Made by a program: the position numbers and the translations under genes. 64,000 bases of DNA, from positions 1 to 64,000 of the forward strand of contig CAKZLU010000023.1 of NCBI GenBank assembly GCA_937127245.1. The letters are read 5' to 3'. Positions 1 through 64,000 of this stretch are shown in pieces (the first letter of the stretch is position 1; the number at the start of each line of letters is the position of its first letter). The notes below the pieces were generated by a model, which had not been told where the DNA came from, did no database searches, and saw only the letters and a list, made by a program, of their open reading frames with translations. This DNA is from an uncultured Actinomycetes bacterium. GTDB lineage: Bacteria; Actinomycetota; Geothermincolia; Fen-727; JACVIW01.

Positions 1-77
1 CCCTCTTTTGCGAGGAAAGCCGCCGAGGTAAGTCCCCCGAGACCCGCTCCCACAACCACAACATCAAAATCTTTCAT
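1..77 (-). CDS. Partial FAD/NAD(P)-dependent oxidoreductase (phytoene desaturase-like N-terminus), runs off the window
   Basis: Reverse complement reads ATG.. MKDFDVVVVGAGLGGLTSAAFLAKEG, a GxGxxG dinucleotide-binding motif; GGAGGT SD just upstream. Confidence 0.8.
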   Translation of the reverse strand, partial: MKDFDVVVVGAGLGGLTSAAFLAKE

Positions 78-221
78 TTTCACTACCTCCGTAATCAATA
101 CGCAATGAGTCTATACTTTTGGGATATAGGGAACAAGGACAGATGCCTTATTGCAGAGGACGATACCAACTATGCAAAACGGCAGGACCGCTTTTGGCTA
201 AGGATTTTTCTTCCGCGAAAG

Positions 222-1097
222 CTACCCCGAAACGAGGGATTTGATCTTTGAGACGGTATCTTCTATCTGCCAGTCAGGAGTAGATGCTCCGCCTATCACC
301 CCGATTCTTTTGGCGCCCGATATTGTTTCTTTATCTATTTCCTTAGGGTCTTCAACATGCACGGTTTTCATGGATGTCTTTCTGCAGAGGTCCGCGAGTC
401 TTGCGGTGTTGCTCGAGTTAAGACCGCCAACTACAACCATCAAATCGACCCTTCTGCACATTTCAAGAGCCTCATTCTGACGACGCGTGACTGACTCGCA
501 CCTGGTGTCGCGCACTTTCATCTCTTTGCATTTTCCACGGAGACTGTCAACAACCGATTGTAGTAAGTCCCGGGAGATTGTCGTCTGCGCCACTACCCCC
601 AGTTTCTCTAAGATTCCTTGATTCTCATTTATCCACTTTATTGCTTGTTCGGGATTCTCTATCACGGTCGCTTCTTTATCGAGCCTGCCAAGTATGGATA
701 CCACCTCGGGATGATTGGCGGAACCGACAATGATGAGGTGAAAACCTTCGTCTTCAAGCTCTTTTGCTGCCTTTTGAGCTCTTTTTACGTTCTGGCAGGT
801 CGCATCCACGATAAGAGCACCAGTCTCCTTCAGTTTGTTCTCCGTGGCAAGGTCTATTCCGTGAGACCTCACGATAACCGTTGCCCCCTCCAAGTTGGAA
901 AGCGGTTGTGCATCCGGATCAAGGACTTTTAGACCGAGCGATTCGAGTCTTTTGACGACTTCGGGATTATGTATTATCGGACCTACGGTGTAAATGGTTT
1001 TTCTCGAGCCGGAAAGTTCCCCCTCGACAATCTTTATCGCCCTCTCGACTCCCGGACAAAATGTTGAGTTTTGCGCTACTTCCACTTCTACGGTCAT
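222..1097 (-). CDS. ispH: 4-hydroxy-3-methylbut-2-enyl diphosphate reductase (IspH/LytB)
   Basis: MTVEVEVAQNSTFCPGVERAIKIVE..., IVRSHGI, DATCQNVKRAQ, VVGGLNSSNT; conserved protein begins at the internal ATG at 1097, not at 1277 as in the ORF track. Confidence 0.9.
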   Translation of the reverse strand: MTVEVEVAQNSTFCPGVERAIKIVEGELSGSRKTIYTVGPIIHNPEVVKRLESLGLKVLDPDAQPLSNLEGATVIVRSHGIDLATENKLKETGALIVDATCQNVKRAQKAAKELEDEGFHLIIVGSANHPEVVSILGRLDKEATVIENPEQAIKWINENQGILEKLGVVAQTTISRDLLQSVVDSLRGKCKEMKVRDTRCESVTRRQNEALEMCRRVDLMVVVGGLNSSNTARLADLCRKTSMKTVHVEDPKEIDKETISGAKRIGVIGGASTPDWQIEDTVSKIKSLVSG

Positions 1098-1308
1098 ATA
1101 GAAAAAATTACAGGATTCACAGGCAAAATGGTAGTTGTAAGGTTGAAAGCGCTTGCCGCCCTTCTTTAGACCGAGCGTGCAGGTTTTTTTTCGTTTTATG
1201 AAAGTGAGGACATCTGCCAGGGCGAAAGTGGTTTCTATCGGGTGTAAAATTGATTTTAAAAAAGCGCTTGATTTCATAAGGGGATAAGTTTACTGGGGGC
1301 GAGGATGC

Positions 1309-2235
1309 GTGAAATATGTCCGTCTTTTTAGACCGAAGACAGTGCTTATATATCTTTTTCCGCTGGTCTTGGGAATGTGCGCAGGGATAGGAGAAGTGGA
1401 AGGCGCTCGTGCGGCCGCCGTTTCAAACTACGTTTTGAAAGGCGTTCACCTTGCCGTACCGGTTATGTTCGCTTTTCTTGCTTTCTTTTGCGGGTCCATG
1501 TTTTCGAGTACCCTTAATTTTTATTCCGACGCGGAGGCTGACAGGATACATAACGGACTATACAAAGACCAGGACATCAGCCGCCAGCCTTTTGCGACGG
1601 GAGAACTCGACCGCAGTGACGCTTATATTATCCTTTCTATTACTGGCGCTTGCTGCCTTGCGTTTTCGCTTCTGGTCAATTATCGATTCGCGCTGTTTAT
1701 GCTTTCCTCAGTTGTTCTTCTCGGTATTCTCTATTCCCATCCGCTAATCCGATTCAAGAGCAAGCCCGTAGTGGACGTTTTGACAAACTCTACCGGCGCC
1801 GTGCTCCTTCTGGTTGCCGGAATGTCAGTGGTCTCCTCTGATTTTCCGCCGATTCTCCCGATGATTTTCGGGTTTTTTCTTGCCGCCGTTTTGTATATTC
1901 CGAGCGTAGTAAATGATGTTCCTTTTGACGCTCGGGCAGGATTCAAGACTTCAGGCGTTGTATTTGGCCAGAGGCGGATGCTCTTTGTAATGGCCGCTCT
2001 TAACTTTGTCCTCGTGCCGCTTGGAACTCTAATTGCGTTTATGAGGAACATCGCATGGGAGTACCGTTTATTTGACTCTACCGCCGCGGTTGCCGCTCTT
2101 CTGGCGACATTGATAGTACTTCGTCGTTACAGAGCGCCACACATTGAGATAAATCCTATATACATGATTTTTCCTTTGGCGGTGCTTCTCGCTTTCTATT
2201 TAGCGCTGATGCTTTACAGGGTTTTCAGGAAGTGA
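1309..2235 (+). CDS. UbiA-family prenyltransferase
   Basis: Multi-TM protein with NFYSDAEADR and NDVPFDARAGFKT Asp-rich motifs. Confidence 0.8.
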   Translation: MKYVRLFRPKTVLIYLFPLVLGMCAGIGEVEGARAAAVSNYVLKGVHLAVPVMFAFLAFFCGSMFSSTLNFYSDAEADRIHNGLYKDQDISRQPFATGELDRSDAYIILSITGACCLAFSLLVNYRFALFMLSSVVLLGILYSHPLIRFKSKPVVDVLTNSTGAVLLLVAGMSVVSSDFPPILPMIFGFFLAAVLYIPSVVNDVPFDARAGFKTSGVVFGQRRMLFVMAALNFVLVPLGTLIAFMRNIAWEYRLFDSTAAVAALLATLIVLRRYRAPHIEINPIYMIFPLAVLLAFYLALMLYRVFRK

Positions 2236-2423
2236 ACCCTATGTCCGCTAAAAAGATGGCCAAATCCACGAATGAATTGTCGAGTTGACGCTTATTACTT
2301 TTAAGGGATGTTTTTGTAGGTTGTGAAAAGGAAAGCGCAGCTGATTTAGCTGTTTTAAACGTACCGTTAGGATCGCTCTAATTTTTAGGGCGGCAGATTA
2401 TTTCGTTTTAGAAAGGCTGGTCA

Positions 2424-3308
2424 TTGGGGACATATTTTAAACTTCTCAGGATCAAGATAGCGCTCGCCTTCTTTTTTCCTTTCGTGCTCGGGCTTTCCGT
2501 TGCGGCGACGGCTGACACCTCGATTTCGGTGCCGAAAGCGATTTCCGCCATCATGTCTTTTTTCTTCGCGAGTTTTTTCTCAAGCACCTTGAACTTTTAT
2601 TCTGATGTCGAGGCGGACAGGATTTTCAGCGGTGTCTTCAAGGATATGGATTTAAAAAACCAGCCTTTCGTTACCGGTGATATGAGCAGGAATGAGACGA
2701 TTGCGGCGTTTTCTGTTTCGCTTATTCTGGCTTTAACGCTCTCGCTTTTAGCCGGACTCAAGGTCTTAATATATATCTCTTGCTTCATTTTCGTCGTGGG
2801 TTTTTTGTACAGCCATCCTAAGATCAAGCTAAAAGGGCGTCCCCTGACCGACATACTCTGCAATATTTTAGGCATGGGATTATCTCTGTTCGCCGGGTTG
2901 TCCATAGGGAGAGCGAACCATCCATCGGTCGTCTATCTAATCTGGGGTGCTCTTTTCGTGGCGATTGTCTATATACCCACGGTGGTGAATGACGTGCCTT
3001 TCGATCAAGCGGCAGGGTTTAAGACATCCGGGGTTGTTTTCGGTGCCGAAAGATTGCTTGTCTCGATGATACCTCTTACTTTGATCATGAGTCTTCTGGC
3101 GGTCGTCGTGTTTCTTGATGACTCGCTTGTCTGGCAGTTCAGGTTAACCTGCTTGGCTCTTACGCCGCTGACTATCCTCGGCGTTATCGTTATTTTCTTT
3201 TCCTGGAAGCCCCCCAGGATCAATTTGAATCCGGACATAGTGCTTGTTCCCATGTATTTCGCGGACGCGTTTTTCCTTGCTTTTTCGTTTTATAAAATAA
3301 TTTCATGA
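2424..3308 (+). CDS. UbiA-family prenyltransferase (tandem paralog)
   Basis: NFYSDVEADR and NDVPFDQAAGFKTSGVVFG, same architecture as the upstream gene. Confidence 0.8.
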   Translation: MGTYFKLLRIKIALAFFFPFVLGLSVAATADTSISVPKAISAIMSFFFASFFSSTLNFYSDVEADRIFSGVFKDMDLKNQPFVTGDMSRNETIAAFSVSLILALTLSLLAGLKVLIYISCFIFVVGFLYSHPKIKLKGRPLTDILCNILGMGLSLFAGLSIGRANHPSVVYLIWGALFVAIVYIPTVVNDVPFDQAAGFKTSGVVFGAERLLVSMIPLTLIMSLLAVVVFLDDSLVWQFRLTCLALTPLTILGVIVIFFSWKPPRINLNPDIVLVPMYFADAFFLAFSFYKIIS

Positions 3309-3500
3309 CCGCTTATGAAATTCTCAATCGGTTTGTTGAAGCGCACGCGCGCAATACGTGATTTGGGCTGCCTTCTTCGGTTAATCTAACACTTCGCCTT
3401 GTTTGTGTACTTCTCATCTCGCGTAAATTACGCGTTATCTCAGTTGAACTTAATGGCTATATTTGTGATACTTTTTGCGCCCGATTCGCTTTATTAGGAG

Positions 3501-4712
3501 ATGATGCGTATGACAATGCCTCTTTCAGAGATGAAGGTAGTTGACCTGACCAGACTGCTTCCCGGTCCCTTCTGCACACATATCCTCGCGGACCTGGGCG
3601 CCGATGTGGTAAGGGTCGAAGACCCGGTCATCGGCGATTATCTGCGCATGCAACCTCCGCTCACCAGGTCGGGGATGAGCGTTCATTTCCACGTTATCAA
3701 CCGGAACAAAAGAAGCATTGCCATCGACCTGAAGAAGACCCAGGGTAGAGAACTCCTTTTGGAACTCGCTACCTGGGCGGATGTTCTCGTCGAGCAGTTC
3801 AGGCCTGGCGTGATGGAAAGGCTGGGCCTGGGCTATGAAACTGTGCGTGAGGTGAATCCATCGATCATATACTGCTCCATTACAGGTTACGGACAAGACG
3901 GACCCTATAAGGACATTGCGGGTCATGACATAAATTACCTCTCCTATGCCGGAGTTCTGGGGATCTCCGGTCGAAAAGGTGGACCGCCGCAGATTTCGGG
4001 TGTTCAAATCGCAGACGTGGGAGCGGGCGGATTGTTCGGCGCATTCTCAATTCTTGCTGCCTACATACACAGATTGAAGAGCGGCGAAGGGCAGCATCTG
4101 GACGTCTCCATGCTTGACGGAAGCGTCTCCTGGCTGACCGTGAACACCGGTGAGGTTCTTCTTGGCGGAAAAGCGCCTGATCGCGGGACCATGTTTCTTC
4201 ATGGAGGGCTTCCTTGCTACAACGTTTACGAGGCAAAGGATGGTTACATATCGGTTGGCGCCCTTGAGGGGAAATTCTGGAAGAGGCTTTGCGAGATACT
4301 AGGGAAGCCTGAGTATACCGAAGAGCAGTTCAACACCGAGAAGCACGAGGAGATATTCAAATGGCTTGAGGAAACTTTCAAACAAAAAACTAAAGATGAA
4401 TGGATGGAAATATTTCAAAACGAGGATGCGTGTGTAAGCCCAGTACTTGATCTTTCTGAGGTTTGCGCAAACCCGCAGGTTTTTCATCGCAAGATGATTA
4501 TTGATATTGATGACGAGAAGGCTGGAAAGATGAAAACAATCGGAATACCGGTGAAATTCTCGCGGACGCCAGGATCGATAAGGCGGTCGGCGCCTTATCT
4601 CGGAGAGCATACTGATGAAATTTTGAGAATGATAGGCTGTTCCGATGAGGAAATTGAGGGTCTCATAAATGATGGAGTTGTGTATCAACACCGGGAATCC
4701 GAGGAGGATTGA
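3501..4712 (+). CDS. CaiB/BaiF-type (family III) CoA transferase
   Basis: MKVVDLTRLLPGPFCTHILADLGADVVRVEDP, GHDINYLSYAG, RFRPGVMERLGLGYETV-type motifs. Confidence 0.9.
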   Translation: MMRMTMPLSEMKVVDLTRLLPGPFCTHILADLGADVVRVEDPVIGDYLRMQPPLTRSGMSVHFHVINRNKRSIAIDLKKTQGRELLLELATWADVLVEQFRPGVMERLGLGYETVREVNPSIIYCSITGYGQDGPYKDIAGHDINYLSYAGVLGISGRKGGPPQISGVQIADVGAGGLFGAFSILAAYIHRLKSGEGQHLDVSMLDGSVSWLTVNTGEVLLGGKAPDRGTMFLHGGLPCYNVYEAKDGYISVGALEGKFWKRLCEILGKPEYTEEQFNTEKHEEIFKWLEETFKQKTKDEWMEIFQNEDACVSPVLDLSEVCANPQVFHRKMIIDIDDEKAGKMKTIGIPVKFSRTPGSIRRSAPYLGEHTDEILRMIGCSDEEIEGLINDGVVYQHRESEED

Positions 4713-5617
4713 CGTTCATGAAGGATTCGACCAAACAATTTTCAAAGATGCTCGGGACAGATAGCGCGGAGAAGGCGCTCCACATGTATTTGTACGTGAA
4801 GTATCTTCCTCACTATATATACCATGTATCCAATCCCGCGGGTTTAGTTGAGAGGCGGCCACCGTTTGAAATTCCTTCGGACATTGAGGAAATGATTGAG
4901 ATAATAACCAGGAAAGTCTCGAAAGATTCCGTGTCTCGGGAAACTTCAACCTATCACGGAAAAATTGTTCCCCTCAAGCAAGCGATTGATCTCATAAGCG
5001 TGAACGAGGACATTGAACTTAAGAATCTCGAAAAAGTAGTTCCCTATAAAATCGCAAGGGACATAGTAATCAAGCACCCGCTCAAAATTGCGGTCTTCGA
5101 CTGCGCGTGCAGGCTGCTGCATGACAATCCGTGTAAGCCGTTGGATGTGTGTCTGGCGGTCGGCGACCCTTTTGCTTCTTTCCTGATCGAGCACGAGGTT
5201 TTAAATGCAAGGATGGTGTCTGTCGATGAAGCGGTGAGCATACTTGAGTCTGAACACAGACGTGGTCACGTTCACGGGGCTTATTTCAAGGATGTTGCGG
5301 GTGACAGGTTTTATGCCATATGTAACTGCTGCGCCTGCTGCTGTATTGGTATGAAAGCATGGACGCGCCTGAAAATCCCTATAATCTCACATAGTGGGTA
5401 TATCCCAGCAATCTCAGGCGAATGTGACGCATGCGGAGAATGTGAGAAAATCTGTCCCTTCGGAGCAATCAGGGTGGAAGATGCCGCGGTATTCGATACC
5501 GATCTTTGCATGGGGTGTGGGGTTTGCGAGGGAGCATGTCCTGTTGGCGCGATCAATCTCACCCCCGATTCTTCAAAAGGCGAGCCGCTGGATATAATAA
5601 CGCTACTTAACAAATAA
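4709..5617 (+). CDS. 4Fe-4S dicluster ferredoxin-domain protein
   Basis: C-terminal CDACGECEKICPFGAI and CMGCGVCEGACPVGAI; Cys-rich CNCCACCC; overlaps the preceding CoA-transferase stop by 4 nt. Confidence 0.85.
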   Translation: MTFMKDSTKQFSKMLGTDSAEKALHMYLYVKYLPHYIYHVSNPAGLVERRPPFEIPSDIEEMIEIITRKVSKDSVSRETSTYHGKIVPLKQAIDLISVNEDIELKNLEKVVPYKIARDIVIKHPLKIAVFDCACRLLHDNPCKPLDVCLAVGDPFASFLIEHEVLNARMVSVDEAVSILESEHRRGHVHGAYFKDVAGDRFYAICNCCACCCIGMKAWTRLKIPIISHSGYIPAISGECDACGECEKICPFGAIRVEDAAVFDTDLCMGCGVCEGACPVGAINLTPDSSKGEPLDIITLLNK

Positions 5618-5737
5618 GTGACCGATGCGATCATCCTGCAAGATTCTTACCTTCTATCGATTGCGGCTTGTTCGCCTTAATGCTAATTTCAAAATTTACA
5701 AGCGGTTAGTTTTGGCACAAGAAAGAGCAGGTTCGGC

Positions 5738-6109
5738 TTGAGTTTTGGGGATAATGATATGGTTATCGTGTTTGCCATGTCGCTTCAAAGGATTGCGCTT
5801 ATCTCAATAGCGGTTATCGGATGGCTTTTTTGTGCTTTTTACACGGCGGAAACAGCAAACAGCTATGGAGCCGATTACACTTTCTGGCTGTTACTGGGTA
5901 TTTTAACCGGACCTTTGAGCGTTCCTCTGGCTGTTCTTTACTTCAGGTTGTCGGGTGAAAGATACAGGAGAAGGCGATATTCGGTCGATGGAAAGTCGGA
6001 TTTGCCGAGGATGGTCCGCTGCTTGCGCTGCGGAGAGATGGTCCCGGAGAGTTTCGAACGCTGCCAGTTCTGTGGTGCACCAATAAAGAAGAGAACAAAA
6101 CTAATCTGA
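5738..6109 (+). CDS. Small membrane protein with C-terminal zinc ribbon
   Basis: Two hydrophobic segments then VRCLRCGEMVPESFERCQFCGAP. Confidence 0.6.
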   Translation: MSFGDNDMVIVFAMSLQRIALISIAVIGWLFCAFYTAETANSYGADYTFWLLLGILTGPLSVPLAVLYFRLSGERYRRRRYSVDGKSDLPRMVRCLRCGEMVPESFERCQFCGAPIKKRTKLI

Positions 6110-6336
6110 ACTATTGCTGCCCACTTTAAATGCAGACACAAATCATCTGATTAGCATTCAATCCTTTCTCAAGCGAGGCTGAGCTTCCCGAAGGAAAAAA
6201 ATCCGCGTTTTTTGGTTATAATCATTGACTTGTAACGATCATTGGTTTTTGTTCATTGGTTGCGTTAAATCATTAAATTTTTGCTCGGAAAGGAATAATT
6301 AGAAAGAAACTTGTCAACAAGACCACGGGAGGAATA

Positions 6337-6966
6337 TTGAACGTAGAAACATTTACGGATCTTTCATTCGGAACAAATTGCTATCTGATATGGGAAGAGA
6401 ACTCAACGATGGCGGTGCTTATTGACGCTGGGCCCGCTGTCTGCTCCGTACTCGAGTTTCTCAAGAGCAAGGGTCTCAAACTCGAAGCGGTCCTTTTGAC
6501 ACACGGTCATCCCGACCATGTGGTTGGAGCCGCTGAAATCTCCGAGGTAACCGGCGCGCCTGTCTACATCCACGAGATGGACGCGCGGATGATTCAACTG
6601 ATGCCCTCGACTATACTGTCCATGCTTGGTATTGATGAAATCAGATTTCCCGAAGATTACAGGACAGTCGAGGATGGGGATGTTTTGCAGCTTGCCGGAA
6701 TGGAGATTAGAGTTCTTCACACGCCCGGACATTCTCCCGGAAGCGTTAGTTTCCATGTGGATAACGCGGTGTTTGATGGAGACCTGATTTTCAGAAGTTC
6801 AATAGGCCGGACTGATTTCCCGGGCGGGGATTTCGAACAACTCGCGCGCTCGGCAAAAGAAAAGATATTTTCCCTCCCTCACGAGACCAGGATATATCCT
6901 GGGCATATGGGACCAACCACGGTTGGCTGGGAAAAGAGAACAAACCCGTTTCTTGTGGGCGTATAG
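6337..6966 (+). CDS. MBL-fold metallo-hydrolase (glyoxalase II-like)
   Basis: LTHGHPDHVVG, HTPGHSPGSV, FDGDLIFRSSIGRTDFPGG, YPGHMGPTT. Confidence 0.9.
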   Translation: MNVETFTDLSFGTNCYLIWEENSTMAVLIDAGPAVCSVLEFLKSKGLKLEAVLLTHGHPDHVVGAAEISEVTGAPVYIHEMDARMIQLMPSTILSMLGIDEIRFPEDYRTVEDGDVLQLAGMEIRVLHTPGHSPGSVSFHVDNAVFDGDLIFRSSIGRTDFPGGDFEQLARSAKEKIFSLPHETRIYPGHMGPTTVGWEKRTNPFLVGV

Positions 6967-6992
6967 AGAAGGGGAACGTTAAACTCTAAAAT

Positions 6993-8330
6993 CATGGGGC
7001 AAGAAACGCTGTCAATTCGCTTGCGATTTCGGGCTTGACTGTTTACACGGGCGGGTGCTTTTACACTTTTGGAGGACTTGTCAGGGATAATCTGGCTGCT
7101 TGCGACGCTACAACCGGAAACGTGAGTGACTTAAACCCGGTCCGGATGACGATGTCGAAGCTATCGCGGTTAGTGGGTCTGTTGTTTACATCGGTGGATC
7201 TTTTGATAAGATCGGTTGCAGAAGTTGCTCCAAATTCGCTCAGTTCGGTGAAGTATCTTCTGTTCCTGCGATACTAACTTGTGATCCCCTATTCGGGTGC
7301 ACGGGCTCCACCCTTGACTTTGCGATTTTAGGTATAAAAACCCATTTCCAGCAGTGGGTGTCCGCTGCGGTATTCTCCGGGGAGGGTATCACCGTGAACT
7401 CCACCACCATCACGGATGAAATTCATGCGACCGCCAACATGCAATCGCTTCGGACGCTTCTTTAGGATCAAGAAACGTAGACGTTTTAACTGAGGATGAG
7501 ACTCCTTTGCCCCTTGCGGGAGGTTTCACGGTCAAAAACCCGCTGCCCACAATAAACTCATTATCACCTTCGAGCAAAACCCAGGGAGCCGAGCTTTCAC
7601 CCTAACCAGGGACGGGACCGGTTTCGTGCCTGATTCTATTGTTAGATGGAACGGCTCAAACCGCTCGAAAACTTATGCCTAGTCAACAAAAATTACCGCC
7701 TCAATCTTCGCATCTGATGTTGCTTCCAGTGGTACGGCAAGTGTAACCGTCTTTAACACATCTTAAGGAGGAGGCACTTCAAACTCAAAGAATTTCACGA
7801 TTAATCCGCCTCTCCCTATAATCTCGACAATAAATCCAACCTCCGTTTACGTGAGCTCACGGGTAACCAGGGACTCATCCTATGTATCGTTTGACTCGAA
7901 GAATGTGTCATCATAGGTTTCCTGGAGCTCCACAAAGGTAGTTGTAAAGGTGCCCTTCGGTGTGTGGGGAAAGGTGCCAAGGTACGTACGTCTGCGGGAA
8001 CGTCAAATTACAAGACATTCGCGGTTAAGCCGAAGATCAGCGCAGTCTGGCCAACGAGCGGAAAAACGGGTGAAGGGGTCACGATTTCTGGGACCGCGTA
8101 CGGATCGTCACGTGGTTCGTTATACGTGCAATTCGGCACGAAGAAATTTTTTTATCCTATTCCTTGTGGAGTGACACGATACTGAAGGCAAAATTCCCAT
8201 CGGGTCTTGCGGAGGGTAAGGCTAATATAAAGGTTACAAATATCAGCAGGAACATCCAACGCTTATACGTTTACCGTGAAGAGACGGGGCTTGCGGGTGC
8301 TTTCAGGCCAGCCCTGGGTATTTAGCCAAA
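6993..8330 (+). pseudogene. Decayed DUF5122-type beta-propeller plus IPT/TIG-domain surface protein
   Basis: NAVNSLAISGLTVYTGGCFYTFGGLVRDNLAACDATTGNVS / frameshift / VEAIAVSGSVVYIGGSFDKIG...; then [14 protein letters not shown] / [84 protein letters not shown] in shifting frames with TAG/TAA stops. Confidence 0.85.
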
Positions 8331-8331
8331 G

Positions 8332-8371
8332 CCGAGGCGCTCTTCAGCGGATGCGCCTCGGTCTTTTATTT
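8332..8371 (+). terminator. Rho-independent terminator downstream of the pseudogene
   Basis: CCGAGGCGC-tcttcagcggat-GCGCCTCGG followed by TCTTTTATTT (9-bp perfect stem). Confidence 0.8.
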
Positions 8372-8662
8372 GGAGTGATTCCCGTACAATTTTGCGAAAA
8401 CGAAATTTTCCGGTGGATAGAGTGTTACAAGGAGCAATCACCTGAGCAACATCATAATGCAGGGTCGCAAAAGATAACTTTTACTTGAAACAATGCGCAG
8501 TGTAAATCTTGTTATCCGGTTTTCTAGCAACTTCTCGAGGAGCTCCTTTGTCCTTTAAAGAAATCCAAAGTGTGCCGTATGCTTAAATCCGATGCGTATC
8601 CTTTGACGTCCATGGTCTATAATGAGCTTGGAAATTTCGTGCGTTGAGATACATACCTATCG

Positions 8663-9181
8663 GTGTGTTGGTTGATGAGTGAAATAGCCCGAGAAAAACC
8701 GCAGTCTTCTATGAGCGCATTTCTTTTTTGGGATATCACGATGGCAGGGAGGTTGATACAAAAAGTGGAGCGCACGGTGAGTCAGGTTTCCCTAACGCTA
8801 ACTTGCCTTGCTTTGGTCTTATTTCTCGTTTTCACTGGATGCGCGAAATCTTCTGTCTCGCCCAAATTTGTGGCGGATAGTTTTTTGAGGGCTTTCGTGA
8901 AAAAAGATGCCCACGGTACTTTCAAATACTTAAGCGAGAAATCGAAGGAAGAGATGGGAATCACCGGCGTGACGTGGATGGGCGTGCTTATGGGATTGCC
9001 CATCGACACTACTGAGTCATACACCATATTAAGAGAGGAGATTTCAGGCGACTCGGCGAGAGTTGATATAGAGACGTCCCGTGGTGAAAACGCGAGCGTG
9101 CGTCTCGTTAAAGAAAAAGGCAAGTGGCTTGTTGATTATACCTTCGGCGAGATGTTTGGGCTTGGGCTTGAGAGCCATTGA
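8663..9181 (+). CDS. Putative lipoprotein, DUF4878-like
   Basis: Hydrophobic signal ending VFTGCAKS (lipobox-like), then FLRAFVKKDAHGTFKYLSEKSKEE and VRLVKEKGKWLVD. Confidence 0.6.
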   Translation: MCWLMSEIAREKPQSSMSAFLFWDITMAGRLIQKVERTVSQVSLTLTCLALVLFLVFTGCAKSSVSPKFVADSFLRAFVKKDAHGTFKYLSEKSKEEMGITGVTWMGVLMGLPIDTTESYTILREEISGDSARVDIETSRGENASVRLVKEKGKWLVDYTFGEMFGLGLESH

Positions 9182-9759
9182 AACCGGAAGAGAGGTTTTT
9201 ACTCGACAGGGAGGGAGTCATGAGATCCGGCTTGAACAAATTTGACGCGCCTAAACTGGGACAGATAGGCATAGTGGTGGAAGACCTCGAGAAAACGAAG
9301 GAGATGTTCGAGACCACATTCGGAATAGGACCTTGGGCTGTTTTTGATGGAGAGCCGGTGAAATGCGTGGACAGGGGTAAGGAGGTTTCCTTCAGGGGAA
9401 AAATGGCAATGGCGCAGTCTGGTCCCGTTCAAATTGAACTTATACAGATACTGGAGGGTGATGATACGATCCACACAGATTTCCTTAAAGAGCACGGCGA
9501 AGGAATACACCATGTGGGTTTCATAGTCCGGGATATCGAGTCCAGGATAAAGAAAGCGAAAGATGAGGGCATAGAAATACTACAACATGGGCTTTTGAGG
9601 CAGATGGGGCTTACGGTTGAGTACGTTTATCTCGACACAAGACAGTACGGTGGTGTGATCTTTGAGTTCATCAAACCATCGTTTTTAGGCATGCCGTTTC
9701 CCTTCAGGAGTCCTCTTCTCAGAGTGGGTGCAAAAGCCGCTGGGCTTCTGTCGCGGTAG
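9178..9759 (+). CDS. VOC-family protein (glyoxalase/methylmalonyl-CoA epimerase-like)
   Basis: LGQIGIVVEDLEKTKEMFETTFGIGPW, EGIHHVGFIVRDIESRI, GVIFEFIKP. Confidence 0.85.
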   Translation: MKPEERFLLDREGVMRSGLNKFDAPKLGQIGIVVEDLEKTKEMFETTFGIGPWAVFDGEPVKCVDRGKEVSFRGKMAMAQSGPVQIELIQILEGDDTIHTDFLKEHGEGIHHVGFIVRDIESRIKKAKDEGIEILQHGLLRQMGLTVEYVYLDTRQYGGVIFEFIKPSFLGMPFPFRSPLLRVGAKAAGLLSR

Positions 9760-9919
9760 TGTAAATTTTACCCGTTAAGGTTAAGGACATGAATTTCCTG
9801 CACGGCGGTCCTTTCCGCTAAGTGAGCGCAGTCACTTCCGGTAATTTTTTGTGGCGCGTTGGATAGGGCTGAGCAAGCCCGGTATATAAGGACGGATAAA
9901 AAGGGGGTGCGCTGAGAAA

Positions 9920-10588
9920 GTGAAGATTGTCGCCGTAAGTGGAAGTCCGGTAAGAGGTGGGAATGTCGATTCCCTTCTTCTTGCGACGGAGGAGGCTTTC
10001 AAGTATAGAGACGATGTGGATTTCAGCACTTTTTTCCTCTCCGAAATGAATATTACTTGGTGCAAACACTGCAACTGGTGTCTGAAGAGGCAGAAGCCTG
10101 AACGCCTTTGCGCCATAAACGATAACATGAACAAGATTTATCCAGCTTTAGAGGAGTGTGACGGGTTATTGATAGCAAGCCCGGTTCACTTTCTGAGGCT
10201 TTCAGCGCCCACCGCAAGTTTCATAGACCGCCTAAGGCTTTATTATCACGGGAATCTGACGAGTGGGCTGATGAGGAATAAGGTCGGGGGCGCGATTGCC
10301 GTTTCGTGGTACAGGGATGCCGGTATTGACCTTACCGTTCAAACAATACAATCAGCTTTTCACGTCCTTAAGATGGTTGTCGCGGCGCCAGATGAGGGAA
10401 TCATTGGGGGAGGGGCTGTCTCGAGTCTGCATGGTACCGGAGGCTTGGTGAAGGGGAGCAAAAACGCCGTTCTCTTAGATGAATACGGGCTTAAGACCGC
10501 GAAATCGGTGGTTGAAAGAATGATAGAACTCTGCGAGATTATGATTGTGGGAAGGGCAAAAGCGAAGGGAATGGGCGAGTTCGCTTGA
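9920..10588 (+). CDS. Flavodoxin-family NADPH-dependent FMN reductase
   Basis: MKIVAVSGSPVRGGNVDSLL, CKHCNWCLK, GLLIASPVHFLRLSAPTASFIDRL. Confidence 0.85.
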   Translation: MKIVAVSGSPVRGGNVDSLLLATEEAFKYRDDVDFSTFFLSEMNITWCKHCNWCLKRQKPERLCAINDNMNKIYPALEECDGLLIASPVHFLRLSAPTASFIDRLRLYYHGNLTSGLMRNKVGGAIAVSWYRDAGIDLTVQTIQSAFHVLKMVVAAPDEGIIGGGAVSSLHGTGGLVKGSKNAVLLDEYGLKTAKSVVERMIELCEIMIVGRAKAKGMGEFA

Positions 10589-10646
10589 ACTGTGTCTTAA
10601 GTTCGCCATCTTGGGTGCTTGCGCAAGAAGTTATTAGGAGAGGTAA

Positions 10647-11546
10647 TTGAAAATGGAAAACCGTGCATGCGAACCTGGAAGGGTGGAAGAGATAAAGGAG
10701 ATAATGAAGCTTTCCGGTTACATCTGCGACGACGCCATCGCGACCGCGATCTTTCTTTCCGTCAAGCTCGGAAAACCGCTTTTGATTGAGGGTCCGGCTG
10801 GAGTTGGGAAAACAGACCTCGCGAAGGCATACAGTCTGGCCGTTGGCGCGCCTCTCATAAGGCTTCAGTGTTATGAGGGTCTTGACGAGGCTAAAGCTTT
10901 ATATGAGTGGAACTATAAGAAGCAGCTTCTTAAGATTCAAGCTGATAGACACGAGGAGCGCACGTGGGATGACATTGAGGATGACCTTTTCAGCGAGGAT
11001 TTTCTCCTTCCAAGACCTCTTTTGAAAGCGATTACTTCCCCCGAGCGGGCAGTGTTGCTAATTGACGAGGTTGATAAGTCAGATGTGGAGTTCGAGGCTT
11101 TCCTCCTAGAGGTTTTAAGCGATTTCCAGGTATCCATTCCGGAACTCGGAACAATAAAAGCAAGAGCGATTCCTTACGTCTTCATCACCTCCAACAGAAC
11201 CAGAGACATTTCCGAAGCTTTGCGCAGGCGTTGTCTGTACCTATACATGGAATTCCCCTCGGCTGAAAGGGAGATCGAAATAGTCAGGTTGAAAGTTCCT
11301 GAGATTCGCGAGGAACTTGCCTCGAGTGTCGTTGCGGCCGTTAGGTATTTGAGGACAATGGACTTGAGAAAAGCGCCGAGCATCTCTGAGACAATCGATT
11401 GGGCAAGGGCGCTATGCGTTCTCGGATGCGAGGTTATAAGTGAGGAAGTGCTCGAGAACACATTGAGCCTTCTAATCAAAGAGCAGAAGGATTTGGCCAG
11501 GGTTGAGCCTGTTCTCAAAATAATTACGAGGCGCGCTTCAAGCTGA
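10647..11546 (+). CDS. MoxR-type AAA+ ATPase
   Basis: LLIEGPAGVGKTDLAKA (Walker A), VLLIDEVDKSD (Walker B), FITSNRTRDISEALRRRC. Confidence 0.9.
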   Translation: MKMENRACEPGRVEEIKEIMKLSGYICDDAIATAIFLSVKLGKPLLIEGPAGVGKTDLAKAYSLAVGAPLIRLQCYEGLDEAKALYEWNYKKQLLKIQADRHEERTWDDIEDDLFSEDFLLPRPLLKAITSPERAVLLIDEVDKSDVEFEAFLLEVLSDFQVSIPELGTIKARAIPYVFITSNRTRDISEALRRRCLYLYMEFPSAEREIEIVRLKVPEIREELASSVVAAVRYLRTMDLRKAPSISETIDWARALCVLGCEVISEEVLENTLSLLIKEQKDLARVEPVLKIITRRASS

Positions 11547-12961
11547 TGAGTAAAAAGGGTGTCGAGGGCAAGGTAATCGAGTTTATAGGTGAGCTCAGAA
11601 AAGCGGGGGTGAATGTTACGGTTTCGGAGACCATTGATGCCGTGCGCGCCTGCGTCCACCTGAGTGATTTCGACCTTAGTGTTTTCAAGTTCGCTCTACG
11701 TTCGGTGTTGATAAAGAATGAGTCCGAGTTACCAATCTTTGATTCAGTCTTTAACTCATTTTTTATCGGTTTGCCGTTGCTTCCGGTTGATTCGGAAGGG
11801 AGTGGAGAAATTCATGCTCTTTCCCCGAATGAGTTCGCTTCTGAAATCAAACAAATTATCCGGCGAGCCCTGCTTGATGGCGATTCTGAGCTTTTGAGTA
11901 GCGCCGCTGAAACGCTTGCGATGTATGCGAGTAATGGCGCTTTCACAGCTCAGGGCGAAAGCGGAGCAATTTCCCTTTCGCGGGGTCCGGGCTACTATGT
12001 TTTTCGCGCTCTTGACCTTATTAATTTCAGAGAGATGGTCTCATCGTTGAGGGCTGAACTTGCGGAAGGAAAACGCGGAGGAGTGATGCCTCTGCAGATG
12101 AGGCTTGATGAGCTTGAATCAGGCGCGGAAATTTTCGAGCGCGAACTTGTACTGGAGGTCAGAAAAAGAGTTGCCCCGCGGTCTAAAAGGGATGATAACC
12201 GCGTGGATACAATTGAAAAGCAGCCATTGAGGATTGATGAGATAGAGTTCACGAGCGCTCGGACGGACCAGATAGAGGAAATGCGCCGTCTTCTTGCCGG
12301 CATTTCCAGAATGCTTGCGGCGAAAATCGCGAGGAAATACGCGAAAGGTACCGGCGGCAAAATCGATTTCAGAAACACCTTGAGGCACAGTGTTTCATAC
12401 GGCGGCGCACCGTTCGATCTTAAGTTCAAGAAACGCAAGAGGTCCAAACCGGATTTGTATGTCCTGTGTGACATTTCAGGGTCGGTAAGAAACTTTAGCT
12501 CCTTCACGCTCCAGCTCGTTTTCAGCCTTCAAGCTCAGTTCCGCTCGGTCAGAAGTTTCGTGTTCATAGATCGGATCGATGAGGTCACGGAGACGTTCAG
12601 GCTGTGCGACGCCTCGGAGGCGATCGAAAGAGCCTACAGGGAATCCAGGGTTGTTGACGGGGACGGTCACAGCGATGTTGGAAGGGCTTTAGAGCAATTT
12701 GTTGAGGGGTTTTCGGACGAAATTTCCCCGCGTTCCACCGTTCTGATATTAAGCGATGCTCGAAATAACTCCAAGGACCCGCGCTTGGATGCTATGGAGA
12801 GGCTTAAAGAGAGAACGGCACGAATATACTGGCTCAATCCCGAGCCGCAAAGCAGGTGGGACACCGGCGATAGCTTGATGTCGGAATATGCGCCCTACTG
12901 CAAAAGCGTAAGGGAATGTCGTAACTTAAAGCAGCTTGCAGAGTTTGTGTCAAAACTATAG
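11546..12961 (+). CDS. VWA-domain (CoxE-like) protein
   Basis: LYVLCDISGSVRNFSSF (MIDAS-like), DVGRALEQF, LILSDARNNSKDPR; start overlaps the MoxR stop. Confidence 0.85.
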   Translation: MSKKGVEGKVIEFIGELRKAGVNVTVSETIDAVRACVHLSDFDLSVFKFALRSVLIKNESELPIFDSVFNSFFIGLPLLPVDSEGSGEIHALSPNEFASEIKQIIRRALLDGDSELLSSAAETLAMYASNGAFTAQGESGAISLSRGPGYYVFRALDLINFREMVSSLRAELAEGKRGGVMPLQMRLDELESGAEIFERELVLEVRKRVAPRSKRDDNRVDTIEKQPLRIDEIEFTSARTDQIEEMRRLLAGISRMLAAKIARKYAKGTGGKIDFRNTLRHSVSYGGAPFDLKFKKRKRSKPDLYVLCDISGSVRNFSSFTLQLVFSLQAQFRSVRSFVFIDRIDEVTETFRLCDASEAIERAYRESRVVDGDGHSDVGRALEQFVEGFSDEISPRSTVLILSDARNNSKDPRLDAMERLKERTARIYWLNPEPQSRWDTGDSLMSEYAPYCKSVRECRNLKQLAEFVSKL

Positions 12962-13082
12962 GGTTGACTAAAAAAGCGTTCTATACCTGGTTTGACACGG
13001 GTATTCGTCAAATGTAACATCGAGCCATAGGAGGGCGGTAGAAGAAGCGGAAAAGCACTAAAAGAAGAAGGAAGGGATATGG

Positions 13083-13280
13083 ATGTTCGGACTTGGACCA
13101 ACTGAACTGATAATAATTCTTGTCATAGCGCTGATAATCTTCGGACCTTCGAGACTGCCAAAAATCGGGCAGTCAATAGGTCAGGCCTTAAGGGCTTTCA
13201 GGGATTCCGCTTCAAAGGTCGAGGAAGAGGTTAAGAAAAGCCTCGAGGAATCTTCAATCGCAGAGACAAAGAAGGAATAA
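13083..13280 (+). CDS. tatA: Sec-independent protein translocase TatA
   Basis: MFGLGPTELIIILVIALIIFGPSRLPKIGQSIGQALRAF. Confidence 0.95.
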   Translation: MFGLGPTELIIILVIALIIFGPSRLPKIGQSIGQALRAFRDSASKVEEEVKKSLEESSIAETKKE

Positions 13281-13307
13281 CTCGGGATTTTGGAATAAGG
13301 GACGACC

Positions 13308-14045
13308 TTGGCGGAATACAGGATGACTTACCTCCAGCATCTGGAGGAGCTTAGAAGAAGAATCATAGTTTCATTCATCGCTCTTGCCTGCGGATTTGCG
13401 GTTTCCTGGTTTTTTGCCTGGGATATCCTTGATCTATTAAAAGGTCCAGCTGGCAACATAACTCTTCACTATTTAAAACCTATGGAACCTTTTTTGGTTC
13501 GATTCAAACTCGCGCTTTTCGGAGGACTTATCCTATCTTTCCCAGTGATAATATTCGAGGCGCTTGCGTTCGTTACCCCCGCGCTCAAGGCAAACGAGAA
13601 GAAATACACCATCATTGTTGTTTCTATGGTGCTCGTTTTCTTTTGCGGGGGTGTTGTTTTCGGTTACAAGTACATCATGCCAGTTGGGCTGAAGTGGCTT
13701 TTTGACCTTGCCGGCACTGAGATGAAAGCGGTCCTTTCCGCCGGCGAATACGTTAGTTTCTGTGGTTGGTTCATACTTGCTTTCGGACTTTCCTTCGAGA
13801 CGCCATTGGTGATTTGGATGCTCGTCGCTATGGGGGTGATGACACCCGAGCAGTTGCAGAGGCATTGGAGAGCTGCAGTGATGGTCATATGTGTTTTCGC
13901 GGCTATCGTGACACCCGATTGGAGCCCTGTCACGATGGTTTTGGTTGCGATTCCCATGATTCTGCTTTATTTGATAAGCCTCGGACTGGCTCGTTTTTCC
14001 GCGAGAAGAAAGATAGTCTCAAGCGAGCCCGCTTCAGGGACTTAA
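13308..14045 (+). CDS. tatC: Sec-independent protein translocase TatC
   Basis: MTYLQHLEELRRRIIVS, six TM segments, SFETPLVIWMLVAMGVMTPEQL, AIVTPDWSPVTMVLVAIPM. Confidence 0.95.
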   Translation: MAEYRMTYLQHLEELRRRIIVSFIALACGFAVSWFFAWDILDLLKGPAGNITLHYLKPMEPFLVRFKLALFGGLILSFPVIIFEALAFVTPALKANEKKYTIIVVSMVLVFFCGGVVFGYKYIMPVGLKWLFDLAGTEMKAVLSAGEYVSFCGWFILAFGLSFETPLVIWMLVAMGVMTPEQLQRHWRAAVMVICVFAAIVTPDWSPVTMVLVAIPMILLYLISLGLARFSARRKIVSSEPASGT

Positions 14046-14671
14046 GCCATTGGGCCCTTCTTGTTTTTCCGGCAGCCAAACACTACATTGAGGATTTGAA
14101 TCGCAGTGCTTGCGCATTCTTCCTCATTTTCGCACCAGGCTATCTTGGCATTGCCGTTCAGCGCTACCAGCGCTTCAAAGATGTTTTGATTTCCTCGTTT
14201 ATCAACAAAAGCGTTACCGTTTATGCAGATAAGGTCTGCTATGCGGACCACGCTTAATGCCGATTCTTTAAACTCACTCGGGTTAGCGCCGGCAATGAAA
14301 ACAGTGAAATCTGAGCGAATGAGAGGAATAGCACTGTTACTTTCTATTAAAACGGTTTCACAATCTTTGCACAGGGAATTGAGGCTTCCAATAGCGTGGG
14401 GCATGTTAGCCCCTATCGTGTCGATCCAGATGACCCTTTTCGCACCCGCCGCGACGTAGCGGGCGGTATCGGTTCCTGGTTGCCGAATGATATCCGGATC
14501 TTCTATTATTTCTCGGTCTGGGAAATAGTGTTCTCCGGCGCTTACCTTCACGGCGCAGTCGATTTTAAGCGCTTGGATTAGACGAGACGCGACCCTGGTC
14601 TTCCCGGATTTTTTGGAAGAACCCCCGACCGCGATAACGAATAAGTCAGCTTCTTTTGGGAATACGCTCAT
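14042..14671 (-). CDS. P-loop NTPase, MobB-like, encoded downstream of tRNA-Sec
   Basis: FVIAVGGSSKKSGKTRVASRLIQAL (Walker A); IWIDTIGANMPHAIGSLNSLCKDCETVLIESNSA; codirectional with the sel cluster. Confidence 0.65.
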   Translation of the reverse strand: MSVFPKEADLFVIAVGGSSKKSGKTRVASRLIQALKIDCAVKVSAGEHYFPDREIIEDPDIIRQPGTDTARYVAAGAKRVIWIDTIGANMPHAIGSLNSLCKDCETVLIESNSAIPLIRSDFTVFIAGANPSEFKESALSVVRIADLICINGNAFVDKRGNQNIFEALVALNGNAKIAWCENEEECASTAIQILNVVFGCRKNKKGPMA

Positions 14672-14855
14672 CTTCTTAATCTAATAGTCGTGGTGCCCCA
14701 TTGTTATCCTTACAAGAATTTCCTTACAGGAGACTTGTTGTGTCGTTAAGAATATCAGAGATTCTCGTTTAGGCTTGAGTCTTGAAAGTACCCTGACGTC
14801 CTTACGGTGTCGGTATGCAATTACTATCAACCATCAAAAAATGAAAATAACACAA

Positions 14856-14951
14856 TGGCGGAGGTGCGTAAGAATCGAACTTACCTGGCGCCGGTCAAGA
14901 CGCCACAACGGTTTTGAAGACCGCGCCGCCCACCAGGACGGATACACCTCC
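14856..14951 (-). tRNA. selC: tRNA-Sec (anticodon UCA)
   Basis: GGAGGTGTATCC...GCGGTCTTCAAAACCGTTGTGGCGTCTTGACCGGCGCCAGGTAAGTTCGATTCTTACGCACCTCCG-CCA: long acceptor stem, anticodon loop ctTCAaa, long variable arm, T-loop GTTCGATTC, lies just downstream of selB. Confidence 0.93.
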
Positions 14952-14981
14952 GCTTACATAGAATAAAGTATAAACCAATTC

Positions 14982-16952
14982 TTATCTCAGTTTTCTGGCA
15001 TCCCCGATTCTCACGGTAATCTTTTCCCTGTCCATGTAATCGAGGAGCGGCAACGCATATTTCCTTGTTGTACCTAAAAGCTTTCTAAACTCGCTAACGG
15101 TAATGCCTTTGTCGCCCGCGGCGTTTTTCAAAACAGAGATCGCCATTTGAACCGCTTCGGAGGAGAAATAAATCTCGTGTGAGACTTTGACGAGCTTTCT
15201 TTCCCTTACCGCTTCATCAAGCAGGTCAATTATGTGGCTTTTTTGAAAACCGGTTTTTTCCGATATTTCCTTTATGTCGGGAGGCGAAAACATTGCCTGA
15301 GATATTTCTGAGCAGATTGTATCAAGGAGTTCTTTGTCTTTGCTCTCTAATCCCGTGCTGAAGCCGGGTTTTCGCGCGAGATTTCCCGAGATTTCAACTA
15401 TATTTTTTCTGACAAGCAGTTCTGTCAAAGCGTCGCAGACTGAAGGCTTTTCCCCAACAAATACCTTTTTTCTGAAGGTCTCAAGCGGCATACCGCCTGA
15501 TATAGGCTTTTGCTTGTGGTATTCTTCAAGAGTTTTTGTTGCCCGCTCAATTACTGAGTCCAGCGTGCCTCTTGAAATGAAAAGGGTTGCGGGGCTGATG
15601 GTGTTCATATTTGAACCGGGATGCTTTAAGGCGCGCTCTTGCGGTGTGGAAGCTGATCCCTTGCTCTTTAAGATAATTACCTCACCCTCTTTTAAACATT
15701 TTTCCATGCCTTCGGCTATGAGCTTAGCCGGAAATCCAGATTCGCGCGTGATTTGGGGAATCGTTGAGGGTTTTCCAATACGATTCAGAGAAATGAGAAC
15801 GACATCGGCGGGGTTGCGTTTCTCTAATTTGTGAAACGTGTCAAGCGCTTTCGGGTCTTTAGATTTATGTTTAGGGGGATGCGGGTCAATGATGATTCCG
15901 CCCCCGATTGTGGTGACGGGTGAATAACTTCGCAAAACGAACCTATCGCCTGAAAGGCATGCCGCATTATTTTCAAGCCTTAACTGCACTGGAAGGTTTT
16001 CACCTGGCTTTATCTCATCTGACTCTATAGGGTAAATCCTTCCGAGAATTTCTCTTGTCCCGTGATGGAACCTGAGCCTGGTTCCTCTTTTTATCGGTTT
16101 TTGCCAGTCTGGCAGTATTTTCACGCGCGCGTCGAGCATGTATGTCGGTTTCAATAATCCAGGCGCGGCAAGTACATCTCCTCTGGATAGCATTTCCTTT
16201 GGGATGCCGGGAATGTTGATCGCGACTCTTTCACCCGCGTAAGCCTCGTCTCTCGTCTTGCCGTGAACCTGTAAACTTCTAACTCTCACCTCTATTCCAT
16301 GCGGCAAAACCTCAAGTCTATCGCCCCCTTTAATTGTTCCGCTCCAGAGCGTCCCGGTGACGACGGTTCCAGCGCCCTTGATGGTGAAAGACCTGTCGAT
16401 GGGTATTCTCGGGGGTCGAGACCTGTCTTTTGTCTTTATTCTGGATGTAGCGTCTGCAAGTTCCTCTTTTAAGCGCTCCATTCCCGCGCCGGTTATTGCG
16501 GAAACGGGAACGATGGGTGAGTCTTCGAAGGGTCTTCCCTTTACAAGCTCCCTGATATCCTGGATGACAAGCTCAACCATTTCTTCGTCGACAAGATCTA
16601 TTTTTGTAATGGTGAATATAGCATCAGTGACTCCGAGAAACTCGAGTATCGCAAGATGTTCTTTTGTCTGGGGCATGACACTGTCGTCTGCCGCGACCAC
16701 CACTAAGGCAAGGTCAACGCCCGTTGATCCAGCCATCATGTTTCGTATGAAGTTCTCATGTCCCGGAACGTCAACTATTCCTGTTTTCGAGCCGTCCGGA
16801 AGAACAAAATGGGCAAACCCGAGGTCTATTGAGATTCCTCGCTCTTTTTCCTCCGGGAGCCTGTCGGTGTCAATCCCGGTCAGGGCTTTTACCAGAACAG
16901 TTTTGCCGTGGTCTATGTGCCCCGCTGTTCCTATGATGAAAGTCTTGTCCAT
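14982..16952 (-). CDS. selB: Selenocysteine-specific elongation factor SelB
   Basis: MDKTFIIGTAGHIDHGKTVLVKALTGIDTDRLPEEKERGISIDLGFA; C-terminal winged-helix domains; adjacent to selA and tRNA-Sec. Confidence 0.95.
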   Translation of the reverse strand: MDKTFIIGTAGHIDHGKTVLVKALTGIDTDRLPEEKERGISIDLGFAHFVLPDGSKTGIVDVPGHENFIRNMMAGSTGVDLALVVVAADDSVMPQTKEHLAILEFLGVTDAIFTITKIDLVDEEMVELVIQDIRELVKGRPFEDSPIVPVSAITGAGMERLKEELADATSRIKTKDRSRPPRIPIDRSFTIKGAGTVVTGTLWSGTIKGGDRLEVLPHGIEVRVRSLQVHGKTRDEAYAGERVAINIPGIPKEMLSRGDVLAAPGLLKPTYMLDARVKILPDWQKPIKRGTRLRFHHGTREILGRIYPIESDEIKPGENLPVQLRLENNAACLSGDRFVLRSYSPVTTIGGGIIIDPHPPKHKSKDPKALDTFHKLEKRNPADVVLISLNRIGKPSTIPQITRESGFPAKLIAEGMEKCLKEGEVIILKSKGSASTPQERALKHPGSNMNTISPATLFISRGTLDSVIERATKTLEEYHKQKPISGGMPLETFRKKVFVGEKPSVCDALTELLVRKNIVEISGNLARKPGFSTGLESKDKELLDTICSEISQAMFSPPDIKEISEKTGFQKSHIIDLLDEAVRERKLVKVSHEIYFSSEAVQMAISVLKNAAGDKGITVSEFRKLLGTTRKYALPLLDYMDREKITVRIGDARKLR

Positions 16953-16990
16953 CTTTAAAAATTGTAATCCGGCTCACGCTCACGGGGAGC

Positions 16991-18424
16991 TTAAGCGCTG
17001 GCTCTCCTATCGAGCGCTTTTAGAGCTTCCGCGATTTTCCCTACTTCCTCGTCTGTCACCGTTCTCATATCGAGAAGCAAAGAGTTTTCCCTTATTCTCG
17101 AAATAATTGGCGGATTGAATGAAATTAAGAAATTTTCAACTGCCGTGACGGAGAGAGATTTGTGTTTGACGGCAACGGTATAGGTCGGGATTTCAGCAAG
17201 TGGAAGGGAACCTCCACCGGGACGCGATTTATCCGGGGCTGTGGAATACTCGATATTGTGTATTTCCATTTTATCAAGTGTGCGCTTAAGCTTTAGAGCG
17301 CGTCTTCTGACTTTTTCCGTATCTTCCGTGAGCATCCCAAGAATTGGAATTGTCTTATAGGGGTTGGGAGAATACAGGTATTCGCGAAGTGTTGCTTCCA
17401 AAGCCGCCAGTATCATCTTGTCAATCCTTACGGCTCTTGCAAGCGGATTCCTTCTTATCCTTTCAACATAGACCGAATTGCCAGCGATAATGCCGGCCTG
17501 CGGGCCACCCAGCAGCTTGTCGGCGCTCATCGTGACAAGGCTCGCCCCTTGGGCGATGACCTGTCTGGGAGTGGGCTCATCCTTAAGACCGAAACTTGAA
17601 AGATCAACCAGCGCGCCCGAACCGAGGTCCTCCACGACGAGGAGGCCGTATTCTTTTCCGAGGCGGGCAAGTTCACCTATGCTGACTTCTTCAGTAAAGC
17701 CGACTATTCTGTAGTTGCTTTTGTGCACTTTCATTAGCAGCGCGGTTCTTTCCGTAATCGCGTTCGCGTAGTCGGCGATCCTCGTGCGGTTAGTTGTTCC
17801 TACTTCCACAAGAACAGCTCCGCTCTCTCTCATAATATCGGGAAGCCTGAATGACTCGCCGATTTCAATCAGTTCGCCTCTTGAGATGATGACCTCTTTA
17901 TCTTTGGCAAGGGTGGAAAGCACGATAAGAACGGCGGCAGCGTTGTTGTTGACCACGAAGGCTGACTCCGCGCCGCAGATTTCGCGCAGAATTGGCTCTA
18001 TATGCTGTTGTCTGGATCGCCTTTCTCCTTTCAGCAAGTCGTATTCCAGATTGCAGTAGCCTTCCGAAACGCGGGAGACAGCTTCGATTGCCCGGGGGGA
18101 AAGCGGGGCTCTTCCCAGATTGGTGTGGAGTATCGTGCCTGTTGCGTTTACGACTTTCCTTAACGAAGGCTCAACTGTTCGCAAGACCCTTTCAATAACC
18201 TTTTCAGCCAACAGGTTTATTTCAGCGACGGGGGGATTTGTTCCGCTATTCAGCGAATTGATGATAGTTTCTCTCGCTTCCCGCAAGACCTCTCTTGCCG
18301 ATTTGACAATAAGGTCTCTTGAGATGTCCTTCAGGTATTTAGTCCCAGCGATAGATTCCACAAGTTCATTGACCTGTGGAAGCGCTCTTAAAGCGATGTT
18401 TTTGGCGTCCTCTCGTTTTCGCAT
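16991..18424 (-). CDS. selA: L-seryl-tRNA(Sec) selenium transferase SelA
   Basis: VNATGTILHTNLGRAPLS, YCNLEYDLLKGERRSR, SADKLLGGPQAGIIAG; likely start at internal MRKRED (18424), which removes the overlap with yedF. Confidence 0.95.
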   Translation of the reverse strand: MRKREDAKNIALRALPQVNELVESIAGTKYLKDISRDLIVKSAREVLREARETIINSLNSGTNPPVAEINLLAEKVIERVLRTVEPSLRKVVNATGTILHTNLGRAPLSPRAIEAVSRVSEGYCNLEYDLLKGERRSRQQHIEPILREICGAESAFVVNNNAAAVLIVLSTLAKDKEVIISRGELIEIGESFRLPDIMRESGAVLVEVGTTNRTRIADYANAITERTALLMKVHKSNYRIVGFTEEVSIGELARLGKEYGLLVVEDLGSGALVDLSSFGLKDEPTPRQVIAQGASLVTMSADKLLGGPQAGIIAGNSVYVERIRRNPLARAVRIDKMILAALEATLREYLYSPNPYKTIPILGMLTEDTEKVRRRALKLKRTLDKMEIHNIEYSTAPDKSRPGGGSLPLAEIPTYTVAVKHKSLSVTAVENFLISFNPPIISRIRENSLLLDMRTVTDEEVGKIAEALKALDRRASA

Positions 18425-18434
18425 CGTGAAAAAA

Positions 18435-19037
18435 TTATATGGAAAGAATTTTATCCGCCGCAATCAAAAGGGAGAGAATCTCATACATGTTACCTATTTT
18501 TCCAACTTTAAGTTTTTCCCCAAGACCGTAGAAATCAAGACAGGTTCCGCAACAGATTATCTCCACTCCTTTTTGTTCCAGTGCTTTTAAATGTTCAACG
18601 GTATCTTCATTTTCTGTAGCGAGCCTAACGCCTGTGTTCATAAGCACAATTTTTTCGGGTGGATCATCGATTTCTGTGCAGGCAAACAAAAACGATTTCA
18701 TGAGAGTGTCTGAAAGCCTCTTGTCCCCCGTTCCCAGTTCATCCGTTTTTATGAAGATAACCGTGCTCTTTTTGGTTTCGTTTAGGCTTGCGCTCTTGGT
18801 TGTTTCCATTGTTTCAGAGGAGGAAGAAGGAGGTATGATCTTGATAAGAAAGCAGTTTTCGTGATCACTTACTTCAACATCGCATCCTCTAGATTTCGCG
18901 AAGCGGGAAACATTTTCCCTTGCTGCTTCATTGTCCACAAGGACGTTGAAAGGCTTATTCGTTTCGGCGAGTTTTTCTTTTGTCAGGATTACCGGTCTGG
19001 GGCAGGCAAGACCGCGGGCATCAATGTCAATAAGCAT
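18435..19037 (-). CDS. yedF: Selenium metabolism protein YedF (SirA/TusA-like N-terminus plus DsrE-like C-terminus)
   Basis: DIDARGLACPRPVILTKEKL; KIVLMNTGVRLATENEDTVEHLKALEQKGVEIICCGTCLDFYGL. Confidence 0.9.
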   Translation of the reverse strand: MLIDIDARGLACPRPVILTKEKLAETNKPFNVLVDNEAARENVSRFAKSRGCDVEVSDHENCFLIKIIPPSSSSETMETTKSASLNETKKSTVIFIKTDELGTGDKRLSDTLMKSFLFACTEIDDPPEKIVLMNTGVRLATENEDTVEHLKALEQKGVEIICCGTCLDFYGLGEKLKVGKIGNMYEILSLLIAADKILSI

Positions 19038-19043
19038 ATGCTC

Positions 19044-20090
19044 TTACCCCCCTTTCAAATGCATCTTTCCCGGAGGACCATCAAGGACAATCCCAATGGC
19101 TTTCGCTTCAGGGGAATCGCTTTCCTTAAGCCGGGAAAGCGCAGTTTCCGCATTTTCCTCGGGGATTGTGGCAAGAAGCCCCCCGGATGTCTGTGGGTCG
19201 TTGAAGAGGTCCAGAAGTATCTGATCGATTTCTTCTTCGGGATGGGTGAATTCCGCGCAATAGTCTCTGTTTCTGAAGAGTCCCGCCGGTAGCATTCCTT
19301 CCTCTGCGAGACTGAGCGCTTTTTCGAAAACGGGAATCTCTTTAAGCCATATTTCTGCGGACACATTACTCGCTTTTAAAAGTTCGAGCATGTGGCCTGA
19401 AAGCCCAAAACCGGTAACATCCGTGCAGGCGGTCACGCCGGATGTTTTAAGTATCTCTGAGGCGTTACGGTTTAGCCTGCACATCGAATCTATAGCTTCT
19501 TTTATCTCATCCTCGGTTTGAAATCCGGCTTTGAGTGCGGTCGTGAGTATCCCGGTGCCGAGTGGTTTGGTGAGTATAATTATGTCCCCTGGCTTGGCCC
19601 CTTCTATTTTCATGAGTTCGTCAGGGCGTGAGATTCCCGTCACTGAAAGACCGTATTTCGGCACTTCGTCGTCTATTGTGTGTCCGCCAACGATGAGCGC
19701 GTCCGCCTCTTTTACTTTCTCGTATCCACCTATGAGAATCTCAAAGAGGATGTCAAGGGAAATTTCACAGGGAAAAGCGACAATGTTCAGCGCAATAAGC
19801 GGACGCCCACCTTTCGCGTATATATCGCTTAAAGCGTTAGCTGCGGCAATGTTTCCGTATAGGCGTGGTGAATCCACTATGGGTGGAAAAAAATCGAGCG
19901 TTTGTATAATGACCAGGTCATCCCTCAGCTTGTAGATTGCCGCATCCTCTTTGCCGCTCATTGAGGAAAGCAGCATTGGATGAGCGGTCTGTGGCATGCG
20001 CGATAGCAATTCATCGAGATCACACGGACCCATTTTGGCTGCTCACCCAGCCCCTTTTGAATATTCAGTAAGTCTTTTGATATTGTCCAA
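19044..20090 (-). CDS. selD: Selenide, water dikinase SelD, predicted Sec-containing (in-frame UGA at 20043-20045)
   Basis: The called ORF starts late (MGPCDLDELL). Upstream in frame: TTG GAC AAT ATC AAA AGA CTT ACT GAA TAT TCA AAA GGG GCT GGG TGA GCA GCC AAA ATG GGT = MDNIKRLTEYSKGAG-U-AAKMG; SD-like AAGGGGG upstream of TTG. Confidence 0.92.
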
Positions 20091-20480
20091 GCTTAACCCC
20101 CTTCGTGGCGCCGTTTTCTTGATTGGATAGGGGCGAGCAACATGAGTTCGGAATGGAAAAATAATTCAAAAAGCGACTCAAACCCCGTTTTTTGAGAATC
20201 ATTATATAATCATAAGCGTTTCTGTGTCTGAACTCTTATTATCCCATGAGTGTTTACCGTAAAGCCTGTGTAGGCGTTCATATAGGATAAATGCTTTCAG
20301 GTTATTGCGAGCGATGTTTGGTTTCCATAAAGGGATATGTTGTATCATTCTGCGCAAATACTATGTTGTTTGGATTTCCAAAATGGATATGTCAAATAAT
20401 TTTCCACAGGTGAAATTCTCGTAGGGGAATATCCGCCGGACACGGCGTTTTCGATTTAGGTTTCAATTGCGACGGGAGGG

Positions 20481-20666
20481 TTGAAAACCATGAACAGCGG
20501 AAAGAAAACTGGTTTTCAACCAAAGACGAGACAGTTGAGAAGAACATCCGGCCTGAAATCCTTCCTCAAAACCATTAGCGGAATTGCCATCACGCTTTTC
20601 TGCGCTGTTTCGGTCATCGCTGTGGGGTTTCTTCTCGTCTGGATCACGCATTTGATCTTTGGTTGA
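20481..20666 (+). CDS. Small single-TM hypothetical protein upstream of trkH
   Basis: Basic N-terminus plus one hydrophobic segment (ISGIAITLFCAVSVIAVGFLLVWITHLIF). Confidence 0.4.
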   Translation: MKTMNSGKKTGFQPKTRQLRRTSGLKSFLKTISGIAITLFCAVSVIAVGFLLVWITHLIFG

Positions 20667-20707
20667 GATATTACTTTTTTAGGTTGTGTTGGGCAAGCGG
20701 GTAGTCC

Positions 20708-22201
20708 ATGCAGAAAAGGTCTGACATAAAGACAATCTTCGAAAACGTAGGGAAGGTAACCCTCGGGCTCGGCGCCGCGATGCTGATTCCTTTTGTTCTG
20801 TCTGTTGCGCTCGCTGAATGGAAACCTGCTTTTGACATCGGGGTAGGGATTCTATCATGCATTGCTTTCTGGTTGGTTACGGCCCTGACGTGCAAGACAG
20901 ATTCAAATTCTACCTGGGTTGTGGGTATGCCGACGGTCGCCCTTTCATGGTTGGTGGCGATGATTTTCGGGGCGATTCCTCTTTACCTTTCAGGCCATTT
21001 CGACTCATTTCTTGATGCCTCGTTTGACTGTATGAGCGGTCTTACCACCACCGGGCTAACGGTTATCCAGGATTTAGACCATATCCCTTACGGGATCAAC
21101 CTCTGGCGGCATTTGATCATGTTTCTCGGTGGGCAGGGTATCGTGGTAATCGTTCTTGCGTTGTTTGTTCCAGGCGCTTATTGGGCTGCGGACATGTACA
21201 GGGGAGAGGGAAGAGAAGACCATATATTCCCAAATATAATTTCAACCGCGCGATTTATATGGTTAGTTAGTTTCGTATATTTGGTTATAGGGACACTGAT
21301 TTTGTGGATTACATCGCTGAAAGCGGGAATGCCCCCCGCGAAAGGTCTTTTTGACTCTGTCTGTGTTTTCATGGCTGGTTATGACACGGGTGGTTTTACC
21401 CCCCGGTCTCAGGGAATAATCTTTTACCATAGTGTCTGGTTTGAATGCGCCACGATGATTACGATGATTCTTGGCATGATCAACTTCGGTGTTCATCATG
21501 CTCTCTGGCGCGGAAAAAAGAGCGAATTTTACCGAAATACGGAAATGAAGTCGCTCGCCGTCACTTTATCATTAACGGTTTTCCTCGCCAGCGCCGGTCT
21601 GGCAATTTCGGGCGCATACCCTTCGGTGGTCGCGATGTTCAGGCGCGGATTTTACCAGATAATATCAGGTCATTCTGGCACCGGTTTTATGACGATATAC
21701 GGTAGGCATTTCGTGTCAAAGTGGGGACCGCTCGCGCTTTTCGTAACGATAATCGCTATGGGACTCGGCGGCGCTTCCGGCTCCACCTCCGGCGGCATAA
21801 AAGCGATAAGGGTCGCCCTCACGTGCAGGTCAGTCCGGTGGGACGCGAAGAAACTTCTTTCCCCACCCGACGCTGTGATCATTCATAAATATCACAACTT
21901 GCGTGATATTGTGGTCACCGAACGTCTGCTTCGAGGCGTCCTCCTCGTTACGCTCTGCTACATTCTCACCTATTTGGGCGGGGCTTTAATTTTGACATTT
22001 TATGGGTATCCACTCTCGCTTTCAATTTTCGAATCAACGAGCGCTTGTGCGAATGTTGGACTTACATGTGGAATCACGTCGCATACGATGCCCGCAGTCG
22101 CAAAGGTTACCTTTATCCTGCAGATGTGGATGGGAAGACTTGAGTTTATATCTGTGTTCACGCTCATCGGATATCTCTTAAAGATGCCCTGGAGGGATTA
22201 A
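20708..22201 (+). CDS. TrkH-family potassium uptake protein
   Basis: FDCMSGLTTTGLTV, GGQGIVVI, FMAGYDTGGFTP, GHSGTGFM, GGASGSTSGGIKAIR, ACANVGLTCG selectivity-filter repeats. Confidence 0.9.
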   Translation: MQKRSDIKTIFENVGKVTLGLGAAMLIPFVLSVALAEWKPAFDIGVGILSCIAFWLVTALTCKTDSNSTWVVGMPTVALSWLVAMIFGAIPLYLSGHFDSFLDASFDCMSGLTTTGLTVIQDLDHIPYGINLWRHLIMFLGGQGIVVIVLALFVPGAYWAADMYRGEGREDHIFPNIISTARFIWLVSFVYLVIGTLILWITSLKAGMPPAKGLFDSVCVFMAGYDTGGFTPRSQGIIFYHSVWFECATMITMILGMINFGVHHALWRGKKSEFYRNTEMKSLAVTLSLTVFLASAGLAISGAYPSVVAMFRRGFYQIISGHSGTGFMTIYGRHFVSKWGPLALFVTIIAMGLGGASGSTSGGIKAIRVALTCRSVRWDAKKLLSPPDAVIIHKYHNLRDIVVTERLLRGVLLVTLCYILTYLGGALILTFYGYPLSLSIFESTSACANVGLTCGITSHTMPAVAKVTFILQMWMGRLEFISVFTLIGYLLKMPWRD

Positions 22202-22202
22202 A

Positions 22203-22850
22203 GTGTTTTCAAGGGGATGTTTGGAAAGGCGTTTCCGCATGAATAATTTGAAATGGTTTTTTCATATATTTATTTTTTCCGGAGCGTTATTTCTTGCGTT
22301 AACACCCATGACTTGTAACTCGTTTTGTTTGGCTGAAAGCCAGAAGAGAACCTCCGGTTCATTTAATAATAGAGTCAGGAGCACAGACCTGATTGAGAAC
22401 TCTGGTAAATACAATGGCAGGATTGTCATCTACGAAGGTGAGGTGATTGACCCTATTTTATTTGTCGGTGATAAGGCATGGATCGCAGTAAACGATGACC
22501 ATTATTCAAAGAAGCACCGTCGAATATATGAAGAATTGAGAGGAGGAAACAGCGGAATCCCGGTGCTTGTTGATAGATCTTACGCCGAGCGGATCCGGTT
22601 CACCGGTTCATATGATGCCTCGGGTGATCGAATAAGGGTAACCGGCGTCTTTCACGAATCCAACCCCGGATACGGGGGCGAACTCATGATTGAGGCTTCG
22701 AGCGTGGAATGGATAAAAGAGGGTCATAAGATAGAAAAGCACTCATTCGGGCGGACTCCAATTGTCTTCGCTGCGCTTTTCATACTGACCGCGTATTTGC
22801 TGATATTGTGGCTACGCGAAAGAAGGAGAGCGGAAAGAACGGAGATTTGA
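22203..22850 (+). CDS. Hypothetical membrane-anchored protein (possible OB-fold)
   Basis: Signal-like N-terminus, NSGKYNGRIVIYEGEVIDPI...RIRVTGVFHESNP, C-terminal TM; SD GGAGGG in the end of trkH. Confidence 0.55.
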   Translation: MFSRGCLERRFRMNNLKWFFHIFIFSGALFLALTPMTCNSFCLAESQKRTSGSFNNRVRSTDLIENSGKYNGRIVIYEGEVIDPILFVGDKAWIAVNDDHYSKKHRRIYEELRGGNSGIPVLVDRSYAERIRFTGSYDASGDRIRVTGVFHESNPGYGGELMIEASSVEWIKEGHKIEKHSFGRTPIVFAALFILTAYLLILWLRERRRAERTEI

Positions 22851-23034
22851 AGTATGAGTCCTGAGAGTTATGAACTTTCGGGACAAAAGAGGTTTAAAAA
22901 GAGCCTTTTGCTGTCATTTTCCCTATCTTTGGGCACGCTCATCAATGGGGCAAATTTTTTTCATGTGGTATAGACTTTTTACGCCCAGTGGCATTTGAAT
23001 TGAACCAGTGGAAATTGTTTACGGGAGGTATTAT

Positions 23035-24729
23035 ATGAAAAGACCCCCAAAAGAGAAGAATCATAGAAACGGCAGAGCGAGGATTTTCTTGACAGTAGCC
23101 ATTCCCGTTTTTCTCCTTGCAAAGGCTATATTGGGGATCTTTCGGGCGCTCAAAGGATACTCGAAAGAGAAGGATGAGGGTTTTCCTTTTCAGAGGAGAG
23201 TTTCTTTCTATCAAAAGCACAAGAGAATAGTACAGACAGGTTCGGGCATTCCCATAAAGGTGAGCCTTTTCATTCCCATGGGGGAAGGCCCCTTTCCAGC
23301 CGTAATAATGGTTCACTCATGGGGACTATGGAGGATTCAATGCGATTTTCTTTACGCGCCGCTTTTTGCGCGAAATGGTTACGTGGTCATGACTTATGAC
23401 TGCAGGGGTTGGGGCACCTCCGGCGGAGAGGTATCCTGTGCCGCACCGGACAGGGAAATCTGCGATCTCGAAGACCTGATCACCTGGTTGACCGAGCCTG
23501 ATTCCGGGGTACCTGTTGATCCAGAGAGAATAGGCATCGCCGGGGTTTCTTACGGTGGAGGACACTCCTTCATGATTGCCACGCGGGACAGCAGGATAAA
23601 AGCGGCCGCCCCAATGAACGGTTGGACAGACCTCAATTTTTCGCTCATGCCAAACAACTGTTGGAAGGCGGTATGGAGCCTGTTGCTTTTCTTTACCGCC
23701 TTGTTTGGAATTAAGCTTAATCCAAAAAACGACCTTGTTCGGTGGCTTAAAGAGGTTGTTTCCAACCGCGATTTGAACGGGGTCAGAAACGAGCTTGAGG
23801 AAAGGTCTGTAGTGGGTTTGCATGAGCGCGTGAACTGCCCGGTATTTGTAGTACATTCCTGGAATGATGACCTTTTCGAGCCTAATCAAATACTTGATTT
23901 CTATTCCAAACTGGAGGTTCCCAAAAGACTGTTTATGACAAACGGCATTCACGGATTTGATGCGGGAAGAGGCACTCTGATAGTGCCGAATGATATTTGG
24001 AGTGAGGTGCTTGACTGGTTTGATTACTGGCTCAAAGGGGACGAATCCGCGGGAGAAAACAAGCCCGAGGTTATGTATTATTGTCCCTGGACAGGGGCGA
24101 TGCAAAGCGCAGATTCATGGCCGCCGGATGGTGTTTCCGATTTCACTTACTACTTGAGAGGGTTTCAAGACGGTGCTCTTGTTAAGGGTAAGCTTCTGCA
24201 CGATCCTCCGGACGGGGCGAAAGAGTCGGCTGAATTGATCATCAACAACACCGTTTTCAGTTTGCACACTTCTGGAATCCCGGTAATTCGAACCAGAGTT
24301 TTCAAAGGCGGACCTCTTCCCACTGTTCCGTTTTCACTTAAAGGGGACAGCGCCTCTTACACGTCTCATGCATTTTTGGAGGACACTGTGCTTCTGGGTA
24401 TACCCCGCGTGAGTGTTTACGTCTCTTCCTCGTCGCATGAGTGCCAGTTGAACGCGTTTCTCTATGATTTGTCTCCGTCGGGTTTGGGCAGGCTTGTCAC
24501 CCACGGATGCGTTATGAAAAGCGACATGGTTTCTCATGAAGCGACACGTCTTGATTTTTCGCTGATTGGATGCGCTCATCGGTTCAGGGCCGGGAACAGG
24601 ATGAGGCTTTTGATAACCGCCTGTGACCCTCTTTTCGTGATGCCATCAAGGGTGCCGTCAAGGTACTTAATTCATCACACGAAAGAATATCCGTCTCAAG
24701 TTGTGTTACCCCTTATGCCTCAACCATGA
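23035..24729 (+). CDS. CocE/NonD-family (X-Pro dipeptidyl-peptidase-like) alpha/beta hydrolase
   Basis: VMTYDCRGWGTSGG, IGIAGVSYGGGHSFMIA, C-terminal jelly-roll-like domain (VYVSSSSHECQLNAFLYDLSPSG); ATG at 23035 preceded by GGGAGGT. Confidence 0.85.
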   Translation: MKRPPKEKNHRNGRARIFLTVAIPVFLLAKAILGIFRALKGYSKEKDEGFPFQRRVSFYQKHKRIVQTGSGIPIKVSLFIPMGEGPFPAVIMVHSWGLWRIQCDFLYAPLFARNGYVVMTYDCRGWGTSGGEVSCAAPDREICDLEDLITWLTEPDSGVPVDPERIGIAGVSYGGGHSFMIATRDSRIKAAAPMNGWTDLNFSLMPNNCWKAVWSLLLFFTALFGIKLNPKNDLVRWLKEVVSNRDLNGVRNELEERSVVGLHERVNCPVFVVHSWNDDLFEPNQILDFYSKLEVPKRLFMTNGIHGFDAGRGTLIVPNDIWSEVLDWFDYWLKGDESAGENKPEVMYYCPWTGAMQSADSWPPDGVSDFTYYLRGFQDGALVKGKLLHDPPDGAKESAELIINNTVFSLHTSGIPVIRTRVFKGGPLPTVPFSLKGDSASYTSHAFLEDTVLLGIPRVSVYVSSSSHECQLNAFLYDLSPSGLGRLVTHGCVMKSDMVSHEATRLDFSLIGCAHRFRAGNRMRLLITACDPLFVMPSRVPSRYLIHHTKEYPSQVVLPLMPQP

Positions 24730-25018
24730 AAGAAGGGTTGAAAAAATCGGTAATTAAGCGCGGTGATTCTTTGCGTTGAAAGATTTTCAAACTTGCTCGA
24801 GCAGCAGCGACCGCGCGTATCTTTGCTTTCCCCCGCGCCTATAAATTTGCAGTTTATTCGAGATTCTTATCTGGCGTAAGAGTGCCGTTTATTCGAGGTC
24901 AAAGAGGCGATTCTTTGCCCGAATAAGGATGAGGGAGAAGCTTGAAAAAAGGCGCTGTTGGTTATATTTTCAGATTCTGGTAGCGGTCTATTTTTGGATT
25001 GGCTGAAAGGATGATCAG

Positions 25019-25522
25019 ATGGAGACTATCGAAGCAATCAAAACAAGAAGATGCGTAAGGGAATACACTGATGATCCGGTTTCCGATGAGCAGCTTGATT
25101 TGATGATCGAGGCTGCGAGATGGGCTCCATCAGGGCTGAACAACCAGCCGTGGAGATTCATGAAAATAACGGACAGGGAATTGATATCGAAGCTTTCTCA
25201 ACTCACGCGGTACAGAGGTTTGATTGCGCGCGCTCCTGCTCTGATCGCCGTCTTTCTTGACCACAGCGAGATGTATGACCGCACCAAAGACGTTCAGTCT
25301 GTCGGAGCGGCGATTCAGAACATGCTCCTCGCGGCGCATGACGCGGGACTCGGGGCGTGCTGGGTGGGCGAGATATTGAATCGCAGAAGGGAGGTTGAGG
25401 AGCTTTTGAGGGTCTCTTCAGATCTTGAACTGATGGCGGTGGTTACCGTGGGTCATCCTGTCGAGAGGGAGCGCGCGGGAGTGAGGCACCCGTTTGAGCA
25501 GTTCATAATCTCACCTCCTTGA
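25019..25522 (+). CDS. Nitroreductase-family protein
   Basis: METIEAIKTRRCVREYTDDPVSDEQLDLMIEAARWAPSGLNNQPWRFM; GAAIQNMLLAAHDAGLGACWVG. Confidence 0.9.
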   Translation: METIEAIKTRRCVREYTDDPVSDEQLDLMIEAARWAPSGLNNQPWRFMKITDRELISKLSQLTRYRGLIARAPALIAVFLDHSEMYDRTKDVQSVGAAIQNMLLAAHDAGLGACWVGEILNRRREVEELLRVSSDLELMAVVTVGHPVERERAGVRHPFEQFIISPP

Positions 25523-25568
25523 ATAGCGAGTAATCTCTTGTGGACCCATTAGCGTAAAGGGGAAGTTT

Positions 25569-26684
25569 ATGGCAGTATCGATTGTAAGCACAGATGATCC
25601 GGCTGATGTAAGGCGTGCGCTCAACCTGATAGGTGGAATTGACCGTTTCGTGAAATCGGGTGACCGGGTGGTTATAAAGCCTAACATTTGCGCCGGCAAG
25701 CCGAGTGATACCGGAGCTGTCACCGACCCGGCGGTGGTGCTCGAGGTTTGCAAGGTAGTATCGGAGTGTGGGGGGCAACCTGTCGTCTGCGAAAGCCCTA
25801 TTTATCCTTTTCCCTCGTCCCGCGTTTTCAGGAGGGCGGGGTACGACGATTTTGAGAATAGGTATGGATACCCGCTACTCGATATTGACTCGTCTCCCTC
25901 CAAAAGGGTAAGGATCCCTGAAGGGGTCGCCATTGACCATGCGGTGATTTCAGAGGAAGTCTTGAAATGTGATGTTCTCATAAACGTGCCTGTGCTCAAG
26001 ACCCATCTCCAGACAACAGTATCCCTCGGGCTTAAGAACCTTAAGGGAGTTGTGGTTGGTAAGCAGAAGCATTTGATCCACCTTTCGGGTCTGAATGAGG
26101 GGATAGTTGACTTGAATACGCTGGTGAAAAGTCACATTACCATTATTGACGGCATTATCGGGATGGAAGGCGGCGGGGGTCCCACGAACGGGAGGCCCGT
26201 TCGAATGAATGTCATAGTGGCTTCGGATAATGTTGTGGAGGCAGACTCGACAGGCGTGAGGATAATGGGGGGAGACCCTAAAGCAGTTGAACACATTCGC
26301 CTGGCGGCAGATAGGGGGCTCGGAGTGCTCGACGGCTTTGACATTTATGGAGCCGGGCTGGAAGCGGTTTCACGGAAGCTCGATTTGCCGAAGAGACCTG
26401 ATTTCAATCGGATGCTTATAAGCGGCATGGCTATAAGAATATGGGATGCCTTCAGGAGACCAGCCATGAAGGTTTTACGGGGCGAGCAGGTTGAAAGGAG
26501 ACCGAGGCTTGGAGAACTGGTGATTGACCATGACCTTTGCGATGGGTGCAGGTTGTGCTTAGAGGCTTGTCCCGTGGGGGCTCTCAGTTTCACGGAAAGA
26601 TTGGAGTGCGATCGAAAGACATGTTTGCTTTGTTTTTGCTGCGCCGAGGTTTGCCCGAAGGGCGCGCTTTCAAAGGAGACTTGA
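25569..26684 (+). CDS. DUF362-domain protein with C-terminal 4Fe-4S ferredoxin domain
   Basis: DRVVIKPNICAGKPSDTGAVTDP, NVPVLKTHLQTTVSLGLKNLKG, CDGCRLCLEACPVGAL and CLLCFCCAEVCPKGAL. Confidence 0.9.
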   Translation: MAVSIVSTDDPADVRRALNLIGGIDRFVKSGDRVVIKPNICAGKPSDTGAVTDPAVVLEVCKVVSECGGQPVVCESPIYPFPSSRVFRRAGYDDFENRYGYPLLDIDSSPSKRVRIPEGVAIDHAVISEEVLKCDVLINVPVLKTHLQTTVSLGLKNLKGVVVGKQKHLIHLSGLNEGIVDLNTLVKSHITIIDGIIGMEGGGGPTNGRPVRMNVIVASDNVVEADSTGVRIMGGDPKAVEHIRLAADRGLGVLDGFDIYGAGLEAVSRKLDLPKRPDFNRMLISGMAIRIWDAFRRPAMKVLRGEQVERRPRLGELVIDHDLCDGCRLCLEACPVGALSFTERLECDRKTCLLCFCCAEVCPKGALSKET

Positions 26685-26688
26685 AAAG

Positions 26689-29601
26689 ATGGTTTCAGAA
26701 GATAAGTTTGATGAACTCTTCAAATACTGCCCCCAACCGGTTAAGGAAAGATATCTTTCATTCCCTGATTTAAAGCGTCATTACCAGGCTCTTCTGGAAG
26801 GGGAATTTGAGTATGTCGCTCTCGATTTCGAAACCACCGGATTAGATCCTGAAGCTGACGCGGTTATTGAGGTAGCTGCGCTGAAAGTGAAAGGCGGTGA
26901 GGTCCAGGATAGACTTTCTTCTCTTTTAAACCCGAAAGCGCCCATCCCGCCTATAATACGCAGCCTTACAGGTATTGACGATTCCATGGTCGAGGGTTCC
27001 CCCTCTCTCGAAGAATTCTTCCCGACCTTGAGAGATTTTATCGGCGGTCTTCCGGTTGTCGCCCATTCTGAACTTGAGAAATCTTTTCTCAATCGGGCGT
27101 TCCTCGAATACACGGGAGAATCTTTTAATAATCCATACATCGACACCCTGGACCTTGGAGTAATGCTCCTTCCCTTTCTCAAAAGTCATCGCTTGTCCGA
27201 TCTATCTTTGATTTGGGGGATTGGCGGGGGCGTGGAACATAGAGCCCGGCCGGATACGGAACGCCTGGTGAAAGTTTTTGAGATACTTCAGAACGCCTTG
27301 TACAATATGCCCATTCCTTTTGTTGCAACCCTTGCAAGCCACGCTAAAGAGCAAAGTGGTCTTGCTTTTTTTCTTAACAGAGTTCTTGCTGAGCAACCCT
27401 CGGGGAAGAGGACACGCCTTGTCGACCTGTCTGAGTTGATACGGCCTGACTATAAGCTGCTTAAGGCATCGCCCTTAATCCCGTTGGCGGAAGAACCCTG
27501 GATAGACGAGTCCGAGATCTTTGATTTTTTCTCAAAAGATGGATTGCTTGCGCAGGTCGTTGAAGATTACGAGGAGCGCGACGAGCAGGTTAAGATGGCG
27601 CTCGCTGTTCGAGAAGCCATCCTCAACGATAAGTTTCTTCTCGTTGAAGCTGGCACTGGCACCGGCAAGTCTCTGGCTTATCTTTTTCCATCCGCCCTAT
27701 GGGCGGTCTCTGCCGGGGAACGAGTTGTCGTTTCAACAAAGACTTTGAATCTTCAGGATCAGTTATACACGAAGGACCTTCCTTTGATTTCAGAGGCTTT
27801 ACGCACGGGTGAGTTCAGGTACTCCATTCTAAAGGGTTACTCTAACTATGTTTGTCCAAGAAAAATTCAGAATATTATAAACGGGAAGCTCACCTTCGAG
27901 GACAAGCAGGTTGCGATTCTCGGTATGCTTCTTAACTGGCTGGCTGACGGAGGAAACGGAGACGTTTCCCTTTTAAACGTAAGCTACCTGCGCGGGCTTG
28001 ATTTTTATATCCTTGCTGACTATCGCGATTGCTCCCAGGAGGGTTGTTTATACGCGAAAAAGGGGCTTTGTCCATACAGAAACGCTTTGGAACGCGCCAA
28101 ACTATCCCATATCGTCGTGGTCAATCACTCCCTTCTGCTCACGGGAGCGGGCATCCAGTTCAGAAAGCTCGTGATTGATGAGGCTCATACACTTGAGGAT
28201 GTCGCAACCGAGCAATTCGGCATTAGATTCTCCTATGATGAGGCGAAGCGGTTCTTAAGGTTCATACACCAACCTTTTGGGGGAGACGGCTTTTTAGGGG
28301 AACTCGAGGATAGAATAAAGTCACTTATCGATGACACTTCATTTAAAAAGGCAGTTCGGTTTATCAAAAGGGCTGAATTGGTGGCTGAAAGCTGTCATGT
28401 TTTGCTGGAAGATTTTTTTGTGATGCTAAGCAAATTTTCAAATGTCGATGAGGAAGAAACAGAGGAGATAAGGTTTTCCCCACAGAGAATAAATAGGGCT
28501 GATTTTGCTGGTCTTCTCTCCGCCGGCGATGAACTCTGCATAGCTTTGGAGGAACTTGCTGAGGTACTTTCCAATTTGCTTTCGTTGTTGTCTGGTCAAA
28601 AAGAACTGGCACCAGATCTGGAGTTTGTTCTGCAGGATCTGGAAGGGAAGATTGGGCATACGGCTGAAATGAAAGAAAACCTTGAAACAATCCTTCACTC
28701 CGAGGATGAAAATTTTGCTTTGTGGGCGGTGGTGTCAGGTTCCCTCGGGATCGAAAAGCAATCGATTCAGCGGTCGCCAATAAACGTTGGTCCCTCCCTG
28801 CGGGCGTTACTTTATGACAATTTGGATACGATTTGTATGACAAGCGCAACACTTGCTATTGGCGATTCATTTGAATTTTTTAGCAAGCGGTGCGGTCTTG
28901 ATTTAATCGAAAAAGACCGGGTAAAAAAACTTGTGCTCGGCAGCTCGTTTGATTTTCACGAGCAAATGGAAATCCTCACTGTTGGCGACATGCCCGCTCC
29001 CGGTTCGCCCGATTATGAGGGTAAGCTTGCGGAGGTCATAGAAAAGGTACTTTTAGCTTCAGAGGGCGGAGCTCTTGTATTATTCACAAATAAGAAGTTA
29101 ATGGTTGATACTTATAAAGCCATCGAGGCCGATGTTTACAAGGCGGGAATATCCCTTCTTTGCCAGATGCCGCGTTACTCGCGAAGGCGTCTTACCGAGG
29201 AGTTTATCGATAATCCAAAAGCCAGTCTTTTTGGCGCCGCGAGTTTCTGGGAGGGGGTAGACGCGAAAGGCGATACTCTTCGCCTGGTGATTCTGACCAG
29301 GATTCCATTCGAGAGTCCGGGCAGGGCTGTTTTTGAAGCTCGTTGCGAGAAGCTTAAAAGCGAAGGAAGAAATGATTTCATGGAATTGAGCTTGCCATTA
29401 GCCGCTTTAAGGCTTAAACAGGGTGTAGGTAGGTTGATAAGGACGAAAAACGACAAGGGACAAGTCCTTATTCTCGACAGCAGAGTTGAGAATAAATCGT
29501 ACGGCAAGCTACTTCTTAATTCTCTACCGGGCGGTAAATTGCGCGAGGTATCGCTTAGGGAATTGACAGAGGCGATTGCCGAGTTCAAAGAAAGGTCCTA
29601 A
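26689..29601 (+). CDS. DinG-like helicase with N-terminal DnaQ/epsilon-type 3'-5' exonuclease
   Basis: YVALDFETTGLDPEADAVIEVAAL (ExoI); LVEAGTGTGKSLAYLFP (Walker A); VIDEAHTLEDVA; FGAASFWEGVDAKGD; KQGVGRLIRT. Confidence 0.9.
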   Translation: MVSEDKFDELFKYCPQPVKERYLSFPDLKRHYQALLEGEFEYVALDFETTGLDPEADAVIEVAALKVKGGEVQDRLSSLLNPKAPIPPIIRSLTGIDDSMVEGSPSLEEFFPTLRDFIGGLPVVAHSELEKSFLNRAFLEYTGESFNNPYIDTLDLGVMLLPFLKSHRLSDLSLIWGIGGGVEHRARPDTERLVKVFEILQNALYNMPIPFVATLASHAKEQSGLAFFLNRVLAEQPSGKRTRLVDLSELIRPDYKLLKASPLIPLAEEPWIDESEIFDFFSKDGLLAQVVEDYEERDEQVKMALAVREAILNDKFLLVEAGTGTGKSLAYLFPSALWAVSAGERVVVSTKTLNLQDQLYTKDLPLISEALRTGEFRYSILKGYSNYVCPRKIQNIINGKLTFEDKQVAILGMLLNWLADGGNGDVSLLNVSYLRGLDFYILADYRDCSQEGCLYAKKGLCPYRNALERAKLSHIVVVNHSLLLTGAGIQFRKLVIDEAHTLEDVATEQFGIRFSYDEAKRFLRFIHQPFGGDGFLGELEDRIKSLIDDTSFKKAVRFIKRAELVAESCHVLLEDFFVMLSKFSNVDEEETEEIRFSPQRINRADFAGLLSAGDELCIALEELAEVLSNLLSLLSGQKELAPDLEFVLQDLEGKIGHTAEMKENLETILHSEDENFALWAVVSGSLGIEKQSIQRSPINVGPSLRALLYDNLDTICMTSATLAIGDSFEFFSKRCGLDLIEKDRVKKLVLGSSFDFHEQMEILTVGDMPAPGSPDYEGKLAEVIEKVLLASEGGALVLFTNKKLMVDTYKAIEADVYKAGISLLCQMPRYSRRRLTEEFIDNPKASLFGAASFWEGVDAKGDTLRLVILTRIPFESPGRAVFEARCEKLKSEGRNDFMELSLPLAALRLKQGVGRLIRTKNDKGQVLILDSRVENKSYGKLLLNSLPGGKLREVSLRELTEAIAEFKERS

Positions 29602-29614
29602 TCAAAGAAACGTG

Positions 29615-30670
29615 CTAATCGAGGATACGCACGGTCACGAGCCTCCTTCCGAAGGCGTATACTTCTTGGAGCGTGTCAAAGCAAAGGTCAATCCGGTTTC
29701 CTTTTATCGCGGATCCCGTATCACCCGCGATGGCGTATCCATATCCGTCAATGTAAAGCCTCGTTCCGAGCGGAATGACTCTTGGGTCGACAGCCACAAC
29801 CCCTTTCTGGGCGCGCATGCCGGTTGCTGTGCCGTAGTCAAGACCTGGCTCAAGCGGGCAGTAAGCGGTCGCTATCATTGTCAGGACTTTTCTTCCTGCT
29901 GGTTTTGTCGAATCGACCTCGTTGAGTTCACGCATTTTTTGCTGTACCATTTGCGCGCTTGTTTCGACCGAGCTGTTGTTTCCGCCGGCTCTGGTCAGTA
30001 TGGAGTTTCTTTCCTCTCTCTTTTTCTCGAGATTCTTGATCTTCTGGGTGACCTCTTCTTTTATGGTTTCGAGTTCTTTCGCGTACGTCTTCATCTCCGA
30101 GATGCTCTTTTTAAGCCTCGAAACCTCTTTCTTCATATCGCTCAATAGCCGCATGTCGTTTTGCATTATTTTCTTAGATAACTCGGCGAGGTTTAAATAA
30201 TCGGTGACGTCATCGGCAGCAAGAATAATCATGAGCTCGTTTGTCCGGCCGTTAACATAGATGCTACGCGCCCTTTCCGCAAGCGCTTTCTTCTTGTTTT
30301 TTACTCTTGTCTTCAAGGTTTCCGCTCTTTCATTCGCGCCGCGTATTTTTTCTTGGAGGATATCCAGCTTGCTTTTCAGGGAAACGATTTTATTTCTTGC
30401 GTCTCTGATCTCGCAGTCGATTCTCACAATTTCATTGACTACCGCTCCAGGTCCGGAACTTGCGGCAGGTTCCGAAAAGACCGGGATGGAGCATGCAAGA
30501 AGAAACGCGAGAGAAACGGCAGCGGTAAGTGCGCCGCGCAGAAAAATGACGCGCAAAGAACCCATGGAGCCTTTTTTCTTTTGGCTCCATTTTAGAAAAC
30601 CAGATAAGTTTGATATGTCCTTTCCATCCACAGCGGACGATATTTTATGAAATTTTGACAAAAGGGGCAA
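29615..30670 (-). CDS. Secreted coiled-coil protein with C-terminal 3D (MltA-like) domain
   Basis: TMIATAYCPLEPGLDYGTATGMRAQKGVVAVDPRVIPLGTRLYIDGYGYAIAGDTGSAIKGNRIDLCF; coiled-coil N-half; probable start at internal MGSLRV near 30565. Confidence 0.85.
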   Translation of the reverse strand: MPLLSKFHKISSAVDGKDISNLSGFLKWSQKKKGSMGSLRVIFLRGALTAAVSLAFLLACSIPVFSEPAASSGPGAVVNEIVRIDCEIRDARNKIVSLKSKLDILQEKIRGANERAETLKTRVKNKKKALAERARSIYVNGRTNELMIILAADDVTDYLNLAELSKKIMQNDMRLLSDMKKEVSRLKKSISEMKTYAKELETIKEEVTQKIKNLEKKREERNSILTRAGGNNSSVETSAQMVQQKMRELNEVDSTKPAGRKVLTMIATAYCPLEPGLDYGTATGMRAQKGVVAVDPRVIPLGTRLYIDGYGYAIAGDTGSAIKGNRIDLCFDTLQEVYAFGRRLVTVRILD

Positions 30671-30752
30671 GTTCGTTGCTTCTTTGTGTCGGGATGAGCA
30701 ATATCAAGGATTTGCAGAAATATTAGAATATACTGTTATCAAGTGATCTTTT

Positions 30753-31490
30753 ATGGGACTGAAAGCGGTTTGTGTCTTTAAAAGATTTCCAGGACAGAGG
30801 TTTGACGTGGTCGATTTTAAATGTGAGAAGGTAAGAATTGCATATGCCAGGGGTGACATTGAGACCCTTTTGGAGCTTATAAGAAAGGGAACCCCTGAAG
30901 TACGCAGAGAAGCACTGTACGCTCTGGCGCAGTCGGGTTTTTCGGACGCGGGCATGGTTTTAAAAGAAATAGCGAAAAATAGATGGAACGAGCACCCCGA
31001 AACGAGGATCGTGGCGTTGCAAAGCCTGGAATCGCTCTCCGAAAAAGACGCGTACGCAGATTTCGTGGAGGATTTTATAACGGGTGAGAGCAGGATTGTT
31101 GAGAAAGCGGCGAGAAAAATACTTTCAAGAATCGACCCCGCGGGTTTCCCGAACAGGCTCGCAAGGCGAGGCTGCACCGATCATGGGGCGATGAACGTTT
31201 ACGGAAGGTCCCGCTCGACTACCGCGATTCCTCTGATAAGGGATTTTCTTATGGATTGCGCCTCGAGGGGAGAGTTTACCGCGGGAGGAATATGGGGGAG
31301 AGTTTATGCGGGTCTAAGGGCCCTGGAAAAAATCGGGACGACGGAAGCTTTTGAAACAATCTCCCTATTTACTGATGCAGCGATGAGTCACGGGCAACCA
31401 GACGAGAAATCGATTGCCTTTCAAAGGTATTTGAAGGTTCTTGATGCTGCCAGGTTCGCGATGGAGAAAAGGAGAGCGGATGGCTTTTGA
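30753..31490 (+). CDS. HEAT-repeat-like protein
   Basis: DIETLLELIRKGTPEVRREALYALAQSGFSDAGMVLKEIAKN... EHPETRIVALQSLESLSEKDAYADFVEDFI. Confidence 0.65.
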   Translation: MGLKAVCVFKRFPGQRFDVVDFKCEKVRIAYARGDIETLLELIRKGTPEVRREALYALAQSGFSDAGMVLKEIAKNRWNEHPETRIVALQSLESLSEKDAYADFVEDFITGESRIVEKAARKILSRIDPAGFPNRLARRGCTDHGAMNVYGRSRSTTAIPLIRDFLMDCASRGEFTAGGIWGRVYAGLRALEKIGTTEAFETISLFTDAAMSHGQPDEKSIAFQRYLKVLDAARFAMEKRRADGF

Positions 31491-31620
31491 ATCAGTCGAG
31501 GAGTTGAATTTTGCTCAAGTGATATTTAAATCTTTGAGTCCCCGAATTGAGTCGGGAATTGATAAGAAGTATTGAGTTATGGCTTAAAGATCCCGTTTTT
31601 TGAGGTTTTGAGGTGGAAAA

Positions 31621-32757
31621 TTGAAGTTCAACGGGGCAGTGCTTGAGACCGCCGAATGGATAGCTGAAAAGAGTCTATCCAGAGTCATCCTTTTGGTTGC
31701 GTCAATTTTTCTTTTGGTGATATTTGTTGGATTTTTTTCTTACTTAATAGGCCTGGAAATAGCCAACTCAAACGAGATTCCCCCTGGCGTGAGCGTTGCG
31801 GGCGTTGACGTCTCGAATTTGAGCAGGGAAGATGCGGTTGCCAAATGCCAGAGGGCGCTTGCTGAGGTCTCAGACAAACCCCTTACGATCAAAGTGGACG
31901 ATGAGGAATACAAAATAACGCCTGCTGAAATTGGCCTAAGGCTTGATTTTGAGAAGATGGTGGGGGAGGCCTACAGGCGCGCCTGGAAGGTCAATTTTGC
32001 AGAGAGGCTATTTCGTAGATTGATAAACAGACCCAGGAAAATAGACGTATGGTTAATGGCTGTGAAAAATGACGATGCGCTTAAGGCGTTTGTCGAGCGT
32101 GCGCTCGCGCAGATAAACAGACCTCCCCAGAACGCTTACATTGACTTCACTTCAGGGGAACCTGTAATTGTTCCAGCCAAAGACGGAAGGTATGCGGAAT
32201 TCGACCAGGTTTATGAGGCTGTCGGACACGCGATTTGCACCAAGGGAAGAACAGTACAGGTCATTGTCAAGAGAACGCCCGCGGAAATAAACGACAGTGT
32301 TTTCGGCAGATTTATCGTGATAAATCTTGCCGCTCACACCCTCACCCTGTACGAGAGAGAAAAACCGCTTGCGAGATATCCGGTAGCCTGCGGTTCAGCC
32401 GCTTATCCCTCACCCCCTGGTCAGTGGAAAATCGTTTCCAAGCAAAAGAACCCAGCTTGGCGCAACCCTGGTACGGCGTGGGCCGCCTCGATGCCTCCTT
32501 ACATTCCCCCTGGTCCCGGAAACCCGCTCGGAACAAGGGCTCTGGCGCTTAACGCGTCTGGAGTTCTTATACACGGAACCCCCTCGCCATGGTCCATTGG
32601 AAGGTCGGTTTCACACGGCTGCATAAGAATGTACATGCGCGATGTAGAGGCCCTTTTTGAGATGGTCGAGGTGAACACGCCCGTTTACATCATAAAGTCA
32701 GCCGGAAATCCCGGATTTGACGTCACAAAAACGCCCCCCTGGATGAGGCCGGGGTAG
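31621..32757 (+). CDS. L,D-transpeptidase (YkuD) with N-terminal TM and PG_binding_4-like domain
   Basis: IPPGVSVAGVDVSNLSREDAVAKCQRAL; GTRALALNASGVLIHGTPSPWSIGRSVSHGCIRMYMRDVEALF. Confidence 0.92.
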   Translation: MKFNGAVLETAEWIAEKSLSRVILLVASIFLLVIFVGFFSYLIGLEIANSNEIPPGVSVAGVDVSNLSREDAVAKCQRALAEVSDKPLTIKVDDEEYKITPAEIGLRLDFEKMVGEAYRRAWKVNFAERLFRRLINRPRKIDVWLMAVKNDDALKAFVERALAQINRPPQNAYIDFTSGEPVIVPAKDGRYAEFDQVYEAVGHAICTKGRTVQVIVKRTPAEINDSVFGRFIVINLAAHTLTLYEREKPLARYPVACGSAAYPSPPGQWKIVSKQKNPAWRNPGTAWAASMPPYIPPGPGNPLGTRALALNASGVLIHGTPSPWSIGRSVSHGCIRMYMRDVEALFEMVEVNTPVYIIKSAGNPGFDVTKTPPWMRPG

Positions 32758-33001
32758 ACAGCTTTTGATTTTATTCGAATCACAAAAGCTTATCTATGTT
32801 TAACCGGACTCCAAGAGTTTTTCGTTGTAGGCCTGATTGCCGCATACTGCCTTAGAAGGGATAAATAATGCAATCGTTTTCTCCCTGTCTTATAATCAAT
32901 CGGAATTTTATGTCCGCGGAAGTAGGAAGAGGCTCCACCTGTTGGAAGCCTGCGGTAGGGTTTATGAGTGTTCGTTTGTTTTTCTAAAAAGGAGGTATTA
33001 A

Positions 33002-34207
33002 TTGTCGACTATTAACAGGAAATTGCTACGAGCGCTTGCCTTCGGTCTTGCCCCAACTATATTCCCCGTCTCCGCTATGGTTTCGCATGCGATAGACCTG
33101 AAAGCAAAAGAGCAAAAATATCGCAGAGAGAGGTTATTCTCAGGCGAAAGGTATCCCTATGTGGCAGCGAACGGAAACAAACCGAAATCCATGGCTGAAA
33201 TCTTAGAGGAGCTCAGGTCTGTTCCCTTAAACTCGAACATGCTCGGAGGAATATCCTCGACTCTTGTTTTCAGCATGGCTGATGTTATCCCGATGATGCT
33301 CGAATGCCGCAAGTCAACCTGCGGCGTGGTTTATAAATATCCCAGTGAATTCGAGAGGGTGGTTATAAAATCTGAGGACGGGACACCTTTATGCGCAATG
33401 GTTGGCATCCATAAAGACGGACGCAAACGCCCCGCGCTTATTATGGTCCACGGGCTTTTCGGGAGCAAAAGCGTGTGGTTTTCTCAGCAAGTTGTCTTAT
33501 CCGCATATTACGGCTGGGGTTACAACGTTATGGCTCTTGACTTGAGATTTTTCGGGGAGAGTAAGTTGTATTCGGATGCGCCGGGCACGGGCGGTTGGAA
33601 AGAGGGGCAGGATATTATTGCCGCTGCCAGATACATGAAATCTCTGCCGGAGGTAACGTCCGTTGCCGTGATGGGAGGTAGCTACGGCGGCGCTTCAGCG
33701 ATGTGTGCCGCCTATCAGAGCGAACCCAGAGATTTGATTGACGGGGGTATCATCTCCTGGGGAGGGTACGGATATATGCCCGACCAGGTCAGATTCATAA
33801 GCACCCTTCCGAAACCAAGTGAGCCCTTTTTCACTTTCTATTTCTATTTCATGGGTTGTTTCACTCTCACCCTCGGGGGCAAAGTGCTGACGTTCAGGAA
33901 TTTCGAGGAATACCTTAGAAAACATTCGGCCTCGTATTACGGCGTGGACGGAGATTTCATTCTCGAAAAAAGCAGCGCTGCGCTGCACTTCGATGAGGTC
34001 AAAACGCCGCTCTTTATAATAAACTCCCAAGACGACCCGATAATTCCAGCCTCTCAAGCAAAATTCATGGAGGAGCGCTCTCGGTCCAATCCCAATATTA
34101 AGGTCTGGCTTATGGAAAGAGGGGGTCACTGCGCGTTTTCTGTTGTTGACAGGCAGTGGATGAGCCGGGTGACCCGCGGGTTTTTCAACTACTGGGCAAA
34201 AACTTGA
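33002..34207 (+). CDS. Alpha/beta hydrolase
   Basis: ALIMVHGLFGSKSVWF, VMALDLRFFGESK, VAVMGGSYGGASAMCAA, IINSQDDPIIPA; TTG start after AAGGAGGT. Confidence 0.85.
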   Translation: MSTINRKLLRALAFGLAPTIFPVSAMVSHAIDLKAKEQKYRRERLFSGERYPYVAANGNKPKSMAEILEELRSVPLNSNMLGGISSTLVFSMADVIPMMLECRKSTCGVVYKYPSEFERVVIKSEDGTPLCAMVGIHKDGRKRPALIMVHGLFGSKSVWFSQQVVLSAYYGWGYNVMALDLRFFGESKLYSDAPGTGGWKEGQDIIAAARYMKSLPEVTSVAVMGGSYGGASAMCAAYQSEPRDLIDGGIISWGGYGYMPDQVRFISTLPKPSEPFFTFYFYFMGCFTLTLGGKVLTFRNFEEYLRKHSASYYGVDGDFILEKSSAALHFDEVKTPLFIINSQDDPIIPASQAKFMEERSRSNPNIKVWLMERGGHCAFSVVDRQWMSRVTRGFFNYWAKT

Positions 34208-34279
34208 TAAATTTTCGCTTGAGTGCTTTTTCAAACAAGCGCCGGGGCGCTTTGAATTGGTTGTAAACGAGGTTGGAGT

Positions 34280-35209
34280 TTGGAATTCTTAAAAGCCATC
34301 TTCTACCTGACAATATTTCCTGGACTTCTCACCTGCGTCTTTGGCGGAGTCTTTGTTTGTCTGATCTGGGGTTGGGCGAACCGCAGTATCAAAAAAAGGA
34401 GAAGATGTCAGAGCGGTCAATCGAGTACCTTCACTCTCGAAAGCTTGAAATCGGAAGCGCTCGACCACATTGGGCGGGGATCCGTATACTGGGTAGGGTC
34501 GTCTGTATGTTTCGCCGCTCTCTCCTGGGCTATGTGCATTACACTGGGTGTGCTTGATGGCGATATCTTTATTCTATACGCAATCATTCTCCTATACCTG
34601 GGCGCCTCTGCCCTCTCGATTCTGCTTTTGGGGTCCCGCTCGAAAATATCTGTGGCGACCGTAATTCGTGGTGTACCACCTTGCGTTCTGATTTCCTTGA
34701 TCGGAGTCCTCGTGGTTGCCTACTTTACAACAGGTGAGCTTGCTTTGACAAAGATAAGATTGTGGCAGAATATAAACGGTCCGGTTCTTCTCTCCGCCGA
34801 GGGTGGGATTTTGCACATCATTGCCAGGGTTATGGTGTTTATCGCTTTTCTTTTGTCGGTTTGTCGGGTACTTGCGATGCAGCAAGGAAGCCGTTGTATC
34901 GCGGAGAACGGGGAAGTGTGTATGTCTCGGGATGAGCCCGAAGAAACTGACGTGCCCGATGTGCATAAACTGCTCCGGTTTTCTTTCCTGTTTCTTCTCG
35001 AGTTTTTGCTTCTCTCAGTCTTTCTGGGGCTGCCGCTTCGCCCGGAGCTGGATGCGGTTTTGAGGTTTGTGACTCTTCTGCCCTTGGTGCTTCTTACTTC
35101 GTCCATATCCGCATGTATTACAGACCAAGGAGCGAAAGCAGATTTTGCGATTGTAGGAACGGCTGTTGCGTTTGCCTCGTTTGGGATAATCTTGGTTTCG
35201 CTTGCTTGA
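34280..35209 (+). CDS. 8-TM membrane protein with NuoH/HyfC-like topology (divergent)
   Basis: LKAIFYLTIFPGLLTCVFGGVFVCLIWGWANRSIKKRR and eight hydrophobic segments; precedes a NuoN-like gene. Confidence 0.5.
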   Translation: MEFLKAIFYLTIFPGLLTCVFGGVFVCLIWGWANRSIKKRRRCQSGQSSTFTLESLKSEALDHIGRGSVYWVGSSVCFAALSWAMCITLGVLDGDIFILYAIILLYLGASALSILLLGSRSKISVATVIRGVPPCVLISLIGVLVVAYFTTGELALTKIRLWQNINGPVLLSAEGGILHIIARVMVFIAFLLSVCRVLAMQQGSRCIAENGEVCMSRDEPEETDVPDVHKLLRFSFLFLLEFLLLSVFLGLPLRPELDAVLRFVTLLPLVLLTSSISACITDQGAKADFAIVGTAVAFASFGIILVSLA

Positions 35210-35309
35210 GTCAATATAAAGGTGTAATCGGAAAAGGCAACAGAGCGTGAATTTTTCAGGGCACACGCGTTAGCATGAGCCTTATAACTTTAAAAGCCTC
35301 ACACTATCT

Positions 35310-36980
35310 GTGAGCCCAGACTATTTTCACCCGATGTTAAGAGTCAGGAGGACCAATTTGACCTGGAATAATTCTGCCCTTCTGGTTGGTGTGGCGCTCT
35401 GCTTTGGCTTTTCGCTTGTTTTTTTGATAGCGGGGCGCTTTTCAAAACTTGAGGGGATGGCATCTATTGTCTATTTGCTTTCTTCGTGGGCGGTCTGCGG
35501 ATTTCTTATATACGGTATGGCGGCTGGATACTTCCCAATCCGCATGGGCTATTTCTTCGTCGATCACTTGAGATTTCCGCCAATTCTGGCTCTCCTGTTT
35601 GGCGCTTCTGCCGGTGTTTCGCTTGCTGTTTTCGACAAAACAAAAACCAAAGCCCAAAGGGGAGCCTCGATTTCTATCCCTTTGGCCGCCGGACTTGCTA
35701 TTCTCGCTTTAGCTTCACGCGAGATTTTTGCCCATTTGGTTTTTCTTTTTTCCTCTACCGTTGTTGCTGGTTTGTCGCTTGCGGGTTTTGACATTGTTCG
35801 AATCCGAATAATCGGAAGACCGTTTTCCTGGTGGGTCCTTGGTGATGCCCTTACAGCCGCTGGGGGTGTTTTAGGATTCCTCATGTTGCGGGAAAGCTCG
35901 GTCATGTACAGCCCACCTCTCTTGTCTGGAAGTGCAGTCCAAACAGGAATCGTCATCTTGCTAATGCTCTCAGGTGGGTTTATACGTCTTGGAGTTTTTC
36001 CATTTTATTCCTGGACGGGAAAACTGTTCGCTTATTCAGATCAAATATGGAGGGCATTCTTTCTCGGGTGTCTTAATATCTGCCTCGGAGGATTTCGTTT
36101 AATTGCGGCATGCGTAATGGTGGCGCGCCTGATAACTGTGGACTTGACGGCGATTATGGTCTTACTCGGTCTGGCCTCTGTTATTGTCGGGACGCTTCTT
36201 ATGCTCACGGCACTTGATATGGGTCGCTTTGTATCCGGTATGTACTCTTCTTTCGCCGGCGCGCTGCTCGCGGGCGTTTCGCTCTTTTCGAGGGGCTCTT
36301 TTAACGGTGGTCTCTTTTTACTTTTCACCGCGCCGGCTTTGTTCTTTTGCTCCTTTGCATCACTCAGCAAAATTGAGCGGTTTTCAGGTTTTTCCCAAAT
36401 CGGAAGGAACAAGTTAGGCATCTCCAATATGCCCGGATACTTCTTGTGCCTGGTAATCTGCGGTCTTTCGCTTGCGGGAATTCCCCCGACGGACGGTTTT
36501 ATCTCGAGACTTTTACTGGTTGCATCTTCCCTGGCTCAATCATCTGGGGGATATCTTGGACTGGTCGCGTGCTTAGTTTTTATGGTCTCAATGGTTTGCG
36601 TGCTTCTGGCGTTTATACGGTTTCTTTATTTGACCTTTTCGATTGGTTTTAAACCTTCCGTTCATGCTGTAAAAAATGGATGGTCTCACCTCGGAAGTGC
36701 GGTCACTTCACTTACGGGAATTTCGCTGGTTTTCTTCGGGGTCTTTCCCCGAATGCTGTACCGCTACGTTATCTCTGAGGCGTCGAAGGCGATTTTTCCG
36801 CCTGGAAAGCAACTTCCTGCTGTCGTGTTCCGCCCTTTATCGTCCGTTTCAGAACAGGTGATAGGTCGACGTCTTTCAATGTCTTTTGACATCGCCGCAG
36901 TTGTTGCGGCGTTCGCACTGATCGGTTTGATTTGGTATTTCTCGTCTTCGAGACTGAAGGTACGTAAAATCTTTGAGTGA
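35310..36980 (+). CDS. Proton-conducting antiporter-family membrane protein (NuoN/HyfB-like)
   Basis: GVFPFYSWTGKLFAYSDQIW, CGLSLAGIPPTDGFISRLLLVASSLAQSSGGYLGLVACLVFMVSMVCVLLAFIRFLYLTF. Confidence 0.75.
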   Translation: MSPDYFHPMLRVRRTNLTWNNSALLVGVALCFGFSLVFLIAGRFSKLEGMASIVYLLSSWAVCGFLIYGMAAGYFPIRMGYFFVDHLRFPPILALLFGASAGVSLAVFDKTKTKAQRGASISIPLAAGLAILALASREIFAHLVFLFSSTVVAGLSLAGFDIVRIRIIGRPFSWWVLGDALTAAGGVLGFLMLRESSVMYSPPLLSGSAVQTGIVILLMLSGGFIRLGVFPFYSWTGKLFAYSDQIWRAFFLGCLNICLGGFRLIAACVMVARLITVDLTAIMVLLGLASVIVGTLLMLTALDMGRFVSGMYSSFAGALLAGVSLFSRGSFNGGLFLLFTAPALFFCSFASLSKIERFSGFSQIGRNKLGISNMPGYFLCLVICGLSLAGIPPTDGFISRLLLVASSLAQSSGGYLGLVACLVFMVSMVCVLLAFIRFLYLTFSIGFKPSVHAVKNGWSHLGSAVTSLTGISLVFFGVFPRMLYRYVISEASKAIFPPGKQLPAVVFRPLSSVSEQVIGRRLSMSFDIAAVVAAFALIGLIWYFSSSRLKVRKIFE

Positions 36981-37097
36981 GTTTTGAGCGTCAGGTTAAA
37001 AAATAATTCGTCTGTTTTGAAAATAATAATGATGCGGGGTTCAGGTTATGTTCCGTTTTACTTTCCGCAAGCGCAAACAGCATATTGGAGGTAAGGG

Positions 37098-38804
37098 ATG
37101 GAAAAGCAAAATCTTTTAAGCTTCGCAAGGGGTGAGGGGGAGCTTGACTTACTCATCGAAAACTGCATGCTCGTTAACGTCTTGTCCGGAACTATTCATC
37201 GGGCAAGCGTCGCGGTCAAGGATGGATTTATTGTAGGGCTTGAAAGCGTCGCGAAAGCGAAAAAGGTTATCGACCTTGAGGGCAGATATCTGGCTCCTGG
37301 CTTGATAGACGCTCACGTCCACCTTGAAAGCTCAATGGTGTCTGTTCCTCAATTCGCCAGAGCGGTTGTCCCGAGGGGTACTACCTGCGTTGTTACTGAT
37401 TGCCATGAGATTGCAAACGTCATGGGCGTTGAGGGGGTCACCTACGTTTTAAGTCAATCCAAACTTGTTCCCTTGGATGTCTTTATCATGCTACCAAGCT
37501 GCGTCCCCGCCACACATCTTGAGACGAGCGGGGCTTCAATAGGCGTAGAAGAGTTGAGGGAGCTCGTCGATGAACCGGGCGTCATAGGGCTTGGGGAAGT
37601 GATGAATTACCCCGGGGTCATAAGTGGTGATCCAGGCATATTGTCCAAAATCGCGATGTTTGAAGGCAAACCCATTGACGGGCATGCGCCCGGTGTTCGC
37701 GGCAAGGATCTATCCGCCTACATACTTGCCGGTCCTGATTCTGACCACGAGTGCGTTGATCCGAAGGAGGCATGTGAAAAGGTCAAAAAAGGAATGTATG
37801 TTTTTATAAGGGAAGGTTCCGAAGCGCGAAACCTTGCTGATCTTATCGGCGCTGTTCTCTCCGGAGACTCGACGAGGTTCTGTCTTTGCACCGATGACCG
37901 CCATCCAGCTGACCTGCTGGAAAGGGGGCATATGGACTCTGTTGTTCGCTACGCGATTGAACTGGGTCTTCCCCCGGTGACTGCCATTCAGCTTGCGACA
38001 ATCAATACCGCTTCGAGGTTTGGTTTGAATGATAGGGGCGCTATCGCCCCTGGTCGCATCGCTGACATGATCGTGCTTGATGACCTGGATAACATGGATG
38101 TCTCTATGGTCTTTAAGCGCGGTAAGCTTGTTGGCGCAGCGTATGAATCCGTATTTGAGCTTGAGTTTGAGTCCGTCGCCCCTGAGCCCAGTTTCCACGT
38201 GAAAGAGATTGAAGAATCAAGGCTCAAACTATTTGCTGAGGGCGGCTCGGCAAGGGCAATAAGGGTCGTTGGAGGTCAGGTCGTAACCGAAATAGACCTG
38301 ATTGATGTCGTTAATGTTGGTGAAGAATTCCTTCCCGACACACAAGCGGATGTTCTCAAGATTGTGGTTATAGAAAGACACAAGGGTACGGGAAATATAG
38401 GTGTTGGACTTGTGAGAGGATTCGGGCTCAAGAAGGGAGCAATTGCCTCGAGCGTCGCGCACGATTCTCACAATATCATCGCGGTCGGAGCCTCCGATGA
38501 GGACATACTCTGCGCGGCAAAAAGGATTATTGAGCTCAAAGGGGGGCAGGTTGTGGCGGTGAATGGAGCCTGCCGTGCCGAACTGCCTTTGCCGATTGCC
38601 GGTCTTATGTCGGATATGCCTTTAGAGAACGTATCCAAAATTCAGGATGTTTTAAAAGAGGAAGCGGAATCGCTGGGCTGCTTACTGGAAAACCCATTTA
38701 TGGCAATGAGTTTCCTTGCGCTTCCGGTAATACCGAGGCTAAAAATAACGGATATGGGATTAGTTGACGTGGACACTTTTTCTTTCGTACCGGTTTTCTT
38801 TTAA
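37098..38804 (+). CDS. ade: Adenine deaminase
   Basis: YLAPGLIDAHVHLESSMVSVPQFARAVVPRGTTCVVTDCHEIANVMG; LCTDDRHPADLLERGHMD; GLVRGFGLKKGAIASSVAHDSHNIIAVG. Confidence 0.95.
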   Translation: MEKQNLLSFARGEGELDLLIENCMLVNVLSGTIHRASVAVKDGFIVGLESVAKAKKVIDLEGRYLAPGLIDAHVHLESSMVSVPQFARAVVPRGTTCVVTDCHEIANVMGVEGVTYVLSQSKLVPLDVFIMLPSCVPATHLETSGASIGVEELRELVDEPGVIGLGEVMNYPGVISGDPGILSKIAMFEGKPIDGHAPGVRGKDLSAYILAGPDSDHECVDPKEACEKVKKGMYVFIREGSEARNLADLIGAVLSGDSTRFCLCTDDRHPADLLERGHMDSVVRYAIELGLPPVTAIQLATINTASRFGLNDRGAIAPGRIADMIVLDDLDNMDVSMVFKRGKLVGAAYESVFELEFESVAPEPSFHVKEIEESRLKLFAEGGSARAIRVVGGQVVTEIDLIDVVNVGEEFLPDTQADVLKIVVIERHKGTGNIGVGLVRGFGLKKGAIASSVAHDSHNIIAVGASDEDILCAAKRIIELKGGQVVAVNGACRAELPLPIAGLMSDMPLENVSKIQDVLKEEAESLGCLLENPFMAMSFLALPVIPRLKITDMGLVDVDTFSFVPVFF

Positions 38805-38921
38805 GAAAATTAAAAGAATCAATACTTCGTGTGAAACTCTCCAGGTTGACCCGAACGGTTAAATAACGAATTCGGAACCTGGATGCCCTGGTTTTTTGTG
38901 AAATGCGAAGTGCCACATTCT

Positions 38922-39386
38922 TCAGTCCGGCGGGAAGGCAAGGAGATCCTCCCTGCCAAGTTCCTTCAAAACATTTCTATAGTTCTCGTAGAATACTTTA
39001 AGATGCGGTAGCAGCTTCATGGCTTTTTGGATTGGACCCTTAGCTTTGATTTGTTTCCGTGTTAGCGCGGTCATTAAGTTCAGCTTCTGCATCCAGAAAA
39101 GATGGGCGGTGAATGCTTCCATGGACATCTCGAGGTTTGGTTTCAGGTCGCAGGGACCTGTATGGATTTCCACAGGGTCTTTCGTGCAGTCCACCGTAAT
39201 TTCAGCGACGAAATCCGGACCCCAGCGCTCCTCGTCATGGTATTCAAAACGCACGATAAGGTCAGTTTCCCGCAGTTTCTTGGCGATGTCGGGGTTATTA
39301 AGGCTTCTTTCCGCGACTTTGGTTGCGATCTCATACATCTGTTCAGGAGTGACTTCTGGCCTGTCTTCCTTGTTGTATTTAGCCAT
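38922..39386 (-). CDS. SCP2 sterol-transfer-like protein
   Basis: EITVDCTKDPVEIHTGPCDLKPNLEMSMEAFTAHLFWMQKLNLMTALTRKQIKAKGPIQKAMKLLP; start MAKYNKED with AGGAG SD. Confidence 0.6.
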   Translation of the reverse strand: MAKYNKEDRPEVTPEQMYEIATKVAERSLNNPDIAKKLRETDLIVRFEYHDEERWGPDFVAEITVDCTKDPVEIHTGPCDLKPNLEMSMEAFTAHLFWMQKLNLMTALTRKQIKAKGPIQKAMKLLPHLKVFYENYRNVLKELGREDLLAFPPD

Positions 39387-39595
39387 CTGGGTCTCCTCTC
39401 TGATGCCGTGGTACCGCCTCAAGTCGTAAAATTTTATCACAGCCGGAGGTTTGATAATAAGTTTCTCCAAGTGAGGCGGTGCGCCTTTTAAGCCGCCAAA
39501 GGTTATATCATTATTCGCATGGAAGAAAAATATGTCGGAGAGCGTGGTCTTTAAGGCTGAAAATATTATGGGCAGTTGAGCTCGGGGCGATTGCT

Positions 39596-40708
39596 ATGGG
39601 CACGTTTAGTGGTAAAGACAGAAGGGACGAATTTTTTGAAATTTCGCCCGATGATGTGGATATGTGGGTTAGACCTTCCACAATCAAATTCCCGAAGAAG
39701 AAAGTGAACATAAAACCCTTCCTGAGCGCTTTTGCCGTCAGTCTTCTTCTATGTGCCATCGTTGTTGTGGTCATCGTTCTGATTCCCTCTTCGACTGTGA
39801 GTGTCCCGAATGTGGTTCGTCTTAACCTTTCTGCGGCTATGGAAAGGATCCGGAAAGCTGGTCTTGAGCCGAGGCTTGAGGGATGGGTCAACAACTCCGT
39901 TCATGATGAGGGGACGGTGATTTCCCAGAGACCGCGTTCAGGGGCGCACACAAAGAAAGGGAGCACGGTTTTGATCGTGGCAAGCAAAGGTCCGGCAGAA
40001 ACGGGAGAAGGGCAAACATTTTCAGGTTTGTCCGAACAGCCTGGAAGCACATCTGGCTTGGGTGGTTTCAAAAGAGGGAAGGTGTGTATCGACCCGGGGA
40101 AACAGGCCGCGCTCGGTAGCCTGCGTGGCGATTGGGTTGATCCGGGACTTTCGAGGAAGGAAATGCCCCAAGAAAGTGCGAACGGCGTTTCAACGGGAAA
40201 ACCCGAGCATTTGCTAAACCTCGACATTTCCATGAGGTTGAAAGGGCTTCTTGAAAAAGACGGTTTCGAAGTGGTAATGACAAGGGAAACCGGCGCTGTT
40301 GAGCTCGGTGGTATTGATAGAGCTGAGATCGCCTCGCAGTCCAAAGCGGACCTTTTCGTAAGCATTCAAATGTCATCTTCTACAGACCCCAAACAGAAGG
40401 GTTGCATCATACTCTACCCGGAGCGAAACTCCTGGACGGAAGCTATATACTGGAAGAGCAAGAAAGCGGCTCTGATGATAGAAGAAGAATTCAGAAAGTA
40501 TTCAGCCATAACTCCCGTGAGTCTCGAAAAGACCGGTCTGTTTTCAATTTTTAACTGGTCGAGCGTGCCGGTTGTATGCGTGAGAGTGGGTTTTATGACA
40601 AATACCCACGACGACGAAATCCTGGGGGATGAAAATTACAGGGCTAAAGTTGCAAAGTTGATTGAAAGCGGGATTGTGAGGTATTTTTCGACTCCGCAAC
40701 GCCTGTGA
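39596..40708 (+). CDS. PASTA-domain N-acetylmuramoyl-L-alanine amidase (Amidase_3)
   Basis: TVSVPNVVRLNLSAAMERIRKAGLEPRLEG...VISQRPRSGAHTKKGSTVLIVASKG; KVCIDPGKQAA, LNLDISMRLKGLLEKDGFEVVMTRE, RAEIASQSKADLFVSIQ. Confidence 0.85.
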   Translation: MGTFSGKDRRDEFFEISPDDVDMWVRPSTIKFPKKKVNIKPFLSAFAVSLLLCAIVVVVIVLIPSSTVSVPNVVRLNLSAAMERIRKAGLEPRLEGWVNNSVHDEGTVISQRPRSGAHTKKGSTVLIVASKGPAETGEGQTFSGLSEQPGSTSGLGGFKRGKVCIDPGKQAALGSLRGDWVDPGLSRKEMPQESANGVSTGKPEHLLNLDISMRLKGLLEKDGFEVVMTRETGAVELGGIDRAEIASQSKADLFVSIQMSSSTDPKQKGCIILYPERNSWTEAIYWKSKKAALMIEEEFRKYSAITPVSLEKTGLFSIFNWSSVPVVCVRVGFMTNTHDDEILGDENYRAKVAKLIESGIVRYFSTPQRL

Positions 40709-40739
40709 TCGCGTAACACGAGTGATTTCACTCGAAGCT

Positions 40740-42299
40740 TCAGGTGAAAGCTTCCCTTAAGTCCTTGATGGAGCCCTCATAGAGCGCCTGTATTATTTGC
40801 TTGAATGTCCCCGCGGCGTCATCGCCGAGGGAATCGTGTTTGAGTCTTTTGGAGTCATCCTCATAATCAATACCTATCAGGCCGAATCTCGGCTCGTAGG
40901 AACCCCACTCATAATTGTCGGTTATCGACCAGTGGAAGTATCCCTCGACTGCCGCCCCATCCTTGACCGCTTTGGCGAGCTCAAAAAGGTACGCTTTTAA
41001 AAACAGGGGTCTGGTCCATCCGTCTGCTCGCGGTACGGCGCGACCCCGCTTTACGCGGTTGCATATTCCGTTCTCGAATACGTGAATCGGTATTCCATCT
41101 TTTTCCGAATAAGCGTTCAAAAACGTTCTGAACGCCTGCGGGTTCTGGACCCATTCCCAGTGGTGGACATGGAATGAAGGTTTCAGTTCTTTGATTTCCT
41201 CGAAATGAGGAAGCCTGAGGTAATTGCCGAGAAAGGGGTCGTAGTAGTCTATCGCGATGATGTCTGTGAGACTCTCATACTCAGAGGAATACACCCTTTC
41301 TACAAGTCTTTGAAAACTTGAGATGCCGTGAAGCTTCTCAAGCACCCATTTAAAAACGGTTTCGAATGCCTTGGCGAAGAGGGCGCGCCCTCCTGCCGTT
41401 TTTTGTATTTCGCTTAGTTTGAGGTGAAAATCCTTAGATTTTGCGATGAGATACTCTTCCAGACGGGAAAGGGGAATGCCCCTGTATCTTGCGAGAAGAA
41501 GGTCGAAGAACATTTTGTCAAGCCAGTAGGCAAAGAAAGCAACACTTGCGTAAGTAACTCTGGGCTTTTCCCACTTCTCCTCTTTATAAATACGGTGGAT
41601 TATCTCATAAGCGCTAATGTGCGCCTGGATCTGATTGGTGAAAGCCCTAAAGTAGGAATGGAGACCGCGGTTCGGTCCTGAGGGGAACTGACCCAAAAGA
41701 TATGATGCGGAGGCAACAATATTAGGCTCGTTTGTGGATTCCCATATACCCACCGGCTCCTGAGCGAACTGGGAAATCAACATTTTGTTGATTGCACGCA
41801 CGGTGAAGGCGACGTATTTTTCATAGAGCTCCAAATTGTCTTCGTGTAGCCACATGTCCGCGCCTATCCAGGCGGGATGGGTGAAATGATGCAGGGTGAC
41901 CACAGGCTCCATCCCGAAATCTCTCACCGCAGCTATCATCGAGGCATAGTGTTTTACCGCATCATAATCGATCTCCGGAACGCTCAAGTCCCCTGGGCGT
42001 GTGGTGGGCTGGATCCTTGCCCATTCAACTCCGAGCCTGAAGTGGTTAAGACTGATTTCTCTGGATTTTTTATAATCCTCAGGGTGTCTCGTATAGAACC
42101 TCGTTGCGCCCCTTGTTGGCTCGGCTTTTCCGCTTCTTTCCCATTCATACCAATTGTTCAGCGGCTCATCTTTTCCGTTGTAACCACCTTCGGTTTGGTA
42201 CGGGGAGTTGCCCACCCCCCAGATGAAGCCCTTGTGAAGCCTGAAGCCGTCGCCGAAGGTGCTGTCCACGTCTTCCTTTGTGATTTTGTAGTCTCGCAT
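40740..42299 (-). CDS. Glycoside hydrolase family 1 (beta-glycosidase)
   Basis: GFIWGVGNSPYQTEG, FRLGVEWARIQPT, IWESTNEPN, HVFENGICN, DGAAVEGYFHWSITDNYEWGSYEPRFGLIGIDY. Confidence 0.92.
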   Translation of the reverse strand: MRDYKITKEDVDSTFGDGFRLHKGFIWGVGNSPYQTEGGYNGKDEPLNNWYEWERSGKAEPTRGATRFYTRHPEDYKKSREISLNHFRLGVEWARIQPTTRPGDLSVPEIDYDAVKHYASMIAAVRDFGMEPVVTLHHFTHPAWIGADMWLHEDNLELYEKYVAFTVRAINKMLISQFAQEPVGIWESTNEPNIVASASYLLGQFPSGPNRGLHSYFRAFTNQIQAHISAYEIIHRIYKEEKWEKPRVTYASVAFFAYWLDKMFFDLLLARYRGIPLSRLEEYLIAKSKDFHLKLSEIQKTAGGRALFAKAFETVFKWVLEKLHGISSFQRLVERVYSSEYESLTDIIAIDYYDPFLGNYLRLPHFEEIKELKPSFHVHHWEWVQNPQAFRTFLNAYSEKDGIPIHVFENGICNRVKRGRAVPRADGWTRPLFLKAYLFELAKAVKDGAAVEGYFHWSITDNYEWGSYEPRFGLIGIDYEDDSKRLKHDSLGDDAAGTFKQIIQALYEGSIKDLREAFT

Positions 42300-42571
42300 T
42301 GTTACCTCACGGTTCTTCTCATAACGATTTGGGACAAAGCCTTGTCGAGCGGAAGCGCTCCAATGCTAAGCTCCAAAAACATCCAAGACAGTCTTTAGAA
42401 TATATCAGAATGGATTAGTGCTACAGGGCAAGCCTGAAAAATTGAATTAATGAGGTGTGGATTCGCTTCTTTTCTTCAAAAATGCTTCTTGGATGCTTGA
42501 ATTTCCCCAGACAAAATCCCTTTAATTGTCTTTGCTCAATACCCCGTTTGAGGTTTAATGATTATTAAACC

Positions 42572-43411
42572 GTGTTACTCATTTTTCCCACTCCAAGCGA
42601 AAGAAAGGAGACTGAAATGAGCGGAGACAAAGAACTCAAATCCCAGGGAACATCAAGACCGGTAGTGATGTTTGTTTTCGCTCATCAGGATGATGAGGTT
42701 GGCTATTTCTGTCTTATCTCTCACCTTGTGAGAGACCGAACACCTTTGAAGATGATATGGATAACGGACGGCGCATATTCGGTGCCCGCTGAAGTGAGGC
42801 GAGAGGAAACGAAGACCGCGTTGGGGATGATAGGCCTAAGTACAGACGCGCTTGAGTTCTGGGACTACCCGGATGGTTCCTCTATAAAGTACGCTGTTGA
42901 GATTGTGGATAGGCTGACTGAGCGAATGTGTGAAATCTCACCTGTTGAGGTTTACGTGCCAGCATACGAAGGCGGACATCCCGATCATGATTTTGCCCAT
43001 TTTGCCGCGGTTACGGCGGCTTCAAGGCTCGAAAAGCCTCCGATGGTTTTTGAGGCTCCCCTCTACAACAAATACAAATCCCTGTTCGTGTCGTTCAATC
43101 GTTTTATTCCCGCTCCCACCCCAACTATATACACGCCAATGGGGCGCGAGGACGTGGCGATGAAGGTCAGAGGCATGTTTAAGTACAAGAGTCAGTTCTG
43201 GATCACCACTTTCCCGCTGCTTATCTTTGGATGGCCGCGCCTTCTCGAGCGCGGGGAGCCATACAGGCGGGTACCTGAGCGCGATTACCGTAAACCGCCT
43301 CATGAAGGTAAGCTTTACTACGAAAGCTATCCGCTTGGCAAAATGCTTGGTGTTCGCTTCAGCGATTTCCGCAAAGCGGTTGAGGAAGTTTTGAAGGCAA
43401 GCAATTCTTGA
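42572..43411 (+). CDS. PIG-L family deacetylase
   Basis: VMFVFAHQDDEVGYFCLISHLV, WITDGAYS, YVPAYEGGHPDHDFAH; probable start MSGDKELK at 42617. Confidence 0.85.
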   Translation: MLLIFPTPSERKETEMSGDKELKSQGTSRPVVMFVFAHQDDEVGYFCLISHLVRDRTPLKMIWITDGAYSVPAEVRREETKTALGMIGLSTDALEFWDYPDGSSIKYAVEIVDRLTERMCEISPVEVYVPAYEGGHPDHDFAHFAAVTAASRLEKPPMVFEAPLYNKYKSLFVSFNRFIPAPTPTIYTPMGREDVAMKVRGMFKYKSQFWITTFPLLIFGWPRLLERGEPYRRVPERDYRKPPHEGKLYYESYPLGKMLGVRFSDFRKAVEEVLKASNS

Positions 43412-43827
43412 TATGTGAAGATTTCCGCTTATACTCGACGTTTTAAAAACGGGCGGATTCGGTTTTTACCGTGTTTGTGAGGTTCTAAGAGCGATTTTGC
43501 AGGGATTCTTTAGGCATGCGATTGTTGTGTTAAAAGGTCTGTGTTTTGTTCTTACTATACTTAACTTTTTACCCGGTGATTTATTTCCGGATTGACCCGA
43601 GATTGGTCAATGGGTTTAACAAATGTTAAGGGCGAGTGTCGCCCGGGTGCGGTCTATTGTATCTTCGGTGAGCGTTATTAACGTTAACGGTTCACCCTTA
43701 TCTTTCCAGTTTCCAAAAGTTATCATTAAGCGTGGTGCATGAGTCTTCTTGCCAAGCTGACCTTTGGCGCTGAGGAGATTTCGCCGGAAAGGGAACGAAA
43801 AATGTCAGTGATAATTTTCAATGCTCT

Positions 43828-44898
43828 TTAAGGTATGGTTATTTCTTCGCAGAGATAAACGTCTTGCACCGCGTTTAATATTTCGACTCCTTCATCGAAC
43901 GGCTTCTGAAACGCTTTTCTGCCGATTATCATGCCCATTCCGCCCGCCCGCTTGTTGATAACAGCCGTCCTTACCGCGTCTTTTAGGTCGTTTTTTCCTG
44001 ATTCTCCGCCTGAATTAATCAGCCCGACTCTTCCGCAGTAGCAGTTTATGACCTGATAGCGCGCAAGGTCTATTGGATGTTCAGAGCAGAGAACATCGTA
44101 CATTCTTTCGTCGAATTTGCCGAATTTAGCGTTTTTCCGGTTTATCGCCTCGTAGCCGCGGTTCTTGTCGGGTAGCTTTTGCTTTATGAGGTCGGCACCT
44201 ATGGTCGCGCCCAAATGGTTTGCTTGACCTGTCAGGTCGGCGGCGGTCTCGTAGTTCACTCCATCGACGGTGAACGCCTCATTTCTAAGATAACACCAAA
44301 GGATTGTAGCCATTCCAAGTTCGTGTGCGAGCTGGAAAGCGTCGCTCACCTCCTCGATCTGACGTCTTGATTCGGGGGAGCCAAAATAGACTGTTGCCCC
44401 AATCGCTACCGCCCCGAGATCGAAACCCTGCTTGACGCACGCGAAAATGGTTTGGTCGTGCATATTTGGATAGGTCAGAAGCTCGTTATGATTGATTTTT
44501 AGTATGAAAGGGATTTTGTGCGCGTATTTCCTTGATACGCTGCTTAAAACCCCCAGCGTTGACGCAACGGCATTGCATCCGGCCTCTATTGCGAGCTTCA
44601 CGATATTCTCGGGATCGAAATAGATCGGGTTTGGCGCAAAAGAAGCTCCCGCCGAATGCTCAACGCCTTGATCCACGGGAAGAATCACCACGTAGCCGGT
44701 GTCTTTTAACCTTCCGTGACCCATTATGGTTCCGAGGTTTCTAAGCACGGGTGCGGGTCTGTCTGAAACGCCGAGGATTCTGTCAATCCAATCGGGACCT
44801 GGAAGGTGGAGATTTTCTTTCGGTATTGTCGGAGATTCAAACCCAAGCAAGTATTTGGCATCCTCACCCAAAATTTCCTCAATATCTTCCGCTTGCAT
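43828..44898 (-). CDS. Class I fructose-bisphosphate aldolase (DhnA/FbaB type)
   Basis: [92 protein letters not shown]. Confidence 0.9.
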
Positions 44899-45000
44899 GG
44901 CACCCTCCAGTTAAGTGTTTCAAATGTTCAGCCCGGTTAAATAGCTCAGGATTATTTTATCTCCAAAGCGCGATTAATATCTCGAACGGTGGAGATTGAG

Positions 45001-45034
45001 TCCACAAGATTCTTTTATCCACAAGATTCTTTTA
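45001..45034. repeat. 17-bp perfect tandem duplication TCCACAAGATTCTTTTA x2
   Basis: Directly visible in sequence. Confidence 0.95.
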
Positions 45035-45394
45035 ATACCACGCACTCAGCTGAAAATGCGCAATCATCAGGACGTTCGAAATGTTCGTGTGGCGGTGGGC
45101 GCTTGCGGATTTGAGCACCCTACACGCCATTGGGTGCGTTCTTAACGCCGGGAGGCTCAATTCAACGCTTTTCGGACACCCCACGCCCAAGTGGCGCGGT
45201 TTCCACCATCACCTGCGGTTTAGCCATTGATGACGAACACACCACGTCAATAGAGCGGTTACTCTCGAAACTCACAAAAATCCCCATACGCGTGAAATTT
45301 CGTACAGAGGAACGATTCGTTTCGTTAGTCTGTTTGGCAGATGCTCTCGCGCTGGGAACCACAGCGTTTCAGACCGCAGGTGAAATAAATTAGG

Positions 45395-45469
45395 TGGTGG
45401 GCGTTGACGGATTTGAACCGCCGACCTCTGCCGTGTGAAGGCAGCGCTCTCCCGCTGAGCTAAACGCCC
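45395..45469 (-). tRNA. tRNA-Val (anticodon CAC), CCA encoded
   Basis: GGGCGTTTAGCTCAGCGGGAGAGCGCTGCCTTCACACGGCAGAGGTCGGCGGTTCAAATCCGTCAACGCCCACCA folds as a standard cloverleaf. Confidence 0.95.
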
Positions 45470-45733
45470 GGTGATTTCAGGAAAATTATATCATAAGCAC
45501 TAGCTAACGTTTCAAACGGGCAAGAGGGTCGTGGCTTGCCGAAACAGGGGAACAAATAAGGATTTGTGTCGAAGTATAAATGGATGAGATAGAACTTCCG
45601 GGAGGAGAATATTTATTTAATTTAACGTGGAAAGAGTTCTTAATTCTTGTTCGAGCCCCATATCACAACTGGGAAAAGAGTATGAAGGGAAGATCGTTTC
45701 TGCCGGCAAGCGACCGCGGTCGGAGCGTAAGCC

Positions 45734-47041
45734 ATGAGGATAACATTGTTGCCCGTTCGGGAAAAGATAGCGCGTAGCGCACCGCTTTTTTTGTCGCTGT
45801 TCTTAACGTACCTTTTTCTTTGGACTCTGTGTGGCTGCGCTAAAGGGAAGCCATTATCCGAACCTCAGATAATGCTAAAGCTGCCCACCCCGGTGCGCAT
45901 TGGTGAGGGAGCTTTTCCAAAGTTTTCGCCCGACGGAAAACTCATAGCTTTCACCCTCTGCGAGGAATTCCCCCGGGATGCTAACGGTATTTCTTATGAG
46001 ATTTACACGATGAAGCCTGACGGAACCTGCCTTGAGTGTTTGACGGGAGGCAAGCCGGAGCTTGAGGGCACGCGCTGGAAGGGACAGTCTTTCTGGCACC
46101 CCAGCGGAGACTATATAACTTTCACGGCTGAGAACGCCCGATATCCACGCAAAGGGATTGGCACCACGGCAAGACCGGGACTGGGGCGCAATCACAACGT
46201 ATGGATAATGACCAAGGATGGCAGAAAATTCTGGCAGATAACCGATTATCCGGAAAACTGGGGAGTGATAAGACCGAGTTTTTCGAAAGACGGTTCACTC
46301 CTTTTTTGGAACGAGGAATACTCCATGGAAAAATATCCCCAAGGTCGCCCCGAGGACCCGGATGACGATCCTGGCACTCCGGGATGGCAGGGTCACCCGG
46401 GATCATACTGGGGCTCGGAGAGTTTCCGTTACAGGAAGGGAGAGGAGTTTGGAGCCTGGAGGATGAGGATAGCGAAAATATCCTTTGAAAACGGCGAACC
46501 GAAAGCTTCCGATCTTTTGACAGTGGAGCTGCCCGAAGGATTTACTCTCATTGAAGGCGCCGGCTTCACGCCGTCCGGAGATTCCCTTATTTGCAGTTGC
46601 GTAAATCTCAAGGAAACGAAGGGCAAGGGTTTATGGGGGGATATCTGCACTGTGGAATTCTCGGGAAAAATCATCCGGCGCCTGACAAGAACGCCTTTCA
46701 TACATGACGAGAACCCCGAGTTCTCGCCAGACGGGCGAAGAATAATATGGAACGCCTCGCAGGGGGACCCGGGCGAAGGCGAGGAGCTCTGGATTATGGA
46801 TTCGGACGGGAAGAACAAGACAAGACTCACCCATTTTGCGAAACGTGGTTTCAAGGAATACGACCCCTGCGCGCGGCAGATCACGGAGTTCTCTTGGAAC
46901 CCTGACGGGAAAAGCGTTATTTTTGGTCATGTGAGCTTGCCGGTTAGGGCAAAATCGCGGCTTCCATCCACGCTTTACCGGCTTGATTTGGTGAATGTTC
47001 TTCGGTTTTTAGACTCAAAGAAAAGCAAAAAGGTCAGATAA
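45734..47041 (+). CDS. TolB/PD40-type beta-propeller lipoprotein
   Basis: FLWTLCGCAKG lipobox-like; FPKFSPDGKLIAFTLCEE, RPSFSKDGSLLFWNEE, ENPEFSPDGRRIIWNASQGDPGEGEELWIMDSDGKNKTRLT. Confidence 0.8.
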   Translation: MRITLLPVREKIARSAPLFLSLFLTYLFLWTLCGCAKGKPLSEPQIMLKLPTPVRIGEGAFPKFSPDGKLIAFTLCEEFPRDANGISYEIYTMKPDGTCLECLTGGKPELEGTRWKGQSFWHPSGDYITFTAENARYPRKGIGTTARPGLGRNHNVWIMTKDGRKFWQITDYPENWGVIRPSFSKDGSLLFWNEEYSMEKYPQGRPEDPDDDPGTPGWQGHPGSYWGSESFRYRKGEEFGAWRMRIAKISFENGEPKASDLLTVELPEGFTLIEGAGFTPSGDSLICSCVNLKETKGKGLWGDICTVEFSGKIIRRLTRTPFIHDENPEFSPDGRRIIWNASQGDPGEGEELWIMDSDGKNKTRLTHFAKRGFKEYDPCARQITEFSWNPDGKSVIFGHVSLPVRAKSRLPSTLYRLDLVNVLRFLDSKKSKKVR

Positions 47042-47365
47042 AGGGGGGGAGATGCGGTCTTTTTCATGATACTCGGGCATGATAAGAACGCATTCAGGAG
47101 GCCGGTCACATTAGTGGGTTATAGCCTGGACACTTAGAGATGTCGTGAAAGAAATTTTCTGGTTGGATGTCTAAAGTAGCACCTCAAGTTTGCCCGAATC
47201 TTTAGACCTTTCTCCCGAGTTTTGCCCAGAGAAAATGAACCAAGAGACAGGCGCCTGACCATCTATTGCACATGCCCTAAACCGGATTTTCTCTCCTCTT
47301 TTCGGCCAAACGGTTTCTCATCTATCTTTCATCTAATTGTTATCGCGAAAGCCAGCTTTGGTGTA

Positions 47366-48103
47366 TCAGTGAGTTTTTTTCGCTCGTTTTATTGCATGCT
47401 TGTGGGCGAGATTCTCGACTGAGTCATCGAGCGCTTCGATATCCCGCCCGGGGTATGTCCTCTTGAGTGCTTTACGTATGAGAAAATCCGCTAGTTCGGG
47501 ATTCTTTGGCAGGAGTGACCCATGCAGATATGTTCCAATTGCTCCGAGGTGAACGGCTCCTTCAGTCTTGTCCTCGCCGTTGTTTCCGTACCCTACGATG
47601 ATTTCTCCGAGAGGACGCTCGTTTTTACCGAGATATGTTTTCCCGGAATGATTTTCGAATCCCACCACGGTCGTTTTGCGGCCATCAAGGCATGTCTCAA
47701 CAAAGACATTGCCTATAAACCTCTTGCTGCCAGCGATGGTATAAGCATCAAAGACGCCAATTCCTGGAAGTTCCTCTCCTTCCGCGGGACGATAAAAATT
47801 CCCGAATAACTGGTAACCACCGCATATGACAAGCGCGCATGCGCCTTGCTCGATTTCGCGTCTGATAGTCTCTCCCTTTGTCTCATACAGATCGTGGCTC
47901 ACCATTACTTGCTCTTTGTCCTGTCCTCCGCCCATGAAGAATATGTCGTATGCGCCGGGTTCAACTTTATCTCCGAGACCAAGGCTCTTGACCTCGACAT
48001 CTATGCCTCTCCAAAGGCAGCGTTTAGCGAGCGCTATTACGTTACCCCTGTCCCCGTATATGTTCATTAGGTCAGGATAAAGATGGCAAATAACCAGTTT
48101 CAT
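47366..48103 (-). CDS. gatD: Lipid II isoglutaminyl synthase, glutamine amidotransferase subunit GatD
   Basis: LVICHLYPDLMNIYGDRGNVIALAKRCLWRGIDVEV; ALVICGGYQLFGNFY; GFENHSGKTYLG; GTYLHGSLLPKNPELADFLI. Confidence 0.93.
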   Translation of the reverse strand: MKLVICHLYPDLMNIYGDRGNVIALAKRCLWRGIDVEVKSLGLGDKVEPGAYDIFFMGGGQDKEQVMVSHDLYETKGETIRREIEQGACALVICGGYQLFGNFYRPAEGEELPGIGVFDAYTIAGSKRFIGNVFVETCLDGRKTTVVGFENHSGKTYLGKNERPLGEIIVGYGNNGEDKTEGAVHLGAIGTYLHGSLLPKNPELADFLIRKALKRTYPGRDIEALDDSVENLAHKHAIKRAKKTH

Positions 48104-49492
48104 TCATTCCTCCCAGTAGGGAGTGACATACCCTTTTTTTGAAAGGATTCTGCGTGCTTCAAGCATTGCGGTATAAGTGGGAACGATATAGACAGTCTCG
48201 TTCTTTCCCGCGGTGCAAAGCAACCGCTCCATGGCGGTCCCGATTTCGGGTTCGATTGATAGACAATCAACGCCCGTGTCAGCGTATTTGACCCTTAACG
48301 CCATGTCCCACGCCCTTATTCCCGCGCAAATCACATTCGATAGCTTTCCTTTGAGGTTCTCAAAATCAACGTCCCATATCCATGAAACATCTCTTCCGTC
48401 CGCTATGTTGTCGTTCAGGGCAAAAACGACGTTCAATTTAGCATCAAGATTGCTCAGAGTCCTTATTACTTCGTTAAAGCCTGCCGGATTCTTAGCAAGA
48501 ATCATGACGAGCTTTCTTCCCTCGATTTCAATAGACTCAACCCTTCCGAACGCCGCTTTGAATTTCTCGATTGAGTTGGTAATGACGCGAAGATCAACGC
48601 CGAGAGTAAGACATACAGCCGCAGCGCCGAGCGTATTATAAACGTTGTATAGCCCGGGGAGAGGAATTGAAATTTCGACCGCTCCTGCGGGAGTCTTTAT
48701 CAGGCATTTCGAACCCTCGAAACTTTTCAGCTCAACGCTTTCGGCGGAAACATCCAGCGGGGGTCTTTTCGCTCCGCATTTTGGGCAACGGTAGTCACCC
48801 AGGTGTCCAAAAATGTGATATCTGTACTCGAGCCTGGTGTCGCAGTTCGAGCAGTGTTTGCTATCAGCTGCGTGTTCCAGTCCCTCAAGCGAATAAATAT
48901 CTGTATTTATACCGAAGTGAATTACCCTGCATCTGAGGTTTGACCCAATTGATGAAACGAGAGGGTCATCGGCGTTGAGTATTACGGTAGAGCCGACCCC
49001 GAGTTTCTCAAGGGACATTTTTAATTTTTTCGCGAGTGTATCCAGTTCCCCGTAGCGGTCGAGCTGATCTCTGAAAAGATTGTTTATAAGCACGACGCGC
49101 GGGTTTGTCTCTTCTATCGCTTCGGGAAGTGTCGCTTCGTCCACCTCGAACAACCCGAGTTCCTTTGATCTTTTAAGTTCTCGTATTTTTTCCCGGACCA
49201 GCGCGGAGGCTATACCAGACAATAGGTTTGCCCCGGTTCTGTTATGGACGAAGGATATGTTAGCCCTCTTAAGCGTGGAAGCGATGAGCGCGGCGGTGGT
49301 TGTCTTGCCGTTTGTTCCGGTAACGAGGACACATCCAATGTTTAAACCCGAAACGACTTCCCGGACGAAATGCGGGCGGAAATACCTGATTATTTTTCCA
49401 GGCAAGGTTGTCCCGCCGCCCGCTTTAGTGGACCTGACGATACCACCGATTATTTTTCCAACAATCATCCATATTTTGGTTTTAGTCTTCAT
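48104..49492 (-). CDS. murT: Lipid II isoglutaminyl synthase subunit MurT
   Basis: CVLVTGTNGKTTTAALIASTLKRA; VLINNLFRDQLDRYGELDTLAKKL; CSNCDTRLEYRYHIFGHLGDYRCPKCGAKRP; abuts gatD. Confidence 0.93.
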   Translation of the reverse strand: MKTKTKIWMIVGKIIGGIVRSTKAGGGTTLPGKIIRYFRPHFVREVVSGLNIGCVLVTGTNGKTTTAALIASTLKRANISFVHNRTGANLLSGIASALVREKIRELKRSKELGLFEVDEATLPEAIEETNPRVVLINNLFRDQLDRYGELDTLAKKLKMSLEKLGVGSTVILNADDPLVSSIGSNLRCRVIHFGINTDIYSLEGLEHAADSKHCSNCDTRLEYRYHIFGHLGDYRCPKCGAKRPPLDVSAESVELKSFEGSKCLIKTPAGAVEISIPLPGLYNVYNTLGAAAVCLTLGVDLRVITNSIEKFKAAFGRVESIEIEGRKLVMILAKNPAGFNEVIRTLSNLDAKLNVVFALNDNIADGRDVSWIWDVDFENLKGKLSNVICAGIRAWDMALRVKYADTGVDCLSIEPEIGTAMERLLCTAGKNETVYIVPTYTAMLEARRILSKKGYVTPYWEE

Positions 49493-49687
49493 ACAAAGGA
49501 TATGTTATCCGAAATCGCGTTTTGGGGGCCAGGGCGGTAAACGGTTGCATCGCTTTTTTCAATTAGGGTTGAAACACGACCATGAAGATTTAAACTTAAT
49601 GGATGGAGGACGCTTTTTTGATCCGGTGACGACGTTCAAAAAATTTGCTGGCGCGTTTAAGGAATCCAAACATGCTGTTCTTGCTTT

Positions 49688-50092
49688 GTGAGATGCTTTG
49701 AACAAATTGCTTCGTTTGCGGATCGATTTACATTGACTGAGGATTTCAAGATGGAAGAGAACAAGGAGCGCGAAAAGAAGTGCCCGCTCTGCGGAGCGCT
49801 GTTGGAGGGAGTCAGCGCGAGCGCGAGTGGAGACTACCGTTGCGGGCGCTGTGGCTCTACCGGGCGATATGAGGGAGAAAACCTGGTAGCGATTTTCATA
49901 CCGAACTACTTTGCGCGTCTTGCTGAGCTTGAGAAAAGACATCGAGAACTTGTTGATGAAATTTATTTGGAGGGTCTCAAGGGAGAAGCAAGGGATAGAG
50001 ACTACATCCAGAGGATGAACCTCGAGCGCCAGAGCGTGCTCGCGGAATATTCAATGCTTTCTTACTTCAGGGAATTTGTCGAGAAGTGGTAA
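49688..50092 (+). CDS. Zinc-ribbon hypothetical protein
   Basis: KKCPLCGALLEGVSASASGDYRCGRCGSTGRYEGENLVAIF; likely start MEENKERE at 49751. Confidence 0.6.
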   Translation: MRCFEQIASFADRFTLTEDFKMEENKEREKKCPLCGALLEGVSASASGDYRCGRCGSTGRYEGENLVAIFIPNYFARLAELEKRHRELVDEIYLEGLKGEARDRDYIQRMNLERQSVLAEYSMLSYFREFVEKW

Positions 50093-50420
50093 CAGCTTGC
50101 GCAAAGAGCTTACTTAGAAAAGAGAGCGGCGCCGCATTGTCTTTCTGTATCTTCGCATAGCATGTTTTCATTTCCTATTGCAAAGCATTTCAAGCTTTTT
50201 GCCGTGTTAACCGGCGTACTGACAACGTTTTTAAAGTCCACTATACATCCCGGATGAACTTGTTTGGCTCACGTGCGGCCGTCACTTGTGAGCATGAGAA
50301 TTATTTGGGGAGGGGGAATTGAATTGAGAGCTTTTTTACTTTATATTTTGTTCCTGCGAGTCAATATATTTAGTAACACTTTGACTGCCAGACGGGTTTT
50401 CCACCGGGGGGTGGTTCAGG

Positions 50421-51950
50421 ATGCGAAACTTCTATTCTCTAAATCCTCTGGAGCAGAAAGACGCATCCTTCAGAAGGCTTACCGACTACATCCGGAACGT
50501 TATTTATCCTTACCATCCATACTACCGCAAAGTTTTCAAAAAGGAGGGAATAAACCCTGACAGAATCAACAGGCCCGGAGACCTGAGAAAGATTCCGCTA
50601 ACTTACAAAGAGGACTACAGGGAAGACCCCTTGGCATTCATTCTCCAGCCCCGCTTTCCTGGCAGGGAGGCTTTGTACGACACGGCGAAGATATCACCTT
50701 CCTTTCTTTTGAAATACCTCTTTCAGAGCCTGGTCAACTACCCGCGAGACTATGCAGCTTTATACAGAAAAAACTATCATGAAGGTTTTGCTTATCTTAA
50801 GATTGGCAGACGAATATCGCTTGAATGGATGCCAATTCACTTCCACGCCTCCGCCGGATCAACAGGGGACCCGACCCCTGCAGTTTACACATACAGGGAC
50901 CTGCACGAGAATGTGAAAGAATCGGCGTCCGCGTTCTGGTGCGGAAAAGAGCTCACCTGGGACATGAGGGGATTCAATGTTTTTCCGGGCGCGCCCCATC
51001 TTGCGTTTTTCCAGGTAATTATGGGGAAATGGCTCGGAGGATCGAGCGGTTTTGACACTTTCGGAGGTAACGTAATTCCGACGGATAGACAGATCAGGCT
51101 ATTTGCCGAAAACAAATTTGACGCAATAATCGCGATTCCTTCATACCTTGTTTATTGGCTTAGGATGGCTGCCCAGATGGTTGAGAGCGGCGAAGTGGAC
51201 CCTCTCAACTCGCTTTTCATTGCGCTTGTGGCTGCTGAGCCGTTAACTGATTCGCTGAGGGGTTACATAAAGGAACTGGTGAGACGCGTGGGGGGAAGGG
51301 ACGATTTCAAGCTCGTCCAGGGTTACGGAATGACTGAGATGAAGGTAGCCTTCTATGAATGCGCGGAGAAGAGCATGATTCATCTCAACCCAAAATTCTT
51401 CTACTGGGAAGTGCTCGATCCGGAAACTCTCGAGCCGGTCGTCGAGGGCGAGGAGGGCGTGCTCGTTTTCAGTCATATTGACTGGCGGGGCACCTCTTTT
51501 TTGAGATATTTCACCGGTGACCTCATTCGCGGAGGGGTTCGCTGGCAACGCTGCGAAAACTGCGGTCTTACATTCCCGATCATGTATCCGCCGATAATGC
51601 GTGCAAAAAAGGACTTTACCAAGATCAAGGGCACTCGCGTTTCCCTGATTGACCTGATTTCATCTGTCAGGGACGTGCCCGGGGTGTATCAATTCCAGGT
51701 TGTGCTTGATAAGGAGATTCCCGGAGACGAGTTCTCGAGAGACAAAGTCGTGGTGAGAATCGCAGTTGAGAAGGGGTATGAACCAGGTTCTGTCGCGGAA
51801 TCAGTGAAGTCTTCCGTTAAAGGGACAACGGAAATAACGCCTGATGAGGTAATCATTGAGGATGATGCGGAAAAGCTTGAAAAGGAACTGTTTGAGAGGA
51901 CGGGAATAAAGGCTGACTACGTTGTGGAGAAAAGACCCGTGCATTTATGA
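50421..51950 (+). CDS. AMP-binding acyl-CoA/phenylacetate-CoA ligase-like protein
   Basis: HASAGSTGDPTPAVYTYRDL, LVQGYGMTEMKVAFYECAEK, YFTGDLIRGGVRWQRCENCGLTFP. Confidence 0.8.
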   Translation: MRNFYSLNPLEQKDASFRRLTDYIRNVIYPYHPYYRKVFKKEGINPDRINRPGDLRKIPLTYKEDYREDPLAFILQPRFPGREALYDTAKISPSFLLKYLFQSLVNYPRDYAALYRKNYHEGFAYLKIGRRISLEWMPIHFHASAGSTGDPTPAVYTYRDLHENVKESASAFWCGKELTWDMRGFNVFPGAPHLAFFQVIMGKWLGGSSGFDTFGGNVIPTDRQIRLFAENKFDAIIAIPSYLVYWLRMAAQMVESGEVDPLNSLFIALVAAEPLTDSLRGYIKELVRRVGGRDDFKLVQGYGMTEMKVAFYECAEKSMIHLNPKFFYWEVLDPETLEPVVEGEEGVLVFSHIDWRGTSFLRYFTGDLIRGGVRWQRCENCGLTFPIMYPPIMRAKKDFTKIKGTRVSLIDLISSVRDVPGVYQFQVVLDKEIPGDEFSRDKVVVRIAVEKGYEPGSVAESVKSSVKGTTEITPDEVIIEDDAEKLEKELFERTGIKADYVVEKRPVHL

Positions 51951-52010
51951 GTAACGATGAGCTCAAAGATTTATTAGCGTGAGTATGTGAGGTTTGAAAA
52001 AAGCTTGTAG

Positions 52011-53195
52011 GTGATGGCTATGGAAAGAGTTGCGGTGGTGGGAGTCGGAAACACCAGTTTCAAGGCGAGGCATATCGACAAGACTTTTCCACGGCTTGCA
52101 TATGAAGCTTGTAAGATGGCGATGGAGGATGCCGGGGCGGGCAAAGAGGATATCGAAAGCGTTGTTTACAGCATTTACAATGACTTTTTCGAACATTGCG
52201 CAATGCCTGACCATCACATCCATTATCTTTTGGGATTCGCGAGAAAACCGGGCTCGAGAGTCACCACGGGGGGCGCGACCGGAGGATATTCCGTCAGGGC
52301 CGCGTTCGCTGAAGTCGCAAGCGGTCTGCATGATGTGGTGATGGTTGTCGGGGTTGAGAAGGTCGCTGACCTCGCTAACGTGATCGAGATGGTCAAGTCC
52401 ATAACTTTCGCTGCGGACCCGTTTTTTGAGTACCAGCTTGGCGCTTCACCCGCAGGCTCTTACGGAGCTGCGATAAGGTGGCACATGGAAAACTATGGCA
52501 CCACCGAGGAGGATATGGCAAGGGTTGTCGTGAAGAATAAGGGGAACGCAAGGCTCAACCCTGACGCTCAATCTCCCATAGAGCTGACCGTTAGTGACGT
52601 TCTAAAAAGCCCCATGGTGATTTATCCCTTGAAAATCCTGGACCACTGCCTGAACAGCGAGGGGGCGGCAGCGATAATCCTCGCGAGCGAAAAGGCAGCC
52701 AAGAGGTTCAGGAAAGACCCTGTTTGGATAACCGGCATCGGGGCGAGCACTGAGTCCGGAAGGCAGGCGGAAAGGGATTACTCGGACGCTTCTCTTTTCC
52801 CAGCCGTAAGGAATTCAGCCCTTTCGGCTTATCGGATGGCCGGGATTTCAGACCCCTCAGAGGCGATACACGTTGCCGAAGTGTATGACTCTTTCAGCGG
52901 CGTTGAGATATGCCTATATGAGGAACTCGGTTTTTGTTCTTGGGGTGAAGGGACAGCATTCTTAAAAGACGGGATGGCGGATATCGGGGGTAAAATTCCC
53001 GTGAATCCCTCCGGTGGGCTTATCGGATGTGAGCATGCGATTGGTGCGACAGGTATTTATCAGGTGGTGGAGGTCGTCAGGCATATCAGAGGAGAGGCCG
53101 GCGACAGGCAGGTATCCGGGGCGATGAGGGGTATTGCTCAAAGCATGGGTGGGGCGAGGGGCGCATATTCGGTTTGCATTGTACTGGAGGGGTGA
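52011..53195 (+). CDS. Thiolase-family acetyl-CoA acetyltransferase-like protein (lipid-transfer type)
   Basis: RVAVVGVGNTSFKARHIDKTFPRLAYEACKMAMEDAGAGKEDIESVV; EVYDSFSGVEICLYEELGF; NPSGGLIGCEHAIGATGIYQVVEVVRHIRGEAG. Confidence 0.88.
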   Translation: MMAMERVAVVGVGNTSFKARHIDKTFPRLAYEACKMAMEDAGAGKEDIESVVYSIYNDFFEHCAMPDHHIHYLLGFARKPGSRVTTGGATGGYSVRAAFAEVASGLHDVVMVVGVEKVADLANVIEMVKSITFAADPFFEYQLGASPAGSYGAAIRWHMENYGTTEEDMARVVVKNKGNARLNPDAQSPIELTVSDVLKSPMVIYPLKILDHCLNSEGAAAIILASEKAAKRFRKDPVWITGIGASTESGRQAERDYSDASLFPAVRNSALSAYRMAGISDPSEAIHVAEVYDSFSGVEICLYEELGFCSWGEGTAFLKDGMADIGGKIPVNPSGGLIGCEHAIGATGIYQVVEVVRHIRGEAGDRQVSGAMRGIAQSMGGARGAYSVCIVLEG

Positions 53196-53683
53196 TAGGG
53201 ATGCCGGAAGAAACGGATCTCAGGTTCAAACCGATTTCTTACAAGGATGATTTCGTTATCGTGCCCGACCGGTGGAAAGTTGATTTCATGGTATCGATGG
53301 GGGAATTGTCCGTTTTTTTCAGGGAACTAAAAGAGAACGCGAAATTAATGGGCACCCGCTGCCCAAAGTGCGGCTCTTTCTATTTCTGGCCTCGTTCCTG
53401 GTGTCATGATTGCTATGAGGATTGCCAGTGGGTTGAAGTGTCGCAGAAGGGAAGCGTTACAATGTTCAGCAGGGTCGACATCTCGCTTTCCGATTTACAA
53501 AAGGAGGTTCCGTTTTATCAGGGTGGGGTCCATCTGGATGGCGTGAGATACCCGATTGTCGCCCTTATTAAGAACGTTACGATGGATACGCTTCATAAAG
53601 GGATGAGGGTTAGGGCGGAATTTCTTCCACTTCAGGAGAGAACCGGCAGAATAAGGGATTTCTATTTTGTTCCTGATGTTTGA
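53174..53683 (+). CDS. Zn-ribbon/OB-fold acyl-CoA-binding protein (DUF35-like)
   Basis: LMGTRCPKCGSFYFWPRSWCHDCYEDCQWVEVSQKGSVTMFSRV; overlaps the thiolase 3' end. Confidence 0.88.
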   Translation: MHCTGGVIGMPEETDLRFKPISYKDDFVIVPDRWKVDFMVSMGELSVFFRELKENAKLMGTRCPKCGSFYFWPRSWCHDCYEDCQWVEVSQKGSVTMFSRVDISLSDLQKEVPFYQGGVHLDGVRYPIVALIKNVTMDTLHKGMRVRAEFLPLQERTGRIRDFYFVPDV

Positions 53684-53749
53684 GATAAGTGGTATAAAGA
53701 AGCGATTAGGTAAGCATTAGGTATGGAAAGATAGAAGGAGGTCAACAGA

Positions 53750-54904
53750 ATGGATTTCAGTTTGACTGAAGAGCAGAAACTATTCAAACAGCAGGTTATT
53801 GAGTTTGCCCAGAAAGAGATAATGCCTGGGGCCGCAGAAAGGGACGAGCAGGCGCGGTTTGACAGAGACGTATGGGACAAAGCTGCCGAGTTCGGACTGA
53901 TGGGGCTTCCTTTCCCTGAGGAATACGGGGGAAGCGGAGCGAGCGTTTTCGACACCGTGCTTGCGGGCGAGGCTCTCGGGTATGGAAGCCTGGACGCGGG
54001 ATTCTGCCTTTCATGGGGCGCTCATGTGACCATTGGCGGGGTACCGATATGGAAGCTCGGCACGGAGGAACAAAAGCGTAAGTATCTCCCCAAGATTGCG
54101 ACCGGAGAATGGATTACAGGGCTGGGCTTGACCGAGCCGGAAGCTGGAAGCGACGCTGCCGGCATAAAAACGACAGCTGAGAAAAAAGATGGTTACTATG
54201 TTCTCAACGGCACAAAGACATTCATAACCAACGGTCCGATAGGAGATGTCTTCGTTGTTCTTGCGAAGACGAACAAAGAGAAAGGCGCCGCCGGAATAAG
54301 CGGGTTTATCGTGGAAAAGAGTTTCCCCGGTTTTTCCGTCGGAAAGGAAATACACAAGATGGGCAACAGGTCTTCACCCACCTCCGAGCTCATCTTCGAC
54401 AATTGCGAAGTTCCCGCTGAAAATCTTTTAGGTGAGGAAAATAAAGGCTTTATGGATGTGGCACTTGCCACACTCGAGTGGGAGCGCTCCGTTATGCTTG
54501 CGCCCGCGATCGGGGGCATGGAGATTCAGCTTGAGACCTGCATCAAGTATGCTCGAGAGCGCAAGCAGTTCGGTCGTCCCATAGCGCATTTCCAAGCGAT
54601 ACAGTTCAAGCTTGCCGATATGAAGATGTGGCTCGAGACGGCGAGGTTGATAGTCTATAAGGTTGCTTGGAGCAAGGATCAAGGTATTATGGATCCAATG
54701 ATGGCATCCCTTGCGAAACTTTACGTATCCGAAGTTTCAATGAAATCAGCCGAAGAGGCTGTTCAAATCCACGGCGGTTACGGCTACACGAAGGAATACC
54801 CTATAGAACGCGCCATTCGCGACGCTAAACTGGCGACGCTCGGGGGCGGGACGTCGGAGATTCAGCGCTGGATAATCGGCAGGATGCTCGTAGGTAAGGT
54901 CTGA
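53750..54904 (+). CDS. Acyl-CoA dehydrogenase
   Basis: MDFSLTEEQKLFKQQVIEFAQKEIMPGAAERD, GLTEPEAGSDAAGIKTTAEKKDGYYVLNGTKTFITNG, QIHGGYGYTKEYPIERAIRDAKLATLGGGTSEIQR. Confidence 0.96.
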   Translation: MDFSLTEEQKLFKQQVIEFAQKEIMPGAAERDEQARFDRDVWDKAAEFGLMGLPFPEEYGGSGASVFDTVLAGEALGYGSLDAGFCLSWGAHVTIGGVPIWKLGTEEQKRKYLPKIATGEWITGLGLTEPEAGSDAAGIKTTAEKKDGYYVLNGTKTFITNGPIGDVFVVLAKTNKEKGAAGISGFIVEKSFPGFSVGKEIHKMGNRSSPTSELIFDNCEVPAENLLGEENKGFMDVALATLEWERSVMLAPAIGGMEIQLETCIKYARERKQFGRPIAHFQAIQFKLADMKMWLETARLIVYKVAWSKDQGIMDPMMASLAKLYVSEVSMKSAEEAVQIHGGYGYTKEYPIERAIRDAKLATLGGGTSEIQRWIIGRMLVGKV

Positions 54905-55123
54905 GCATCTGGGCTTGTGCGGTTAAAGAGAAAAGATATATGCATTTTACTTGATCTGCTTGCAAGTCAAATTTAAGTTTCGCAGGTGATGGGCGCAACC
55001 ATACGAGGGCATACGCTCATTTTCACTTGGCGTCTGTTTCTTTTGTCTCACCCACATTGTTTAATAATTAAAGTGCGGTGTAGGCAGTGCCTCTTTTTAG
55101 AGTGAGAAGACAGGAGCGACAAA

Positions 55124-56140
55124 TTGGCGGAAGATAAAGCGACTAAAGCCGAGAGGCTGATAAATCTTATCGCTTGCCTTCTTGATTCGAAAAGACCCCT
55201 TACGCTCAATGAGCTCAACTCAACCGTTTATTACAACCAGAAAGTGGATGAGGACACTCTCAGGAGGATGTTTGAGAGGGACAAAGATGAATTGCGGGAA
55301 ATGGGCATACCAATCGAAATGATAAAAGATGAGAATTCGGGTGAATATGCTTACACGATCGAACCCGATAAATATTACCTCCCCGACATAGATTTTGCGT
55401 CCGACGAGTTGATTTCACTATCAATTGTGTCCAGATTTTTCATAGGCTCCGGAACCGCGTTCAGCGGCAGCGCTCACTCGGCTCTTCTGAAGTTTGCGAC
55501 CAGCGCCGCTCGTGACCCGGAGGAGTTGAAATACTTGAGGGTCGTTCCACATGTCCATATGATCGAGGGTGATAAGAAAAACCGGGCGCTCGACCAAATT
55601 CTTGAGGCACTCAGGAAAAGAAAGCTCGTTACCTTTGATTACAGGGCCTTAAGCTCAAAGAAACCTGTCACGCGCACCGTTGAACCTTACGGTGTCGTTT
55701 CGAAAAACGGTTTCTGGTACCTGATTGGTAAATGTCGCCTCCGCAACGCCGTAAGATGCTTTAAGTTGGACAGGATCACATCCAAAGTTGAGGTCAACAA
55801 GAAAAAGCCGAAGCAGCCCGATTTCGATATTCCGGAGGATTTTGATCTCAGAGAAGCCGCGTCCTGGGAGAACCTTATGGAACCTCGCGATCAGCCTGTT
55901 AAAGTGACCGTTGAACTTTCGCCAAAAATAGCTTTCATGGCGTCCCATTCGCCCTTTGGAGTTCTCTCAGAGAAAAGAAAGAAGAGCGGTTTTTGCTCGG
56001 TAGTTTTTAGGGTTGAGCACCCGGAGAGTTTCCTGGACTGGATATTAGACTTCGGGACCGAGGCGAAAATAATTTCTCCCCATGAAATGAGGGTTTGTGC
56101 GCGCGAGCGTGTGGAAGGAATACTTAAAAAGGTGAAGTGA
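55124..56140 (+). CDS. WYL-domain transcriptional regulator (PafB-like)
   Basis: TKAERLINLIACLLDSKRPLTLNELN...; LRKRKLVTFDYRALSSKKPVTRTVEPYGVVSKNGFWYLIGKC. Confidence 0.85.
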   Translation: MAEDKATKAERLINLIACLLDSKRPLTLNELNSTVYYNQKVDEDTLRRMFERDKDELREMGIPIEMIKDENSGEYAYTIEPDKYYLPDIDFASDELISLSIVSRFFIGSGTAFSGSAHSALLKFATSAARDPEELKYLRVVPHVHMIEGDKKNRALDQILEALRKRKLVTFDYRALSSKKPVTRTVEPYGVVSKNGFWYLIGKCRLRNAVRCFKLDRITSKVEVNKKKPKQPDFDIPEDFDLREAASWENLMEPRDQPVKVTVELSPKIAFMASHSPFGVLSEKRKKSGFCSVVFRVEHPESFLDWILDFGTEAKIISPHEMRVCARERVEGILKKVK

Positions 56141-56144
56141 GAAA

Positions 56145-57122
56145 ATGAACAATAAGTCAATCGAGATTGTAAACAGGCTGCTGCTTCTGGTTCCATACGT
56201 GGTGTCCCGTGGGGGCGCCCGAATTAGTGATATTTGCGAGGATTTCAATATGACTTATGATGAGCTGATTTCCTGTATCAGGGGAACGCTCTGGTTCTGT
56301 GGGTTGCCGGATTATAATCCTTACAACCTGATAGATTACGAAATTGATGGCAACATGTTGAAGTTTTATTCTGCTGACTATTTCAGAAAGCCTCTTAAGT
56401 TGACTCCAAACGAAGCGCTTGTTCTGCTTATTGCGTGCAAGGCCCTTGTGAGGTCCGGGCTAATCACGCAGACCGATTCACTTAAGCGCGCCATGGAAAA
56501 AGTTCAGGATGTATTAAGTGCGCAAATTTGCGGGGAACTCGAAGATATTTCGGGCAGAATCGACGTCGAGATGAAGAATTTCTCAAAGAATTGGTGCAAA
56601 ATTCTCGAGAAAGGCATTACCTCGCGACGGAGACTTTTATTGGACTATTACAGTTACTCAAAAGACGAGGTAAACACGAGGGAAGTTGAGCCCATCTCCT
56701 TTGTCTGGTCAAACGGCAACTGGTATTTGCTTGCTTTTTGCTGTGTTAAAAACGAGGTTAGGTTTTTTATGCTCGATAGATTTCGCGACGTTAAGGTTAC
56801 CCGGAAGAAATGCAGAATCCAAATCGAGGGTGAAAAGTACTTGCCGGAATCCATTTGCGAATATTGTCCGACCGGTGCGGGGTACACTGTGGAGTTGATT
56901 TTCTCGGACAGGATGTTGCTCCCGTTCGTGGAGCGCTTTCGTGGAGCCGAAATAAAGGAGAAGAAAAACGGCACTATTTTTGTCCGATTCGAAACGAAGA
57001 ATTTATCCTGGGTGGCAAACTCTCTTCTCAAATTCGGAGAAAAAGTAACCATAGTTTCGCCGGATGATTTAAAATCACTTGTACGTGACAAAGCGGAGAC
57101 GATCCTTAAATATTACGTTTGA
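56145..57122 (+). CDS. WYL-domain transcriptional regulator (PafC-like)
   Basis: IVNRLLLLVPYVVSRGGARISDICEDFNMTYDELI; LLLDYYSYSKDEVNTREVEPISFVWSNGNWYLLAFC; directly follows the PafB-like gene. Confidence 0.85.
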   Translation: MNNKSIEIVNRLLLLVPYVVSRGGARISDICEDFNMTYDELISCIRGTLWFCGLPDYNPYNLIDYEIDGNMLKFYSADYFRKPLKLTPNEALVLLIACKALVRSGLITQTDSLKRAMEKVQDVLSAQICGELEDISGRIDVEMKNFSKNWCKILEKGITSRRRLLLDYYSYSKDEVNTREVEPISFVWSNGNWYLLAFCCVKNEVRFFMLDRFRDVKVTRKKCRIQIEGEKYLPESICEYCPTGAGYTVELIFSDRMLLPFVERFRGAEIKEKKNGTIFVRFETKNLSWVANSLLKFGEKVTIVSPDDLKSLVRDKAETILKYYV

Positions 57123-57168
57123 CCGTTTGCGTCTCCGATGAGCTCAAAAATAAGCGCAGGGCTTTTAT

Positions 57169-57936
57169 ATGGCTATAAAGATAATATCCGACATTCACGG
57201 CGAGTATGAAGCGATGAGGCAGCAGCTGCACGCGGAAGATATTGCTGTCATGCTCGGGGATTATCTCAACCTGATTGATTTCAGAACTCTCGGCGGAATA
57301 CTTGCTCAAGTGTATTCAAGGGAAGAGATTCTGGGAGCGCTTTCCGCGCTCGCCAGAGGAAACAAGGAACTTGCCGGAAGAGCGATAAGGCAGATAACTT
57401 CCTCCGATGACAACAAACCAAAGAAAGTCAGGGATTTGATCAGGAAGAGCTACATTCAGTTTTTTTCTTCGATACCCTGCAAAGCATATGTAATCTACGG
57501 TAACACTGACAGCCCTGATGTGATGCGTGAGCTTGCCCCTCCGCATGTTGAGATTGTGGAAGTTGGTGTATTTGATATCGAGGGCATTCGATTCGGGCTT
57601 ATTTCGGGTTCGCCGTTTGGACCCTGGACCGTTGGTTTGCCGGGCGAGATAGAACCGGATAGATACCGGGAAATGGTAGAGAGCATTGAGGCGGTTGATG
57701 TACTCTGCACGCACTATCCACCGGCTATACCCGAGTTAACCTTTGATATGGTTGCCAATCGCGACGAGGTTGGAAGTGAGCCGCTTTTGCGATACGCTGA
57801 AACACAAAAGCCTTCTCACCACTACTTTGGGCACGTCCATAATCCGCGCGCTTCCTCGGTGAGGAGAGGAGCTACAAATTTCATAAACGCCGGGTTTTTC
57901 AAAGAGCATCGCAAGGTGATAATTCACTCGGATTGA
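57169..57936 (+). CDS. Calcineurin-like metallophosphoesterase
   Basis: IKIISDIHGEYEAMRQQL, VIYGNTDSPD, LCTHYPPAIP, YFGHVHNPRAS. Confidence 0.85.
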   Translation: MAIKIISDIHGEYEAMRQQLHAEDIAVMLGDYLNLIDFRTLGGILAQVYSREEILGALSALARGNKELAGRAIRQITSSDDNKPKKVRDLIRKSYIQFFSSIPCKAYVIYGNTDSPDVMRELAPPHVEIVEVGVFDIEGIRFGLISGSPFGPWTVGLPGEIEPDRYREMVESIEAVDVLCTHYPPAIPELTFDMVANRDEVGSEPLLRYAETQKPSHHYFGHVHNPRASSVRRGATNFINAGFFKEHRKVIIHSD

Positions 57937-57994
57937 CGGGGCGCGCCGTTATCTTAGCTGATACCGAGCTATCCGTGGAGATTCGCTGTTTTTT

Positions 57995-58249
57995 TCAGTC
58001 CGTAACCTTATAGACGATATCGTGTTCGTGTGCGTGCCCGTCAACTTTAATGCCCACGGTATCTCCGGGAGCTGCTTTTTCCACGCTTTCATGTTCTATC
58101 TGCATTGATTCGACGGTTTGCACCCAGTCGGATGTGTGACCCTTGATGTGAATCTTGTCCCCCACGCTCAGATGTCCCGTTAGTTCCACTGCCGCAACGC
58201 TTATCTTGTTGAAGTAATGCGTAACTTTTCCTACTTCTTCCTCTGGCAT
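57995..58249 (-). CDS. Translation elongation factor-like protein (stand-alone EF-Tu domain 2-like)
   Basis: MPEEEVGKVTHYFNKISVAAVELTGHLSVGDKIHIKGHTSDWVQTVESMQIEHESVEKAAPGDTVGIKV. Confidence 0.85.
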   Translation of the reverse strand: MPEEEVGKVTHYFNKISVAAVELTGHLSVGDKIHIKGHTSDWVQTVESMQIEHESVEKAAPGDTVGIKVDGHAHEHDIVYKVTD

Positions 58250-58495
58250 TTTTCACCCCCTGTCGTTTGACTTGACCCTAATATACCACTTGGAGAAATT
58301 CTGGTCAGCATATAGGTGGAGCGTTTAACAAAAGGAATGAGTAATCAAGAAAGCCAATTCTTTTGAAGAAATATTAAAGGCATATTTAGAATCGTGTGCT
58401 CTATGGAATCGGGCGAATATGTCATAATCTATTTAATGGAATAAAGGAGTATTTTCCTTCCGTATTTTTGGTCGTTTCAACTAAGGCAAAACAAG

Positions 58496-59593
58496 GTGGC
58501 TGCTGCCATGGCGCACAGAACCGGGATTTCAGACTTACCGCTTCATTATGGCAAGGCTCCCCCGTGGCTTTTCGATCGGATGAGAAAGCTTTCCAGGGAG
58601 ATACTCTTCGCTTTAGCTGAGGAATATGGTGTCAATGAGATCCTGAAAAGGTTGTCCGATCCATTCTGGTTTCAGGCTTTCGGATGCGTTCTCGGGTTTG
58701 ACTGGCATTCAAGTGGGCTCACCACCACTGTGTGCGGGGCAATAAAAGAGGGAATTTCAGGATTGAACGATGAGATAGGTCTGTATGTCACGGGGGGAAA
58801 GGGAAAGGTATCGCGCAGGACACCAGACGAGATTGTGCGCTTCTCTGAGAAAGTAGGTTTGGATCCCGAGCCTTTAGTTTACGCAAGCAGGATTTCGGCT
58901 AAGGTTGACAGCGCCGCCGTCCAGGATGGTTATCAGATATATCACCACATGTTCGTGTTTGACGTGAACGGAAACTGGTGCGTCATCCAGCAGGGAATGA
59001 ACGCTTCCGAGAGGACCGCGCGCAGGTACCATTGGTTGTCCTTCGAGCTTGAGGATTTTGTGTGTGAGCCGCACAAAGCGGTATGCTGTGAAAAGGTAGT
59101 GCCTGCTCTCAACATGGTGGCGCTCGAATCCGAAGAAGCAAGAAAAGTGGTCACTGGCATTTCCCGCGAAAAGCCCGAGACAGTGGTGTGCGAAATCAAG
59201 AAAGCCGCAAGCCTCCGTCTTCCAGGTCGCCACGAGGTGGCGTTATCCGATATCAATCCCGAACGTATAGGGTCCATTCTTATCTCGACGTACGAGAGGC
59301 AGCCGGAGGATTTTGAGACGCTGCTCGGCATGAAAGGGGTTGGGCCAAAAACAATCAGGGCGCTCGCGCTGCTTTCAGAGCTCGTATACGGGGCGAAACC
59401 GAGTATGAGGGACCCGGCGAGATTCAGTTTCGCGCACGGAGGGAAAGACGCTCATCCCTACCCGGTAGATAAGGCTACATACGATCGAAGCATCTCTTTT
59501 CTTGAGAACGCCATCAGGGAAGCGAAGATTGGGAGGATCGAGAAGATGGAGGCTTTCAGGAGGCTGCATACAATAACTCGATTGCAAACTTGA
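58496..59593 (+). CDS. DUF763-family protein
   Basis: HRTGISDLPLHYGKAPPWLFDRMRKLSREI; WHSSGLTTTVCGAIKEGI; HxH-like DFETLLGMKGVGPKTIRALALLSELVYG; ATG alternative at 58508. Confidence 0.88.
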   Translation: MAAAMAHRTGISDLPLHYGKAPPWLFDRMRKLSREILFALAEEYGVNEILKRLSDPFWFQAFGCVLGFDWHSSGLTTTVCGAIKEGISGLNDEIGLYVTGGKGKVSRRTPDEIVRFSEKVGLDPEPLVYASRISAKVDSAAVQDGYQIYHHMFVFDVNGNWCVIQQGMNASERTARRYHWLSFELEDFVCEPHKAVCCEKVVPALNMVALESEEARKVVTGISREKPETVVCEIKKAASLRLPGRHEVALSDINPERIGSILISTYERQPEDFETLLGMKGVGPKTIRALALLSELVYGAKPSMRDPARFSFAHGGKDAHPYPVDKATYDRSISFLENAIREAKIGRIEKMEAFRRLHTITRLQT

Positions 59594-59696
59594 AAACAAC
59601 CCACAGGCCTGAAGGCGGCTGGGTTCCTCTATGTTGGATTTTACGGGTAATCATCATGGATTATGATTTGATACCGCTCCAATTGAGTTCTCACCC

Positions 59697-60158
59697 TTAC
59701 CGGATAACTGGTTGACTTTTTGTGTTTTCAGGCTCACCGCTTTCGCCCACTCCTGTTATAACGAATTGGAAATCCTCGTATTTCTTTCCGAGTTGGCGAA
59801 CGAGCGCATAAGAAGCGGCGAGGGTGGTCATGCCCGCAATAAAAGCTGTAAGGGAACGCCAGTAAACCCCGAATGGATGCCAGACAAACCAGTATCCGAA
59901 GGCAAAGCCCAGAAAAAAAGCGCAAAAAGGTATAAAAAAGAGTATCGTGGAAGCCTGAAGCACTTTTTTACCCGAGAATTCGAGCGTCACCATGTCATCT
60001 TTGCGGGCGCCCACCTTATTGAGGGCGATTACTTCAACCGGACCTCTTTGTCTCATAGAGGCAAGTCCGCACGCATGGCACTCACCGCAGGCGTTTTGCT
60101 CGATCAAAACACGCGCGTTTTTGCCGAGATTTTCTAAGACCTTGCCGGTGCAATTCAT
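59697..60158 (-). CDS. SoxR-reducing system protein RseC family
   Basis: NARVLIEQNACGECHACGLASMRQ; two TM segments; located in an apbE/rnf neighbourhood. Confidence 0.8.
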   Translation of the reverse strand: MNCTGKVLENLGKNARVLIEQNACGECHACGLASMRQRGPVEVIALNKVGARKDDMVTLEFSGKKVLQASTILFFIPFCAFFLGFAFGYWFVWHPFGVYWRSLTAFIAGMTTLAASYALVRQLGKKYEDFQFVITGVGESGEPENTKSQPVIR

Positions 60159-61231
60159 TTTAGCCTCTCGCCGATCTCAAGCGTGAATTTTTTCTTCATT
60201 CCATCTGTGTAAGATATTTTTCTGTCTTTTTCAATGACGACCGCTTCATACTTGGGGATTTTCGAGAGCAGCTGGGTACCTTTTGCGCGACCTAACACGA
60301 CGATTGCCGTGGATAGCGCGTCCGCTACCGTGCCGTCCGGGCCAACGACGCTTGCGCTTATCACGCCTTCGGGGCATCTTCCGGTATGTGGGTCGAGGAT
60401 GTGGAAATATCTGGTTTTGTTATGGATGAAGTAGCGCTCATAGTCTCCGGAAGAGGATATGAATCCATATTTCATAGACAGGGTTCCCGCGATTTCTCCC
60501 GGTTTTCCGCGGGGATGCCTTATCCCGATTGTCCAAGATGGTGTTTTAGGATTCAGGGATAGAACGCCGATAGTTCCGCCGAAATTAACAAGACCGCTCT
60601 TCACGCCCCAGCTTTTCAAAAGTCCAATAAGCTCTTGGACAGCGTAGCCCTTTGCGACCCCCCCGAGGTCGATTTGCACCCCAGGCTTTGCGAGCATCAC
60701 CTTTCTGGTTTCTTTTTCGAGTTTGATGAAATTCCAACCGATAAGGTTCTTTGTCTTTTCTATTTCCTGTTGCGTTGGGACTTTATAGTCATGGGAGTAA
60801 AAGCCGTAGAGCTCCATCAAGGGTGCCACAGTTATGTCGAACGCCCCGCCGGTCAATTCCGAAAGTCTTAGGGAATCCTCAAGCATTTTAAATGTCTCAG
60901 GCGAGACCTTCACGGGACTTTTCCCAGCGTTTTGGTTTATTGCTGATACCTCACTTTCCGCAAGGAACCTGCTTGTTTTTCTCTCAAGCTGCTTCACTCT
61001 CAGGTATGCCCTGCGCGAAATATCCTTCGAGGTTTCCTCCGGTAGTTCTTTTATCGTGATTTCGAGAGTGGTGTCCATGGCGAAGTAAGTGGGAGACCTG
61101 TAACCTTCCTCGACGGCGGTCCGTCCCTTCGTGAAATAGACGAGCAGGATCACGCCTGCTATAGCAAGCGTGGCGATCAAAAATGAGTTTAATATTCCTT
61201 TGGTTCTCTCTTTCAAGCGATCACCCTGCAT
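60155..61231 (-). CDS. apbE: FAD:protein FMN transferase (ApbE)
   Basis: MDTTLEITIKE, FDITVAPLMELYGF, VQIDLGGVAKGYAVQELIGLL, SSSGDYERYFIHNKTRYFHILDPHTGRC; probable start MQGDRLKE at 61231. Confidence 0.93.
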   Translation of the reverse strand: MQGDRLKERTKGILNSFLIATLAIAGVILLVYFTKGRTAVEEGYRSPTYFAMDTTLEITIKELPEETSKDISRRAYLRVKQLERKTSRFLAESEVSAINQNAGKSPVKVSPETFKMLEDSLRLSELTGGAFDITVAPLMELYGFYSHDYKVPTQQEIEKTKNLIGWNFIKLEKETRKVMLAKPGVQIDLGGVAKGYAVQELIGLLKSWGVKSGLVNFGGTIGVLSLNPKTPSWTIGIRHPRGKPGEIAGTLSMKYGFISSSGDYERYFIHNKTRYFHILDPHTGRCPEGVISASVVGPDGTVADALSTAIVVLGRAKGTQLLSKIPKYEAVVIEKDRKISYTDGMKKKFTLEIGERLK

Positions 61232-61540
61232 TTGTTGTTTGCGTTTAAAGTATACACTTAGAAAATTCATCTTTATGTACTGCCGGTGTTCCTTTTTTAA
61301 GCCTTACGCTTATATCAGCCCGAAAACTAAATCCTGCGAATTCTTGAGGTCTTGGTTCGTTCCCGATTGGTCTTCCCCTGCGTTAGGATTTAAAGAAGAC
61401 GGGGTTTTCGGGGAATCCTCGCGTTCTTTCACATTGACGGTGATTTTGATATCATACTTTGGGTTTTTTTGTGTATAAACGGAAATTTTGTCACGGAGAG
61501 AGGTTTGGCTGGCTTCATATCTTCCGCAAAGAGGTATTTT

Positions 61541-62893
61541 TTGACCAAAGGCGGCGTCCATCCCAGGCAAAACAAGCGTACCGCCTCCATCATGGTTTTT
61601 CCTGGACCGAACCCGGAACAAGTAATAATCCCTCTCGTACAACATACCGGCGCGCCTTGCGAGCCTTTGGTTGAGGTCGGAGACAGGGTGCTTGTCGGTC
61701 AGAAGATCGGGGATAGCGATGCGTATGTTTCCGCTCCGGTTCACTCAAGCGTTTCCGGAGAGGTCGCGGGCATCATCAGTCATCCTCACCCGACCGGTAA
61801 AGATGTCCTATCAATTCAGATTGTCTCTGATGGTCTGAACGAATTGAGTCCTGAGGTCATACCACCGGGTGACCCTTTCCAGATAAGCCCTGAGGAAGTA
61901 AGAAAGTTCATAAGGGACGCCGGGATTGTGGGTCTTGGCGGCGCCGCTTTTCCCACCCATGTAAAGCTTGCCCCCCCTGCTGAAAAGCCTATCAGGACTC
62001 TGATCATAAACGGAGCAGAGTGCGAGCCTTATCTTACAGCTGACCATCGCCTAATGATTGAAAGAGGTAAAGACATAGTGAGAGGCGCTCTCATTATCAA
62101 GCACGTTGTTGGGGCAGAAGAGGTAATAATCGCGATTGAGAGCAACAAGCGTGATGCAGTTCAAAGGATGAGAGAAGCTGGGCAGAAGGATGGCATGCAT
62201 ATAGCTGTACTGCCGACACGCTATCCTATGGGTGCGGAGAAAACTTTGATCCGCACCCTGACCGGACGGGAGGTTCCCTCAGGTGGACTGCCGAGCGACG
62301 TGGGTGTAGTCGTGAACAATGTGGGAACCGCCGCGGCGATAGCTGACCTTTTCGAGAAAGGGGCTCCTCTTATCGAACGTATCGTGACAGTTTGTGGGGA
62401 TGGTGTAGCCGGTAACGCGAATCTCAGAATCAAAATAGGAACTATGGCGAGGGATGTCATAGAGTTTTGCGGGGGTTACGTTGGTGGCAGGGGCAAGCTC
62501 ATTTTCGGCGGACCTATGATGGGTCTTGCTCAATACAGCGACCGGGTACCGGTGGTGAAAGGGACTTCGGGGATTCTGGTTCTCAGGCGCGAAAACCTTT
62601 TCATAAAGGAACCTGCCCATTTCACGTGCATAAGGTGCGGAAGATGCGTCAGATACTGCCCGATGAATCTCATGCCATACGCATTAGGCATGTACGCTGA
62701 CTCGGGCATTTGGGATAAACTTGAGCAGTTCAACGTGAATGATTGCATAGAGTGTGGTTGTTGCGCGTATGTTTGCCCGACGAAGAATCCCCTCGTTCAG
62801 CTTATGAAAGTTGGAAAAGAGGGGCTTGCCAAGAGGAAAAAGAAGCTGGAGGAATTCGAACACTCATTCAGTGAGGAAGAAAGCGTTGGCTGA
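61541..62893 (+). CDS. rnfC: Electron transport complex subunit RnfC
   Basis: LTKGGVHPRQNKRTAS (TTG start), INGAECEPYLTADHRLM, GCRFC-type clusters CIRCGRCVRYCP and CIECGCCAYVCPTKNPLVQ. Confidence 0.93.
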   Translation: MTKGGVHPRQNKRTASIMVFPGPNPEQVIIPLVQHTGAPCEPLVEVGDRVLVGQKIGDSDAYVSAPVHSSVSGEVAGIISHPHPTGKDVLSIQIVSDGLNELSPEVIPPGDPFQISPEEVRKFIRDAGIVGLGGAAFPTHVKLAPPAEKPIRTLIINGAECEPYLTADHRLMIERGKDIVRGALIIKHVVGAEEVIIAIESNKRDAVQRMREAGQKDGMHIAVLPTRYPMGAEKTLIRTLTGREVPSGGLPSDVGVVVNNVGTAAAIADLFEKGAPLIERIVTVCGDGVAGNANLRIKIGTMARDVIEFCGGYVGGRGKLIFGGPMMGLAQYSDRVPVVKGTSGILVLRRENLFIKEPAHFTCIRCGRCVRYCPMNLMPYALGMYADSGIWDKLEQFNVNDCIECGCCAYVCPTKNPLVQLMKVGKEGLAKRKKKLEEFEHSFSEEESVG

Positions 62894-63920
62894 CAATAAG
62901 AAGACCGCTGAGGAAAAAAGAAGACCGCCTGAAGAACTGTTCCACATAGGCGTATCTCCGCATGTCAGAGATAGAGATACCACTTCAAGCATAATGGGCT
63001 GGGTGATAGCGGCTTTGATCCCACTTACTGCCTATTCAATATATATCGGCGGTCTATCCACTCTGACCGTGATAATATGCAGCATCGCGGGGGCGGTTGG
63101 ATGCGAATTCGTTCTCCAGCGTTTCATGCACAAGCCAATAACTATCCACGACCTAAGCGCTGCCTTAACCGGTCTTTTGCTTGCGTTAACTCTTCCCCCC
63201 AGGTTGCCTTTCTGGATGCCTTTGATCGGGGGAGCGGTTGCTATAGCTCTGGGTAAGCAGGTTTTTGGAGGGCTGGGTCACAACATCTTTAATCCCGCGC
63301 TTGTGGGAAGGGCTTTTCTGTTCATATCATGGTCGAAGTATATGACGACCTCATATCTTCAAAAGCCGGTCGCCTGGGTAGTCAACACATCGACGATTAA
63401 ATCGATAAATGCTATCACGAGCGCGACACCGCTGTTCGCCATGTCTGAGGCGAGGAAAGGGGCTCTGGATATTCAGGCCTCAAAATATTACTTGCCCCTT
63501 CTTTTCGGCAATCCATGGGGATGCATTGGGGAAGTTTCCGGGGCCTTGATTATCCTGGGGCTAATAATACTCCTTACCAAGCGACTGATTGATTGGCGAA
63601 TTCCGGTTTGCTATGTAGGGACAGTCATGATTCTATCTCTCATTATCGGCGCGGACCCGGTCTTCTCGGCGCTTGCGGGGGGGCTGCTGCTCGGGGCGTG
63701 TTTCATGGCGACTGACTACGTGACGAATCCCATGACTTCTTGGGGGAAAGCGATATTCGCTGTCGGTTGCGGGATCGTGACTGTTGTCATCAGATTCTAT
63801 TCACACCTCCCTGAGGGCGTCATGTTTTCGATTCTTTTCATGAACGGTATTACTCCTGTTATCGACAGGTTTATAAAGCCGAGACCGTACGGTGTAGGGA
63901 AAGGCAGTGCAAAAGCATGA
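62886..63920 (+). CDS. rnfD: Electron transport complex subunit RnfD
   Basis: FHIGVSPHVRDRDTTSSIMGWVIAALIPL; HDLSAALTGLLLALTLPP; GLGHNIFNPALVGRAFL; SATPLF; TTG start overlaps the rnfC stop. Confidence 0.93.
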   Translation: MADNKKTAEEKRRPPEELFHIGVSPHVRDRDTTSSIMGWVIAALIPLTAYSIYIGGLSTLTVIICSIAGAVGCEFVLQRFMHKPITIHDLSAALTGLLLALTLPPRLPFWMPLIGGAVAIALGKQVFGGLGHNIFNPALVGRAFLFISWSKYMTTSYLQKPVAWVVNTSTIKSINAITSATPLFAMSEARKGALDIQASKYYLPLLFGNPWGCIGEVSGALIILGLIILLTKRLIDWRIPVCYVGTVMILSLIIGADPVFSALAGGLLLGACFMATDYVTNPMTSWGKAIFAVGCGIVTVVIRFYSHLPEGVMFSILFMNGITPVIDRFIKPRPYGVGKGSAKA

Positions 63921-64000
63921 TTGAAAGAATCTTGAGGCTCGGATTGACATTGCTTATAGTGAGCATTGTTGCCGCCGTGGGTCTGGGTCTCACATATGCT
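63917..64000 (+). CDS. rnfG: Partial electron transport complex subunit RnfG
   Basis: ATGA overlap with rnfD; MIERILRLGLTLLIVSIVAAVGLGLTYA (N-terminal TM), truncated by window end. Confidence 0.75.
   Translation, partial: MIERILRLGLTLLIVSIVAAVGLGLTYA

Follow-up and report, generated by a model that had tools for sequence, protein, structure and literature searches.

How far the selD gene extends, and what it encodes, is the question raised by this locus of an uncultured Actinomycetes bacterium, since calling of open reading frames and homology to known selenophosphate synthetases place its 5' end differently. The window (the whole stretch of DNA analyzed, 64,000 nucleotides) carries on its minus strand a frame that starts at a TTG codon (20088-20090), passes one internal TGA (20045-20043) and ends in a TAA at 19044. 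Calling with translation table 11 returns 19044-20033 only, a protein of 329 aa that begins at the ATG inside KMGP and loses the 19 N-terminal residues of SelD. The minus strand reads TTG GAC AAT at the start and GGG GCT GGG TGA GCA GCC AAA ATG GGT CCG around the interruption. With the TGA translated as selenocysteine (Sec), the N-terminus is MDNIKRLTEYSKGAG-U-AAKMGPCDLDELL... and residue 16 of the 348 aa encoded by the gene (19044-20090) is Sec. Re-reading the strand, we found the coordinates, quoted sequence and protein length given by an earlier sequence-only reading to be correct. The Shine-Dalgarno-like AAGGGGG that it had reported before the TTG is also present (20097-20103, minus strand, 6 nt upstream). 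A start-type codon (TTG, GTG or ATG) occupies the position of the TTG in 10/10 SelD genes of the window's order, mostly after a similarly spaced purine-rich sequence.

The full-length product matches TIGR00476 (selD, equivalog) with 360.9 bits (5e-108; cut-off 125 bits) over SelD residues 6-313. This alignment begins at residue 6, which places the segment ahead of the TGA within the SelD family. In a search of the PDB, the alignment with SelD 3u0o starts at residue 3, with RLTQYSHGAGCGCK opposite RLTEYSKGAGUAAK, and that with 2yye at residue 8 of SelD. The 19 codons upstream of the called start are thus homologous to SelD N-termini. The TGA (20043-20045, minus strand) falls in the catalytic Cys column, as the sequence-only reading had claimed, and a Lys follows three residues on (Sec16 and Lys19). 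UxxK is the motif given for selenophosphate synthetase in a 2026 inventory of prokaryotic selenoproteins (PMC13188914). The called frame does lack the catalytic N-terminus, the truncated form having neither Sec/Cys nor the Lys, and the corrected call restores a catalytic residue that gene calling otherwise removes.

A set of 108 distinct SelD relatives was assembled from two sources, named genome contigs and genomes related to that of the window. In the UGA column the codon is TGA in 80/108 and TGC or TGT (Cys) in 28/108, with no other codon found (0/108). Such recurrence of TGA in the same alignment column among distinct homologues means that the in-frame TGA is not a chance occurrence. The maximum-likelihood SelD tree requires nine changes between Sec and Cys. 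Within the window's order, TGA is present at the same codon in 8/10 SelD genes, and two genomes (G008 and G010) encode Cys. The SelA match in the first of these (L140) contains one TGA and one TAG, which may reflect a frameshift, an assembly error or decay.

Downstream of the UGA we identified a candidate for the apical hairpin of a bacterial SECIS element, (G)GGTC-CGTGT-GATC(T) at 20017-20031 (minus strand). In the RNA it takes the form GGUC-CGUGU-GAUC, with the stem 12 nt after the UGA and the loop after 16 nt (starting at the 17th nucleotide). Counting from the UGA, codon +5 is GGT (Gly) and codon +6 is CCG (Pro) in 27/27 distinct Sec genes compared from the same phylum. Elsewhere in these genes GGT accounts for 101/860 Gly codons and CCG for 117/408 Pro codons; at seven other conserved Gly sites several codons occur, unlike the invariant +5 GGT. 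The invariant bases form a GGUC-CGNNN-GAYC hairpin. Sec genes of Bacillota have GGA-CCG-GGT-GTC, so that the U-A pair becomes A-U, and two of them, with GGG..GCT, have G-C in its place. These base changes are compensatory across replacement of Asp by Val or Ala. The third base of the Gly codon and the second base of codon +8 are paired (U-A, A-U or G-C) in 59/80 Sec rows, compared to a mean of 37.5 in shuffles; 0/20000 shuffles reach 59, in a test that ignores relatedness. Among rows with the GP motif, this pair forms in 43/47 Sec vs 4/8 Cys rows. It is not formed in four Bacillota or Chloroflexota rows with GGC..GCC. In many Chloroflexota rows AGY stands in place of GGN and the hairpin fits less well; there the SECIS may be placed elsewhere.

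The published bSECIS model specifies a loop of 3-9 nt, a stem of at least 4 bp, a G in the first two loop positions and a spacing of 16-37 nt (PMC13188914). The window hairpin has this layout (4-bp stem, 16-nt spacing, G second in the loop), and the loops of its relatives mostly have G second and G or U third, matching the same model (PMC13188914). The model's energy limit is -7.5 kcal/mol or lower. For the window hairpin, segments of 39-41 nt gave -5.5 and -7.0 kcal/mol, both short of that limit, and a 50-nt segment gave -10.4 kcal/mol with a different fold. Folding of the single sequence 3' of the UGA yielded no significant structure relative to shuffles (z 0.4 to -1.4), and Rfam had no match in the region after the UGA. 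The case for a SECIS therefore rests on comparative evidence. This is where the argument for a Sec-containing SelD is weakest, the hairpin being weak and not significant by energy alone; its conservation and covariation across sequences are as expected for a bacterial SECIS. We raise, as a doubtful idea, a minimal SECIS specific to SelD, GGUC-CGNNN-GAYC inside the GPxDL codons at the shortest allowed spacing (16 nt), whose weakness here would let Sec insertion sense the level of Sec-tRNA and autoregulate selenium use. In this proposal the hairpin's conservation is a direct observation, and the regulatory role is speculation.

Two other genes of this genome have in-frame TGA codons. Both encode FdhA-type molybdopterin oxidoreductases (formate dehydrogenase alpha-type; L129:10741-12840, plus strand, and L130 near 6822, plus strand) with TGA at the canonical Sec site of FdhA (UHxP), here HCARLUHSPTVAGL. 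As in selD, a hairpin follows the TGA. That of the FdhA genes, a different enzyme, has a GGUCU loop and is far more stable (-17 to -18 kcal/mol, vs about -6 kcal/mol for selD). Their sequences mark them as two further predicted selenoproteins. Searches of the genome with PF02662 (4 copies), PF00374 and PF01206 returned no further TGA-containing genes. Other TGA-interrupted frames in the window are without selenoprotein-like context by inspection: one (47336-49504) has the appearance of two neighbouring genes separated by TGA-ATG. The CGGVU motif apparent in L131 looks like a Shine-Dalgarno sequence ahead of a gene start.

A sequencing or assembly error could in principle have turned the TGC or TGT of an ordinary Cys-SelD into TGA, the species being represented by a single assembly and the order including the two Cys-encoding members noted above. 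We regard such an error as very improbable given the prevalence of TGA in the order's SelD genes, the hairpin codons common to all of the same-phylum Sec genes compared, and the two additional TGA codons at canonical Sec sites in the same genome. Further, both Cys genes of the order are without one of the conserved hairpin pairs (GGC..GAC in one and GGT..CAC in the other).

Directly beside selD are genes for Sec synthesis and decoding, all downstream and on the same (minus) strand. These are yedF, for a TusA-DsrE sulfurtransferase-like selenium metabolism protein (18435-19037; TIGR03527, 2e-65), selA, for L-seryl-tRNA(Sec) selenium transferase (16991-18463; TIGR00474, 5e-176), selB, for the Sec-specific elongation factor with its C-terminal winged helices (14982-16952; TIGR00475, 1e-112; PF09106 and PF09107), and selC, the tRNA-Sec with anticodon TCA (14856-14951; ARAGORN, and Rfam RF01852 with 78.8 bits). 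The profiles, ARAGORN and Rfam confirm the earlier statement that SelA, SelB and tRNA-Sec are encoded next door, and yedF is an addition to it. Thus, the trait genes for Sec decoding (SelA, SelB and tRNA-Sec) are all present in the genome. A small P-loop protein with weak, below cut-off similarity to MobB is encoded directly 3' of the tRNA-Sec (14042-14671, minus strand). Lacking is a second SelD, intact and free of UGA or otherwise, in this 94.85%-complete genome. At 26-32% identity, the next matches appear to be paralogues with the AIR-synthase fold, consistent with the ThiL/HypE/PurM fold.

This setting bears on whether the TGA could be a nonsense mutation that leaves selD a pseudogene, or a gene started at the ATG at 20033 that yields a shortened protein lacking both Lys19 and the catalytic residue. 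The table-11 call (19044-20033) starts where such a product would start. The resulting SelD would, however, have neither Sec/Cys nor Lys, whereas the codons upstream are conserved as protein and preceded by a start codon and a Shine-Dalgarno-like sequence. The rest of the selD frame, selA, selB and tRNA-Sec are intact, and the genome offers no alternative SelD for Sec synthesis; we give a nonsense mutation hardly any credence. Genome-wide reassignment of UGA (e.g., to Trp or Gly), compatible with the single codon taken alone, is the least probable explanation of all, as ordinary window genes terminate at TGA (e.g., the PepX-like peptidase at 23008-24729, with a Pfam domain reaching residue 565 of 573), a canonical tRNA-Sec(UCA), SelA and SelB are present, and the SelD column elsewhere holds only Cys or TGA.

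We consider it nearly certain that selD encodes a 348-aa selenophosphate synthetase predicted to use Sec as its catalytic residue via the in-frame UGA. This is in agreement with the sequence-only reading, which had called selD itself a selenoprotein gene, and draws on homology, conservation of the UGA column, the machinery and the sole SelD of the assembly, together with the frame, the start position and the conservation and covariation of the hairpin. We predict that the ribosome starts at the TTG at 20090 and that, at codon 16, SelB with Sec-tRNA-Sec, guided by the short hairpin, would insert Sec rather than allow termination at the UGA. The Sec16/Lys19 SelD could then supply selenophosphate to SelA. 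Since SelD makes the selenophosphate for SelA, its synthesis would need its own product, forming a positive loop. We infer Sec insertion, the enzymatic activity of SelD and this loop from the sequence features described.

By 2006 counts (38 SelD of 285 selenoproteins), Sec-containing SelD was one of the top two bacterial selenoprotein families in abundance, and it occurred, among others, in organisms then placed in Actinobacteria (PMC1794560). Sec occurs in 19% of the SelD genes in a set of prokaryotic reference genomes, always at this position (PMC4561486), and a 2026 review lists the family as the second most expansive among prokaryotic selenoproteins (PMC13188914). The finding is correct but ordinary, because Sec-SelD has long been known and is widespread (PMC1794560, PMC4561486, PMC13188914). 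The window gene is an ordinary member of a family known for two decades, in an uncultured Actinomycetota lineage. It resembles known members in having a predicted Sec in the catalytic Cys column, Lys three residues on, an in-frame UGA, a candidate bSECIS downstream and sel machinery, and differs only in lineage (an Actinomycetota order) and in the TTG start of this species. With Cys-SelD (e.g., E. coli SelD; PDB 3u0o) it shares the family and the active-site context GAGC..K. The Cys forms have Cys for Sec and no UGA, and their downstream codons do not keep the GGU-CCG..GAC hairpin. The selD finding opens no new mechanism; it extends Sec-SelD to further members, from a deep group of Actinomycetota, in which synonymous sites carry a clear SECIS signature.

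The presence of tRNA-Sec in related genomes was judged by score, which is 72-78 bits in genomes with the Sec trait vs 46-50 bits in those without; the latter matches are probably other long-armed tRNAs. SelD, SelA and tRNA-Sec were not detected in a genome of the same genus (G001, 86% complete), in which both FdhA genes have TGT (Cys) at the Sec site (L146 and L147). Nor were the three detected in a 99%-complete genome of the same order (G004), where the FdhA examined has TGC (Cys) at this site (L148). Judged from these sequences, the Sec trait appears to have been lost in the same-genus genome, with matching Cys-FdhA, and the same-order genome likewise looks like a case of loss. Loss of selenoproteins, or their replacement by Cys forms, between sister species is a described pattern (PMC1794560). 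Genomes with Sec, with Cys-SelD and lacking the trait stand side by side in the window's order, a neat example of turnover of the Sec trait. A further molybdopterin oxidoreductase of ~1050-1130 aa, for which we found no counterpart in the genome of the window, is encoded in three related genomes (G005, G006 and G007) with TGA in HARL/I-U-H, a few kb from the tRNA-Sec (L149:12829-16056, minus strand; L150:12147-15539, minus strand; L152:2360-5500, plus strand).
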